From NCBI RefSeq assembly GCF_026167525.1, contig NZ_CP110679.1, positions 2,405,501 through 2,469,500 of the forward strand: 64,000 nucleotides of DNA, given 5' to 3'. This DNA comes from Sphingomonas sp. M1-B02. GTDB lineage: Bacteria > Pseudomonadota > Alphaproteobacteria > Sphingomonadales > Sphingomonadaceae. This document shows positions 1-64,000 of this stretch, piece by piece (within the stretch, counting starts at the first letter, position 1; each line of letters begins with the position of its first letter). Below the pieces are notes generated by a model. The model ran no database searches and had not been told where the DNA came from. It saw only the letters and a list, made by a program, of their open reading frames with translations. The translations under genes were made by a program, and so were the position numbers.

Positions 1-1
1 C

Positions 2-877
2 AGCCGGTGCGCCTTCGCCAGCGAGACCGATAACCGGTACCTGCGTCGCGACTTCTGCTCGCTTCCTTCGACGCCGCTCGTGACGCGCTTTGCTGCCGGA
101 TTGTGCCAAAGCCTGGAGGACATCCTCTCCGAATATTGTGGCCGGTCCCATCCGCTTCTCGAGGTCACCACGCTGACCAGTTATTTCGGCTCATCGCATC
201 AATATGTTCACCGTGACCCGAGCGGCGTGATCAGCCTTTTTGCCGCGGTGGAAGATGTATCGGAGCAACAGGGCGGGACGGTGTTCATCCCAGGCACGCA
301 CATGTACGACGGTGCCGAGCGGAAGCATGACGGCAACGCCTATGCGTTGATGGAGCTGTTTCGCCTACAATGTAACTTTCGGATCCTTCTCTATAATTTG
401 AGAAAACTCTGGAGCTTGCGAAACGACGACGCGGCTCCCCTGGCACCTGGTGAGTTTCGTGACCGGGTATTTTCGAGCAAGTGGGACGAGCATCAGCCCA
501 ATTTGCTGCGCTTCGCGTTGGGAAAAAATTCCCAATTCAGCCTCCGCATGCTCAGCCCCAGCAACTTGTGGAAGCTGTTTCGCCACCGTGCGGCCCTCAG
601 GAACCTGTTCCACTTGGTCCAGACGGCGCCACGGAAGGGGACGGTCATTCTCTATCGGAGCGATATGCTCCATGCGGGCCCCGACAACCGATCGCCGCAT
701 CCCCGGCGACTTTTCAGCATGAGTCTCGCCCGGGGCATGGTCGAACCGAAACTCTGGCAGGCTGGCTATTCGCCGCATCCCACATTGACTGCCAGTCCCA
801 TGTCCTTCGGGGATCTTCTGGATTATCCGCTAACCTCCAGAGCCCAGCACCAGACCGCGGGCATGTTGGTGGATTGA
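2..877 (+). CDS. Phytanoyl-CoA dioxygenase-like Fe(II)/2OG oxygenase, 5' truncated
   Basis: The reading frame is open from the first bases of the window, so the gene almost certainly starts upstream; a GTG at 80 is only an internal candidate. About 291 residues are visible. An HRD motif (the HxD iron pair) near the start of the visible part and a later HAGPDNRS segment (distal iron His and 2-oxoglutarate Arg) fit the PhyH family of non-haem Fe(II)/2-oxoglutarate oxygenases. The substrate cannot be told from sequence; such enzymes hydroxylate lipids or secondary metabolites. The family call is fairly secure and the role unknown. The next gene is convergent, on the minus strand. Confidence 0.75.
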   Translation, partial: SRCAFASETDNRYLRRDFCSLPSTPLVTRFAAGLCQSLEDILSEYCGRSHPLLEVTTLTSYFGSSHQYVHRDPSGVISLFAAVEDVSEQQGGTVFIPGTHMYDGAERKHDGNAYALMELFRLQCNFRILLYNLRKLWSLRNDDAAPLAPGEFRDRVFSSKWDEHQPNLLRFALGKNSQFSLRMLSPSNLWKLFRHRAALRNLFHLVQTAPRKGTVILYRSDMLHAGPDNRSPHPRRLFSMSLARGMVEPKLWQAGYSPHPTLTASPMSFGDLLDYPLTSRAQHQTAGMLVD

Positions 878-1006
878 CGCCACTGCTCGGAATCGGCGGC
901 GCGGGCCGGCCCCCGCTCCGACGAGCTGGACCGGCATCCCGCCTTCATTAACGGCACGCGGCCGGGCGCAGCCTTCGGCGGGGGTGCGGGTAGCCGGATT
1001 CGAACG

Positions 1007-1435
1007 TCAGGCGGCCGCGAGGTCTTCGGCGATCGCGTCGGCCAGGCTGGTGCCGTCGAGGATGCGGGCGGTTTCGTCGCGCACGCGCGCCATCGCCTGG
1101 CGGATCGCGCAGGCATTTTCGTCCTTGCAGTCGAGGCAGGCGCGATAGGCGGTGCGGCTGACGCAGGGGACCAGCGCGAGCGGGCCCTCGATCACGCGGA
1201 TGATCTCGCCCAATGAAATGAGGTGCGAGGCGCGGGCGAGGCGATAGCCGCCCATCTTGCCGCGGGTGGAGAAGAGGAACCCGGCCTCGCGCAGGTCCGC
1301 CAGGATCAGCTCGAGAAACTTGCGCGGGACATTCGCCTGTGCCGCGATGCGATTCATCGGCACGGGGCCGGTGGAAGGCTGTTCGGCGAGGTAGAGCATC
1401 GCGCGGAGCGCGTAGCGGGAACGCTGCGTCAACAT
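1007..1435 (-). CDS. Rrf2 family transcriptional regulator
   Basis: A 142-residue protein with the Rrf2 winged-helix at the N terminus (MLTQRSRYALRAMLYLA start, recognition helix around residues 35-52, wing with GKMGGYRLAR). Cysteines at about 91, 100, 103 and 109 form a cluster in the region where IscR and NsrR bind an Fe-S cluster, so a redox- or iron-sensing role is plausible. It has four cysteines, spaced differently from classical IscR, so I do not call it IscR. No isc or suf genes are nearby. It reads away from the tmRNA gene, leaving a shared upstream region at 1436-1540. Confidence 0.88.
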   Translation of the reverse strand: MLTQRSRYALRAMLYLAEQPSTGPVPMNRIAAQANVPRKFLELILADLREAGFLFSTRGKMGGYRLARASHLISLGEIIRVIEGPLALVPCVSRTAYRACLDCKDENACAIRQAMARVRDETARILDGTSLADAIAEDLAAA

Positions 1436-1539
1436 GATGCACCCTTCATGCCAAGTGTTTACGACAGTGTGAAGGCCTAGCGCGTCCCACCTGACCTTTT
1501 CATTAATCGCGGATGCCCTATATGGGTTCTTGCCGGGTT

Positions 1540-1795
1540 CGCTCGGCTATGGGGATAAACGACGGCGTGCAATAGATGCAGCGGACGCGGGGGCAGTACC
1601 CGCCGGCTCCACCATAAGCGGTGGTGGCTCTGGACACCGTTTCTGACGGGGCCGAACCAGGATCGACGTGTGTTGAAAAGCGCCGACTATTTCCCAGCGT
1701 GGGCCACTGTGACGGCCTGAAACACAAGTGCCAACGATAACGAAGCACTCGCTATTGCGGCGTAACCCCACGGCTTAACGGCCTAAGGTTATTCT
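1540..1795 (+). ncRNA. ssrA: tmRNA, circularly permuted two-piece form
   Basis: The gene has the permuted order typical of alphaproteobacteria. The acceptor piece comes first: a T-stem at 1587-1591 with 1599-1603, then CGGCTCC at 1604-1610 and ACCA ending at 1614. A spacer to be removed follows, and the coding piece starts with GGGGCCG at 1648-1654. These two strands pair over seven bases with a G-U at the third pair, the alanine identity element of tmRNA. The coding piece holds the tag reading frame at 1730-1765. tmRNA with SmpB rescues stalled ribosomes and tags the product for proteolysis. Outer ends are approximate. Confidence 0.93.
1730..1765 (+). other. tmRNA tag-peptide reading frame
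   Basis: GCC resume codon followed by codons giving ANDNEALAIAA and a TAA stop. The ANDN start and hydrophobic AA end match the degradation tags of alphaproteobacterial tmRNAs, which ClpXP recognises. Confidence 0.92.
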
Positions 1796-1813
1796 AAAAT
1801 GCGCGGTTGGACC

Positions 1814-1869
1814 GCACCGGGCAACAGAAGCGGATTCCAGCGGTACGGGGGGCACCGGGCAACAGAAGC
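1814..1869. repeat. 18-bp direct repeat pair
   Basis: The 18-mer beginning GCACCGGGCAACAG is present exactly at 1814-1831 and 1852-1869, a 38-bp period. It lies between the 3' end of the tmRNA and the 3' end of the brkB-like gene. Function unknown; it may be a remnant of a local duplication. Confidence 0.85.
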
Positions 1870-1886
1870 CCCCCACTCACCAGTTT

Positions 1887-3086
1887 TCAGTCGCGCGCGC
1901 GCAGCCAGGCCAGGCCGGTCGCGGTGGCGATCAGCGCCGCGCCCGTTGCGGCATGGCGCCGCTTGCGCATCATCGACAGGCCGATCGATGCGAGCCCGGT
2001 GCTGATCCACCCGACCTTCGGCAGGCCGACGATGCGTGCCGCGAGGCGTGACGCGACCAGGCTGCCCTGGGCTTCGGGCGGCGGCGCGGCGGGAGACGGC
2101 AGGCGGGGGCGTTCGGGAGGCGCCGGCAGCGCGGCGACGGGTTCATCGGCGACGTGATCGGCGACCCAGGCGGCGCGCAGGCCGATCGGCTGCGGCGCGC
2201 CGACGGTGGTATCCTCGGCGGTCTGATGTTCGAGCTCGGCATTGAGCTCGGCGCCGAACAGGAGGATGTAGCTCGACAGATAGAGCCAGGTCAGCAGCGC
2301 GACGACGGCACCGAGCGAGCCGTAGGTCGCATCGAACTTCCCCACATGCGCGACATAGAGACCGAAGCCGAGGGTGAGCAGGAGCCACATCAGCCCCGCG
2401 AACAGCGAGCCCGGGGTGAGCCAGATCCACTGCGCCTGCTGGCGCGACGGGCCGAAGCGATAAAGCGCGGCGGCGCCCGCGGCGCCCGCCAGCATGAGCA
2501 GCGCATAGGCTAACAATGTACCGAGCAGGAGCAACGCGTCGCTGGCGCGCGGGGCGAACGCGCTCAGCGCATTGAGCGCGGCGATCGCCAGCGCCGCCAG
2601 GATCGCGGCGCAGACCGCCGCCGCAGTCATCGCCAGCGACGTCAGGTTGAGTTTCAGGAAATTGCGCTTTTCCTGTTCCTCATAGGCGATGTTGAGCGCG
2701 GTCAGGATCGCGCCGGCGCCGTTGCGCGCGCCGAAGATAGCGATGCCGAGCGCCAGGAAGACGCCCAGCCCCTTTTTCTCGTCGGAACCGCGGACGAGCT
2801 CGAGCAACTGTCCGCCGACCGTGCGGGCAATGTCCGGCGGCATCACTTGCGTTAGCGCCTGCATGTGGCGGATCACCGTCTCGGGCGTAACGAAGATGCC
2901 GTAGCAGAGCGCCACCGCGGTAATGAGCGGCACGAGCGCCAGGAAGCCGTAGAAAGCGACCCCGGCGGCAACCAGGCCGATATTGTCGTTCGACGATTCG
3001 GTCCAGGTGCGGATCGCCACCGCCTTCCACGCCGCCAGGGGCATATGCCACGGGCTGCGGGCGTCGCGCCCCTTTGCGTCGTCCAT
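1887..3086 (-). CDS. YihY/virulence factor BrkB family inner-membrane protein
   Basis: A 399-residue protein with the multi-helix YihY/BrkB core: a segment near GVAFYGFLALVPLITA, then several long hydrophobic stretches up to about residue 290, with the family-typical TYGSLGAVVALLTWLYLSSYILLFGAELNAE motif near its end. The last 110 residues are a Pro/Ala-rich cytosolic tail with a short hydrophobic piece. The ATG at 3086 is preferred over the upstream TTG/GTG because AGGGACGAG lies just before it. The family was once thought to be RNase BN, but that activity belongs elsewhere; its function remains open. Confidence 0.85.
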   Translation of the reverse strand: MDDAKGRDARSPWHMPLAAWKAVAIRTWTESSNDNIGLVAAGVAFYGFLALVPLITAVALCYGIFVTPETVIRHMQALTQVMPPDIARTVGGQLLELVRGSDEKKGLGVFLALGIAIFGARNGAGAILTALNIAYEEQEKRNFLKLNLTSLAMTAAAVCAAILAALAIAALNALSAFAPRASDALLLLGTLLAYALLMLAGAAGAAALYRFGPSRQQAQWIWLTPGSLFAGLMWLLLTLGFGLYVAHVGKFDATYGSLGAVVALLTWLYLSSYILLFGAELNAELEHQTAEDTTVGAPQPIGLRAAWVADHVADEPVAALPAPPERPRLPSPAAPPPEAQGSLVASRLAARIVGLPKVGWISTGLASIGLSMMRKRRHAATGAALIATATGLAWLRARD

Positions 3087-3173
3087 CGTCTCGTCCCTGT
3101 TGCTGCCGACGCGCGGCCCTGGCGCGTGGCTCACCAAGCGCTTGGAAAGCCCGGCTGTTCCGGGGACGGCCGA

Positions 3174-4178
3174 TCAGGCGGCGATGGTGAGCCGCGCGAT
3201 CGTGCGCTCGCCGCGGATCATTTCGAAGCGTCCGCCCAGCTGCCCCGCCAACATGGTCGCGATCTGGAGGCCGAGGCTGCCGCTCGTGCCCAGTTCGAAC
3301 TCCTCGGGCAGGCCGTTGCCGTCATCGCGCACCTCGATCCGGAGATTAGCGCCGTCGCGGGTGCAAGCGATCTCGATCTCGCCGGTCTCGCGACCTGCGA
3401 AGCCATGTTCGATCGCATTGGCGACGGCCTCGGCGACGATCAGCGCGATCGGGGTAAGCGAGGCGGGCGGCACCGCGCTATCGTCGAGCGACAGGCGCTG
3501 GCTGATGCCGGTGCGCCCGCTCGCCTCGATCACATCGGCGCCCAGCGGTCCCAAGATACCGTCGAGCCCACGAACATGATCGTGCATCTCGTAAAGCTGG
3601 CGGCTGATCCGGCCGATCGTGCCGAGCCGTCGTGCGGCCTCATCCATCGCGGCGCGGGCATCGGGATCGGTCACCTGGCGCTTCTGGAGCGTGAGCAAGC
3701 CGGCGACGACCTGGAGGTTGTTGGACACGCGGTGCTGCAGTTCGGCGAACAGCAGTTCCTGCGTTTCGGCGAGCACCCGGCTGCGTTCGCGTTCGGCCGC
3801 GAGATGGGTATTGGCGCGCTGCATCAGGTGGATGATCGCAATGTCGGTCGTCACCACGAACACGTAAAAAGCGAGGGCGATCGCGGTGGGTCCGGTCATC
3901 ACGAAGCCGAGCGGCGGGATGAAATAATACCAGGACAGCAGCCCGCACAGGATCGCGGCGATCGCGCCCATCCGCCAGCCGAAAACGAACGAAGCGAGCA
4001 GGACCGCGGGGAAAAAGGTGACGTAGGGGAAGCCGGGCGGCAGCCAGTCGCTGGCGCCGAGGCGCGCGAAATAGGCCAGAACGACAAGCGCAAGCGTCCC
4101 CGTCACGGCTAGCAGCGGCCGGTTCGCCGCAATCGGCAGGCGCTCGAGCCTGCTGGCCGGGCGTTCGCTTCGTTTCAT
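3174..4178 (-). CDS. Membrane sensor histidine kinase, HWE/HisKA_2 type
   Basis: A 334-residue protein. Residues 20-120 hold about four membrane helices like the DUF4118 (KdpD) sensor region. The phosphoacceptor segment ELQHRVSNNLQVVAGLL puts the His at 149, and the ATPase domain shows an N box (AVANAIEHGF), DDGNGLP and SGSLGLQ. This layout is typical of alphaproteobacterial HWE/HisKA_2 kinases feeding the general stress response (PhyR pathway) or light signalling. No response regulator is adjacent, so the partner is unknown. The ATG at 4178 is chosen because GGAAGGGGG precedes it. Confidence 0.85.
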   Translation of the reverse strand: MKRSERPASRLERLPIAANRPLLAVTGTLALVVLAYFARLGASDWLPPGFPYVTFFPAVLLASFVFGWRMGAIAAILCGLLSWYYFIPPLGFVMTGPTAIALAFYVFVVTTDIAIIHLMQRANTHLAAERERSRVLAETQELLFAELQHRVSNNLQVVAGLLTLQKRQVTDPDARAAMDEAARRLGTIGRISRQLYEMHDHVRGLDGILGPLGADVIEASGRTGISQRLSLDDSAVPPASLTPIALIVAEAVANAIEHGFAGRETGEIEIACTRDGANLRIEVRDDGNGLPEEFELGTSGSLGLQIATMLAGQLGGRFEMIRGERTIARLTIAA

Positions 4179-4241
4179 GTTCGGTCCGCCCCCTTCCCGC
4201 GCAGCGCGTAGCATTGTGCGCGCACGCTTGCCATCAACATG

Positions 4242-4271
4242 GAAAAAGGGAGCCGCGTCACCGCGGCCCCC
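4242..4271 (-). terminator. Rho-independent terminator after pnp
   Basis: On the minus strand a 10-bp GC-rich stem (arms 4248-4257 and 4262-4271, loop of four) is followed by five T residues, 37 bases after the pnp stop codon. It closes the long rimP-to-pnp transcription unit. Confidence 0.88.
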
Positions 4272-4307
4272 TTCCTCCTCTCCGAACTTTCGCCGGATAT
4301 CTTGTAG

Positions 4308-6692
<2,385 letters not shown>

Positions 6693-6812
6693 TGGATTTC
6701 CTTCGTCCGGCGGCCAGATGCCTGCCGGTTCCTGTAAGAGGCTCTATCTGGAGCCTGGTGGCGGTGTTTCCGCCTCGACGCCGTGCCGGATTGCAACTGC
6801 GCCGATACCAAA

Positions 6813-6835
6813 ACGGCCCCCAAAGCGGGGGCCGT
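6813..6835 (-). terminator. Hairpin between rpsO and pnp
   Basis: A 9-bp perfect stem, ACGGCCCCC (6813-6821) with GGGGGCCGT (6827-6835), with a five-base loop. It starts 5 bases after the rpsO stop, and TTTTGG follows on the minus strand. In many bacteria this position holds an attenuator and RNase III/PNPase control site, so it may be leaky rather than a full stop. Confidence 0.75.
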
Positions 6836-6840
6836 CCGGA

Positions 6841-7110
6841 TTATTTGCGAAGGCCGAGCTTCGCGATGATGTCGGTGTAGCGGGCGTTGTCGCTCTTCTT
6901 GAGATAATCGAGCAGCGAACGGCGCTTGTTGACCATGAGGAGCAGACCGCGGCGCGAATGGTTGTCCTTCGCGTGGGTCTTGAAGTGCTCGGTCAGGTTG
7001 ACGATGCGTTCGGTGAGGATCGCGACCTGGACTTCGGTGCTGCCGGTGTCGCCATCGGCGCGGCCATGTTCCTTGATGAGCGCGTCCTTGCGCTCTGCAG
7101 TGATCGTCAT
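6841..7110 (-). CDS. rpsO: 30S ribosomal protein S15
   Basis: An 89-residue protein, exactly the family length, with the S15 signature ([27 protein letters not shown] followed by [24 protein letters not shown]). S15 binds 16S rRNA early in assembly of the small-subunit platform. It lies between truB and pnp, the conserved truB-rpsO-pnp order. Confidence 0.98.
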
Positions 7111-7128
7111 AGGTTTTCCTTCGACATC

Positions 7129-8124
7129 TTACAGATTGAAGCCGCGGACGACCCGGACGAATCCGGCCTGAGCCTCTACCAGCGCGACAGGGACTTCCCC
7201 CAGCAGCGCGAAATATTGGCCCTCTTCAGCGGCAATCCCGGCCAAGACCTGCCCCTGTCGGAGCAGCCCTGCCTGGTCGGGGGTGAGGGAGAGAGCCGGG
7301 ATGTCGACCAGCCCCGCCCTCAACGGCAGGAGGAGTGTTTCAAGCTGCCGGGCCTTAGCGGCGTCGGCCAATTTGTCCAGCGAAATCGCGGGATCGAGGG
7401 TGAACGGGCCGGCGCGGGTGCGGCGGAGCATGGTGACATGGCCGACGGTGCCGAGCGCGAGGGCGATGTCGCGGGCGAGGGAGCGGATATAGGTGCCCTT
7501 GGAGACATGGGCGCTGAGGGTGATTTCGTCTAGCTCCTCCCCGGCACGGGGAGGGGGACCAGCCGAAGGCTGGTGGAGGGGGCTCTCCTCAAGCGCCTCG
7601 CTTGCGGCGCGCCCCCTCCACCAAGCTTCGCTTGGTCCCCCTCCCCGTTCCGGGGAGGATAAAGTGAGGGCATGTATCGTGACATCGCGGCTCGCGAGCA
7701 CCACTTCCTGGCCGGCGCGGGCGAGGTCGTAGGCCCGCTCGCCATCGACCTTCAGCGCGGAGTAAGCCGGAGGCACCTGCGCGATCGGGCCTGTGAAGCG
7801 GGGCAACACCGCTTCGATAGCGGCACGCGTGGGGCGCACATCGGACGCGGCGATCTCCACACCCTCAAGGTCGAGCGTGTCGGTCTGGACCCCGAACGCG
7901 ATCGTGAAGTCATAGACCTTGTCGCTGTCGAGCATCCGCCCCGCGAGCTTGGTCGCCTCGCCGATCGCGATCGGCAGCACGCCGGTCGCCAGCGGATCGA
8001 GCGTGCCGCCATGGCCGACCTTAAACTTGCCATAGCCGCCGTCGCGCAGCGCGCGCTTGACCGCGCTCACCCCTTGGGTGGAGCCGAGCCCGAGCGGCTT
8101 GTCGAGGATGATCCAGCCATGCAT
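7129..8124 (-). CDS. truB: tRNA pseudouridine-55 synthase, with inserted repeat
   Basis: A 331-residue TruB. The start MHGWIILDKPLG is chosen because it is the conserved N terminus, although the frame is open 45 codons further upstream into tdk. The GHGGTLDPLATG motif carries the catalytic Asp at 43. Residues 156-197 are foreign to the family: they are encoded by a 125-bp palindromic element (7535-7659) that keeps the frame and inserts Arg/Gly/Pro/Trp-rich sequence just before the conserved ITLSAHVSKGTYIRSL strand. Both flanks align with normal TruB, so the protein is probably still made with a surface loop. Confidence 0.95.
   Translation of the reverse strand: MHGWIILDKPLGLGSTQGVSAVKRALRDGGYGKFKVGHGGTLDPLATGVLPIAIGEATKLAGRMLDSDKVYDFTIAFGVQTDTLDLEGVEIAASDVRPTRAAIEAVLPRFTGPIAQVPPAYSALKVDGERAYDLARAGQEVVLASRDVTIHALTLSSPERGGGPSEAWWRGRAASEALEESPLHQPSAGPPPRAGEELDEITLSAHVSKGTYIRSLARDIALALGTVGHVTMLRRTRAGPFTLDPAISLDKLADAAKARQLETLLLPLRAGLVDIPALSLTPDQAGLLRQGQVLAGIAAEEGQYFALLGEVPVALVEAQAGFVRVVRGFNL
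7535..7659. repeat. Palindromic element inside truB, family A
   Basis: Two 49-base arms (7535-7583 and 7611-7659) are near-perfect reverse complements around a 27-base centre. Each arm itself contains two small hairpins (a CCTCCCC...GGGGAGG hairpin and a CCAG...CTGG hairpin). Differences between arms are mirrored within each small hairpin, as expected from selection on RNA or DNA structure. A related copy lies at 47929-48097. The element supplies about 42 in-frame codons of truB with no stop. Confidence 0.93.
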
Positions 8125-8131
8125 GCGCGGT

Positions 8132-8725
8132 CTACTGCGCCGCGCCGACGGGTGCCGTACGCTGCATGAAATGGCGGCGGCACAAAGCGATATAGCGCTC
8201 GTTGCCGCCGATTTCCTTCTGCTCGCCCTGGCGGACCGCATTGCCTTCGGCGTCGACACGCAGGTTCATCGTCGCCTTGCGCCCGCATTCGCAGACCGAT
8301 TTGAGCTCGACCAGCGAATCGGCGAGCGCGAGCAGTTCGGCCGAGCCGGGGAAGAGCTTGCCCTGGAAATCGGTTCGCAGCCCGTAGCACAGCACCGGGA
8401 TGCCGACCTCGTCGGCGAGATGCGCGAGCTGGCGGACCTGGGCCGGCGAGAGGAACTGCGATTCGTCGACGAGGATGCAGGCGAGCGGCGCCTGGAAATG
8501 CGCCTCCTCGGCGATCAATCGCAGATCGGTATCCTCGGCGAAGGGGATCGCATCCGCGACGATGCCGAGCCGCGAGTCGATCACCCCCTGCCCGCCGCGA
8601 TCATGCGCGCCGGCGGTGAACAGCAAGGTGCGCATGCCGCGCTCGCGATAGTTGAAATCGGCCTGGAGCAAGGTGGTCGATTTGCCGGCGTTCATCGAGG
8701 CATAATAGAAATAGAGCTTGGCCAT
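8132..8725 (-). CDS. tdk: Thymidine kinase, type II
   Basis: A 197-residue enzyme that phosphorylates thymidine to dTMP in the salvage pathway. The P-loop FYYASMNAGKSTTLLQ is near the N terminus, followed by VDESQFLSPAQVRQLA (Walker B and lasso region). A CECGRKATMNLR segment provides zinc-ligand cysteines. It lies 7 bases upstream of truB and just after rbfA on the same strand, an unusual guest in the translation-factor operon, and is presumably co-transcribed. Confidence 0.95.
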   Translation of the reverse strand: MAKLYFYYASMNAGKSTTLLQADFNYRERGMRTLLFTAGAHDRGGQGVIDSRLGIVADAIPFAEDTDLRLIAEEAHFQAPLACILVDESQFLSPAQVRQLAHLADEVGIPVLCYGLRTDFQGKLFPGSAELLALADSLVELKSVCECGRKATMNLRVDAEGNAVRQGEQKEIGGNERYIALCRRHFMQRTAPVGAAQ

Positions 8726-8757
8726 CGAGCCATCCTTGTAGCCGGCGCGTCGCGCGA

Positions 8758-9159
8758 TCAGTCCTCGGACGGATCGCCCAGATCCTGCGCCACCTTGGGC
8801 GCGCGCAGGAGGGTATCGATATGGGTGCCTTCGTCGAAGCTGTCGTCCGCCAGGAATTTGAGCTTGGCGGCATATTTCATCCGCACCTTCGAGGCGACTT
8901 CGCGCTGGAGATAGGCGGTGTTGGTGCGCAGCGCCTTGAGCACCTTCTCCTCCTCCTTGCCGAGCAGGGGCTTCACGAAGACGGTGGCGTGGCGCAGATC
9001 GGGCGACATGCGGACTTCGGTAACCGAGACCATGTGCCGTGCGAGCGTCTCGTCATGGACGTCGCCGCGGGCGAGGATCTCGCTGAGGATGTGGCGCACC
9101 TGCTCGCCGACCTTGAGGAGTCGAACGACGCGGGTTTCGGGGGTTTCGGCGTGTTTCAT
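8758..9159 (-). CDS. rbfA: 30S ribosome-binding factor A
   Basis: A 133-residue KH-like protein needed for late 30S maturation and cold growth. The RbfA pattern is clear: [20 protein letters not shown] at the N terminus, [21 protein letters not shown] in the middle and [16 protein letters not shown] near the end. The ATG at 9159 is preferred, since the longer open frame upstream only reads into the palindromic repeat at 9174-9306. That repeat separates it from infB. Confidence 0.95.
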
Positions 9160-9173
9160 GTCGCACCCTAAAG

Positions 9174-9306
9174 TCCCTCTCCCAGCGGGAGAGGGAGGGA
9201 CCCGCTCGGCGCAGCCGAGGGGGAGGGTGAGGGTGACTAGCAACCTAGGTCGCCCTCACCCTTCCGGCGCTACGCGCCTCCCTCCCTCTCCCAACGGGAG
9301 AGGGAA
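9174..9306. repeat. Palindromic intergenic element between infB and rbfA, family B
   Basis: A 133-bp element whose two ends are almost the same 23-mer hairpin (TCCCTCTCCCANCGGGAGAGGGA at 9174-9196 and 9284-9306). In between, GAGGGTGAGGGTGA (9231-9235 region) and TCGCCCTCACCC (9250-9261) are complementary, so the whole can fold into one long structure. It fills almost the entire infB-rbfA gap. Confidence 0.88.
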
Positions 9307-9311
9307 CTTGA

Positions 9312-12017
9312 TTACAGCGTCCGTTCGCGCATCTCGACTTCGAACGTTTCGAGATAGTCGCCCGGCTTGATGTCCACGAAATTCTGCGTGAAGGTCACGC
9401 CGCATTCGAGGCCCGCGCGGACTTCGGGGACATCGTCCTTGAAGCGCCGCAGCGAGGCGATTTCGCCCTGATAGATGATGACGTCGTTGCGGGTGATGCG
9501 TGCCTTGAGCGCCTTGCGGATGACGCCTTCGGTGACGAGCAGACCGGCTGCCTTGCCATGCTTGCCCGCGCTGAACACTTCCTTGATCTCGGCGCGGCCG
9601 ACGACGGTTTCGAACGCCTCCGGTCCGAGCTGCCCCGCCATGCCGGCGCGGATCTCGTCGGTGAGCTCGTAGATCACGTCATAATATTTCAGCGCGACCT
9701 TCTGCCGCTCGGCGATTTCGCGCGCCTTGGCATTGGGACGGACGTTGAAGCCGATGATCGGCGCGCCGCTGGCACCCGCGAGCGTCACGTCGCTCTCGGT
9801 GATGCCGCCGACGCCCGCGTGGAGGACGCGTGCGCGGATGTCGTCGGTCGAGATCTTGTTGATCGCGGCGACGATGGCCTCGATCGTTCCCTGGGTGTCC
9901 GCCTTGACCACCAGCGGATATTCCATCGCCTGCTTTTCCTTGAGCGCCGAGAACATGCTCTCGAGGCTGGCGGGGGCGTTGGTGGTCCGCTTGTTCTGGA
10001 TGACGCCGGCGCGATATTCTGCGACTTCGCGGGCGCGCGCTTCGTTCTCGACCACCGAAAGCGGATCGCCCGCCATCGGCACGCCCGAAAGGCCGAGGAT
10101 CTCGACCGGCATGGCCGGGCCGGCTTCCTTGAGCTGGCGACCCTTGTCGTCGACCAGCGCACGGATCTTGCCGCTCTCGGCGCCGACCACGAACACGTCG
10201 CCGACGCGCAGCGTACCGCGATTGACGAGCACGGTCGCTACGGGTCCGCGGCCCTTGTCGAGCTTGGCTTCGATCACGGTGCCCTCGGCGGGGCGATCGG
10301 GATTGGCCTTCAAGTCGAGCAGTTCGGCCTGGAGCTGGATCTTCTCGATCAGCGAATCGAGGCCGATCTTCTTGAGCGCCGAGACCTCGACGTCCTGGAC
10401 TTCGCCGCCCATCTCCTCGACCATCACTTCATGCTCGAGCAGGCGCTCGCGCACGCGCTGGGCATTGGCGCTGTCGAGGTCGATCTTGTTGATCGCCACG
10501 ATCATCGGCACGCCGGCAGCCTTGGTGTGATTGATCGCCTCGATCGTCTGCGGCATCAGCCCGTCATTGGCGGCAACCACCAGCACGACGATGTCGGTGA
10601 TGTCGGCGCCGCGCGCGCGCATCTGGGTGAAGGCCTCATGGCCGGGCGTGTCGAGGAAGGTGATCTTCGACTTGTCCTTCAGCGTAACCTGATAGGCGCC
10701 GATATGCTGGGTGATGCCGCCGGCTTCGCCACGCACCACATCGGTGCCGCGCAGCGCGTCGAGCAGCGACGTCTTGCCGTGATCGACATGGCCCATGATC
10801 GTGACGACCGGCGGACGCGTCTGCAGCGTCTCGTCGGCATCCTCGACCGTGTCGATCGCGAGATCGATGTCGGCATCCGAGACGCGGACGATGTTGTGGC
10901 CGAATTCGGTGACGAGCAGCTCGGCAGTGTCCTGATCGATCGTCTGCGTCATGGTGACGGGCGAGCCCATCTTGAACAGCGTCTTGACCAGATCGGCGCC
11001 CTTCTCGGCCATGCGATTGGCCAGTTCCTGGACGGTGATCGATTCGGGCACGACGACGTCGCGGACCTGCTTGACCTGCGGCTCGCGCGGGCCGCCCATG
11101 CGGCGATGCTCCTTCTCGCGGGCACGCTTGAGCGCGGCGAGCGAGCGGGCGCGGGCGCCGTCATTGTCGCCGAGCGCACGGTTGACGGTGAGCTTGCCCG
11201 ACTGGCGGCGATCGTCGCCCTGACGGCCGCGTGACGGACGCGCGGGCGGCTCGGGACGCTTGGGCGCGGTGCTGCCTGCAGGCAGCGGGCGGCCTTGGGT
11301 CGATTGTGCAGCGGGAGCCGGCGCGGCCGGCTCCGGCGCAACCGGCTCGGGCTTGGGCGCGGGGCGGGGAATGTCGGGACGCGCGACCGGCGTGAACAGG
11401 CGCGGCGCGGGACGGCTGGGATCCAGCCCGAATGCGGGCGGCGCCGGCGGGGGCGGCGGTGCGACAGGCTCGGGTGCGGGCGTCGGGGCGGCCTGGACCG
11501 GCTCGGCGGCCGGAGTGACCGGCGCGGGCGCGGGCGCAGGTGCGGCGGGCGTGGGCGGTGCCGATGGCGCAGCGGCCGCCTCGGCTTCCGCGCGAGCGCG
11601 CTCTTCAGCGCGACGGGCTTCGGTTTCGACTGCCTCGGCTCGCTCACGCTCTTCGCGGCGGCGGGCTTCCTCGAGCGCGTTCATGCGCGATTCGTCGGCC
11701 TCGCGCAGCAGCTTGGCCTGGAGTTCCTGGCGCGACAGCAGCGAGTCGCCCGCGGCGCGCTGCGGCGCTGGGGGCGCCACGGGGGCGGGCGCAGGCGCGG
11801 GCGCGGCCTGGACGGGCTCGGGCGCAGCGACCGGAGTCGCTTCTTCCTGCGGAGCGCCCTGGGGTCCGAGGACCCGGCGACGCTTCACTTCCACGACGAC
11901 GGTATTCGAGCGGCCATGGCTGAAGCTCTGCTTCACCTTGCCCGTCTCGACGGTGCGCTTGAGCCCCAGCGGCGCGCGCATGCCCAGTTTCGGCTTTTCG
12001 TTTTCGGTGTCGCTCAT
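9312..12017 (-). CDS. infB: Translation initiation factor IF-2
   Basis: A 901-residue GTPase that brings initiator tRNA to the 30S subunit. The first 300 residues are a long Ala/Pro/Glu/Arg-rich, low-complexity region with the short conserved start [21 protein letters not shown]. The G domain follows, with [24 protein letters not shown] and NKIDLD, then the domain II-IV C-terminal part ending near [10 protein letters not shown]. The ATG at 12017 is preferred over a TTG four codons upstream. It follows rnpM closely, with a short overlap if the TTG is used. Confidence 0.98.
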
Positions 12018-12025
12018 GCGGCTGC

Positions 12026-12784
12026 TCAAAGTCCCTCAGTCAAGTTCGTCATAATCGTCGGCTGCGCATCTGACGGATGCGCCGATGCGCCCTGCGAGCC
12101 TGTTTCGCAAGGCGGCGGAGCAGGTTCGGATCCGATAAAGTGCAGCCAGCGGTCGAGCGCTTCGCTCACCCGCTTCGCCGCCCGGGCGTCGGTCAGGCCG
12201 GCATGTACCACATTTTCGCGGCCCAGCGCCAAGGACAATATGGTGCGCGGGATCGGCAATGTTAAGCCCTTGAGCCCGCTGCCTTCCGCATCCGATCCCA
12301 CGCGCCACGCCTGGGCGAGCTTGCCGGCGCCGTCCTCGCCCGCGTCCGACGCGTGGAGGAGGAGCCGAAGCTTGCCCGAGCGCGCCGCGGTGGCGAGCTT
12401 CTCGCCGCCGGTGACTAGCGCACCCGATTTGGACTCGAGCCCCAGCCGATCGAGCAGGTTGCGGCGCAATTGCTGTTCGATCCGTTCACCGAGATCGTCG
12501 GGAATCGTGATCTGGCCGAGCTTGAACGCGCGCAGCAGGGCGCCGCGCAGCTTGCCCTTGGCCTGCGCTTTCTCCAGCTCGACGCGGGTTACGCCGATCC
12601 AGGCGCCGCGACCCGGCGCCTTGGCGCGGACATCGGGCCAGATCTCGCCGTCGGGCGAGAGCGCGAGGCGCACGAGATGATCGCGTGCGTCATGCTCGCC
12701 CGAGAGGATGCAGCGGCGGATGGGACCATCCGCCGTCGCTTCGCCTTCGTCTACGCGACGGGTTTCATTGTTCGGATTCCGCAA
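12026..12784 (-). CDS. YlxR/RnpM-type RNA-binding protein with L7Ae-like domain
   Basis: A 252-residue two-domain protein. Residues 20-75 hold the YlxR (DUF448) fold with CILSGEH and GRGAWIGV. Residues 110-190 look like the L7Ae/eL8-type RNA-binding domain often fused in alphaproteobacteria (LVTGGEKLATAARSGKLRLLLHASDAGEDGAGKL). The Firmicutes homologue RnpM modulates RNase P; the role here is inferred only. A TTG start at 12784 is chosen because GGAGGAC lies just upstream; the gene then overlaps the end of nusA by 20 bases, suggesting translational coupling. The C-terminal tail is disordered. Confidence 0.88.
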   Translation of the reverse strand: MRNPNNETRRVDEGEATADGPIRRCILSGEHDARDHLVRLALSPDGEIWPDVRAKAPGRGAWIGVTRVELEKAQAKGKLRGALLRAFKLGQITIPDDLGERIEQQLRRNLLDRLGLESKSGALVTGGEKLATAARSGKLRLLLHASDAGEDGAGKLAQAWRVGSDAEGSGLKGLTLPIPRTILSLALGRENVVHAGLTDARAAKRVSEALDRWLHFIGSEPAPPPCETGSQGASAHPSDAQPTIMTNLTEGL

Positions 12785-14393
12785 CAGCGTCCTCCGAAGT
12801 TGCGGCCGGGGCCGCTTCGTCCTCGAACCAGTGCGCGCGGGCAGCCATGATGATCTCGTTGCCCTGCTCGTCGCTCAGCCCATATTCGGCGAGCACGCCG
12901 CCCTTGGGCTCGGGACGCTTGGGGGCGTCCTCGTTGCGGCGGCGTGGCTCCTGGCGCTTCTTCTCGACCAGTTCGTCGGTCGCGAGATCGGCGAGATCGT
13001 CGAGCGTCTTGATGCCCGCCTTGCCGAGCGTGACCAGCATCGCCTCGGTCAGATAGGGCATCGTCGCGAGCGCATCCTCGACGCCGAGCTCGCGGCGAGC
13101 CACGCGATTGGCTTCCTCGCGGCGCTCGAGCGCTTCCTGCGCGCGGTTCTGCAGCTCGGCGCCCAGATCCTCGTCGAAGCCTTCGATCTCGGCGATTTCG
13201 GACAGCTCGACATAGGCGACCTCTTCGAGGCTGCCGAAGCCTTCGGCGACCAGCAGCTGGGCCAGCGTCTCGTCGACGTCGAGCTCGTTCTGGAACAGCT
13301 CGCTATTCTGGACGAATTCCTTCTGGCGCTTCTCCGAGGCGTCGGCCTCGGTGAGGATGTCGATCGCCTTGCCGGTGAGCTGCGACGCCAGGCGGACATT
13401 CTGGCCGCGGCGGCCGATCGCGAGGCTGAGCTGATCGTCTGGGACGACGACTTCGATGCGGTCATCCTCCTCGTCGATCACGACGCGGCTGACATTTGCC
13501 GGCTGGAGCGCGTTGACCACGAAGGTCGCGGTGTCGGGCGACCAGGGGATGATGTCGATCTTCTCGCCCTGCATTTCCTGGACGACCGCCTGGACGCGGC
13601 TGCCCTTCATGCCGACGCAGGCGCCGACCGGATCGATGCCCGAATCATGGCTGATCACGCCGATCTTGGCGCGCGAACCCGGATCGCGGGCGGCGGCCTT
13701 GATCTCGATGATGCCGTCGTAGATTTCGGGGACTTCCTGCGCGAACAGCTTCTTCATGAAATCCGGATGCGCGCGGCTGAGGAAGATCTGCGGCCCGCGA
13801 TTTTCGCGGCGGACGTTGAGGATGATCGAGCGGATGCGATCGTTGACGCGGACGACTTCGCGCGGGATCTGCTGATCGCGGCGGATCACGCCCTCGGCGC
13901 GGCCCAGATCGACGACGACGTGGCCGAACTCGACCCGCTTGACCACGCCGGTGATGATCTCACCCATGCGATCCTTGAATTCCTCGAACTGGCGCTCGCG
14001 CTCGGCGTCGCGGACCTTCTGGAAGATGATCTGCTTCGAGGCCTGCGCCTGGATGCGGCCGAATTCGATCGGGGGCAGCGGATCGACGATATAATCGCCG
14101 ACGACCGCGCCCTTCTGGAGCTTCTGCGCATCCTTGACCGAGACCTGCTTGAAATAATCGTCGACCGCCTCGACCACTTCGACGACGCGCCACAGACGAA
14201 GATCGCCCGAGACCGGATCGAGCTTGGCGCGGATGTCATTCTCGCTCCCGTAGCGATTCTTGGCGGCGCGCTGGATCGCGTCTTCCATCGCCTCGATGAC
14301 GATGGCGCGGTCGATCAGCTTTTCCTTGGCAACCGAATCGGCGATCGCGATCAGCTCGGCCCGGTTGGCGGAAATGGCAGTGGCAGTGGCCAT
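12765..14393 (-). CDS. nusA: Transcription termination/antitermination protein NusA
   Basis: A 542-residue RNA polymerase-binding factor. Domains in order: the N-terminal polymerase-binding domain (from AELIAIADSVAKEKLID), an S1 domain (about 135-200), two KH domains (GACVGMKGSRVQAVVQEM at about 240; IGRRGQNVRLASQLTG at about 310), and C-terminal acidic helix-hairpin-helix repeats with a Glu-rich end. It is three bases downstream of rimP and overlaps the start of the YlxR gene. Confidence 0.98.
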   Translation of the reverse strand: MATATAISANRAELIAIADSVAKEKLIDRAIVIEAMEDAIQRAAKNRYGSENDIRAKLDPVSGDLRLWRVVEVVEAVDDYFKQVSVKDAQKLQKGAVVGDYIVDPLPPIEFGRIQAQASKQIIFQKVRDAERERQFEEFKDRMGEIITGVVKRVEFGHVVVDLGRAEGVIRRDQQIPREVVRVNDRIRSIILNVRRENRGPQIFLSRAHPDFMKKLFAQEVPEIYDGIIEIKAAARDPGSRAKIGVISHDSGIDPVGACVGMKGSRVQAVVQEMQGEKIDIIPWSPDTATFVVNALQPANVSRVVIDEEDDRIEVVVPDDQLSLAIGRRGQNVRLASQLTGKAIDILTEADASEKRQKEFVQNSELFQNELDVDETLAQLLVAEGFGSLEEVAYVELSEIAEIEGFDEDLGAELQNRAQEALERREEANRVARRELGVEDALATMPYLTEAMLVTLGKAGIKTLDDLADLATDELVEKKRQEPRRRNEDAPKRPEPKGGVLAEYGLSDEQGNEIIMAARAHWFEDEAAPAATSEDAVAESEQ

Positions 14394-14396
14394 GAC

Positions 14397-14948
14397 TTAC
14401 CCTTCTACTTCGATTTCGATGATTTCGTCGGCGCCCTCGGTCGAGAGCGGCGCAGTGGCGGCGATCAATGCGTCGGTCATCACCAGTTTCGCGTCGGCGA
14501 CCTGCGCGAACGGGATGGTGACGGCCTTATATTTGCGGACGTCGATGGTGATCCGGTCCCCCTCGACGCCTTCGAGAATTCCGGTGAGCTGCTTGCGATT
14601 GTCGGCAGTCGGCTCGGTCAGGTTGATGCGGGCTTCGTGGCCTTTCCAATCGTCGAAATCCTGCAGCCGAGTGAGCGGGCGATCGATGCCGGGCGAGCTG
14701 ACCTCGAGCCGATAGGCATGGTCGATCGGATCGCGACCCTCCGCCTCCAGCGCGTCGAAGATATCGGAGATTCGGCGCGAGAGCTCGGCGCATTCGTCGA
14801 TACCCAGCTGGCGGGTGTCGGGGCGTTCGGCCATCACCTGGAGCGTGGGATCGCTGACGCCGCCGAACATCTTGACGCGCACCAGAGCGAGCCCGAGGGC
14901 CTGCGCCTCGGGTTCGATCAGTTCGGTCAGTCGGGCGACGTCCGCCAA
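14397..14948 (-). CDS. rimP: Ribosome maturation factor RimP
   Basis: A 183-residue 30S assembly factor if started at TTG 14948, which has GGAG seven bases upstream and gives the conserved start LADVARLTELIEPEAQALGL. The open frame runs to 15014, but that extension looks non-conserved. The SSPGIDRPL motif in the middle and the Asp/Glu-rich SH3-like C terminus are typical. First gene of the rimP-nusA-rnpM-infB operon. Confidence 0.95.
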   Translation of the reverse strand: MADVARLTELIEPEAQALGLALVRVKMFGGVSDPTLQVMAERPDTRQLGIDECAELSRRISDIFDALEAEGRDPIDHAYRLEVSSPGIDRPLTRLQDFDDWKGHEARINLTEPTADNRKQLTGILEGVEGDRITIDVRKYKAVTIPFAQVADAKLVMTDALIAATAPLSTEGADEIIEIEVEG

Positions 14949-15041
14949 CGAGTTTCTCCGGCAATCAGCTACGCGGCTTTCGCGACCGGAACCCTGCGGG
15001 ACCGGCCTCGGCATGTTTGACGATGTCGAGAAAGCACCTGC

Positions 15042-15070
15042 GATATACGCATAAGGGCGCTGGGGGGCAA
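15042..15070 (-). promoter_or_regulatory. Candidate promoter for the rimP-nusA-infB operon
   Basis: On the minus strand TTGCCC (15065-15070) and TATATC (15042-15047) are separated by exactly 17 bases, a sigma-70-like pair about 95 bases before the rimP start. No other good pair was seen in the 15015-15175 gap. Confidence 0.5.
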
Positions 15071-15175
15071 GTGCCGGTTGCGAGCGTCAGACATACCATC
15101 GATACGCGCCCCGTCTAAAGGGGGAGCCGTTTAGCCGGGCCGTGCGTTGCTGTGGAAACCAAAAAGGGTGAGAGA

Positions 15176-16321
15176 ATGCCGAAGACCATACACATGCTTT
15201 TCCCGGCGGCCTTGCTTGCCGCATGCAATCCCCAGGGCGATGCGGTCGCGCAGGACAGCGCCCCGGCTACCTCGACGAGCGGGACGCCGTTCAGCGTGAC
15301 GCCGGTCGCCGATTTCGATGCGCCCTGGGCAATGACCTTCCTGCCCGACGGGCGGATGCTGGTGACCGAGAAGGCCGGCACGCTGCTGCTGGTCTCGGCC
15401 GACGGGAAGACCAAGACACCGGTGAGCGGCATTCCTGCGGTATCGAGCGCCGGCCAGGGCGGATTGATGGACGTGGTGCTCCACCCGCAATTCGCCACCA
15501 ACAGACAAGTCTATTTCAGCTTCTCCGAGGCGAATGCCCAGGGGCTGAAGGGCGTGGTGCTGGCGCGCGGGACGATGGCCGAGGGCGCTTCGCCTTCGCT
15601 ACAGAATGTCCAGGTGATCTTCCGCGCCTCGCCTTATGTCGAGGGTGACGGGCATTATTCGGGCCGCATCGCGTTCGCGCCCGACGGCAAATTGTTCTTC
15701 ACCAATGGCGAGCGGCAGAAGTTCGATCCGGCGCAGGATCCCAAGATGACGCTGGGCAAGGTGCTGCGGCTCAACGACGACGGCACCCCGGCTGCGGGCA
15801 ATCCACTCGCGGCAAAGGGCTTCCACCCGGCGGTCTGGTCTTATGGCCACCGCAACCTGCTCGGCATCGCGTTCGACGCCTCGGGCAATCTGTGGGAACA
15901 GGAGATGGGGCCCAAGGGGGGCGACGAGGTCAATCTGATCCTGCCGGGCCGCAACTATGGCTATCCGATCGTCTCCGACGGCGATCATTATGACGGCCGC
16001 GACATCCCCAATCACGACACCCGTCCCGAGTTCGAGAAATATAAGGTCAACTGGACCCCGGTGATCTCCCCCGGCGGGTTGATGGCCTATTCGGGCAAGC
16101 TGTTCCCGCAGTGGAAGGGCGACCTGTTCATCGGCGGGCTTTCGAGCCAGGCGCTGATCCGGGTCGACGTCAACGGCACCAATGCCAGCAAGGGCGACCA
16201 ATGGCCGATGGGCGGCCAGCGCATCCGCGAAGTCGAGGAAGGCCCCGACGGCGCGATCTGGGTGCTGGAGGATGGCGGCCGCGGCTCGCAGGGACGGCTG
16301 TTGAAGCTGATGCCCAAATGA
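15176..16321 (+). CDS. Lipoprotein PQQ-dependent sugar dehydrogenase (YliI/Asd type)
   Basis: A 381-residue protein. A short signal peptide ends in a lipobox (LLAAC, Cys near residue 19), so it is likely a lipid-anchored envelope protein. The rest is a beta-propeller of the soluble aldose/glucose dehydrogenase family: APWAMTFLPDGRMLVTEKAG, GQGGLMDVVLHPQF, SYGHRNLLGIAFD and EMGPKGGDEVNL. Members oxidise sugars with PQQ in the periplasm. The ATG at 15176 follows AGGGTGAG. It overlaps the next, paralogous gene by four bases. Confidence 0.88.
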   Translation: MPKTIHMLFPAALLAACNPQGDAVAQDSAPATSTSGTPFSVTPVADFDAPWAMTFLPDGRMLVTEKAGTLLLVSADGKTKTPVSGIPAVSSAGQGGLMDVVLHPQFATNRQVYFSFSEANAQGLKGVVLARGTMAEGASPSLQNVQVIFRASPYVEGDGHYSGRIAFAPDGKLFFTNGERQKFDPAQDPKMTLGKVLRLNDDGTPAAGNPLAAKGFHPAVWSYGHRNLLGIAFDASGNLWEQEMGPKGGDEVNLILPGRNYGYPIVSDGDHYDGRDIPNHDTRPEFEKYKVNWTPVISPGGLMAYSGKLFPQWKGDLFIGGLSSQALIRVDVNGTNASKGDQWPMGGQRIREVEEGPDGAIWVLEDGGRGSQGRLLKLMPK

Positions 16322-17517
16322 TTAGCGCGGGCCGCCTCGCCGGCGCTGTCGCCTTGCTCGCGCTTGCCGCGTGCGGAGGCGGCGGAGGCGGTGGGGGCGG
16401 CTCCGTCGTGACACCGACGCCGACGCCAAGTCCGACCCCTGCCCCGGCTCCTGCGCCAACCCCGACGCCGAGCCCTACCGCAACGCCGATCACGTCGGTT
16501 CGCAGCACCACCGTGGCGACCTTCGCCTCGCCCTGGGCGATGGTGTTCCTGCCCGACGGGCGGGCGTTGGTCACCGAGAAGGGTGGCGCATTGCGGCTCG
16601 TGACGCAGGCGGGGGCGGTCTCCGCCGCTCTGGGCGGGGTGCCCGCCGTCGCTGCGGGGGGCCAGGGCGGCTTGCTCGATGTGGCGCTGCACCCCGATTT
16701 CGCGACCAACCGGCTGGTCTATCTGAGTTTCGCCGAATCGGGGACCGGCGGCGCCGGGCTCGCAGTGGCGCGCGGCACGCTGGCCGAGGATGGCAGCCCG
16801 CGGCTGTCCGGCACCAGCGTGATCTGGCGGCAGACGCCCAAGGTTAGCGGCGCCAACCATTTCGGCGGGCGCATGGCGTTCGGGCCCACGGGACATCTGT
16901 TCGTGACGGCGGGCGAGCGCCAGCAGGGGTCGCCCGCGCAGGATCTGACCAAGACGCTGGGCAAGGTGGTCCGGCTCAACGCCGACGGCAGCGTGCCCGC
17001 GGACAATCCCTTCGTCGCCACCGCCGGAGCGCGGCCCGAAATCTGGTCCTTTGGCCACCGCAATCCCTATGGCCTGTTCTTCGACCAGGTGGGGCGGCTG
17101 TGGGAGAATGAGATGGGCCCCGAGGGCGGCGACGAGTTCAACCTGATCGCGCGCGGCGGCAATTATGGCTGGCCCAACGCCTCGAATGGCCAGGATTATG
17201 GCGGCGGCAATATCCCCGATCATGCGGCGGGCGACGGGTTCGTCGCGCCGCTCGCCTGGTGGACGCCGGTGATCGCGCCGGGGGGCATGATCCTGTATTC
17301 GGGCACGCTGTTCGCGCCGTGGCAGGGCGATGCGATCCTTGCCGGGCTGGTGAGCGGCGGGCTGGTACGGGTGCGCTTCAGCGCGACGAGTGCCGCGGAA
17401 GTGCAGCGGATCGGGCTGGGGCAGCGGATCCGCGAAGTCGAGCAGGGGCCCGATGGGGCGATCTGGGTGCTCGAGGATGGCGCGGCCGGGCGGTTGCGGC
17501 GGCTGGTGCCGAATTAG
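16318..17517 (+). CDS. Second lipoprotein PQQ-dependent sugar dehydrogenase
   Basis: A 399-residue paralogue of the preceding gene, coupled to it by an ATGA overlap. The signal peptide ends in ALAAC, followed by a run of nine Gly and a Pro/Thr/Ser/Ala-rich linker to about residue 60, which would hold the propeller away from the membrane. The same motifs recur (SPWAMVFLPDGRALVTEKGG, GGQGGLLDVALHPDF, SFGHRNPYGL, EMGPEGGDEFNL). The pair probably arose by tandem duplication; substrates may differ. Confidence 0.88.
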   Translation: MISAGRLAGAVALLALAACGGGGGGGGGSVVTPTPTPSPTPAPAPAPTPTPSPTATPITSVRSTTVATFASPWAMVFLPDGRALVTEKGGALRLVTQAGAVSAALGGVPAVAAGGQGGLLDVALHPDFATNRLVYLSFAESGTGGAGLAVARGTLAEDGSPRLSGTSVIWRQTPKVSGANHFGGRMAFGPTGHLFVTAGERQQGSPAQDLTKTLGKVVRLNADGSVPADNPFVATAGARPEIWSFGHRNPYGLFFDQVGRLWENEMGPEGGDEFNLIARGGNYGWPNASNGQDYGGGNIPDHAAGDGFVAPLAWWTPVIAPGGMILYSGTLFAPWQGDAILAGLVSGGLVRVRFSATSAAEVQRIGLGQRIREVEQGPDGAIWVLEDGAAGRLRRLVPN

Positions 17518-17534
17518 GGACTTTTCCCCAAGTC

Positions 17535-17621
17535 CGTCATTCCGGCGAAAGCCGGAATCCAGGGTCAGGGTGGACTGGCCGGGCAGAGTGACCCTGGATC
17601 CCGGCTTTCGCCGGGATGACG
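17535..17621. repeat. Inverted repeat, family C, likely bidirectional terminator
   Basis: Arms 17535-17567 and 17589-17621 are reverse complements with a few compensated changes; each contains its own hairpin (TCCGGCGAAAGCCGGA and TCCCGGCTTTCGCCGGGA). It sits between two convergent genes, so it could stop transcription from both sides. A half-length relative is at 52901-52927. Confidence 0.9.
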
Positions 17622-17640
17622 ACGGTGGAAGGGCCGGTCC

Positions 17641-18015
17641 CTATCGCACGATCAGATAGTTCATCCGTGCCGCGGCGATCGGGCGATCGGGCTCGTCCTG
17701 CCAGGCGATCGCCTCGACATTGGCGACGCGGTTCCCGAGGCGGGTGACGGTGCCGCGGGCGCGGGTGGGCTTTTCGCGGCCGCCGCGCATGTAATCGACG
17801 GTCAAGTTGATCGGCTTGACCCGGCCGCCGCCTTCGGCCTCCAACGCCTGGACCAGCGCGCCGACCGCCGCCATTTCAAGCAGCCCGCCGATCGCGCCGC
17901 CGTGCAGGAAGCCGGGGCGCCCGACGACATCGTTGCCGAAGGGCATGACGTACGTGGGCGCGGTCTCGCCCGGCTCGACGCTGAGGCCGAGGAGCTTCGC
18001 ATAAGGAATCACCAA
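17641..18015 (-). CDS. PaaI-family hotdog thioesterase
   Basis: A 124-residue hotdog-fold protein of the PaaI family, with the family signature GRPGFLHGGAIGGLLEMAA carrying the catalytic-region HGG, then INLTVDYMRGG. Such enzymes hydrolyse acyl-CoA or aryl-CoA esters. It overlaps its upstream neighbour, another PaaI protein, by seven bases, so the two are translated together and may form a hetero-oligomer. Confidence 0.85.
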   Translation of the reverse strand: MVIPYAKLLGLSVEPGETAPTYVMPFGNDVVGRPGFLHGGAIGGLLEMAAVGALVQALEAEGGGRVKPINLTVDYMRGGREKPTRARGTVTRLGNRVANVEAIAWQDEPDRPIAAARMNYLIVR

Positions 18016-18461
18016 TAGCCCTCCGCCGCCATGAAGGTGCCGGCGACATGCGCGAGCGGATCGGCCGGATCGCCGTCATGCGCCTGGCCGCGCACGAAGG
18101 CGATCGAGCGGGTGATGCGATAGCATTCGCCGCGGCCGATCACGCTGCTGCCCGGGCGTGCGGGGCGCAGATAGTCGATCCGCAGATCGAGGGTGGCGTG
18201 CGGCTTGAAGCTATCGAGCTTGCGCCAGACGCCGACGCTGGTGGCCATATCCATCAGCGCGAGGATAGGGCCCGAGGCGAGCACGCCGGAGGCCTCGTCG
18301 CCGATCAGTTCGGGACGATAGGGAAGTTCGAGTTCGGCCCAATCGTCGCCATGGTCGCGGTGGAGGATGCCGAGCGTGCCGCCATGGCCATAGCGGAAGC
18401 GCGCGTCGAACAAGGGCCGCGGATCGAAGCCGCGCGAGGGCCTGGGGTCGCTTTCGCTCAT
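18009..18461 (-). CDS. PaaI-family hotdog thioesterase (paralogue)
   Basis: A 150-residue hotdog protein. The segment SGVLASGPILALMDMATSVGVW replaces the HGG motif of the neighbour, so the usual catalytic His-Gly-Gly is not clearly there; DLRIDYLRPARPGSSVIGRGE is typical of the family. Probably the partner of the downstream thioesterase. Divergent from the crotonase gene, with about 100 bases between them. Confidence 0.8.
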   Translation of the reverse strand: MSESDPRPSRGFDPRPLFDARFRYGHGGTLGILHRDHGDDWAELELPYRPELIGDEASGVLASGPILALMDMATSVGVWRKLDSFKPHATLDLRIDYLRPARPGSSVIGRGECYRITRSIAFVRGQAHDGDPADPLAHVAGTFMAAEGYW

Positions 18462-18565
18462 CGCGGCGCCCTAGCCTGCCGCCTGCGGGCGCGCAAACCG
18501 AGTCGGAGCGCCATGGAAGCGGCGCGGCATTGGGCCTAGCCTGGTACGCAACGAGGAGAGTGGCA

Positions 18566-19342
18566 ATGGACGAGCGGGTGAAGATAGAGGTGGAAGGCGG
18601 GGTGGCCGACGTGCGGCTGGCGCGGCCGGACAAGCTCAATGCGCTGGATCCGGCGATGTTCGCCGCGATCATCGAGGCGATCGCGACGCTTGAGGCGACG
18701 GCCGGGCTGCGCGCGGTGGTGCTTTCGGGCGACGGGCGCGGCTTTTGCGCGGGGCTCGACATGGCGAGCATGGCCAGCGTCGGTGCAGGGGTGGACGTGG
18801 CGTCGCGGGCGCACGGCATCGCCAATGATTTCCAGCAGGTCGCCTGGGGCTGGCGGATGCTGAAGGTGCCGGTGATCGCCACGGTGCACGGGGTGGCGTT
18901 CGGTGGCGGACTGCAGATTGCCAGCGGGGCGGACGTGCGGATCGCGGCGCCAGGCACGCGGCTTTCGGTGATGGAGCTGAAATGGGGGATCGTGCCCGAC
19001 ATGGCCGGCTTTGCGCTGTGGCGGGGGACGGTGCGCGACGATGTGCTGCGCGAGCTGACCTACACCGCGCGCGAGTTCGACGCGGCGGAGGCAGTGGGGC
19101 TCGGCTTCGTCACGCGCATCGCCGAGGATCCGCGTGGCGAGGCGATGGCGCTGGCGCGGGCGATTGCGGGGCGCAACCCGGAGGCGGTTCGCGCGGCAAA
19201 GCGGCTCGCCAATCTGGAGGGCGAAGCCGAAGCGATCCTGATGGCCGAGAGCGCCGAGCAAGTGGCGCTGCTGCGCACGCCCAACCAGATCGAGGCGGTA
19301 ATGGCGAGCATGCATAAGCGCGCGCCGGTCTTTACCGACTGA
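18566..19342 (+). CDS. Crotonase/enoyl-CoA hydratase family protein
   Basis: A 258-residue crotonase-fold protein. The oxyanion-hole segment is present (GRGFCAGLDMASM and GVAFGGGLQIASGADV). Of the two catalytic glutamates of enoyl-CoA hydratase, the second region has Glu (VMELKWGIVPDM) but the first is Gln in GGGLQIA. This suggests an isomerase-like or other crotonase reaction rather than simple hydration. The ATG at 18566 follows GAGGAG. A thiolase gene follows on the same strand. Confidence 0.85.
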   Translation: MDERVKIEVEGGVADVRLARPDKLNALDPAMFAAIIEAIATLEATAGLRAVVLSGDGRGFCAGLDMASMASVGAGVDVASRAHGIANDFQQVAWGWRMLKVPVIATVHGVAFGGGLQIASGADVRIAAPGTRLSVMELKWGIVPDMAGFALWRGTVRDDVLRELTYTAREFDAAEAVGLGFVTRIAEDPRGEAMALARAIAGRNPEAVRAAKRLANLEGEAEAILMAESAEQVALLRTPNQIEAVMASMHKRAPVFTD

Positions 19343-19409
19343 ATCTTGCAATCGGAGGTAGCTGCTCTAGACCGAGCCCCATACCCGAAGCTCGAAAGGC
19401 TGCCCAAAG

Positions 19410-20603
19410 ATGCGCGAAGCCGCTATCGTTTCAACTGCCCGCACCGGGATCGGCAAGGCCAAGCGCGGCTATTTCAGCGACACTGAAGCACCGCTGCTCG
19501 CGGCGCATGTGATGAACGCCGCCGTGGCGCGCGCGGGGATCGATCCGGCGCGGATCGACGACGTCTTCTACGGCATGGGCAACCAGTGGGGGACGCAAGG
19601 CGGCAATATGGCGCGGCATGCGCTGTTCGCGGCGGGAATCCCGCACAGCGTCCCCGCCTTCAGCCTGGACCGGAAATGCGGATCGGGGCTGACGGCGATT
19701 GCCCTGGCCGCGCGGTCGATCATGACCGACGAAGTGGATGTGGCGCTGGCGGGAGGCATGGAATCGATCTCGCTGACGATGCAGAATGCGCCGCGCTATG
19801 TGAACCAATCGGTGATCGGGCCGGTGCCGACCGCTTATATGCCGATGATCGAGACCGCCGAAGTGGTGGCGGAACGCTATGGCATCAGCCGCGAGGCGCA
19901 GGACGCGTTCGCCGCGACGAGCCAGCAGCGCGCGGCGGCGGGGCTCGCGCGCGGCGCCTTCGACGCGGAGATTGCACCGATCACGGTGGAGAAGGCGTTG
20001 TTCGACAAGGCCGGCGCGCGGATCGGCAGCGAGACGGTGACGGTCACGCAGGATGAGGGGATCCGCCCGGGCACCAGCGTCGAAGGGCTCGCCGCGCTCA
20101 AGCCGGTGTGGAAGGACGGCGCATTCGTGCAGGAAGGCCGCAATGTCACCGCGGGCAATGCCAGCCAGCTTTCGGACGGTGCGGCGGCCCAGATATTGAT
20201 GGATCGCGCGACCGCCGAGGCGGAGGGGCTGCCGATCCTGGGAATCTATCGCGGTTTCCAGGTGGCGGGGTGCGAGCCCGACGAGATGGGGATCGGGCCG
20301 GTGTTCGCCATCCCCAAGCTGCTGCGCCGCGCGGGGCTCGAGGTCGGCGATATCGGGCTGTGGGAGATCAACGAGGCGTTCGCCAGCCAGTGCCTCTATT
20401 GCCGCGACAGGCTGGGGATCGATCCCGATCTGCTCAACGTCAATGGCGGGGCGATCGCGATCGGCCACCCCTTCGGGATGAGCGGGAGCAGGATGGCGGG
20501 ACATGCGCTGATCGAGGGACGGCGGCGCGGGGTGCGTTTCGTAGTGGTCTCGATGTGCACCGCGGGCGGCATGGGCGCGGCAGGGCTGTTCGAGCTGGTT
20601 TGA
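19410..20603 (+). CDS. Acetyl-CoA acyltransferase (thiolase)
   Basis: A 397-residue thiolase-family enzyme that cleaves 3-ketoacyl-CoA or condenses acyl-CoAs. The nucleophile Cys sits in [13 protein letters not shown] (about residue 90), the His in [14 protein letters not shown] and the second Cys in [20 protein letters not shown] is also typical. It lies 67 bases after the crotonase gene on the same strand; the two may act together in beta-oxidation. Exact chain-length specificity cannot be read. Confidence 0.92.
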
Positions 20604-20604
20604 T

Positions 20605-21141
20605 TCAGTCGGCGAGCATCGCCGCGAGCTTTTGGACCGTGTTCCAGTTCCGCGCGGTCGCGACCGCCGGCAATCTGGCTTTGGCCATCGCCTGGAGCAG
20701 CTTCGACTCGCGCATGCCCTGCTGGCTGCGGAAATCCATGTAAAGCTCGCGATCGATCGCATGGAGGCGCTCGGGGCCGGGGTGGAGGCTGGCGAGCCGT
20801 TCCAGCGCGTCCGGGGAAAAGGGATGGCGATGGAAGGTGACGAGGAAGTGGCTGGGATGATCGAGCGCCGCTTCGGGCCAGGGGTTGGCGGCGAGGACTG
20901 CCGCGAGCTCGGCGCGATCGCGTACCAGGACATCGGTCTTCAGGCCGTGTTGCTCCAGCGCAGTCTCCAGCATCGCCTCGATCTCGGGCGCGGGCCGGTC
21001 GCTGTCGAAGACGAGATTGCCCGAGGCGAGCAAGGTCTGGACGCGGGTGAAGCCGAGACCTTCGGCCAACCCCTTGAGCTCGGCCATGATCAGGCGGCGC
21101 CCGCCGAGATTGACCCCGCGGAGCAACGCCGCGCGCCTCAC
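20605..21141 (-). CDS. DUF1697 domain protein
   Basis: A 178-residue protein of the DUF1697 family, recognised from ALLRGVNLGGRRLIMAELKGLAEGLGFTRVQTLLASGNLVFDS at its N terminus and ATARNWNTVQKLAAML near the end. Function of the family is unknown. The start is a GTG at 21141 overlapping the gpsA stop (GTGA), so it is translationally coupled to gpsA. It converges with the thiolase gene, one base apart. Confidence 0.88.
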   Translation of the reverse strand: MRRAALLRGVNLGGRRLIMAELKGLAEGLGFTRVQTLLASGNLVFDSDRPAPEIEAMLETALEQHGLKTDVLVRDRAELAAVLAANPWPEAALDHPSHFLVTFHRHPFSPDALERLASLHPGPERLHAIDRELYMDFRSQQGMRESKLLQAMAKARLPAVATARNWNTVQKLAAMLAD

Positions 21142-22115
21142 CGCGCCTCTTCGCGCAACGGGCGGCTGAGCAGGGCTTCGATCACCGATGACACCGGCTT
21201 GCCCGCGAGCAAGGCGCACACGGCGTCGCAGACCGGCATCTCGATCCCGACATCGGCGGCGGCCTGCTGAAGGACGGGGGCGGTGAAGGCGCCTTCCGCG
21301 ACCGTCTTGCGATCGGCCATCAGCGCGGCGGCGCTTTTGCCCTGGCCGAGGCCGACGCCGAGCGAGAAGTTGCGCGAGGCGGTGGACGAGCAGGTCAGGA
21401 CCAGGTCGCCCAGCCCCGACAGGCCGGTGAGCGTCTCCGCCTGCGCGCCGCGGGCGAGGCCGAAGCGAGTCATTTCGGCAAAGCCGCGCGCGATCAATGC
21501 GGCGCGGGCATTCTGGCCGAGCCCGGCGCCCTCGACGACGCCGCAGGCGATGGCGAGGACATTCTTGACCGCGCCGCCAATCTCGGCGCCGACGACGTCG
21601 GCCGAGCCATAGGTGCGGAAGGCGGGGCCGGCGAGGCGTTCGGACAGGCGGGTGCGCAGATCTTCGTCGTCGCAGGCGAGGGTGACCGCGGTGGGCTGGC
21701 CGCGGGCGACTTCGTGCGCGAAAGTGGGGCCCGAGAGGACGGCGATCGGCGCGCTGGGCTGGGCCTGGTGCGCGACTTCGCCGACGAGCAATTTGCTGCC
21801 GGCCTCGATCCCCTTGGCGCACAGCACGAGCGGAGTGGCGCCGGGATCGAGGGCGGCCAGGACAGCGCGAACATGCTGGGCGGGAGCGACGACCAGCAGC
21901 GCATCGAGCCCGCTGAGGTCGGCGAGATCGCCGGTGGCGCGGATCGAGGGATCGAGCGAGATGCCGGCAAGGAACTGGCGGTTTTCGTGGGCGGCGTTGA
22001 TGCTCTCGACCACTTCGGGCTCGCGCGCCCACAGCGTGACGGGCTGGCCGCTGCGCGCCGCCACCTGCGCCAAGGCAGTACCCCAGGCGCCGCCGCCGAT
22101 CACGCCCAGCCTCAT
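21138..22115 (-). CDS. gpsA: NAD(P)-dependent glycerol-3-phosphate dehydrogenase
   Basis: A 325-residue enzyme that reduces dihydroxyacetone phosphate to sn-glycerol-3-phosphate for phospholipid synthesis. The Rossmann motif [16 protein letters not shown] is at the N terminus; ILCAKGIE-like ([11 protein letters not shown]), [15 protein letters not shown] and [17 protein letters not shown] follow. The start ATG overlaps the tsaD stop (ATGA), and its own stop overlaps the next start. The long upstream open frame is not part of it. Confidence 0.97.
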
Positions 22116-23137
22116 GCCTTCACTCCTGCGCCGCGCACCTTCTCCGCGCCCGGATCGAGCGGCCAGCGCGGGCGGGCCGGGAAATCGAGCGGATCGGTGA
22201 GCCCGAGCGCGAGCCGCTCGGCGCCGGCCCAGCCGATCATCGCTGCATTGTCGGTGCACAGCCAGAGCGGCGGGGCGACGAAGCGCAGGCCAAACTCGGC
22301 GGCGAGCGATTCGAGCGCCGCGCGGACGCTCTGGTTCGCGGCGACGCCGCCCGCGACGACCAGAGCGGTCGGCTGGACCGACTGGAGCGCGCGGCGGGTG
22401 CGATCGATCAGGCAATCGATCACCGCCTGCTGGAAGGAGGCGGCGAGATCGGACGCGCTATGGTCGCCGACTGCGCGAGCGACCGCGCTCTTGAGCCCGG
22501 CGAAAGAGAAATGCGGTTCGGCCGAGCCGACCAACGGGCGGGGAAGCGGGACGGCCCTGGGATTGCCCAATGCCGCCGCCGCCTCGACCGCGGGGCCGCC
22601 GGGGAAGCCCAGGCCGAGCAGCTTGGCAGTCTTGTCGAACGCCTCGCCCGCGGCATCGTCGATCGTGGTGGCGAGACGGCGATAGCGCCCGGCGCCCTCG
22701 ACCAGCAGCAGCTGGCAATGGCCGCCCGAGACGAGCAGCAGCAGATAGGGGAAGGCCAGATCGGGATCGATGAGGCGCGGCGAGAGCGCATGGCCCTCGA
22801 GATGGTTGACCGCGACCAGCGGCTTGCCCGCGGCGAGCGCCAGCGCCTTGCCGGTGACGAGCCCGACCATCACCCCGCCGATCAAGCCGGGGCCGGCGGT
22901 GGCGGCGATGGCGTCGACTTCGGAGAGGGTGACCCCGGCTTCATCGAGCGCGGCTTCGATCAATGGCGCCAATATTTCGACATGCGCGCGCGCCGCGATT
23001 TCGGGGACGACGCCGCCGAACGGGCGGTGCGCGGCTTCCTGTCCGGCAAGTTTATGGGCCAAAATGACGCGATCGCTGGTGACAAGCGCCGCCGCGGTCT
23101 CGTCGCAGCTTGATTCGATGCCTAGGATCAGCGCCAT
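22112..23137 (-). CDS. tsaD: tRNA N6-adenosine threonylcarbamoyltransferase
   Basis: A 341-residue ASKHA-fold enzyme that, with TsaB and TsaE, attaches threonylcarbamoyl to A37 of ANN-decoding tRNAs. [16 protein letters not shown] is the conserved start; metal-ligand histidines sit in the [10 protein letters not shown] and [10 protein letters not shown] regions, and the [12 protein letters not shown] motif is clear. ATG 23137 is preferred to an upstream TTG. Divergent from hemC with 37 bases between, the common alphaproteobacterial tsaD/hemC arrangement. Confidence 0.97.
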
Positions 23138-23174
23138 TGCGTTCAATTAGTCGCACGGGGCATTAGCACAAGTC

Positions 23175-24089
23175 ATGGCTCGCTTTCGCATCGGATCCCG
23201 CGGTTCGCCGCTCGCTCTCACCCAGGCAGCAATGGTGCGCGACGCGCTGGCCGCCGCGCATGAAGTTGCGCCAGACGACTATGAGATCGTCACGATCCGC
23301 ACCACCGGCGACAAGGTGCAGGATCGCCCGCTTGCCGAGATCGGCGGCAAGGCCTTGTGGACCAAGGAACTGGACCGGGCGCTGCTGGCCGGCGAGATCG
23401 ACTGCGCGGTGCATTCGATGAAGGATGTCGAGACCGAGCGCCCCGAGGCGATCCGGATCGCGGCGATGCTGCCGCGCGCCGACGTGCGCGATCGGCTGGT
23501 CGGCGCCGATTCGATCGAATCGCTGCGGCAGGGTGCGCTGGTGGGAACGAGCTCGCCGCGGCGGGCGGCGCAGGTGCGGAAGATCCGTCCCGATCTGGAA
23601 GTCATCTTCTTTCGCGGCAATGTCGACACCCGGCTGACCAAGCTGGCGGCGGGCGAAGTCGATGCGACCTTGCTGGCGGCGGCGGGGCTCGAGCGGCTCG
23701 GGCGGCATGACGTCGGCACCCCCATCGGCATCAATGTGATGCTGCCGGCGCCGGCGCAGGGCGCGGTGGGGATCGAGTGCCGGGCGAGCGATTCGCATGC
23801 GCTGGCGCTGCTGGAGGCGATCGACGATCCGCAGACGCATGCCTGCGTGCGGGCGGAGCGCGGCGTACTGGCGGCGATCGGGGCGGATTGCCATTCGCCG
23901 GTGGCGGCGCTGGCGACGATCGAGGGCGCGATCATGACGCTGCGGGCCGAATTGCTGTCCGAGGATGGCGCTTCGCACGTTTATGCGCAGGAAGCGGGGG
24001 CGCCGACCGATCCCGTGCTGTCGATCGCGGTGGCGCGCGATCTGCTGCTGCGCGCGCCGCCCGAGATACGGCGGCTGTTCGGCGGGTGA
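23175..24089 (+). CDS. hemC: Porphobilinogen deaminase (hydroxymethylbilane synthase)
   Basis: A 304-residue haem-pathway enzyme that polymerises four porphobilinogens. FRIGSRGSPLAL at the start, ALWTKELDRALLAGEIDCAVHSMKD, and GTSSPRRAAQ are diagnostic. The dipyrromethane cofactor Cys is in IGADCHSPVAALA near residue 239. The stop overlaps the hemD start (GTGA). Confidence 0.98.
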   Translation: MARFRIGSRGSPLALTQAAMVRDALAAAHEVAPDDYEIVTIRTTGDKVQDRPLAEIGGKALWTKELDRALLAGEIDCAVHSMKDVETERPEAIRIAAMLPRADVRDRLVGADSIESLRQGALVGTSSPRRAAQVRKIRPDLEVIFFRGNVDTRLTKLAAGEVDATLLAAAGLERLGRHDVGTPIGINVMLPAPAQGAVGIECRASDSHALALLEAIDDPQTHACVRAERGVLAAIGADCHSPVAALATIEGAIMTLRAELLSEDGASHVYAQEAGAPTDPVLSIAVARDLLLRAPPEIRRLFGG

Positions 24090-24760
24090 CACGTGCGATT
24101 GCCGTGCTCCGCCCCGAGCCGGGCAACCGCGTGACCGCAGCAGCGATCGAGGCGCGGGGGCGAACCGCGATCCGATTGCCCTTGTTCGAGGCCAGACCGG
24201 TGGCGTGGGAGAGTCCCGATCCGGCGCGATTCGATGCGCTGCTGCTGACCAGCGCCAATGCGCTGCGCCACGGCGGGGCGGGGCTCGCGTCGCTTCGCGA
24301 ACTCCCGGTCTTTGCGGTTGGCGCAGTGACTGCGGAGGCGGCGCGAAGGGCCGGGTTCGAGATGGCCGAGATCGGGGACGACGGGGCGACGGGGCTGGTT
24401 GCGCGCGCGGAGGCAGCGGGCCTGCGACGGGCGCTGCACCTGGCGGGGCGCGAACGCACGCTGGAGGCGGGCGGGATCGTGGCCGAAGTCATCACCGTCT
24501 ATGCCAGCGAGGCGCTGGCGGTGACGCACGAGGCGGTGCGACGACTCGCGGGATCGGTGGTGCTGGTACAGTCGGCGCGGGCCGGGGCGCGGCTGGCCGA
24601 GCTGGTCGATGCGGCGGGCCTCGATCGCGGCGGGATCGCATTGGTTGCGATCAGCGCCGCCGCCGCCGCTACGGCAGGGCCCGGCTGGGCGCAGATCCAC
24701 GCCCCCGCCGACATGCGCGGCGAGGCGTTGATCGACGCCGCAATCGCGCTCGCCGATTGA
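24086..24760 (+). CDS. hemD: Uroporphyrinogen-III synthase
   Basis: A 224-residue protein from the GTG at 24086. HemD sequences are weakly conserved, but the bilobal pattern is present: AVLRPEPGNRVTAAAIEARG at the N terminus, LLLTSANALRHGG, VGAVTAEAARRAGFE and LVQSARAGARLAEL. It closes hydroxymethylbilane to uroporphyrinogen III. Position directly after hemC with overlapping codons supports the call. Confidence 0.92.
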   Translation: MTRAIAVLRPEPGNRVTAAAIEARGRTAIRLPLFEARPVAWESPDPARFDALLLTSANALRHGGAGLASLRELPVFAVGAVTAEAARRAGFEMAEIGDDGATGLVARAEAAGLRRALHLAGRERTLEAGGIVAEVITVYASEALAVTHEAVRRLAGSVVLVQSARAGARLAELVDAAGLDRGGIALVAISAAAAATAGPGWAQIHAPADMRGEALIDAAIALAD

Positions 24761-24791
24761 CCCCGCGGGCGGGGCGGCGAATAAGGGGCGG

Positions 24792-25658
24792 ATGAGCGAC
24801 GAGACCCTCGCGCCCGAGCCGGCTGGTCCTGGTTTCCGGACGAACTATCTGATCGGCGGATTGGCCTTTCTGGGCGGCATTGCCGTGGCCGCAGGCGCAT
24901 TCCAGCTGGTGGGCGATCAGCCTCCCGCGGCAGTGCCAGCACCCGCGCCGAGCGTGTCTGCACCGCAGGCGCCGCCGACCGTCGCCCCTGCGCTACCCGC
25001 AAGCACGGACATCGCCACGCTAAGCGCGCGCGAGCAGGAACTGGCGGCGCGGCTCGACGCACTGCAGTTGCGGTTGCGCGAGGTCGATCGGAGCGCGCGC
25101 GCGGCCTCCACCTATGCGACCCGCGCCGAGAAGATGATGATCGCGGTCGCGGTGCGCCGCTCGATCGAGCGCGGACTGCCCTTGGGCCCGCTCGAGCCGC
25201 AACTGCGCCAGGCATTCGGCGAGGGCCATGGCGACGCGGTCGCCGCAGTTCTACGCGGCGCGGCCGAGCCGGTGACGATCGAGGATCTGCGGCTGGCGCT
25301 CGACACGATCGCGCCGCGACTGGTGAGCGATCCCAATGACAGCCTGTGGGGAAGCGTGCGGCGGCAGCTGGGCGACCTGATCGTGCTGCGCCAGGCCGAT
25401 TCGCCGAGCCCGCGCGCCGCCGATCGCCTGCGCCGCGCGCGCCGCACGCTCGACGAGGGCCAGGTCGAAGCCGCGCTGGCCGAAGTCGCGCACTTGCCCG
25501 GCGCGGCGAGTGCCGAAAGCTGGGTTGCCGCCGCGCGGCGCTATATCAGCGCGCGCGACGGGCTGATCGAGATCGAGCGCGCTGCGATCGAAGCCGTGCC
25601 GGCAACCCCGCCGCCGGCGGCACCCCCCATAGTCGAGCCGGCACCGGCCGGCACCTGA
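24792..25658 (+). CDS. Mitofilin/Mic60-like membrane protein
   Basis: A 288-residue protein of the alphaproteobacterial mitofilin-like type (COG4223). One N-terminal membrane helix (about 20-42, [21 protein letters not shown]), a Pro/Ala linker (45-75), a predicted coiled coil (about 75-115), and a C-terminal mitofilin-like helical signature ([34 protein letters not shown]). Alphaproteobacterial Mic60 genes are known to lie beside hemC-hemD, as here. In the family Mic60 shapes inner membranes and contacts the outer membrane; for this short member that role is inferred. Confidence 0.72.
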
Positions 25659-25669
25659 AGGACGGAAAA

Positions 25670-26854
25670 ATGGCAGAGATGGGCCGGTTCGACTGGCAGG
25701 ATCCGTTCGCGCTCGACGCGCAACTGACCGACGAGGAGCGGATGGTGCAGGGCGCCGCGCGCGATTATGCGCAGGGCGAATTGCTGCCGCGCGTCACCCG
25801 CGCCTTCCTCGACGAGGATTTCGACCGCGCGATCATGCGCGAGATGGGCGCGCTGGGGCTGCTCGGCGCGACGATTCCCGAGGAATATGGCGGCGCCGGG
25901 CTCGGCTATGTCGCCTACGGGCTGGTCGCGCGCGAAGTGGAGCGGGTCGATTCGGGCTATCGCTCGGCGATGAGCGTGCAGAGCTCGCTCGTCATGTATC
26001 CGATCCACGCATACGGCACCGAGGAACAGCGGCGGAAATATCTGCCCGGGCTGGCATCGGGCGAGCTGGTCGGCTGCTTCGGGTTGACCGAGCCCGATGC
26101 GGGGTCCGATCCTGGCGGCATGCGCACCCGCGCCGAGAAGACCGCGGACGGCTATCGGCTGACCGGCGCGAAGATGTGGATCACCAATTCGCCGATCGCC
26201 GACGTCTTCGTCGTCTGGGCGAAGTCCGATCATCATGGCGGCGCGATCAAGGGATTCGTGCTGGAGAGGGGCATGGCCGGACTTTCGGCGCCCAAGATCG
26301 AAGGCAAATTGAGCCTGCGCGCGTCGGTGACCGGCGAGATCGTGATGGAAGGCGTCGAAGTCGGCGAGGAGGCGCTGCTGCCCGAGGTACAGGGATTGAA
26401 GGGGCCGTTCGGCTGCCTCAACCGCGCGCGTTACGGCATCGCCTGGGGCACGATGGGCGCGGCGGAGGCCTGCATGCACGCGGCACGGCAATATACGCTC
26501 GATCGTGCGCAGTTCGGCCGGCCGCTGGCCGCGACCCAGCTGGTCCAGATGAAGCTTGCCAATATGGAGACGGAGATCGCGCTCGGCCTGCAGGCGGCGT
26601 TGCGTTGCGGGCGGATGTTCGACGAGGGCACGCTCGCGCCGGAAGCGATCAGCATCATCAAGCGCAACAATTGCGGCAAGGCGCTCGATATCGCCCGGAT
26701 CGCGCGCGACATGCATGGCGGCAACGGCATTTCGGCCGAATTCCATGTGCTGCGCCATGCGATCAACTTGGAGACGGTCAACACCTATGAGGGCACGCAC
26801 GACGTGCATGGGCTGATCCTGGGGCGGGCGATCACCGGGATCGCCGCATTCTGA
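25670..26854 (+). CDS. gcdH: Glutaryl-CoA dehydrogenase
   Basis: A 394-residue acyl-CoA dehydrogenase that oxidatively decarboxylates glutaryl-CoA to crotonyl-CoA. Acyl-CoA dehydrogenase motifs are present ([34 protein letters not shown]) and the catalytic Glu is in [35 protein letters not shown] at the N terminus is typical of GcdH. ATG 25670 follows GAAGGACGG. The neighbouring CoA-transferase fits a glutarate (lysine/tryptophan) catabolic operon. Confidence 0.92.
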
Positions 26855-27366
26855 TGGAGCTGCAGCCGACCCTCGAAGGCGAACTGGTCAGGATCCGGCC
26901 GACGGTGCCCGAGGATTGGGACGCCTTATTCGCGGTCGCCGCCGATCCGCTGATCTGGGAAGTGCATCCGGCGAACGACCGCTGGCAGGAGCCGGTGTTT
27001 CGCCGCTATTTCGAGGATGCGCTGGCGAGCGGCGGCGGCGTGACGATCGTCGACAAGGCCAGCGACGCGGTGATCGGCGCGAGCCGCTATGCCTTTCCGG
27101 ACGCCGCGCGCGACGAAGTCGAGATCGGCTGGACCTTCATCGCCCGGGCCTATTGGGGCGGCAGCTATAATCGCGAGATCAAGCGGCTGATGCTCGATCA
27201 TATCCACCGCTTCGTCGGCGGCGCGATCTTCGTGGTGGGCAAGGACAATATCCGTTCGCGGCGGGCGATGGAGAAGATCGGCGGGGTGCTGCAGAAAGGC
27301 CGCACCGAGCGCGGCGACGGCAGCACCCCGCCGGACCATGTCTATTATCTGATCCGCAGGCCATGA
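26854..27366 (+). CDS. GNAT family N-acetyltransferase
   Basis: A 170-residue GNAT protein of the RimJ/RimL-like branch (LQPTLEGELVRIRPTVPEDWDALFAVA start; EIGWTFIARAYWGGSYNREIKRLMLDHI and NIRSRRAMEKIGGVL are acetyl-CoA-site features). It overlaps gcdH by one base and the CoA-transferase by four, so it is co-translated with them. Substrate unknown; its conserved place between gcdH and the transferase might be chance. Confidence 0.85.
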   Translation: MELQPTLEGELVRIRPTVPEDWDALFAVAADPLIWEVHPANDRWQEPVFRRYFEDALASGGGVTIVDKASDAVIGASRYAFPDAARDEVEIGWTFIARAYWGGSYNREIKRLMLDHIHRFVGGAIFVVGKDNIRSRRAMEKIGGVLQKGRTERGDGSTPPDHVYYLIRRP

Positions 27367-28469
27367 AGCCGCTTGCCGGGATCAAGGTCGTCGAGCTGGC
27401 GCGGATCCTGGCGGGGCCCTGGTGCGGGCAGTTGTTGGCCGATCTGGGCGCGGAGGTGATCAAGGTCGAGCGGCCCGGTGCGGGCGACGACACCCGCCAT
27501 TGGGGCCCGCCCTTCCTGCACGATGCCGAGGGGACGAACCGCGACGCCGCTTATTTCCACGCCTGCAACCGCGGCAAATCGGGCCGCGCGATCGACATCG
27601 CCACTGGCGAGGGGCAGGCCGAAGTGCGCGCGCTGATCGCGGATGCCGATGTCGTGATCGAGAATTACAAAGTGGGCGGGCTGGTCAAATATGGCCTCGA
27701 TCCGGCCAGCCTGCGCGCGGCCTTTCCGCGGCTGATCCTCTGCTCGATCACCGGCTTCGGTCAGACCGGACCCTATGCCGGCCGTGCGGGCTATGATTTC
27801 ATCATCCAGGGAATGGGCGGGGCGATGTCGCTGACCGGCGAGCCCGATGGCGCGCCGCAGAAATCGGGCGTCGCCTATGCCGATATCTTCACCGGCGTCT
27901 ATTCGGCGGTGGCGATCCTCGCGGCGCTGCGACGCCGTGACGTCAGCGGCGAGGGCGCACATATCGACATGGCGCTGCTCGACACGCAGGTGGGGGTGCT
28001 CGCCAACCAGGCGCTCAACTGGATGGCCTCGGGCATCGTGCCGCACCGGATGGGCAACGGCCACGCCAATCTCGTCCCCTACCAGGCCTTTGCGACCTGC
28101 GACGGCGAGTTGATCGTCGCGGTGGGCAACGATTCGCAGTTCCGCAAGCTTTGCGCGGTGCTCGGCCTCGATCTGGCGGAGGATACACGCTTCGCGACCA
28201 ATCCGGCGCGGGTGGGCAATCGCAGGGCGCTGATCCCGATGCTCGCCGAGGTGATCGGGGCCTGGGCGAAGGCCGACCTGTACGAGGCGCTGGAGGCGGT
28301 GGGGGTGCCAGCGGGGCCGATAAACGCAGTCGACGACGTATTCGCCGACCCGCAGGTAATCGCGCGCGGAATGCGGATCGAGCGCGAGGGGCTTCCGGGG
28401 CTTGCCAGCCCGATCGTGATCGACGGCGAGCGCATGGTGTCAAACCGCGCCAGTCCGCGGCGGACTTAG
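27363..28469 (+). CDS. CaiB/BaiF-type CoA-transferase, probably GcdG-like
   Basis: A 368-residue family III CoA-transferase. [40 protein letters not shown] is the family N terminus and the catalytic Asp is in [13 protein letters not shown]. Next to gcdH it is best read as a succinyl-CoA:glutarate CoA-transferase (GcdG/SUGCT-like) that makes glutaryl-CoA; that is context-based. It ends overlapping the convergent PAS-MCP gene by four bases. Confidence 0.85.
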
Positions 28470-29074
28470 CTCGCGTTCACGAGTTGCGCGGCGCGCTCGG
28501 TCGCGGCCTTGGTGTCTCTGGCGAGCTTCTTCACTTCGCCCGCCACAACCGCGAAACGGCGTCCGGCCTCGCCGGCCCGCGCCGCCTCGATCTCGGCATT
28601 GAGCGCGAGCAGGTTGATGCGGCTGGCGATCGACTGGATAGAGGCGACGATCGTGCCGAGCTGCTGCATCGCCTCCGCCTCGCGGTTGCGGGGCGCGGTG
28701 ATATCGGTGGCGATCTTGATGATCTTGACCACCGCATCGCCGCCCAGCACCGGCGCATAGGTCGCCTGCATCCAGATCAGCCCGCCGTCGCGGCGGACCC
28801 GGCGGCATTCGCTCGATTGATAAATGCGCTGGCCGAGATCATGCCAGAAAGCGCGATAGGCAGGGCTGGCGGCATATTCGGCCTCGCACAGCATGCGATG
28901 CGGGTGGCCGATCAGCTCTTGCTCGGTGTAGCCCGTCGCATCCTGGAAATTCTGGTTGGCGCGCAGGAAGGTGCCGCTCGCATCGAACTCGGCGACCAGC
29001 AGCGACTGCTCGATCGCATCCAGCTTGCATCGCTGCTCGGCTGCGAATGCAGCTTGTTGGCTAAGGGATGACAC
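28466..29074 (-). CDS. Soluble PAS domain protein with minimal chemoreceptor signalling tip
   Basis: A 202-residue protein with no membrane segment or signal peptide. Residues 15-130 form a PAS domain ([44 protein letters not shown]). Residues 140-195 match only the tip of a methyl-accepting chemotaxis signalling domain ([37 protein letters not shown]). There is no HAMP domain and no room for methylation helices. It may be a cytosolic redox or ligand sensor that docks on a CheA/CheW array. No chemotaxis genes are nearby. Confidence 0.85.
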
Positions 29075-29142
29075 GAGTGTGTAACGCGCCGTTCACCCAA
29101 ATCGTTTCGCTCGCATTTCGATCTATTTGTGTAACATCTGTT

Positions 29143-29940
29143 TCAGTCGAGCCGCCGGATCAGTTCCTGGGCGGCGGCAGGCGCGTGGACCTTTCCGCCG
29201 TGGATGAAGAAGAGGAAGGTTTCGCGGGGAACCCTGGGCGCGCTGTCGTCGCCGACATAGGGCAGACCCTCGGGCAGGCCGCCTGCCGACCAGGCTTTCG
29301 CAGCCTCGGTCCAGCGCGGGAAATCGGCTTCGGGGTAGCAAAGGGGATTATCGTCCTCGCCCGCCTCGAGCCGGGCATAGACGAAGTCGCCGGTCACGTC
29401 GGCGATGGCGGGGTAGCTGGGCGAATCCGCGTAGACGATCGCGACCCCCGCCTTGCGGCACATCGCGACGAATTCGGGCACCGCGAAGCTTTCGTGGCGG
29501 ACCTGGATCGCGTGGCGCAGCTTCACGCCGGCATGGCTGGCGGGCAGCAGATCGATGAATGCCTGGAAATCCTGCGGCTCGAACTTCTTGGTCGCCATGA
29601 ACTGCCAGAAGATCGGGCCGAGCTTGTCGCCGAGCTCGACCAGACCCTGGCCGACGAAGCGCTGCACCGATTCGCCCGCATCGGCGAGCAGCTTGCGATT
29701 GGTGACGAAGCGCGAGCCCTTCACCGTGAAGACGAAGCCCTCCGGCGCGGTGGCGGCCCAGCCGGCGAAGCTGGCGGGCTTGAAGGTGGAATAATAGGTG
29801 CCGTTGATCTCGATCGCGCCGAGCGCACGGGTGGCGAACTCGAGCTCCTTCTTCTGGCTAAGCCCTTCCGGATAGAAGGTCCCGCGCCACGGCGCAAAGG
29901 TCCAGCCGCCGATGCCGATTCGTATGGGTGCCTGGCTCAT
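29143..29940 (-). CDS. DUF72 (YecE) family protein
   Basis: A 265-residue TIM-barrel protein of the DUF72 family (IRIGIGGWTFAPWRGTFYPEGLSQKKELEFATRALGAIEINGTYY at the N terminus). Family function is not established; a conserved Glu/Asp-lined pocket suggests an enzyme. It stands alone, between the PAS-MCP gene and the DUF2147 gene. Confidence 0.88.
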   Translation of the reverse strand: MSQAPIRIGIGGWTFAPWRGTFYPEGLSQKKELEFATRALGAIEINGTYYSTFKPASFAGWAATAPEGFVFTVKGSRFVTNRKLLADAGESVQRFVGQGLVELGDKLGPIFWQFMATKKFEPQDFQAFIDLLPASHAGVKLRHAIQVRHESFAVPEFVAMCRKAGVAIVYADSPSYPAIADVTGDFVYARLEAGEDDNPLCYPEADFPRWTEAAKAWSAGGLPEGLPYVGDDSAPRVPRETFLFFIHGGKVHAPAAAQELIRRLD

Positions 29941-29971
29941 GGCGCGGGCTTAGCCGATCGCGGGGCGCGGG

Positions 29972-30373
29972 TCAGTCCGGAATGCGCGTCCAAAGCTGCG
30001 ACTTGCAGCCGATCCCGAGGAACAGGCAACCCCGGCCGACCAGCCGATCCGCGTCAAGCCGCGTGACCGTGCCCGAGAAAGTCTGGTCGATATCGGGGAC
30101 ATAGACCTTCCCCTTCCACACACCCGGCTTCACTTCGCGCATGTCGCGGAAGATCTGAGTGCCGATCAACTTCGCGCCGCTGCCGCGCCGCGTATCGGCG
30201 ATGGCCTTCTCGCTGGCCCAGACGACCTTGCCGCACAGCAAGTCGTCGCAATCCTCGAAGCGCACATGAACCGAATTGCCGGGATTGCGCCACACATCCT
30301 CGGGCGCACCGACAGCCCCGATCAGCATGGGCAGAACGATTGCGGCGAGCAGGACGGCGCGAGATCGGTTCAT
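29972..30373 (-). CDS. Exported DUF2147 domain protein
   Basis: A 133-residue protein with a signal peptide ([23 protein letters not shown]) followed by a DUF2147 domain ([65 protein letters not shown]). Four cysteines could form two disulfides in the periplasm. The ATG at 30373 has GGAG upstream. Function of the domain is unknown. Divergent from the DUF485-actP pair. Confidence 0.85.
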
Positions 30374-30528
30374 CGGATACTCCGGGGAAATCGGCGGGGC
30401 CGCGCAAATGAAGCAGCGCGGTGCGGCGAAATCGTGGCGGGTGACGCGGCATCGCCGCCGCAAGCGCATGGACTTGCGAACGATTGGCAATAGGGTAAGC
30501 GCGACGCCAAATCAGGGAGAGAATCGGC

Positions 30529-30852
30529 ATGAACGAGCGCGACGGCGGCGACGAACGCCTGCATCGGATTGCCGAGGACCCCCGCTACCAGGCGCTGGTG
30601 CGACTCCGCAGCCGGATTTCCTGGACAATGAGTGCGATCGTGGTCGCCATCTTCTTCGGCTATATGCTGCTTGTCGCTTTTGCGGGTTCGTTCCTGGGAA
30701 CGCCGATCGGGGCGATGACGACGACGATCGGCATTCCGATCGGACTGTTCGTCATTCTTTCGGGAATCGCCCTCACCGGAATCTACGTCGCCATCGCCAA
30801 CCGCCGCTTCGACATCGATGCGACTGCGCTGCTCAAGGATCATGGCGAATGA
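30529..30852 (+). CDS. DUF485 family membrane protein
   Basis: A 107-residue protein with two membrane helices ([23 protein letters not shown] and [26 protein letters not shown]). The family (YjcH) is almost always encoded directly before the acetate permease ActP, and here its stop overlaps the actP start (ATGA). AGGGAGAG precedes the ATG. Confidence 0.92.
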
Positions 30853-32549
30853 GTCGCTTGCTTGCCTTCATCGTCTGCCTGCTCGGCCTGATCACCGCGC
30901 CTGGTGTCGCGCATGCCGCGGATGGCACGCGATCGGCGGTGAACGTGCCCGCGATCGTCACCTTCGCCATCTTCATAGCGATCACGCTGAGCATCACCTG
31001 GTGGGCCGCGCGCAGGACCAAGACCACCGCCGATTTCTATTCGGCAGGCGGCGGGATCACCGGGCGGCAGAATGGCCTGGCGATCGCCGGCGATTATATG
31101 TCGGCCGCATCGTTCCTGGGCATATCCGCGCTGATCTTCGCCGACGGGTATGACGGACTGATCTATTCCACCGGCTTCCTGGTCGGCTGGCCGATCATCC
31201 TGTTCCTGCTCGCCGAGCGGTTGCGCAATCTGGGGCGCTATACCTTTGCCGATGCCGCGGCGTTCCGCTTCGGCCAGGCGCCGGTGCGGCTCTCCTCCAC
31301 GTTCAGCTCGCTGACCGTGATCCTGTTCTACCTGATCGCGCAGATGGTCGGCGCGGGGCAGCTGATCCAATTGCTGTTCGGCATCCCCTATATGTATGCG
31401 GTCGGCTCGGTCGGGCTGGCGATGACGGTCTACGTCCTGTTCGGCGGGATGATCGCGACGACCTGGGTCCAGATCATCAAGGCGGTGCTGCTGCTCGGCT
31501 GCGCGACCTTCATGACGCTGGCGGTGCTCTACAATGTCGGCTTCTCGCTCGACGCCTTGTTCGCGCAGGCGGTGGCGGTGAAGGCATCGCTCGCGCGCGC
31601 GGGCGGCGCGGACGAGGCGAGCGCGGCGCAATCGGCGCTGGGCATCCTGGCGCCCGGCGGCTTCATCAAAGACCCGGCCTCGGCGGTTTCGCTCGGCATG
31701 GCATTGATGTTCGGCACCGCGGGGCTGCCGCATATCCTGATGCGCTTCTTCACCGTGCCCGACGCCAAGACCGCGCGCACCTCGGTTTTGTGGGCGACCG
31801 GCTGGATCGGCTATTTCTATCTGCTCACCTTCGTGATCGGCTTCGGCGCGATCATCCTGGTGGGCGCGAACCCCGCCTTCTTCGACCCCGCCACCGGCGC
31901 GATGCTGGGCGGCAACAATATGGCGGCGATCCATCTGGCAGAAGCGGTGGGCGGCGACATCTTCATGGGCTTCGTCTCCGCCGTGGCGTTCGCGACGATC
32001 CTGGCGGTGGTCTCGGGCCTCACCCTGGCGGGGGCATCCACGATCAGCCACGATTTGTATGCGTCGGTGCTGCGCAAGGGGAAGCCCGATCCCCGCGCCG
32101 AGCTGCGGCTGTCGCGGATCACCGTGCTGGCGCTGGCAGTGCTGGCGGTGGTGCTGGGGATTGTCTTCGAGAAGCAGAATGTCGCCTTCATGGTCAGCCT
32201 GGCCTTTGCGGTGGCGGCGTCGAGCAACTTCCCGGCGCTGCTGCTGTCGATGCTGTGGAAGGATTGCACCACGCGCGGAGTCGCTATCGGCTCGGCGCTG
32301 GGGGCCTTGTCGGCGGTCGTGCTGACCGTGCTTTCGCCGACGATATGGGTGGCGCAGCTGGGCTATGCCGAGCCGATCTTCCCGATCGCTTCGCCCACCC
32401 TGATCTCGATGCCGCTGGGCTTCGTGGCGATCTGGCTGATTTCCTATTTCGACCGCAGCGATCGCGCGGCGCTCGACCGCGGCGGATATATCGCGCAGCG
32501 GGTGCGATCGGAGACCGGGATCGGGGCGACCAAGGCGTCGGACCACTGA
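30849..32549 (+). CDS. actP: Cation/acetate symporter
   Basis: A 566-residue member of the sodium:solute symporter family. A signal-like first segment ([23 protein letters not shown]) precedes about 13 membrane helices; [34 protein letters not shown] and [17 protein letters not shown] are typical of ActP. It would import acetate or other short monocarboxylates. The acs gene is not in the window. Acetate uptake fits a genome that generates acetyl-CoA from ferulate, but no operon link is visible. Confidence 0.92.
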
Positions 32550-32627
32550 CGTGTCGGGGGAGTGCGCGCCTGCAAGGGCAGGCGCCGCGCTCGCCAGGCC
32601 CGCGAAGTCACTCCTAGCCTGAGGAAG

Positions 32628-32662
32628 CGAGGCGGCGCCTTCGCCGGGAAGGCGCCGCCTCG
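32628..32662 (+). terminator. Strong hairpin after actP
   Basis: A perfect 15-bp stem (32628-32642 with 32648-32662) with a five-base loop, about 80 bases after the actP stop and before the convergent ligI gene. There is no T run, so termination efficiency is uncertain. Nothing else is seen in the 32550-32740 gap apart from short GC-rich inverted repeats. Confidence 0.55.
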
Positions 32663-32740
32663 TACAAGCGCATCAGCCTTATTCGCTGATCGGGTGCGAC
32701 CCAGGGGCTTGTCTGATTGGTCTCACCCGCAGCGGCCCGG

Positions 32741-34657
<1,917 letters not shown>

Positions 34658-34665
<8 letters not shown>

Positions 34666-35332
34666 AGGTGAGGCCCAGATCGGCGAGCTTGCCGCGCATG
34701 TCGTAGATATCGAGTCCGAGCTCGCCCGCGGCGAGCCTGCGGCGCTTCGATTCCTCGGCGGCCTCGCGCGCCTGCGCCTTGGCGAGTACCGCAGCGGCAT
34801 CGGCGCGTTTGACGACGCAGACGCCGTCATCGTCGGCGACGACCACGTCGCCCGGATCGATCGCCGCGCCGGCGCAGACGATCGGGACGTTGACCGATCC
34901 GAGCGTCGCCTTGATCGTGCCTTGCGCGAAGACGGCTTTCGACCAGACCGGGAAGTTCATCTGGGTGAGATCGCGGACGTCGCGGACGCCGGCGTCGATC
35001 ACCAATCCGCGACAGCCGCGGGCGATCGCCGAAGTGGCGAGCAGGTCGCCGAAATAGCCGTCTTCGCAGGGGCTGGTCGGCGCAAGGACCAAGATGTCGC
35101 CCTCCTGCAATTGCTCGATCGCGACATGGATCATCCAATTGTCGCCCGGAGGCGCCGAGATCGTCACGGCCGATCCGGCGATGCGCGCGCCCGGATAGAT
35201 GGGGCGCAACCGGCTGGCGAGCAGCCCGATCCGGCCCTGCGCTTCGTGGACGGTGGCGACGCCGGCGGCGGCCAGCCCGTCGATCACCGTGGCTTCGGCC
35301 CGAACCACGTTGCGGATCACTCGTCCCGACAT
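34658..35332 (-). CDS. ligK: 4-carboxy-4-hydroxy-2-oxoadipate aldolase
   Basis: A 224-residue class II (RraA-fold) pyruvate aldolase that splits 4-carboxy-4-hydroxy-2-oxoadipate into pyruvate and oxaloacetate, the last step of the 4,5-cleavage pathway. [36 protein letters not shown] (the family Arg-Asp site) and [16 protein letters not shown] are diagnostic. First gene of a minus-strand operon divergent from the LysR regulator gene, 100 bases away. Confidence 0.95.
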
Positions 35333-35432
35333 GCATGCACTCCTTATGCGATGCGCTGCCCTAAGCGCGCGCGCGGCCGCGCCCCAATCGGAATTGCACT
35401 TTCGTGATAAGCTATTGCTATAGGTGTGTTCG
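35333..35432. promoter_or_regulatory. Divergent ligK / LysR-regulator control region
   Basis: This 100-base gap is the only place for both promoters. It holds an AT-rich stretch, ATAAGCTATTGCTAT at 35407-35421, with a partial dyad (AGC...GCT) and the T-N11-A form of LysR-type binding sites. The usual arrangement of a LysR regulator beside its target makes an operator here likely, but the exact site is inferred. Confidence 0.4.
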
Positions 35433-36629
35433 ATGCTGCGTCCCTTCGATCTCAATCTGCGCCACTTGCGCGCGCTGCCGGTGATCGCCGCGCAGGGCAG
35501 TATGAGCGGGGCCGCGCTTGCCGTGAACCTGTCGCAGCCGGCGCTCACCCAGGGGCTTGCGAAGCTGGAGCGCCAGCTCGGGATGGCGCTGTTCGATCGT
35601 CGCCGCGACGGGGTCTCGGCGACCGAGGCCGGGATGCTGATGGCCGACCGCGCAACCACGGCGATCGGGCATCTTGCGGCAGCGAGCCAGCGACGCGGCG
35701 TGCGTGGCTTTGCACGGCCGGAGGATCTGATGACCGCCAGCCAGCTCCACGCCTTTCTGGCGCTGGCCGATGCCGGCAGCTTCGTCGGCGCGGCGGCGGC
35801 AACCGGGCTGTCGCAGCCCGCGCTCCACCGCGCAGCGCGCGACCTCGAGCAGATCAGCGGCGTGGTCCTGGCCGAACGGCGCGGACGCGGCGTCGTGCTG
35901 ACCGCCGCCGGACGGCGGCTTGCGCGCGGCATAAGGCTGGCGGCGCGCGAGATCGCGGCTGGGATCGCCGAGGTTTCGGGCGATGCGGAGACGGGCACGA
36001 TCGCGATCGGGGCCATGCCGCTGTGCCGCGCGCTGATCCTGCCGCATGCCATCGCCGCCTTCGTCGCCGGCAGCCCTCGCGCGGTGATCGACGTCGCCGA
36101 GGGATCGTGGCGCGAACTGGTCGAGCCGCTGCGCGACGGGGTGATCGACCTGATGATCGGCGCGCTGCGCGACGAGGCGCCGCATGGACTGGAGCAGCGC
36201 GCTCTGTTCACCGATCGGCTGGCGGTGATCGGCCGCACGGGACATCCGCTCGCGGGCATGGCCAGGCCGACGCTCGAGGATCTCGCGCGATTTGGCTGGA
36301 TCGTCGGGCAGGCCGATACACCGCTGCGCGGCCATTGGGAGGCACTGTTTGCCGGCCACAGGCTGGAAGCACCGATCGAGTGCGGATCGGTGATGGTGAT
36401 CCGCGGGGTGCTGCGCGACAGCGACCTGCTGACTTTGCTCTCGCCCGATCAGGTCGCGCTGGAGGCGCGTAGCGGCGTGCTTGCGCAGATCGGGCCGCCG
36501 CTTGCGCAATGCGTGCGGACGATCGGGATCACCACGCGGATCGGCTGGCGGCCGACCGCGGCACAGCGGCGCTTCGTCGCATTGGTGGAGCGTGCGGTCA
36601 CGGAAACCAGAATTCCGGAAAGCGAATAG
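35433..36629 (+). CDS. LysR-type regulator with two N-terminal HTH domains
   Basis: A 398-residue regulator, about 100 longer than usual LysR proteins. Residues 6-66 are a LysR winged helix ([44 protein letters not shown]). Residues 101-160 are a second one ([42 protein letters not shown]). An effector-binding domain follows (about 185-390). By position, divergent from ligK and upstream of ligJABC-pobA, it should control protocatechuate catabolism like LigR of SYK-6, though homology to LigR was not tested. ATG 35433 is chosen over GTG 35424 because AGG lies at a good distance. Confidence 0.9.
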
Positions 36630-36683
36630 CCGGCGCGCCATTGTGATTGGCGATGCGGAGTCGCGCTGGCCTAGGGGCCGGAT

Positions 36684-37538
36684 ATGGATGCCGCATTCGC
36701 CTTCATCGGGTTCGGAGAAGCCGGCGCTGCCTTTGCCGGCGGCGCAGCGGCGCGCGGCTATGATCGCAAGACCGACGATCGCGCGACGCGCGACGCCAAG
36801 CTGGTCGACTTCGATCGCGCCGGGGTTCGCGCCTGCGCCGATTCGGCCGAGGCGGTTGCCGGGATCGGCGCGGTGCTCAGCCTGGTGACCGCGGATCAGG
36901 CGCTCGCCGCGGCGCAAACCGCCGCACGACGGATCGCGCGTGGCACGCTTTGGTTCGACATGAACAGCGTTGCGCCCGACACCAAGCGCGCCGCAGCGGA
37001 AGCGATCGAGGCCGGCGGCGGGCGTTATGTCGATGTGGCGGTGATGGCGCCGGTCCATCCCAAGCGGCTGGCGGTGCCGCTGCTGATCGGCGGCCCGCAT
37101 GCCGAGGAGGCCGCGGCATTCCTCGCGACGATCGGCTTCACCGACGTCACCCAAGTTTCCGGACCCGTAGGCCAGGCCTCGTCGATCAAGATGATCCGCT
37201 CGGTGATGGTCAAGGGGATCGAGGCGCTGACCGCCGAATGCTTCCTGGCCGCCGATGCCGCGGGCGTGGGCGAAGCCGTGCGCACATCGCTCGACGCGAG
37301 CTGGCCGGGCACCGATTGGGAGTCCAAGGCCGACTATAATCTCGATCGCATGATGGTCCATGGCCTGCGCCGCGCCGCCGAGATGGAGGAAGTCGTCAAG
37401 ACGCTCGATTCGCTCGGGAGCGGATCGGCGATGACTCGCGGCACGATCGAGCGTCAGCGCGCGATCGGCGGTCTGGGACTGACACCGCAGGGCGATCTCG
37501 CCGCGAAACTCACTGCAATACGAGGCGCGACCTTATGA
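36684..37538 (+). CDS. NAD(P)-binding dehydrogenase, 6-phosphogluconate dehydrogenase-like with DUF1932
   Basis: A 284-residue protein of the 3-hydroxyacid dehydrogenase-like group. The Rossmann motif FAFIGFGEAGAAFAGG opens it, and the C-terminal half (KMIRSVMVKGIEALTAECFLAA) resembles the DUF1932 domain. It is the first gene of the operon and couples to ligJ by an ATGA overlap, so it should act on a pathway intermediate or related compound, but every known step from protocatechuate to pyruvate and oxaloacetate already has a gene. Substrate unknown. Confidence 0.85.
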   Translation: MDAAFAFIGFGEAGAAFAGGAAARGYDRKTDDRATRDAKLVDFDRAGVRACADSAEAVAGIGAVLSLVTADQALAAAQTAARRIARGTLWFDMNSVAPDTKRAAAEAIEAGGGRYVDVAVMAPVHPKRLAVPLLIGGPHAEEAAAFLATIGFTDVTQVSGPVGQASSIKMIRSVMVKGIEALTAECFLAADAAGVGEAVRTSLDASWPGTDWESKADYNLDRMMVHGLRRAAEMEEVVKTLDSLGSGSAMTRGTIERQRAIGGLGLTPQGDLAAKLTAIRGATL

Positions 37539-38550
37539 TCATCGACTGCCACGGCCATTATACCACCGTGCCGCCCGCGCATTCCGAATGGCGCGAGGCG
37601 CAGAAGGCCGCGTTCAAGGCCGGCGAGGCGCCGCCGCCTTACCCGGATATCAGCGACGACGAGATCCGCGAGTCGCTGGAGGCCAACCAGATCCGGCTGA
37701 TCCGCGAGCGCGGCGCCGACATGACGATCTTCAGCCCGCGCGCCTCGGCGATGGCGCCGCATGTCGGCGACGAGGCGATGGCGCTCGCCTGGGCGCGGGT
37801 GAACAACGATCTGATCAAACGCTGCGTCGATCTCTATCCCGACATCTTCGCCGGCGTGTGCATGCTGCCGCAGAACCCCAAAGCGGGGCTCGAAGGCTCG
37901 ATCGCCGAGCTCGAGCGCTGCGTGACCGAGCTTGGCTTCATCGGCTGCAACCTCAATCCCGATCCGGGCGGCGGGCACTTCACCGCGCCGCCGCTCACCG
38001 ATCGATACTGGTATCCGCTTTACGAGAAGATGGTCGAGCTCGACGTGCCGGCGATGATCCACGTCTCGGGCAGCTGCAACCCGGCGCTGCACGCCACCGG
38101 CGCCTATTATATCGCCGCCGACACGATCGCCTTCATGCAGCTGATCGAAGGTAATCTGTTCGCCGATTTCCCCAGCCTGCGCTTCATCATCCCGCATGGC
38201 GGCGGCGCGGTGCCCTATCATTGGGGCCGCTATCGCGGGCTGGCGGACATGCTCAAGCAGCCCGACCTGAGCGGGCATGTGATGAACAACGTCTATTTCG
38301 ACACCTGCGTCTACCACCAGCCCGGCGTCGATCTGCTCGCCAAGGTGATCGACACCAAGAACATCCTGTTCGGCAGCGAGATGGTCGGCGCGGTGCGCGG
38401 GATCGATCCGCAGACCGGGCAGTATTTCGACGACACCAAACGCTATGTCGATGCGCTGCCGATCAGCGACGCGCAGCGCCACGCGATCTTCGAAGACAAT
38501 GTCCGCCGCGTCTTCCCGCGGCTCGATGCAATCTTGAAGGAGAAAGGCCT

Positions 38551-38554
<4 letters not shown>
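37535..38554 (+). CDS. ligJ: 4-oxalomesaconate hydratase
   Basis: A 339-residue amidohydrolase-fold enzyme that hydrates the LigU product to 4-carboxy-4-hydroxy-2-oxoadipate. MIIDCHGHYTTVPPAHSEWREAQ at the N terminus (HxH), GFIGCNLNPDPGGGHFTAPPLTD, MIHVSGSCNPALHATGAYY and IIPHGGGAVPYHWGRYRG (metal-site histidines) match LigJ, and the length agrees. Overlaps ligA by GTGA. Confidence 0.95.
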
Positions 38555-39886
<1,332 letters not shown>

Positions 39887-39902
39887 TCGAAGGAATGTTG
39901 GA

Positions 39903-40850
39903 ATGAAAATCGCACTCGCCGGCGCCGGCGCCTTTGGCGAAAAGCATCTCGACGCGCTCAAGCTGATCGACGGCGTCGAAGTCGTCTCGGTGGTCGGACG
40001 CAGGCTCGAGCCGACCCAGGCGGTGGCCGACAAATATGGCATCGGCCATGCCTGCACCGATCTCGCCGAGGCGCTCGAACAGCCCGGGCTGGACGCGGTG
40101 ATCCTCGCCACGCCGACCCAGATGCACGCCGCGCAGACGATCCAGTGCCTCGAGGCCGGCAAGCATGTCCAGGTCGAGATTCCGCTGTGCGACAATCTAG
40201 CGGACGGCGAGAAGGTGCTCGCCAAGCAGCAGGAGACCGGGCTGGTCGCGATGGTCGGCCACACGCGGCGCTTCAATCCGAGCCACCAATATCTCCACGG
40301 CAAGATCGCCGCGGGCGAGCTTGCGGTCCAGCAGATGGACGTCCAGACCTACTTCTTCCGCCGCCAGAATATGAACGCCAAGGGCGAAGCGCGCAGCTGG
40401 ACCGATCATCTGCTGTGGCACCACGCCGCGCACACGGTGGACCTGTTCGCCTATCAGGCCGGCCCGATCGTCGCCGCCAATGCGCTCCAGGGCCCGATCC
40501 ATCCCGAGCTCGGCATCGCCATGGACATGTCGATCCAGCTCAAGAGCGAGAGCGGCGCGATCTGCACGCTGTCGCTGTCGTTCAATAACGACGGGCCGCT
40601 GGGCACCTTCTTCCGCTATATCTGTGACAACGGCACCTGGATCGCGCGCTATGACGATCTGGTGACCGGCCGCGAGGAAGCCGTGGACCTGAGCGGCGTC
40701 GACGTCTCGAGCAACGGCATCGAGCTGCAGGACCGCGAATTCGTCGCGGCGATCCGCGAAGGGCGTGAGCCCAATGCCAGCGTGGCGCAGGTCATGCCCT
40801 GCTACCGCGTGCTCGATGCGCTCGAGAAGCAGCTCGCGGGAGCGTTATGA
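39903..40850 (+). CDS. ligC: 4-carboxy-2-hydroxymuconate-6-semialdehyde dehydrogenase
   Basis: A 315-residue Gfo/Idh/MocA-family NADP-dependent dehydrogenase, the length known for LigC. Rossmann motif IALAGAGAFGEKHLDAL, then VEIPLCDNLADGEKV and the C-terminal alpha/beta domain with DHLLWHHAAHTVDLFAYQ. It oxidises the hemiacetal form of the ring-cleavage product to 2-pyrone-4,6-dicarboxylate. Overlaps pobA by ATGA. Confidence 0.97.
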   Translation: MKIALAGAGAFGEKHLDALKLIDGVEVVSVVGRRLEPTQAVADKYGIGHACTDLAEALEQPGLDAVILATPTQMHAAQTIQCLEAGKHVQVEIPLCDNLADGEKVLAKQQETGLVAMVGHTRRFNPSHQYLHGKIAAGELAVQQMDVQTYFFRRQNMNAKGEARSWTDHLLWHHAAHTVDLFAYQAGPIVAANALQGPIHPELGIAMDMSIQLKSESGAICTLSLSFNNDGPLGTFFRYICDNGTWIARYDDLVTGREEAVDLSGVDVSSNGIELQDREFVAAIREGREPNASVAQVMPCYRVLDALEKQLAGAL

Positions 40851-42016
40851 AGACGAATGTCGCGATCATCGGTGCCGGGCCCGCGGGGCTGCTGCTCGGC
40901 CATTTGCTGCGCGCCGAGGGGATCGACTGCGTCGTCGTCGAGCGCCAGTCGCCGGCCTATGTCCTGTCGCGGATCCGCGCCGGGGTGCTTGAAAGCGTCA
41001 CCACCGGGCTGATGCAGCGGCTGGGGCTCGATGCGCGGATGCGGGCCGAGGGGATGGTCGAGGACGGGTTCAACCTCGCCGACGACGACCGGATGATCCG
41101 CATCGACATCAAGGCCCTGACCGGGGAACACGTCACCGTTTACGGCCAGACCGAACTGACCCGCGACCTGATGGACGCCGCGCCCGATCGCGGACTGCAG
41201 ATCGTCTATGCGGCAAGCGACGTCGCGCTGCACGACGTCGAGAGCGATCGGCCGTGGGTCAGCTATGTAGCCGACGGCCAGACGCATCGCATTGACGCCG
41301 ATTTCATCGCCGGATGCGACGGCTTCCATGGCGCGTCGCGCAAGGCGATCGGCGAGGATCCGGCGCATCGCTTCGAGCGCGTCTATCCGTTCGGCTGGCT
41401 GGGTATTTTGGCCGACGTGCCGCCCTGCCATCCCGAACTGATCTACGCCAACGGCCCGCGCGGCTTCGCGCTCGCCTCGATGCGTTCGCCGACGCGCAGC
41501 CGCTATTATATCCAGGTGCCGCAGGAGGCGCGAATCGAGGATTGGTCCGAGGATCGGCTGTGGGACGAACTCGCGCTTCGCTTCGATCCGATTTCGGAGC
41601 GGGGCGTGGTCCGCGGCCCGGCGCTCGAAATGTCGATCGCGCCGCTGCGGTCGTTCGTGTTCGAGAAGATGCGGCGCGGGCGGCTGTTCCTGGCCGGCGA
41701 TGCCGCGCATATCGTGCCGCCGACCGGGGCCAAGGGGCTCAACCTCGCCGCCTCCGACGTCGCCTATCTCGCCGAGGCGCTGATCGCCTGGTTCGGCAAG
41801 GGGGAGGAGGCGCCGCTGGCCGGCTATGAAGCCCGCGCACTGGCCCGCATCTGGAAGGCGGAGCGGTTCAGCTGGTATCTGACCAAGCTTATGCATCGCT
41901 TTCCCGAAGATGGCGCGTTCGAGCATCGTATGCAGCGCGCCGAAATCGACTATGTCGCGACTTCGCGGGCGATGCAGACCGCTATCGCCGAAAATTATGT
42001 GGGGCTGCCCTTGTGA
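40847..42016 (+). CDS. pobA: 4-hydroxybenzoate 3-monooxygenase
   Basis: A 389-residue flavoprotein that hydroxylates 4-hydroxybenzoate to protocatechuate with NADPH and oxygen. FAD motif IIGAGPAGLLLGHLLRAEGI, RIRAGVLESVTTGLM (FAD/substrate Arg region), MRSPTRSRYYIQVP (substrate-binding Ser/Arg/Tyr) and LAGDAAHIVPPTGAKGLNLA are the PobA signatures. Inside the lig operon, it lets 4-hydroxybenzoate from p-coumarate enter the same pathway. Confidence 0.96.
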   Translation: MKTNVAIIGAGPAGLLLGHLLRAEGIDCVVVERQSPAYVLSRIRAGVLESVTTGLMQRLGLDARMRAEGMVEDGFNLADDDRMIRIDIKALTGEHVTVYGQTELTRDLMDAAPDRGLQIVYAASDVALHDVESDRPWVSYVADGQTHRIDADFIAGCDGFHGASRKAIGEDPAHRFERVYPFGWLGILADVPPCHPELIYANGPRGFALASMRSPTRSRYYIQVPQEARIEDWSEDRLWDELALRFDPISERGVVRGPALEMSIAPLRSFVFEKMRRGRLFLAGDAAHIVPPTGAKGLNLAASDVAYLAEALIAWFGKGEEAPLAGYEARALARIWKAERFSWYLTKLMHRFPEDGAFEHRMQRAEIDYVATSRAMQTAIAENYVGLPL

Positions 42017-43029
42017 CGAATTTGCCCGAGCGCGCGCTCGGTTCGCTGAAGGTTTCGGCGATCGGGCTGGGATGCATGAATCTCAGCCATGCTTATGGTC
42101 TGCCGCCATCCTCGGAGGAAGGCGGGCGGCTGCTCAACCGCGCCCTAGATCTGGGCGTTACGTTGCTCGATACTGCGGCGCTCTACGGTGGTGGGTCGAA
42201 CGAGACCTTGCTGGGTGCATCGGTGATGCATCGCCGCCGCGAATTCACCCTCGCCAGCAAATGCGTGCTCGGCATGTATGACGGCAAGCGCGGACTCGAC
42301 GGATCGCCGGGCGCGATTGCGCAGACCCTCGACGAGGCACTGGTCCGGCTGCGGACCGACCATATCGATCTCTATTATCTCCACCGGCTCGACCGCCGCG
42401 TGCCGATCGAGGAGTCGGTCGGCGCGTTGGTGCGGGCCAAGGAGGCCGGCAAGATCGGCGCGATCGGGCTCAGCGAAATGTCCGCGGCGACGATCGCGCG
42501 CGCGCATGCCGTTCATCCGATCGCCGCGGTGCAAAGCGAATATTCGCCGATGGGGCGCAACCCCGAAGTGGCGGTGCTCGAGACCTGCGCGCGGCTGGGG
42601 ATCGGCTTCGTCGCTTTCTCGCCGGTGGCGCGCGGGATGCTCGCCGCCTCGGTCCGCGACGACGCCTACGCGCCGGGCGACATTCGCATGTCGATGCCGC
42701 GCTTCCGGCAGCCGAACCTCGCGCACAATCTGATCGCGGTACAGGCTTTCGAAGCGCTCGCTGCCGAGACCGGTTGCACGCCGGCCCAGCTCGCGCTGGC
42801 CTGGCTGCTGGCCCGCGGCGACACGATCGTGCCGATCCCGGGGACGCGCAGCATCGCGCATCTCGAGGAGAATGTCGCGGCGGCGGCAATCGTCCTCGAA
42901 CCGGCGACGATTGCGCAGATCGACGGGATGTTCGCTGGCGACGCGATCCGCGGCGCCCGCTACGCGGCTTCCGCCCAGGCGCAGGTCGATACCGAGCTGC
43001 TCCCGGACGAGGAACTCGCCGCCGACTGA
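42013..43029 (+). CDS. Aldo/keto reductase
   Basis: A 338-residue AKR of the class resembling Tas/YghZ-type enzymes. The catalytic tetrad is visible: Asp and Tyr in LLDTAALYGGGSNETLLG, Lys in FTLASKCVLG and His in IDLYYLHRLD; the C-terminal NADPH site has IPGTRSIAHLEENVAAA. The GTG start overlaps pobA, so it is the last gene of the lig-pob operon. It may reduce or oxidise an aromatic aldehyde or alcohol entering the pathway, which is inference. Four bases separate it from the convergent MetE-like gene. Confidence 0.88.
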   Translation: MTNLPERALGSLKVSAIGLGCMNLSHAYGLPPSSEEGGRLLNRALDLGVTLLDTAALYGGGSNETLLGASVMHRRREFTLASKCVLGMYDGKRGLDGSPGAIAQTLDEALVRLRTDHIDLYYLHRLDRRVPIEESVGALVRAKEAGKIGAIGLSEMSAATIARAHAVHPIAAVQSEYSPMGRNPEVAVLETCARLGIGFVAFSPVARGMLAASVRDDAYAPGDIRMSMPRFRQPNLAHNLIAVQAFEALAAETGCTPAQLALAWLLARGDTIVPIPGTRSIAHLEENVAAAAIVLEPATIAQIDGMFAGDAIRGARYAASAQAQVDTELLPDEELAAD

Positions 43030-43033
43030 ACGG

Positions 43034-44146
43034 TCAGCAGTCGCCCCAGACGTCGCGGGCGACCTCCATCACCAGCCGCATCTTCGCCGTTTGCTGCGCC
43101 ATCTCGATGTCGTTGCCGTGCACCGTCGAAGAGAAGCCGCATTGCGGCGACAGCGCTGCCTGATCGAGCGGCAGAAACTGCGCAGCATCCTCGATACGGC
43201 GCTTGACGTCGTCTGCGCTTTCCATGTCGGCGAGCTTGGTCGTGACCAGCCCGAGCACGACGGTCTTGCCCTTGGGGACGTGCCGCAGCGGCGCGAAGTC
43301 GCCCGAGCGAGGATCATCATATTCGAGGAAATAGCCGTCGACCTTGAGCTCGTTGAACAGCACTTCGGCAACGGGCTCGTAACCGCCCTCGGCGGCCCAG
43401 GAAGAGCGGAAATTGCCACGGCACAGATGGACGCAGGTGACCATATCGGCCGGCGCATCGCGGATCGAATCGTTGATGATGCGGGCATAGAGGCGCGGCA
43501 GTTCGTCGGGGTCCATGCCGCGGCGGCGCGCATTCTCGCGCTGCGTCGTGTCGCACAGATAGGCGAGGTTGGTGTCGTCGAGCTGGAGATAACGGCAGCC
43601 GGCGTCGGCGAGGCTGGCGATCTCGGCGCGGTACGCGGCGGCGATGTCCTCGTAGAACTGGTCGAGATCGGGATAGGCGGTTTCGTCGATCGCCTCGCGG
43701 CCGCCGCGGAAATGCAGCATTGTCGGCGACGGGATCGTGACCTTGGGGGTCTGCGTGGTGCACGACGCCAGGAACTCGAAATCGCGGCGCTGAATGTCGC
43801 GCACATGGCGAACCGGTCCGGTAACCTTCATCACCGGCGGGGCATATTCGAGTTCCTTGCCGCCATGCTGGTGGAACTTGACCTGGGTGCCGCCGGCCTC
43901 GTCGACGCCGTCGAGCTGGAGCAGGAAATCGGTGTGGAAATAGGTGCGGCGGAATTCGCCATCGGTGATTCCCTTGAAGCCGAGCGATTCCTGCATCGCC
44001 ACGACGTCGCGGATGGCGGTATCCTCGACCGCGCGCAGGGCAGCGGCGTCGATCGTGCCGGCTTTAAGGGCTGATCGAGCCTCGATCAGCGCGGGCGGGC
44101 GGAGGAAGCTGCCAACATGATCGGCGCGAAACGGCGGGTTGGGCAT
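43034..44146 (-). CDS. Core-MetE-like (cobalamin-independent methionine synthase family) methyltransferase
   Basis: A 370-residue protein matching only the C-terminal catalytic barrel of MetE. Zinc-ligand positions appear conserved: His240 and Cys242 (VHLCRGN), Glu275 (FLEYDDPRSG) and Cys336 (LSPQCGFSS); the N terminus FRADHVGSFLRPP and ITDGEFRRTYFHTDF are typical. Known core-MetE proteins move methyl groups to homocysteine from varied donors. Its place beside aromatic O-demethylation genes suggests it may take methyl groups derived from methoxyaromatics. Alternative: ordinary methionine synthesis. Confidence 0.85.
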   Translation of the reverse strand: MPNPPFRADHVGSFLRPPALIEARSALKAGTIDAAALRAVEDTAIRDVVAMQESLGFKGITDGEFRRTYFHTDFLLQLDGVDEAGGTQVKFHQHGGKELEYAPPVMKVTGPVRHVRDIQRRDFEFLASCTTQTPKVTIPSPTMLHFRGGREAIDETAYPDLDQFYEDIAAAYRAEIASLADAGCRYLQLDDTNLAYLCDTTQRENARRRGMDPDELPRLYARIINDSIRDAPADMVTCVHLCRGNFRSSWAAEGGYEPVAEVLFNELKVDGYFLEYDDPRSGDFAPLRHVPKGKTVVLGLVTTKLADMESADDVKRRIEDAAQFLPLDQAALSPQCGFSSTVHGNDIEMAQQTAKMRLVMEVARDVWGDC

Positions 44147-44252
44147 TGGTCAGGCTCCGGACTATCGAATCTTGCGGGGGTTCCGTATCGCAATCTCTGT
44201 TGCCTGGCATAGCAATTTGGCGCAACCGTTGGGCAAAAGAGCGGAGAGGCTG

Positions 44253-45563
44253 ATGCGCACGAACGACCCCCAGGCAATCCTCGACCGGGAGCCGATGTCG
44301 CGGGCGCAATGGGCGGTGGTCGCTGTGATGGTCGGGCTCAACGCGCTCGACGGGTTCGACGTGCTCTCGATCAGCTTCGCCTCGCCGGGGATCGCGCGCG
44401 ACTGGGGAATCGATCGCGGCGCCCTGGGCTTCGTGCTGTCGATGGAGCTGATCGGCATGGCGGTGGGTTCGCTGGCGCTGGGCGGATTTGCCGACAGGAT
44501 GGGACGGCGCGTGACGATCCTGACCTGTCTTGGCATCATGACAGCGGGGATGCTGGGCGCAGCGAGCGCCGGCGACGTCTACCAGCTCTCCGGCTGGCGG
44601 CTGTTCACCGGCCTCGGCATCGGCGGGATGCTGGCAGCGACCAACGCGGCGGTGGCGGAGGCCGCCAACGATCGTCGGCGGGCGCTGTGCGTGGTGCTGA
44701 TGGCGGCCGGGTACCCGGTAGGGACGATCGTCGGCGGATCGATCTCGGCGGTGCTGCTCGCCAATTATGGCTGGCAGTCGGTCTTCCTGTTCGGCGCGGT
44801 GGCGAGCGCCTGCTTCGTGCCGATCGTGCTGCTGGCGGCACCCGAATCAATTGCATTCCTGGTGCACAAGCGGCCCCCGGACGCGCTGGCGAAGATCAAT
44901 CGCTCGCTCGCCCGGATGGGACATGCCACGATCGACTCGCTCCCCGAGCGCGCGGTCGCGAAGCCCAAGACGTCCGCGATCGATCTCTTCTCCGCCGCAT
45001 TGCGCCGCAAGACCGTGCTGCTGACGCTCGCATATCTTGCGCATATCATGACTTTCTATTTCATCCTGAAATGGATCCCGAAGATCGTCGTCGACATGGG
45101 CCATGCACCTTCCGCCGCGGCCGGGGTCCTGGTGTGGGCGAGCGCCGGCGGCGCGGCGGGCTCGCTGCTGCTCGGGTTGCTGACCTCGCGGGTCAAGCTG
45201 CTGCCGCTGACGATCGGCGCAATGCTGGGATCGGTGGCGCTCGTGATCCTGTTCGGCCGCGGCGGAAGCGATATCGCGACCTTGTCGTATCTGGCCGCAG
45301 CCGCCGGATTCGCGACCAATGCCGGCGTGGTGGGACTCTATGCGTTGGTCGCGCGCAGCTTCCCCACCGGGCTTCGCGCAACCGCCACGGGATTCGTAAT
45401 CGGGATCGGTCGCGGCGGATCGGCACTGGCGCCGGCGGTTGCCGGGTTGCTGTTCGCCGCCGGCTATCCGCTTTCCACCGTCGCCATCCTGATGGCACTC
45501 GGATCCGCGGTCGGTGCGCTTGCCCTTTTCGGGCTGGCCAGCCGCAAAGCGTCGGCGAGTTGA
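44253..45563 (+). CDS. AAHS-type MFS aromatic acid transporter
   Basis: A 436-residue major facilitator with 12 predicted helices. WAVVAVMVGLNALDGFDVLSISFASPGIARDWGI is the hallmark of the aromatic acid:H+ symporter family (Asp in the first helix), and GGFADRMGRRVTI is the conserved loop 2-3 motif. It should import 4-hydroxybenzoate, protocatechuate, vanillate or ferulate; which one is unclear. The ATG at 44253 follows GGAGAGG. Divergent from the MetE-like gene, with 106 bases between, where I see no distinct operator. Confidence 0.88.
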   Translation: MRTNDPQAILDREPMSRAQWAVVAVMVGLNALDGFDVLSISFASPGIARDWGIDRGALGFVLSMELIGMAVGSLALGGFADRMGRRVTILTCLGIMTAGMLGAASAGDVYQLSGWRLFTGLGIGGMLAATNAAVAEAANDRRRALCVVLMAAGYPVGTIVGGSISAVLLANYGWQSVFLFGAVASACFVPIVLLAAPESIAFLVHKRPPDALAKINRSLARMGHATIDSLPERAVAKPKTSAIDLFSAALRRKTVLLTLAYLAHIMTFYFILKWIPKIVVDMGHAPSAAAGVLVWASAGGAAGSLLLGLLTSRVKLLPLTIGAMLGSVALVILFGRGGSDIATLSYLAAAAGFATNAGVVGLYALVARSFPTGLRATATGFVIGIGRGGSALAPAVAGLLFAAGYPLSTVAILMALGSAVGALALFGLASRKASAS

Positions 45564-45574
45564 GCAGCAGGCTG

Positions 45575-45603
45575 TTGCACCGCTGTAACTTACGTTATAT
45601 GCT
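45575..45603 (+). promoter_or_regulatory. Candidate promoter of the vdh-ferB-ferA operon
   Basis: TTGCAC (45575-45580) and TATGCT (45598-45603) are 17 bases apart, a sigma-70-like pair, ending about 22 bases before the aldehyde dehydrogenase ATG. Confidence 0.55.
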
Positions 45604-45608
45604 ATAAC
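45594..45608. promoter_or_regulatory. Palindromic operator candidate at the vdh promoter
   Basis: A perfect dyad, GTTATA-TGC-TATAAC, covers the -10 element. This size and position suit a MarR-type dimer that blocks RNA polymerase; the MarR gene at the far end of this operon (50213-50659) is the obvious candidate. Confidence 0.6.
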
Positions 45609-45625
45609 AATATTAGGAGAGGCAA

Positions 45626-47047
45626 ATGGCAACGATGATCCACGAGGGTCGCATGTTCGAGCGGCTCAACCCCGTCACCGGCGAGATCGCGACCAGCGCG
45701 CCCGCGGCAAGCGTCGTCGATGCGGACGCGGCGTGCGACGCGGCGGCGGCGGCATTCCCCATCTGGTCGGCAATGGGCCCCAATGCCCGGCGCGCGCTAC
45801 TGATGAAGGCGGCGACGGCGCTCGAGGCGCGGGCCAGCGAGTTCGTCGCGGCAATGATGGGCGAGATCGGCGCCACCGAAGGCTGGGCGCGGTTCAACCT
45901 GATGCTCGCCGCCGGCATGATTCGCGAAGCCGCGGCGCTCACCACCCAGATCACCGGCGAAGTCATTCCTTCCGACAAGCCCGGATGCCTGGCGATGGCG
46001 CTGCGCGAACCCGTGGGCGTGATGCTGGGCATCGCGCCGTGGAACGCGCCGATCATCCTGGGCGTCCGCGCCGTCGCGGTTCCGCTGGCCTGCGGCAACA
46101 CCGTGGTGCTCAAGGCAAGCGAGCAATGCCCGCGCACCCATGCGCTGATTGCCGAGGCCTTTGCCGAGGCAGGATTGCCCGAGGGCGCGGTCAGCATCGT
46201 CACCAATGCCCCCGAGGATGCCGCCGAGATCGTCGGCGCGTTGATCGACAACCCCCATGTCCGCCGCATCAACTTCACCGGATCGACCCATGTCGGCCGG
46301 ATCATCGCGGTGCGCGCGGCGCAGCATCTGAAGCCCGTTTTGCTCGAACTGGGCGGCAAAGCCCCGCTGATCGTGCTTGCCGATGCCGATCTCGACGAAG
46401 CGGTGAAGGCCGCCGCTTTCGGCGCCTTCATGAACCAGGGCCAGATCTGCATGTCGACCGAGCGGATCATCGTCGAGGAGAGCATCGCCGACGCCTTCGC
46501 CGCGAAGTTCAAGGAAAAGGTCGCATCGATGGCGGTCGGCGATCCGCGCGACGGCAAGACCCCGCTGGGGGCCGTGGTCGACCAGAAGACCGTCGATTGC
46601 GTCCGCGGCCTGATCGACGATGCGCTGGCCAACGGCGCCGAGCAGCTGGTCGGCGGCGAGGCAAATGGCGTGCTGATGCCGGCGCATGTCATCGACAAGG
46701 TGACGCCCGCGATGCGGCTGTTCCGCGACGAAAGCTTCGGCCCGGTCGTCGGCATCGCCCGCGCACGCGACGAAGCGCATGCGATCGAGCTTGCCAACGA
46801 CACCGAATATGGCCTGTCGGCCTCGGTCTTCACGCAGGACACGGCGCGCGGGCTGCGCGTCGCGCGGCAGATCCAGTCGGGTATCTGCCATATCAATGGC
46901 CCCACCGTGCATGACGAGCCGCAGATGCCGTTCGGCGGGGTCAAGGCATCGGGCTATGGCCGCTTCGGCGGCAAGGCCGGCATCGATGCCTTCACCGAAT
47001 TGCGCTGGATCACGATCGAGACCCAGCCGGGCCATTTCCCGATCTGA
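45626..47047 (+). CDS. ligV: Aromatic aldehyde (vanillin) dehydrogenase
   Basis: A 473-residue NAD(P)-dependent aldehyde dehydrogenase. Catalytic Cys in NQGQICMSTERI, Glu in LLELGGKAPLIV, and coenzyme motif NFTGSTHVGRII. Placed before ferB and ferA it should oxidise vanillin to vanillate and 4-hydroxybenzaldehyde to 4-hydroxybenzoate (LigV/Vdh role); the symbol rests on context, since many ALDHs share this sequence pattern. AGGAGAGG precedes the start. Confidence 0.85.
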   Translation: MATMIHEGRMFERLNPVTGEIATSAPAASVVDADAACDAAAAAFPIWSAMGPNARRALLMKAATALEARASEFVAAMMGEIGATEGWARFNLMLAAGMIREAAALTTQITGEVIPSDKPGCLAMALREPVGVMLGIAPWNAPIILGVRAVAVPLACGNTVVLKASEQCPRTHALIAEAFAEAGLPEGAVSIVTNAPEDAAEIVGALIDNPHVRRINFTGSTHVGRIIAVRAAQHLKPVLLELGGKAPLIVLADADLDEAVKAAAFGAFMNQGQICMSTERIIVEESIADAFAAKFKEKVASMAVGDPRDGKTPLGAVVDQKTVDCVRGLIDDALANGAEQLVGGEANGVLMPAHVIDKVTPAMRLFRDESFGPVVGIARARDEAHAIELANDTEYGLSASVFTQDTARGLRVARQIQSGICHINGPTVHDEPQMPFGGVKASGYGRFGGKAGIDAFTELRWITIETQPGHFPI

Positions 47048-47088
47048 TCGATCGCACGCCAAGACATTTAGAAGGATTAGCCGAAACC

Positions 47089-47925
47089 ATGACTGAACTG
47101 AGCAGCGGCGGCGTCGTCGCCTATGATGTCGAAGACGGCATCGCCTGGGTCCGCTTCAATCGTCCGGACAAGCGCAACTGCATGAGCCCGACGCTCAACC
47201 GCGACATGATGACCGTGCTCGACGCGCTCGAGCATCGCGCGGACGTCGGCGTGCTGGTGCTGAGCGGCGAAGGCTCGGCCTGGTCGGCCGGCATGGATCT
47301 CAAGGAATATTTCCGCGAGAACGAAGCCAAGGGGCTCGGCGCGACGCGCCAGGCGCAGCGCGAGGCCTATGGCTGGTGGGAGCGGCTGCGCTGGTATCAG
47401 AAGCCGACGATCGCGATGGTCAATGGCTGGTGCTTCGGCGGTGGCTATGGCCCGCTGTTCGGCTGCGACCTCGCCTTTGCGGCGGACGAGGCGCAGTTCG
47501 GCCTGTCGGAAATCAATTGGGGCATCCTGCCCGGCGGCGGCGCATCCAAGGTCGCGACCGAGCTGATGCCGTTCCGCAAGGCGATGTACCATGCGATGAT
47601 GGGCGAGAACCTCACCGGCACCCAGGCTGCCGAATGGGGCCTGGTCAACGAGGCGGTGCCGCTGGCACAGCTCAAGGACCGCGTCAGCGAAGTCGCCAAG
47701 GTTCTGCTCGCCAAGAACCCGGTCGCGCTCAAGGGCACCAAGGACGCGATCCGCCGCGTCCGCGAGATGACCTATGACAATGCCGAGGATTATCTGATCC
47801 GCGCGCAGGAAGCGGCGAACAGCTACGATTCCGAAGGCCGCAAAGAAGCCACGCGGCAGTTCATCGACGAGAAGAGCTACAAGCCGGGCTTGGGCGCGTA
47901 CGACAAGGACAAGGCGAAGGCATAA
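47089..47925 (+). CDS. ferB: Feruloyl/p-coumaroyl-CoA hydratase-lyase
   Basis: A 278-residue crotonase that hydrates hydroxycinnamoyl-CoA and cleaves it to the aromatic aldehyde and acetyl-CoA (FerB/Ech/HCHL). IAWVRFNRPDKRNCMSPTLNRDM, SAWSAGMDLKEYFRE, YGWWERLRWYQKPTIAMVNGWCFGGGYGPLFGCDLA and FGLSEINWGILPGGGASK (catalytic Glu) are diagnostic. The C terminus TRQFIDEKSYKPGLGAY is also typical. 41 bases after the aldehyde dehydrogenase gene. Confidence 0.95.
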   Translation: MTELSSGGVVAYDVEDGIAWVRFNRPDKRNCMSPTLNRDMMTVLDALEHRADVGVLVLSGEGSAWSAGMDLKEYFRENEAKGLGATRQAQREAYGWWERLRWYQKPTIAMVNGWCFGGGYGPLFGCDLAFAADEAQFGLSEINWGILPGGGASKVATELMPFRKAMYHAMMGENLTGTQAAEWGLVNEAVPLAQLKDRVSEVAKVLLAKNPVALKGTKDAIRRVREMTYDNAEDYLIRAQEAANSYDSEGRKEATRQFIDEKSYKPGLGAYDKDKAKA

Positions 47926-47928
47926 AAA

Positions 47929-48097
47929 CTCCTCCCCGAGCTAGCTCGGGGAGGTGGCATCGCGCAGCGATGACGGAGGGGCCGCCGGGCAAAGCACGGC
48001 AGGAGGCGTTTGCCTCGAGCGGCTCCGCCGCGTGCCGCGGCGCCCCTCCACCATCGCTTCGCGACGGTCCCCCTCCCCCAGCAAGCTGGGGGAGGAA
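47929..48097. repeat. Palindromic element between ferB and ferA, family A
   Basis: About 165 bp with the same plan as the truB element: outer hairpin CCTCCCCGAG...CTCGGGGAGG (47931-47954), a CATCGC...GCGATG hairpin, GGAGGGG, a divergent centre, then the reverse-complement half ending near 48097 in another CCCCCAGC...GCTGGGGG hairpin. It fills the gap between ferB and ferA, where it could stabilise or terminate part of the transcript. Confidence 0.85.
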
Positions 48098-48114
48098 TTT
48101 CCAGACAGGATAGC

Positions 48115-50208
48115 ATGATGCCCGATCTTTCCCGCTTGCTCACCCCGCGCTCGGTTGCGATCGTCGGTGCGTCGCCTACCCCCGGGTCGCTCGGCAATTC
48201 GGTGCTCGCCAATCTGGTGCGCCACGGCTTTGCCGGCGACATCCACCTGATCAATCCCAAGCGCGACACGATCGACGGCCGGCCGTGCCTCAAGTCGATC
48301 GACGATCTGCCCGAGGACGTGGACGCCGCCGTGTTGGCGATCCCCGGCGGGGCAGCGATCGGCGCACTGCAGGCGCTCGCGGAACGCGGTGTCGGCGCGG
48401 CAGTGATCTTCGCCGCGGGCTTTGCCGAGGGCGGCGAGGAAGGGCTGGCGGCGCAGGCCGAAGTGGCAAGGATTGCTGCGCAGCATGGCATGGTGATCGA
48501 GGGGCCCAATTGCCTGGGCCTGGTCAATTATGTCGATGGCGTGCCGCTGACCTTCGTCGAAACGCCGGCACTGCGGCTGGGCGACCGGCCCGGAGTCGGC
48601 ATCGTCTCGCAATCGGGGGCGATGGCGGTGGTGCTGGGCACCGTGCTGATGGGCAAGGATCTCGGCATCTCGATCTCGGTCTCGACCGGCAACGAAGCGG
48701 CCAGCGGCGTCGAGGACTATGTCGCGCATCTGATTCGAGAGCCGCACACCGGCGTCATCGCGATGATCGTCGAACAGTTCCGCAATCCCGCGCGCTTCCT
48801 GGCGCTGGCAGCGCAGGCGCAGGCGGCGGGCAAGACGATCGTCTTGTTGCACCCCGGCCAATCGAGCGCCGCGCGCGAATCGGCGGCGACGCACACCGGC
48901 GCGATGGCCGGCGACTGGGACGTGATGCGCGTCAAGGTCGAGCGCGCCGGCGTGGTGCTGGCGCACAACCTCGAGGAACTGGGCGACCTCGTCGATCTGG
49001 CGCTGCGTGCACAGCCGCTCGCGGCGGGCGGCACCGCGGTGTTGACCGAATCCGGCGCATTCAAGGCGCTGACGCTCGACCTTGCCGAAGCGATCGGGCT
49101 CGACCTGCCGGCGCTGGCCGGCAACACTGCGGCGCGGCTCCGGGCGGGGATGCCCGATTTCATCCCGGTCTCCAACCCGATGGACCTCACCGCGCAGGCC
49201 TTGGTCGATCCCGATCTGTATCGCCGGACGCTCGAGCCGCTGCTCGACGATCCCGCCATTTCCTCGGTGGTGCTGGCGATCATCCAGACCGACGAGGCGA
49301 CCTCGGCGCGCAAATTCCCGCCGATCGTCGACGCGCTGACCGCGCTGGCGCCGCGCAAGACGGTGGTCTTCGCCGGGCTGGACGAAGGCGCCGGCGTGCC
49401 TGCCGACTATATCGCGCAGCTCCGCGCGCTGGGCGTGCCCTATTTCCCCTCGGCCGACCGCGCCTTCCGAGCGCTGGCGCGCTTGTCGCGCCACGCCGCG
49501 CGCGACCAGAGCATGAGCGGCGCAGTGCCCGTCGCGCTCGATGGCCTGGCAGCGGGAATCATCCCCGAATATCGCGCCAAGCAATTGCTGGCGCCGGCGG
49601 GCATCCCCTTCCCCGCCGGCGATCTCGCGACGAGCGTCGAGGCCGCGCAGGCCATCGCCGCGCGGATCGGCTATCCGGTCGTGATCAAGGCGCAGGCCTC
49701 CGAACTCTCGCACAAGAGCGACGCCGGCGGCGTAATCCTGAACCTCGCCGACGCCGAGGCGCTGGCGCGTGGCTGGGACCAGTTGCATGCCAATTTGGCG
49801 CAGCACGCGGCGGGGATGGCGCTTGAGGGCGTGCTGGTCGAAGCGATGGGCGCACGCGGCGTCGAGCTGATCGTCGGCGCGCGCAACGATCCCGAATGGG
49901 GCCCGGTGATCCTGGTCGGCATGGGCGGCGTCCAGGCCGAATTGCTCCATGACGTGCGGCTGATCGCGCCCGACCTCAGCGAAGCGGGGATCGTTGCGGA
50001 ACTGAAGCAGCTCAAGAGCGCCGCCTTGTTCGACGGCTTCCGCGGCTCGCCGCCGCTCGATCTGGACGCGCTGACCGCGATGATAGCGCGGCTGGGCAGG
50101 GTGCTGGCCGGCACGCCCGCGATCCGCGAGATCGATCTCAACCCGGTTATCGTCTATCCGCGCGGGCAGGGCGTCATCGCACTCGATGCGCTGATCCGCG
50201 CCGAATGA
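48115..50208 (+). CDS. ferA: Feruloyl-CoA synthetase, ADP-forming acyl-CoA synthetase type
   Basis: A 697-residue NDP-forming acyl-CoA synthetase. Domains in order: CoA-binding (SVAIVGASPTPGSLGNSVLANL), two succinyl-CoA synthetase-like domains with the phosphohistidine region ESAATHTGAMAGD (about residue 262), and a C-terminal ATP-grasp domain (YPVVIKAQASELSHKSDAGGV, LNPVIVYPRGQG). FerA of Sphingobium SYK-6 is of this type, and the neighbouring ferB supports the call. ATG 48115 follows AGGA; the open frame further upstream is the repeat. Confidence 0.9.
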   Translation: MMPDLSRLLTPRSVAIVGASPTPGSLGNSVLANLVRHGFAGDIHLINPKRDTIDGRPCLKSIDDLPEDVDAAVLAIPGGAAIGALQALAERGVGAAVIFAAGFAEGGEEGLAAQAEVARIAAQHGMVIEGPNCLGLVNYVDGVPLTFVETPALRLGDRPGVGIVSQSGAMAVVLGTVLMGKDLGISISVSTGNEAASGVEDYVAHLIREPHTGVIAMIVEQFRNPARFLALAAQAQAAGKTIVLLHPGQSSAARESAATHTGAMAGDWDVMRVKVERAGVVLAHNLEELGDLVDLALRAQPLAAGGTAVLTESGAFKALTLDLAEAIGLDLPALAGNTAARLRAGMPDFIPVSNPMDLTAQALVDPDLYRRTLEPLLDDPAISSVVLAIIQTDEATSARKFPPIVDALTALAPRKTVVFAGLDEGAGVPADYIAQLRALGVPYFPSADRAFRALARLSRHAARDQSMSGAVPVALDGLAAGIIPEYRAKQLLAPAGIPFPAGDLATSVEAAQAIAARIGYPVVIKAQASELSHKSDAGGVILNLADAEALARGWDQLHANLAQHAAGMALEGVLVEAMGARGVELIVGARNDPEWGPVILVGMGGVQAELLHDVRLIAPDLSEAGIVAELKQLKSAALFDGFRGSPPLDLDALTAMIARLGRVLAGTPAIREIDLNPVIVYPRGQGVIALDALIRAE

Positions 50209-50212
50209 ACTG

Positions 50213-50659
50213 CTAGCTCGCGGGCGCGCTTTCGATCCGCGACAGAAGGTTGAGCAGTAATTGCCGCTCGAGATCGCTCAGGCCGGCGAGCAGCTTCCGT
50301 TCGTGCTCGGCGATCCGCGTCATGCACTCGGCGAGCAGCGCCTTGCCCGATGCGGTGAGCGCCAGCGAGAAGGAGCGGCGGTCGCTCGGGGTCATCGTCC
50401 GCTCGATCGCGGCGCGTTCGACCAATTCGTTGATCAACGACACCATGTTGGCGCGCTTGATGCCGAGTATCTTGCCGACCGCGCCCTGATTGATCCCGGG
50501 ATTGGCATCGACGATCGCAAGGATGCCGACGAGCACCTGGCGCATCCCCGTGCCCTCGACCGCGGCACGGAAATCGAGCGCGAACTCGCCCGAGGCGCGG
50601 CGCAGATGAAAGCCGACAAGAGGGGAAAGGCTGCCGAAGCTGACGTTTTTACGCGACAT
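50213..50659 (-). CDS. MarR family regulator, FerC-like
   Basis: A 148-residue MarR winged-helix protein: LGIKRANMVSLINELVERAAIERTMTPSDRRSFSLALTASG is recognition helix plus wing. It is convergent with ferA, four bases away. In SYK-6 the MarR protein FerC represses ferBA and is released by feruloyl-CoA; this gene is the positional counterpart, but its ligand is inferred. ATG 50659 is preferred to an upstream start. Confidence 0.85.
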   Translation of the reverse strand: MSRKNVSFGSLSPLVGFHLRRASGEFALDFRAAVEGTGMRQVLVGILAIVDANPGINQGAVGKILGIKRANMVSLINELVERAAIERTMTPSDRRSFSLALTASGKALLAECMTRIAEHERKLLAGLSDLERQLLLNLLSRIESAPAS

Positions 50660-50691
50660 CTCCCAAATGAAAGCGGGGTTTGCGTCGCCAG

Positions 50692-50871
50692 TCAACCGGC
50701 GCGTGGCGCGCAATCCTCCCGAACTTCGCGCATATGCGGGGCGCACAAGGTCGGGAAGCCGCGGGTGGCCGCAAGCATACGCGCCGCGTCTCCACGATAG
50801 AATTGCCAGCCGGCGGTGGTGCCGGTGCGGCTCGCGGCGATTGCGGAGGCGATCCGTTCGATAAGCGTCAT
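50692..50871 (-). CDS. Small hypothetical protein downstream of ligM
   Basis: A 59-codon frame starting seven bases after the ligM stop on the same strand: it begins MTLIERIASAIAASRTG and contains GWQFYRGDAARMLAATR. The amphipathic start and DAARMLAA segment resemble small conserved sphingomonad proteins, and spacing suggests co-transcription with ligM. The ribosome-binding site is weak. Could be spurious; no function can be offered. Confidence 0.45.
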   Translation of the reverse strand: MTLIERIASAIAASRTGTTAGWQFYRGDAARMLAATRGFPTLCAPHMREVREDCAPRAG

Positions 50872-50878
50872 CGCCGGC

Positions 50879-52893
<2,015 letters not shown>

Positions 52894-52900
52894 CCGCGCA

Positions 52901-52927
52901 CGTCATCCCGGGGAGACCGGGATGACG
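52901..52927. terminator. Bidirectional hairpin, half-copy of family C
   Basis: Perfect 11-bp stem CGTCATCCCGG/CCGGGATGACG with a five-base loop, sitting seven bases after the MarR stop and nine before the convergent TonB receptor stop. Its arms match the GTCATCCCGG ends of the 17535-17621 repeat. Confidence 0.75.
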
Positions 52928-52935
52928 CTGGAAGG

Positions 52936-55350
52936 TCAGAATGCGCTGGAAAGCTGGACGAACCAGTTGCGCGGCCGGGCGAAGATACGCTCCGCGTAAC
53001 CGAGCGTGCCCAGCGATGCGTTGCCCTGGATCAGATAGCGCGCGTCGAGGATGTTGGCGATGCCGGCGCTCGCCTCGATTCCGCTGGGCAGCTTGAGGGT
53101 GAGCGAGGCATTGCCGACGAAGAAGCCGTCCTCCTCGATCGAGCGGATGCTGCCCGTGATGAACGTCACCTTCGACGTGTAGCTGCCGTCGATCCGCGGG
53201 GTCAGCGTCATCTCGTTGCCCAGGCCGATGGCATAGGAGATGCCGAAATTGCCCTGGAATTCTGGGGTGAAGGGCAAATCGTCGCCCGGTGCGACGGTGG
53301 CGGTGGCGCCGGGGACCGGGGTGATGCTCTTGATCTTGTCGCGCAGGATGCTGCCCCCGGCATCGAAGACCAGCCCCCAGGGCGAGCGATAGCTCACTTC
53401 CGCCTCGAAGCCGCGCATCCGCGCCTCGCCGGCGTTGAACAGCAAGGGTACCACGCCCTGGCGGAAGATCAGCTGGATATCCTGATATTCGGCCTGGAAC
53501 GCCGCCAGGTTGAGCCGGAGCCGGCCGAACTGCATCTTGGCGCCGACTTCGTAGCTGGTGACCTTTTCCTGATCGAACGGCACCGGCACGTTGCCGACGG
53601 GCGCGGCATTGTAGCGCGTGTTGAACCCGCCCGATTTGAAGCTGCGTGCATAGGAGGCGTAGGTGCTGAGCGATTCAGTCCAGCGATATTGCAGGCTGGC
53701 CGAGCCGGTGAGCGCCGCGAAGGTGCGCGTGTTGGGCGTGTTGAAGATGAACAAGGGTCCACCCTGCGGTGCCGCGAGCGTCGGCAGCGGGTTCGGATCG
53801 GGCAGCGTCGCGGGGAAGAGATTGAAGACCGTGCCCTGATAGAGTTTGGTATCGGAGGTGTAGCGCAGCCCGCCGCTGATCTCGAGCCCGGCCGCCGGCT
53901 TGACGCTGACTTCGCCGAACGCCGCGACCGAATCGGTCTTCAGCCGCGAGACCTGCAGATCGCGGCTGGCGGGGCCGCCGCGGAGCAACGAGTTGATCAC
54001 CGGCGGTGAGGGCGGGAAGGCGAGCGGCACGGTCGCCCGCTCCGCGGTATCCTCGTTGAAATAATAGCCGCCGATGATCGCGCTGACCGTGTTGAAGTCG
54101 AGCTGCAGCTGGACTTCCTGGCTGAACTGCTGCGACTTTCCGCCGACATCGGTGGTGATCATCGTGAAGGGCGTATTGTCGGCATCGCGAATGCCGCGTG
54201 ACTGGGTCTCGCGATAGGCGGTGATCAGCTTGATCGAGGCTTGCTCGGTCAGGCGGATATTGCCGGTCGCGGCCACGCCCCACACTTCAGAGGTGCTGAG
54301 CACCGCAGCGGTGCCGCCGTTCACGAAGTCCCCGCGCTGCTGGAAGTCGTTGGCGCAGCGCGAATCATTGATCAGGGGCACGTTGGGCGCGCCGAAGCGG
54401 GGGTTGCCGGGCGCGAACGGGGCGAAGGGGATGGTCGCCCCCGGGCAGCCTGCGGCCACGCTGACGATAGCGGCGACCGGCGCCTGCTCGTTGATCTCGG
54501 CGAAGGTGAAGGGCGCGCCATGTTCGTTGCGCTTCGAATAATCGGCGCGAAGGAACAGATCGAAGGCGCCCGACGGCTCCCATTTGAGCGCGGCGTTGAA
54601 CGACTGGCTGTTGTCATTGCCCAGATCGAGCCCGTCGAACGCGCGGATCACATAGCCATCGCGCTTGCGGAAGCCGCCCGAGACCCGCGCCGCCACGGTC
54701 TCGCCGATCGGGATGTTGAGCGCGGCGAAGCCTTCATAGAGATTGTCGGTGCCGACGCGGAAGCGCGCGCGACCGCCGAACACGCCGAGTTCGGGCTGGC
54801 GGGTGCGCACCAGGATGGCGCCGCCGATCGTGTTGCGGCCGAACAGCGTGCCCTGCGGTCCGCGCAGCACTTCGACGCCTTCGATATCGCCGAAATCGAT
54901 CGCTCCGCCGACGGCGCGGCCGAGATAGACTTCGTCGAGATAGATGCCGACGCCGGGATCGACCGCCGCGGTGGGGTCGACCTGACCGACGCCGCGGATG
55001 AACACGACCGACGACGCGCTGTTGCCCGAAAGCTGGCCGGCGGGCTTGAACTGAAGGCTGGGGGTGACCCGCTCGAGGTCCTGGGTCTGGAGGATCTGGC
55101 GGGTTTCGAGCATCTCGGCGCTGAACGCCGTGACCGCAACCGGCGTATCCTGCAGCCGCTCGGCCCGGCGCCGGGCAGTGACGAGGATGTCGCCATCGTC
55201 GGCCGCCTGCTCTGCGGCATCGACCGTCGGATCCGGATCAGGGGTTACAGTCTGGGCACTGGCAGGAGTGGCGATTGCACCGGCAAGGCACAGCGCGATG
55301 GTGGCCAGGCTGCCCGCAAACATCGTGCGGCGAATGTGCGAAATGCTCAT
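52936..55350 (-). CDS. TonB-dependent outer-membrane receptor
   Basis: An 804-residue receptor. A signal peptide (about residues 1-32, ending in ASAQ) precedes a TonB box region (DILVTARRR), a plug domain (DTPVAVTAFSAEMLETRQI, VFIRGVGQVDPTAAVDPGVGIYLDEVYLGR, VLRGPQGTLFGRNTIGGAI) and a 22-strand-type barrel ending in RNWFVQLSSAF with a terminal Phe. GGGGAG precedes ATG 55350. At the end of the lignin island it may import an aromatic oligomer, as DdvT does in SYK-6; ligand unproven. Iron-siderophore uptake remains possible. Confidence 0.92.
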   Translation of the reverse strand: MSISHIRRTMFAGSLATIALCLAGAIATPASAQTVTPDPDPTVDAAEQAADDGDILVTARRRAERLQDTPVAVTAFSAEMLETRQILQTQDLERVTPSLQFKPAGQLSGNSASSVVFIRGVGQVDPTAAVDPGVGIYLDEVYLGRAVGGAIDFGDIEGVEVLRGPQGTLFGRNTIGGAILVRTRQPELGVFGGRARFRVGTDNLYEGFAALNIPIGETVAARVSGGFRKRDGYVIRAFDGLDLGNDNSQSFNAALKWEPSGAFDLFLRADYSKRNEHGAPFTFAEINEQAPVAAIVSVAAGCPGATIPFAPFAPGNPRFGAPNVPLINDSRCANDFQQRGDFVNGGTAAVLSTSEVWGVAATGNIRLTEQASIKLITAYRETQSRGIRDADNTPFTMITTDVGGKSQQFSQEVQLQLDFNTVSAIIGGYYFNEDTAERATVPLAFPPSPPVINSLLRGGPASRDLQVSRLKTDSVAAFGEVSVKPAAGLEISGGLRYTSDTKLYQGTVFNLFPATLPDPNPLPTLAAPQGGPLFIFNTPNTRTFAALTGSASLQYRWTESLSTYASYARSFKSGGFNTRYNAAPVGNVPVPFDQEKVTSYEVGAKMQFGRLRLNLAAFQAEYQDIQLIFRQGVVPLLFNAGEARMRGFEAEVSYRSPWGLVFDAGGSILRDKIKSITPVPGATATVAPGDDLPFTPEFQGNFGISYAIGLGNEMTLTPRIDGSYTSKVTFITGSIRSIEEDGFFVGNASLTLKLPSGIEASAGIANILDARYLIQGNASLGTLGYAERIFARPRNWFVQLSSAF

Positions 55351-55430
55351 GATTTCTCCCCTAACCTTCCGCGAGTTGACCTCGGCTGTGACGGCGCACG
55401 GATCATGTCGGGTGGGCGGCATGATGTCAA

Positions 55431-55450
55431 TTACTGCTATGCTATATAGC
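55431..55450 (-). promoter_or_regulatory. AT-rich dyad upstream of the TonB receptor gene
   Basis: GCTATATAGC (55441-55450) is a perfect 10-bp dyad, 90 bases upstream of the receptor start, and joins a TATGCTAT core shared with the vdh operator. Likely promoter or operator area; no clear -35/-10 pair was chosen. The remaining 55451-55644 stretch holds two GC-rich hairpins (one perfect 9-bp stem at 55548-55568) and no gene I can support. Confidence 0.35.
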
Positions 55451-55644
55451 TAGAAAGTGCGGGCACGGGCTTGGCGGGGGCGACCGCCCCATTTCGCGCC
55501 GTCGTGGATCCACGGCGATTAGTCGAGGTTCAGGAAGGGCCTGGATGCGGCACGGCAAAGCCGTGCCGTCGGTCGTTGCTGCGCAACGCCGGCCGTGCTT
55601 CTCGCAATGTCGTGACTTAGCGCCGCTAAATCACGGCGAGAAGC

Positions 55645-55719
<75 letters not shown>

Positions 55720-55885
55720 TCGGCGTTCTGCCCGGTGCGACAAGGCGCACGGGGCGGGTGAGGCGCGGCCACTAGCAGGGGGTCACCAAGAGCGCAACCC
55801 CCTTGCGCAAACTTGGAAAAGGCTTGGCGACGAAGCGTGAAACCCCCACATAGCGGGCTATCGCTGATCCCCTGAGGAACCCGTC

Positions 55886-56797
55886 TTGGCCACGCTTGGA
55901 ATGACCCCCGCCGAAAAGGAAGCGGTCGACGCTTTCCGCCGCGATATCGTCGAGCCGTCGATGACGAGCTTGGTGATGATCGACTTCTGGGCCGAATGGT
56001 GCGGGCCGTGCAAGGCGCTGACCCCGGTCCTGGAAAAGGTCGCGGCCGATTATGCCGACAAGGGCGTGAAGCTCGCCAAGGTCGACGTCGATGCGAATCA
56101 ATTCATTGCCGCGCAATTCCAGGTGAAATCGATCCCGACCGTCTATGCGATGTTCCAGGGCCAGCTCGTCGCCGACCTGACCCCGGCGCGGACCGAATCG
56201 CAGCTGCGCACGATGCTCGACCAGCTGCTGCGCCAATTGCCCGTCCAGAACGAAGCGGCGGAGGCGGAAGCCGAGCTGGAGCCGCTGATCGCAATGGGCG
56301 AGCAGGTGCTGGCCGAAGGCGACGCGACGCGGGCCCTGTCGGTCTTCGACCAGATATTGGAGATCGCGCCCGAGAATGCCGCGGCGGCAGCCGGGCGCGC
56401 CCGCGCGCTGGTCGCCCTGGGGGATGCCGAGGCGGCCGAGGCCGCCCTGGCGGCGATCCCGGAAGATGCGGCCAAGACTCCGGAAGTCGAGCGCGCGCGC
56501 GCGGCGCTTGCGCTTGCCAAGGATGTCCAGCCGGTCGCGGACCTATCGGGCCTGGCGGCGCGCGCCGCGGCCAATCCCGAGGATATGGACGCGCGCTACG
56601 AACTGGCCGGCGGCCAGATGGCGGCGGGCGATCATGACGGCGCTGCTGCAACGCTGCTGGCGATGATCCAGGACGAGCGCGACTGGAACGAGAGCGCGGC
56701 GCGGCAGCGGCTGCTGACTCTGTTCGAGGCGGTTGGGCTCGAAAATCCGTGGGTCTCGGCGCAGCGGCGGAAGCTTTCCGCGATCCTGTTCGGATGA
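55886..56797 (+). CDS. Thioredoxin-TPR co-chaperone (CnoX/YbbN-like)
   Basis: A 303-residue protein: thioredoxin domain (residues 10-125, active site WAEWCGPCK, cis-Pro in IPTVYAMFQGQ) followed by helical TPR-like repeats (EQVLAEGDATRALSVFDQILEIAPENAAAAAGRARALVALG). YbbN/CnoX protects proteins against chlorine stress and hands them to chaperonin. A TTG start at 55886 has GAGGA upstream; ATG 55901 is the alternative. Overlaps the next gene (ATGA). Confidence 0.9.
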   Translation: MATLGMTPAEKEAVDAFRRDIVEPSMTSLVMIDFWAEWCGPCKALTPVLEKVAADYADKGVKLAKVDVDANQFIAAQFQVKSIPTVYAMFQGQLVADLTPARTESQLRTMLDQLLRQLPVQNEAAEAEAELEPLIAMGEQVLAEGDATRALSVFDQILEIAPENAAAAAGRARALVALGDAEAAEAALAAIPEDAAKTPEVERARAALALAKDVQPVADLSGLAARAAANPEDMDARYELAGGQMAAGDHDGAAATLLAMIQDERDWNESAARQRLLTLFEAVGLENPWVSAQRRKLSAILFG

Positions 56798-57405
56798 AAC
56801 ACGCGCGGCTCTCGCTGTTTCCGCTTGGCGGGGCGTTGCTCTTCCCGCGGATGCGGCTGCCGCTGCATATCTTCGAGCCGCGCTATCGCGCGCTGGTGAC
56901 CGACGCATTGGCGCGCGATCGCCGCATCGGCATGGTCCAGCCGCGCGACGCGGCGGATCCGCCCACCCTGTTCGACGTCGGCTGCGTGGGGCGGATCGCA
57001 GAGGTGGAAGCGCTGCCCGACGGGCGGTTCGACATCGTGCTGGAGGGACTGGCGCGCTTCACGATCGTCCGCGAGCTCGACGTTACCACCCAGTTTCGCC
57101 AGGCCGAGGCCGAGCTGGAGCCCGCGCGCGAGGATGAAGTCCTGGCGCTGGCGGAGCGTGCATCGCTGGAGATGGAGGCGCGGCGCTTCGCCGATGGCTT
57201 GGGCTATGCGGTCGATTGGGAAGCGGTCACCCGGCTCGACGACGAGTCGCTGGTCAACGGCATCGCCCAGATCGCGCCATTCGACGTCGCGTCGAAGCAG
57301 GCGCTGCTCGAAGCCGATACGCTGGCCCAGCGGTCCGAGCTGATCGTCCAGCTGATGCAGTTCTTCGGCCGCCACGACGATGAGGGCGGGGCGACGCTGC
57401 AGTGA
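56794..57405 (+). CDS. Lon N-terminal-domain protein
   Basis: A 203-residue protein containing only the substrate-binding (LAN) domain of Lon ([58 protein letters not shown]) with no ATPase or protease part. Stand-alone LAN proteins after a ybbN-like gene are common in alphaproteobacteria; function unknown. Its stop overlaps the next start (GTGA). Confidence 0.92.
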
Positions 57406-57566
57406 TCGACCCCTGGCTGCTCGAACGGCTGGTATGCCCGGCGACACGGACGCCTTTGCGCTATGACGAGGCGGCGCAGGAGCTGCTGTCCGACGCGGCG
57501 GGGGTGGCCTATCCGATCCGCGAGGGGGTGCCGGTGCTGCTGATCGAGGAAGCGCGCGCGCTGTAA
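57402..57566 (+). CDS. Trm112/UPF0434 family small protein
   Basis: A 54-residue protein starting at [50 protein letters not shown] is the family pattern. Only one of the zinc cysteines remains, as is common in alphaproteobacterial members. Trm112 proteins activate methyltransferases. It is coupled to the Lon-N-domain gene by a GTGA overlap. Confidence 0.9.
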
Positions 57567-57581
57567 CGTTCCGGAGGGGGT

Positions 57582-58799
57582 TTAGACCGCCAGCCCCTGC
57601 AGCAGCTTCGGAACATCGCCCGATTCGCCGCGTGCTTCGGCCATGAACATGCGCTTGAGCGGGGGGAGCCGATCGACCGTCGAAAGCCCGATTCGCCGGA
57701 CCGCTGCGGCACTCTTGCCGGGGATGCCGAACAGGCGGGTGAGCCCGTCGGTCGCAGCAGCCACCATGAAGGTGTCGAGCCCGCGCCAGCGCTGGTAGCG
57801 CGCGAGCAATTGCGGATCGCCGAGATCGAGCCCGAGCCGTTTGCCCTCGACCAGCACCTCGACCAAAGTCGCGACGTCGCGGAAGCCGACATTGACGCCC
57901 TGGCCAGCGATCGGATGGATGCCGTGCGCGGCGTCGCCCACGAGAGCCAGCCGGTTCGACGTGATCCAGGCCGCGTGGTGGAAGCCGAGCGGGTAGCTCG
58001 ACCGCGCCGAAAGCGGCCCCAGCTTGCCGAGGAAGCCGCCCATGCGCTTTTCGGCCTCGGCGAGATAGGCGCGATCGGAGATGCGCAGCATCCCCGCGGC
58101 GTCGCTTCCCTTGACCGTCCAGACGACTGCCGAGCGATGGCCGTTCTCGTCGTCGAGCAAGGGGAGGATCGCGAAGGGGCCCTGCGAATAGAAGATTTCG
58201 AAGGCGATATTCTCGTGGCTGCGTTCGTGGCCCAGCGTGGCGATCAGCGCAGCATGGTCATAGGTCCAGCGCGCGGTCTTGAGCCCGGCGGCGTCGCGAG
58301 TCGGCGAATTGCGCCCCTCGGCGGCGATCAGCAGCGGCGCGCGGACCACCGCGCCCGAATCGAGCGTGGCTGCGACCCCGAACTCGCCGCGATCGACCGA
58401 GACTGCGCGGGTCTGCATCCGCAGATCGACACCCGGCGCCGCCTGCGCTGCCTCCAGCAGGGTCCGCCGCAGGACGCGATTCTCGAACATATGGCCGAGC
58501 GCGCCTTCGCCCGGATCGGGCGCGAAATCGAGTTTGCCGGGGAGCAGCCCGTCGCTGACCCGGATGCCCTGGATCGGACAGCCCTTGCCCGCGAGCCGCT
58601 CCGCCACCCCGATCGCTTCGAACATCCGCATCGGCGCGCTGGCGATCGCCGAGGCACGACCATCGAAATCGGCGGCGAGGATGGTCTGGGGATCGGCGGG
58701 ATCGACGACGATCGAGCTGAGCCCATGCGCATCGAGCGCAACGGCCAGTGCGCTGCCGACCAGGCCCCCGCCAAGAATGAGAATATCGGCTTGATCCAT
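57582..58799 (-). CDS. UbiH/UbiF/VisC/COQ6-family FAD hydroxylase
   Basis: A 405-residue flavin monooxygenase. ILILGGGLVGSALAVALDAHGL is the FAD motif and LVGDAAHGIHPIAGQGVNVGFRDVATL the second FAD motif with the family signature; a YPLGFHHAAWITSNRLALVGD stretch leads in. It would hydroxylate the ring of ubiquinone precursors; which position (C1, C5 or C6) is not readable. Convergent with the Trm112 gene. Confidence 0.9.
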   Translation of the reverse strand: MDQADILILGGGLVGSALAVALDAHGLSSIVVDPADPQTILAADFDGRASAIASAPMRMFEAIGVAERLAGKGCPIQGIRVSDGLLPGKLDFAPDPGEGALGHMFENRVLRRTLLEAAQAAPGVDLRMQTRAVSVDRGEFGVAATLDSGAVVRAPLLIAAEGRNSPTRDAAGLKTARWTYDHAALIATLGHERSHENIAFEIFYSQGPFAILPLLDDENGHRSAVVWTVKGSDAAGMLRISDRAYLAEAEKRMGGFLGKLGPLSARSSYPLGFHHAAWITSNRLALVGDAAHGIHPIAGQGVNVGFRDVATLVEVLVEGKRLGLDLGDPQLLARYQRWRGLDTFMVAAATDGLTRLFGIPGKSAAAVRRIGLSTVDRLPPLKRMFMAEARGESGDVPKLLQGLAV

Positions 58800-58808
58800 C
58801 CGCCTGCC

Positions 58809-59081
58809 CTAGGGTCTGAACTCGATACCGGCAATGCCCGAGACGGAGCGGATTTTGGTTCAGGGCAAGGCGCGAGGAGGAAGCGATGCTGAGCATCGTG
58901 ACCGACGAGGAACGCAGCCCTGGGCCAAAATCCGCCCGCCGCTCTGCGGTTGCCCTGTGAAGCCCGCTGGACTGCGTTGGATCGCTTGCGCGTAGCGCCG
59001 CTACGCGACTGCGCAATCCGCCTTGCCAGCAGACTTCACAGGGCAATCTCGGGCGTTGCCGGTATCGAGTTCAGACCCTAG
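58809..59081. mobile_element. 273-bp MITE-like inverted-repeat element
   Basis: Terminal inverted repeats of 35 bases (58809-58843 and 59047-59081) differ at one position. Inside are further nested inverted repeats: GCGGATTTTGG near 58850 with CCAAAATCCGC near 58932, and TTGCCCTGTGAAG near 58957 with CTTCACAGGGCAA near 59038. No reading frame of note. It looks like a miniature, non-autonomous element; no target-site duplication is clear. Confidence 0.85.
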
Positions 59082-59199
59082 CACTTTGACGCCGCGCTGC
59101 CAGCCCGAAGCGCGGGTACAAAACAAGTCCATCTTGACGCGGGACTCGGCAAAGGCGATGCTGCGGGCCGCACCCCCTGAAAATCTGGAGGCTGGGCCA

Positions 59200-61521
<2,322 letters not shown>

Positions 61522-61602
61522 GGATCGTTGCGCGCTGAGAGGGGTTCAGCAGGCATTCAAGCCGCCCTTGCTAGCGAAGCGGCACCCCAATTGGAGAAAC
61601 AC

Positions 61603-62220
61603 GTGTTTGCACGGCCCCTCGTCCTCACCCTCCTTGCCGCCCCCGCGCTGATTGCCGCCGCGCCGGTGCAGCGAGACGAGCTCGCCCAGGTGCAGCAGCA
61701 TCTGCAGGGCGTGACCAGCATGACCGCCGCTTTCACCCAGACGGATCGCAACGGACGGACCCTGACCGGCAACATGACGCTCAAGCGGCCGGGCAAGATC
61801 CGCTTCCAATATCAGAAGGGCGTGCCGCAGCTGATCGTGGCGGATGGCAGCAGCCTTTATTTCATCGATTATCAGGTGAAGCAGGTCGATCGCTGGCCGA
61901 TCGGGAACTCGCCGCTGGCGGTGCTGCTCAATCCCAAGCGCGACATCACCAAATATGCGACGCTCAAGCCGACCGGCGATCCCCGCGTCGTCTCGATCGA
62001 AGTGCATGACAGCGCGCATCCCGAATATGGCCGGATCACGATGATCTTTCAGAAGAATGCCAGCGCACCGGCCGGGCTGATGCTCCAGGGCTGGGTCGCG
62101 CTGGATTCGCAGAACAACCGCACGACGATCCGGTTGTCGAACCAGAAGTTCAACGCCAGCATTTCGGACGGAGCGTTCCGCTGGAACGACCCACGGCCGC
62201 AAGGCCCGCGAAATCGCTGA
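61603..62220 (+). CDS. lolA: Outer-membrane lipoprotein carrier LolA
   Basis: A 205-residue periplasmic carrier from a GTG start with GGAGAAACAC before it. A signal peptide (FARPLVLTLLAAPALIAAA) precedes the LolA beta-barrel half (QHLQGVTSMTAAFTQTDRNGRTLTGNMTLKRPGKIRFQYQ, ADGSSLYFIDYQVKQVDRWPI). It shuttles lipoproteins from LolCDE to the outer membrane. Gene order ftsK-lolA is common in alphaproteobacteria. Confidence 0.95.
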   Translation: MFARPLVLTLLAAPALIAAAPVQRDELAQVQQHLQGVTSMTAAFTQTDRNGRTLTGNMTLKRPGKIRFQYQKGVPQLIVADGSSLYFIDYQVKQVDRWPIGNSPLAVLLNPKRDITKYATLKPTGDPRVVSIEVHDSAHPEYGRITMIFQKNASAPAGLMLQGWVALDSQNNRTTIRLSNQKFNASISDGAFRWNDPRPQGPRNR

Positions 62221-62371
62221 GAAACGGGGAATCGTTCATGCTGGCGACAGGTAGCCGGGCCTAAAAACGAAAGTGCGGATGTGGGGCTTGAGCCGGGATT
62301 TTCCCCCTGTTGCCCGGACGATATCCACATCCTGCCTGCGTGACGAACGCTAGGTCGGCCCTCGCTCCATT

Positions 62372-62400
62372 GCCCCCGGAGCGGGGGCCTTTCCGTTTTT
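62372..62400 (+). terminator. Rho-independent terminator after lolA
   Basis: Perfect 7-bp stem GCCCCCG/CGGGGGC (62372-62388) followed by a T-rich tail ending in five T. The rest of 62221-62458 shows no gene; the exonuclease III promoter must lie here, but I could not choose one. Confidence 0.8.
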
Positions 62401-62458
62401 GGGGCGCTTTGCTTGGCGCAGGCTGGCACCGCCGCGCAAAAGCGCTACATCCCCTTTC

Positions 62459-63241
62459 GTGAAGATCGCTTCCTGGAATATCAATTCGGTCCGTGCGCGG
62501 ATCGACATCGTGCAGCAATTCCTCCGCGAGGAGGCACCCGACATATTGTGCCTGCAGGAAACCAAGGTGATCGACGGCGATTTCCCCGAGGCACCGTTCC
62601 GCGCGATGGGCTATGGCCATGTCATCAAGCATGGCCAGAAGATGCATCACGGCGTGGCGATCATCGCGCGGGTGCCGGTGATCGAGGATGACCGCTTCGA
62701 CTGGCAGGCCAATCAGGAGGCGCGCCACGTCGGCGTGCGCCTCCCCAATGGCGTAAGGCTGGAGAATGTTTACGTACCCGCCGGCGGCGACGTCCCCGAT
62801 CGCGAAGTGAACCCGAAGTTCGGCCAGAAGCTCGATTTCGTCGAGCGGATGACCCAGTGGGCGACGGGCTTGCGCGTGCCGACGATCCTGACCGGCGATT
62901 TCAACATCGCCCCGCTCGAATGCGACGTGTGGAGCCACAAGCAGTTGCTGGGCGTCGTCAGCCACACCCCGATCGAGGTCGAGGCGCTGGGGCGGCTGCA
63001 GGCGGCGCATGACTGGGTCGATCTGGGGCGCCACTTCATCCCGGCGCCTGCGCGCAACTTCACCTGGTGGAGCTATCGCTCGGCCGACTGGACCGCCAAC
63101 GACCGCGGGCGGCGGCTCGATCATATGTGGGCCAGCCGCGAAGTCGCCGAGCAGGCAACCAGCCACAAAGTGTGCGAGCCGTGCAGAAGCTGGCTGCGGC
63201 CATCGGACCATGTCCCGATCATCACGGAATTCGCCTTTTGA
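62459..63241 (+). CDS. xth: Exodeoxyribonuclease III (AP endonuclease)
   Basis: A 260-residue EEP-fold nuclease for abasic-site repair. Start is GTG 62459, giving the conserved [23 protein letters not shown] holds the metal Glu, VPAGGD the substrate loop, LTGDFNIAP and [10 protein letters not shown] the catalytic Asp/Asn and His. Overlaps the downstream ribA start. Confidence 0.95.
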
Positions 63242-64000
63242 GCGACCCTCGCGCCGTTGCTCGCGCCGTCGATGCGCTGCGCCGCGGCTGGCCGATCGCG
63301 ATTTCGGGCGGGGACGGAACGCTGCAGCTGCTCGCGATCGAGACGGCGGACGCCGAGCGGCTGTCGGCATTCGATCCGGAGGGACGCGCGCCGGTCTTGC
63401 TCTCGGCGGGGCGGGCGGCGACGCTGAAGCTCGCCAACCAGCGCGACGCGGCGGCGCCCGACGGGCCGGTGCTCGTCGAGCGCGTGCCCTGGCTCGATTT
63501 CGATACCGCCACCGCGCTCTCCGATCCGCAGATGGACCTGGCGACTCCGCTCAAAGGACCGTTCCGCGCGCTGCCGGTCGAGGCGCCCGAGGCTGCCGCC
63601 GCCGCGCTGCGGCTGGCGCGGATCGCCGGGCTGCTGCCCGCTTATTTCGCATTTGCCGGCGACGCGGCGGAGGCGATCACCCCCGCCGATATCGATGCGC
63701 ATGAGGATGCCGGTCGACTGCGCATCGTCGGCCGCGCGCGCCTGCCGGTGGAGGGCGCCGAGGAGGCCGAGATCGTCGCCTTCCGGACCGACGAGATGCC
63801 CGGCGAGCATGTCGCGTTGCTGATCGGCCGGCCCGACGGCGGCCCGCCCCTCGTCCGGCTGCACAGCGAATGCCTCACCGGCGACGTGCTCGGCAGCCTC
63901 AAATGCGACTGCGGGCCGCAGCTGCGCGCGGCGATCGCCGCGATCGAGGCCAGCGGCTGGGGCATCCTGCTCTATCTGCGCCAGGAAGGCCGCGGGATCG
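63238..64000 (+). CDS. ribA: GTP cyclohydrolase II, 3' end cut by window
   Basis: The frame is open to the window end; 254 codons are seen. A TTG start at 63238 overlaps the xth stop (TTGA) and reads [25 protein letters not shown]. An N-terminal region of about 180 residues, resembling a degenerate DHBP-synthase-like part common in alphaproteobacterial RibA, is followed by the zinc-Cys motif [23 protein letters not shown] and [10 protein letters not shown]. It opens GTP to start riboflavin synthesis. Confidence 0.88.

Follow-up and report, generated by a model that had tools for sequence, protein, structure and literature searches.

A palindromic repeat translated within truB of Sphingomonas sp. 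M1-B02 and its probable relation to DUF559 genes flanked by inverted repeats

Palindromic repeats that are translated as part of bacterial genes have been described before. Di Nocera and colleagues have listed S. maltophilia, E. litoralis, and S. alaskensis as species with REPs in truB, and have also noted tRNA synthetases (PMC3733652). The accessible text of the same paper reports that truB of R. conorii holds RPE-1, and argues that translated repeat inserts may be neutral through their location in flexible parts of proteins (PMC3733652). Because these cases are listed there, translated repeats in truB have to be regarded as known since 2013. The Rickettsia palindromic elements are dispersed alphaproteobacterial palindromes of about 100–150 bp that occur in frame in core genes (PMC3733652, PMC10969869), and the accessible portions of these sources mention no nuclease-carrying form. 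The REPs tagged with CGTC or GTAG and associated with RAYT are palindromic, multi-copy, sometimes translated, and also found in truB (PMC3733652). DUF559 is a Vsr-like domain of the PD-(D/E)XK superfamily (PMC12907096). The same domain (PF04480) is present in Caulobacter VsrA (CCNA_02930), which has been studied with regard to cytosine methylation; the accessible text of its paper contains neither “palindrom” nor “inverted repeat”.

The insert considered here lies in truB of Sphingomonas sp. M1-B02, in a window of 64,000 nucleotides (contig NZ_CP110679.1, positions 2,405,501 to 2,469,500), and belongs to a repeat family designated family A. Like the Rickettsia elements, family A is a dispersed palindrome of about 100–150 bp that stands in frame in unrelated core genes, a likeness of description. 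An earlier note on this DNA had drawn the same comparison; the similar behaviour was borne out, with the correction that more than one kind of event is involved: several repeat families reuse the one loop, and there is a form of family A that codes for DUF559. The REPs with RAYT have an analogous two-part design of catalytic gene and repeats, and families B, C, and G of the TruB loop are CGTC-tagged, like the CGTC REPs. Family A differs from REPs in being untagged, about 125 bp long, and paired with DUF559, in a genome without Y1_Tnp. It resembles MITEs in its short, gene-less, multi-copy form with inverted ends and in its coding relative with the same ends (DUF559, in five genera), but no consistent target-site duplication was seen by eye among 38 copies, and in its coding relative a Vsr-like nuclease stands where a transposase would be expected. 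No report of the reuse of one TruB turn by many families, or of a link between DUF559 and such repeats, was found in the open-access literature, supplementary files aside.

The repeat in truB and its copies in the genome

The insert is confirmed to be a palindromic repeat inside truB that is read in frame as about 42 TruB residues (Table 1). Between positions 7400 and 7800 a single, near-perfect inverted repeat was recovered, with arms of 61 nt that are 87% complementary and separated by a spacer of 3 nt. The earlier note had placed a palindrome here with two complementary arms of 49 bases; the palindrome and its two arms are thus present, and the length given for the arms has to be corrected. 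The RNA of the coding strand of the insert was predicted to fold at -117.2 kcal/mol (z -10.8), and 0 of 200 shuffles were equally low. Translation from residue 156 to residue 196 or 197 proceeds with neither frameshift nor stop, as had been claimed, and residues 156–197 read SSPERGGGPSEAWWRGRAASEALEESPLHQPSAGPPPRAGEE. The flanking TruB sequence also proved to be intact, as Pfam matched TruB_N at residues 33–157 and TruB_C_2 at residues 214–271. A search of Rfam for an identity of the element gave 22 matches to RNA families, of which 21 were microRNA families and all were under the gathering score; these were taken as generic matches to a long hairpin.

Table 1. Features of the truB region, in positions of the window
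Feature	Position	Strand	Basis
Family A palindromic element, short gene-less form	7535..7659	.	Inverted-repeat search and own-genome copies
Left arm (3' side of the coding strand), translated as PLHQPSAGPPPRAGEE	7535..7595	.	
Right arm (5' side of the coding strand), translated as SSPERGGGPSEAWWRGR	7599..7659	.	
truB, tRNA pseudouridine(55) synthase, 331 aa, with the in-frame insert at residues 156–197	7129..8124	-	
Downstream neighbour of truB, which we take to be rpsO; control gene, orthologues without palindrome	6841..7110	-	
Upstream neighbour of truB, presumably a thymidine-kinase-like ORF; control gene	8132..8725	-	

Family A occurs at no fewer than 40 places in the genome (3.6 Mb, one contig), a lower bound as 40 of 69 candidate places were scored. 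All 40 places were read, giving 42 rows with 2 duplicates, and 38 copies were compared after the duplicates and the two halves of a split copy (L119) had been omitted. Most of the 38 are bounded by TCCTCCCCGG...CCGGGGAGGA or by similar sequences. Their lengths are 121–132 nt in 35 copies and 109–111 nt in the other three. At least four of the six reading frames are open in 37 of the 38 (all six in 16 copies, five in 16, four in 5, and three in 1).

Copies within genes were called with Pfam and NCBIfam, codon scores having missed several, and a copy was taken as clear where matches to the protein family lie on both sides of the insert or across it. Clear in-frame copies were found in eight genes, namely those for TruB, BchB, BchD, LigD, PDH E2, GlyS beta, methylmalonyl-CoA mutase, and GluQRS; in LigD, PDH E2, and BchB the copy stands between two matched domains. 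An HGD-D-like gene and MurD hold probable copies, with a clear match on one side only, and SufD and a CysN-like ORF hold uncertain ones, at an N-terminal position. The suggestion that the repeat family tolerates translation is thus upheld by these in-frame copies in other conserved genes. The element was also matched in 70 of 149 genomes of the same bacterial family, the own genome counted. As a side observation, the insert-bearing genes for BchB (L008, 1347–2975) and for magnesium chelatase subunit D, BchD (L005, 1–2760), suggest that the genome has genes for bacteriochlorophyll synthesis.

DUF559 nuclease genes between inverted repeats

One locus of the own genome (C1:2198177-2198620) holds a DUF559 ORF (PF04480, E 1.1e-26) flanked by two family A arms, and its protein was also matched to PDB 3hrl (2.6e-12). 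The domain PF04480 was found in 127 of 149 genomes of the bacterial family, with at most 10 matches per genome, and in 2 of 14 control genomes. Inverted repeats lie on both sides of the gene at 49 of 54 DUF559 loci, the remaining five falling under the inverted-repeat cut. The count is made up of 28/31 in a first set, consisting of the top matches and L119, 18/20 in a second set, and 3/3 further genes of the own genome. In the second set three loci had been picked for adjacent family A and DUF559 matches and one for two half A elements about 400 bp apart; the remainder were taken from DUF559 places in the match lists, for the most part in genomes rich in A matches. One DUF559 locus (L323) had no tblastn match and was positioned by its listed coordinates. 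Among the controls, 0 of 417 random windows in the DUF559 loci and 0 of 207 neighbouring genes of TruB loci were flanked in this way.

The arms around DUF559 genes belong mostly to families other than A, and often read CCCTCTCCC..GGGAGAGGG (L290–L343, several arm families). Family A arms on both sides of the gene were found in five genera (G000, G033, G075, G147, and G053); these five loci were reached through their A arms and not at random, one as the split copy L119, three by adjacent matches, and one by close half elements. One repeat family occupies both the TruB loop and the DUF559 flanks in only 3 of 25 DUF559/TruB pairs, each pair taken from a single genome and 15 of the 25 having a TruB repeat; the shared families are A in G000, D in G031, and F in G006, where the matches are short. 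It was also considered that the truB arms might have their closest relatives in the arms of the DUF559 copy, and this was rejected as other partial matches are equally identical.

It could be supposed that the DUF559 genes are cargo or parasites that landed in existing palindromes, and that family A is moved by something else. DUF559 genes do lie inside palindromes of several families, no nuclease stands beside most of the short family A copies, and IS1272 has been reported, in the accessible text on it, to move by replacing inverted repeats. This explanation is nevertheless unlikely, as the A-armed nucleases of the five genera group together in a tree of 54 DUF559 proteins, where they form one side of a branch with weak support for the exact group (54; 0 of 500 shuffles as low). 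The support rises to 99 for the branch with L338 added, a locus whose arms are only A-like. The A-armed proteins are not near-copies of one another, given their origin in five genera and their end branches of 0.3–1.2. In addition, the ORF passes through both arms in 5/5 cases and ends just past the element, a continuity that is expected of one inherited unit.

The reading frame of the arms bears on the same relation. In the A-armed DUF559 ORFs the 3' arm is translated as PLHQPSAGPPPRAGE or a near variant of it (in L325 with a slip at the extreme end), and TruB uses the same 3'-arm frame. The frame is also used by 6 of the 8 clear copies that lie within genes of the own genome (p 0.02 for an expectation of one third), by 9 of 12 when the probable and uncertain ones are included (p 0.004), and by 43 of 48 TruB A loops, which are related to one another. 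Given the grouping of the A-armed proteins, weakly supported as it is, the family A arms and the DUF559 nuclease look like one unit.

The TruB turn as a recurrent landing site

The insert is predicted to fill the turn of a beta-hairpin directly before the KGTYIR motif and to be disordered there. In an AlphaFold2 model (28 sequences, mean pLDDT 84) residues 159–194 have a pLDDT below 50 and lie between strands 146–155 and 200–207. In the two best alignments to solved structures the TruB match ends at residue 154–156 and restarts at 194–197.

The loop was surveyed in a fair sample of one genome per genus, in which 88 of 96 sampled sphingomonad genera were readable; of the eight excluded, one was unmatched, six were without a listed place, and one was at a contig end. 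For g6 and g21 the second genome was taken, in the case of g21 because no KGTYIR motif was found in the first (L165). A repeat-derived insert was present in the turn of 24 of the 88 genera and belonged to six families, with first-family counts of A 7, C 5, D 5, E 4, B 2, and F 1, one row having both C and E. A seventh family, G, was seen at two named TruB loci outside the 88-genus count. The earlier note had regarded the presence of the insert residues, without palindromic DNA, in TruB of most alphaproteobacteria as damaging to its claim; within the same bacterial family 64/88 genera have no repeat-derived insert, and family A is found in 7/88. The family letters were set by eye after the loops had been viewed, and the z-scores were not. 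Twenty-two of the 24 repeat-bearing loops are palindromic at z <= -2.5, and all loops longer than 26 residues with z <= -2.5 belong to these 24 genera. As a negative control, 27 repeat-free loops of 43–72 residues with a lineage-specific GRPDPYDP-like stretch all have z >= -1.5. Families B, C, D, and E are also multi-copy, giving 68, 38, 82, and 116 match rows, respectively, in one tested genome each, with both strands and halves counted.

Some side observations were made on these loops. The non-palindromic GRPDPYDP-like stretch fills the same turn in 34 of 189 rows (L145, L147, L152, L155, and 30 others), and repeats sometimes land beside it. By eye, the family A inserts of two loci appear to have a second, different palindrome nested in them; it lies in the left arm of L067 and in the right arm of L078. 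Two loci named as Bacillus sp. 2B10 (L067) and Microvirga sp. SRT01 (L047) have a sphingomonad-like TruB, for which contamination or wrong naming is likely.

The concentration of palindromes in the turn was examined at 80 named TruB loci. These had been ranked by a query containing the insert, so that inserts are over-represented among them, and their flanking genes serve as a fair control. There were 39 palindromes in the TruB loop (38 loci) against one, in pnp, in about 365 kb of six matched genes including the rest of truB. A further 48 lay in 120 kb between genes, that is, outside the matched parts of the six genes, where other genes or unmatched gene ends may also be contained. Class-wide, PF01509 was matched in 268 of 289 genomes, and the matches listed, which are those of best score and so favour insert-free genes, reach profile position 149 over 426–462 bp without an insert. 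GlyS beta also holds frequent in-frame palindromic inserts. Among 29 usable loci, 22 have one at a first site and 12 at a second, and the conserved parts of the gene contain a single palindrome in 54 kb; the phenomenon is thus not special to TruB. The GlyS sample comprised the own genome and 28 others of the same genus (L108, L260–L288), from the best 30 matches to an insert-bearing query, L289 being dropped.

A single ancient insertion of family A that was passed down and frequently lost, while gene conversion from other copies kept its arms similar, would account for part of these results. The 3' junction is almost constant, GGGGAG in codon phase 0 in 43/48 A loops; none of 188 other TruB loops scores higher against the window insert than seven own-genome copies do; and the insert of L094 looks by eye like a mosaic of those of L060 and L090. 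Such a history is quite unlikely all the same, as the other families at the turn cannot derive from A, and genera switch family, congeners carrying A and C (g2), D and C (g29), D and E (g54), or F and E (g7). In five other genera (g22, g82, g76, g52, and g24) one genome has a TruB repeat and one has none. On a FastTree gene tree of TruB with 189 rows and one label per row, the family label needs 62 changes. Nearly every row of the smaller families requires its own change (B 9/9, D 8/8, E 7/7, and C 9/10), and A needs 29 changes on this weakly resolved tree. The TruB turn is a recurrent landing site for unrelated repeat families.

Selection on the insert was assessed in five genomes of the S. 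faeni group with apparently one inherited insert. The TruB loop has a pN/pS of about 0.5–1.1 and the remainder of TruB one of about 0.05–0.15, which is the pattern of a peptide under almost no constraint. Variable columns number 6/103 in the arms, 9/28 in the centre of the insert, and 23/49 in the native loop behind it. At codon position 3 the arms vary at 1/33 sites against 33% in the flanks (Fisher p 9e-5, with sites treated as independent). This low variation counts against plain neutrality of the insert and fits gene conversion by other copies, or a constraint on arm sequence. Compensatory base changes were also sought and not accepted as a finding; conservation of pairing cannot be claimed, because 50 of 58 pairs are invariant and, among the 8 that vary, 5 include a broken pair.

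The insert might instead be kept for a function, as an RNA hairpin for transcript processing or regulation of the gene cluster, or as a useful peptide. Unrelated families at one site that are all palindromic would agree with this, and so would S. faeni arms that are more conserved than synonymous sites. It is very unlikely when the 64 genera without a TruB repeat are considered together with a peptide that differs between families, evolves at the above pN/pS, and is predicted to be disordered, and with the broken pairs of the S. faeni inserts. That the insert is an ordinary catalogued CGTC- or GTAG-tagged REP dimer is scarcely credible, even with CGTC REPs common in alphaproteobacteria and REPs reported in truB of two sphingomonads (accessible text of PMC3733652), as a CGTC-tagged hairpin occurs in 3/48 A loops against 9/9 of B, 10/10 of C, and 2/2 of G (background 2/29), GTAG in 0/48 A loops, and the RAYT domain PF01797 (Y1_Tnp) has 0 matches in the own genome and is present in 5/14 control genomes.

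A proposed origin of the insert and its meaning

The insert is more plausibly explained, and we consider this likely, as a non-autonomous MITE-like derivative of a DUF559-coding palindromic element that is tolerated in a permissive loop. The longer form would consist of an arm, the DUF559 nuclease gene, and a second arm, and the short form would derive from it by loss of the gene, with two arms of about 60 nt kept. By analogy with the RAYT transposases that are thought to act on REPs, we infer that the Vsr-like nuclease may cut DNA and drive the spread of both forms, which would make DUF559 the mobiliser of family A. Insertions that break a gene would be lost, and those in frame in exposed turns would persist. 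In-frame copies could survive at such turns because the arms are stop-free in most frames and the peptide is hydrophilic and predicted to be disordered. The turn of TruB that precedes KGTYIR would then be a safe site, and so would be filled repeatedly by whichever repeat family is active.

A wider proposal is put forward tentatively, with a chance that we place just short of even. DUF559 nucleases could be the engines of palindromic mobile elements, built as arm-nuclease-arm units with the arms within the nuclease frame, which shed gene-less palindromes. Arms that evolved for translation would make the copies pre-adapted to genes, and loops such as those of TruB and GlyS would be lasting refuges in which one family after another settles and is exchanged.

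A DUF559 gene between arms of the same family provides a named and testable candidate mobiliser for the untagged, RAYT-less palindromes of bacteria, and the nuclease frame that runs through the arms gives a concrete basis for the fact that such repeats are translatable at all. Overall, the seven families in one TruB turn amount to a natural insertion experiment, in which a core enzyme accepts about 20–80 foreign residues, and the reuse of this turn shows how repeats contribute new protein sequence.
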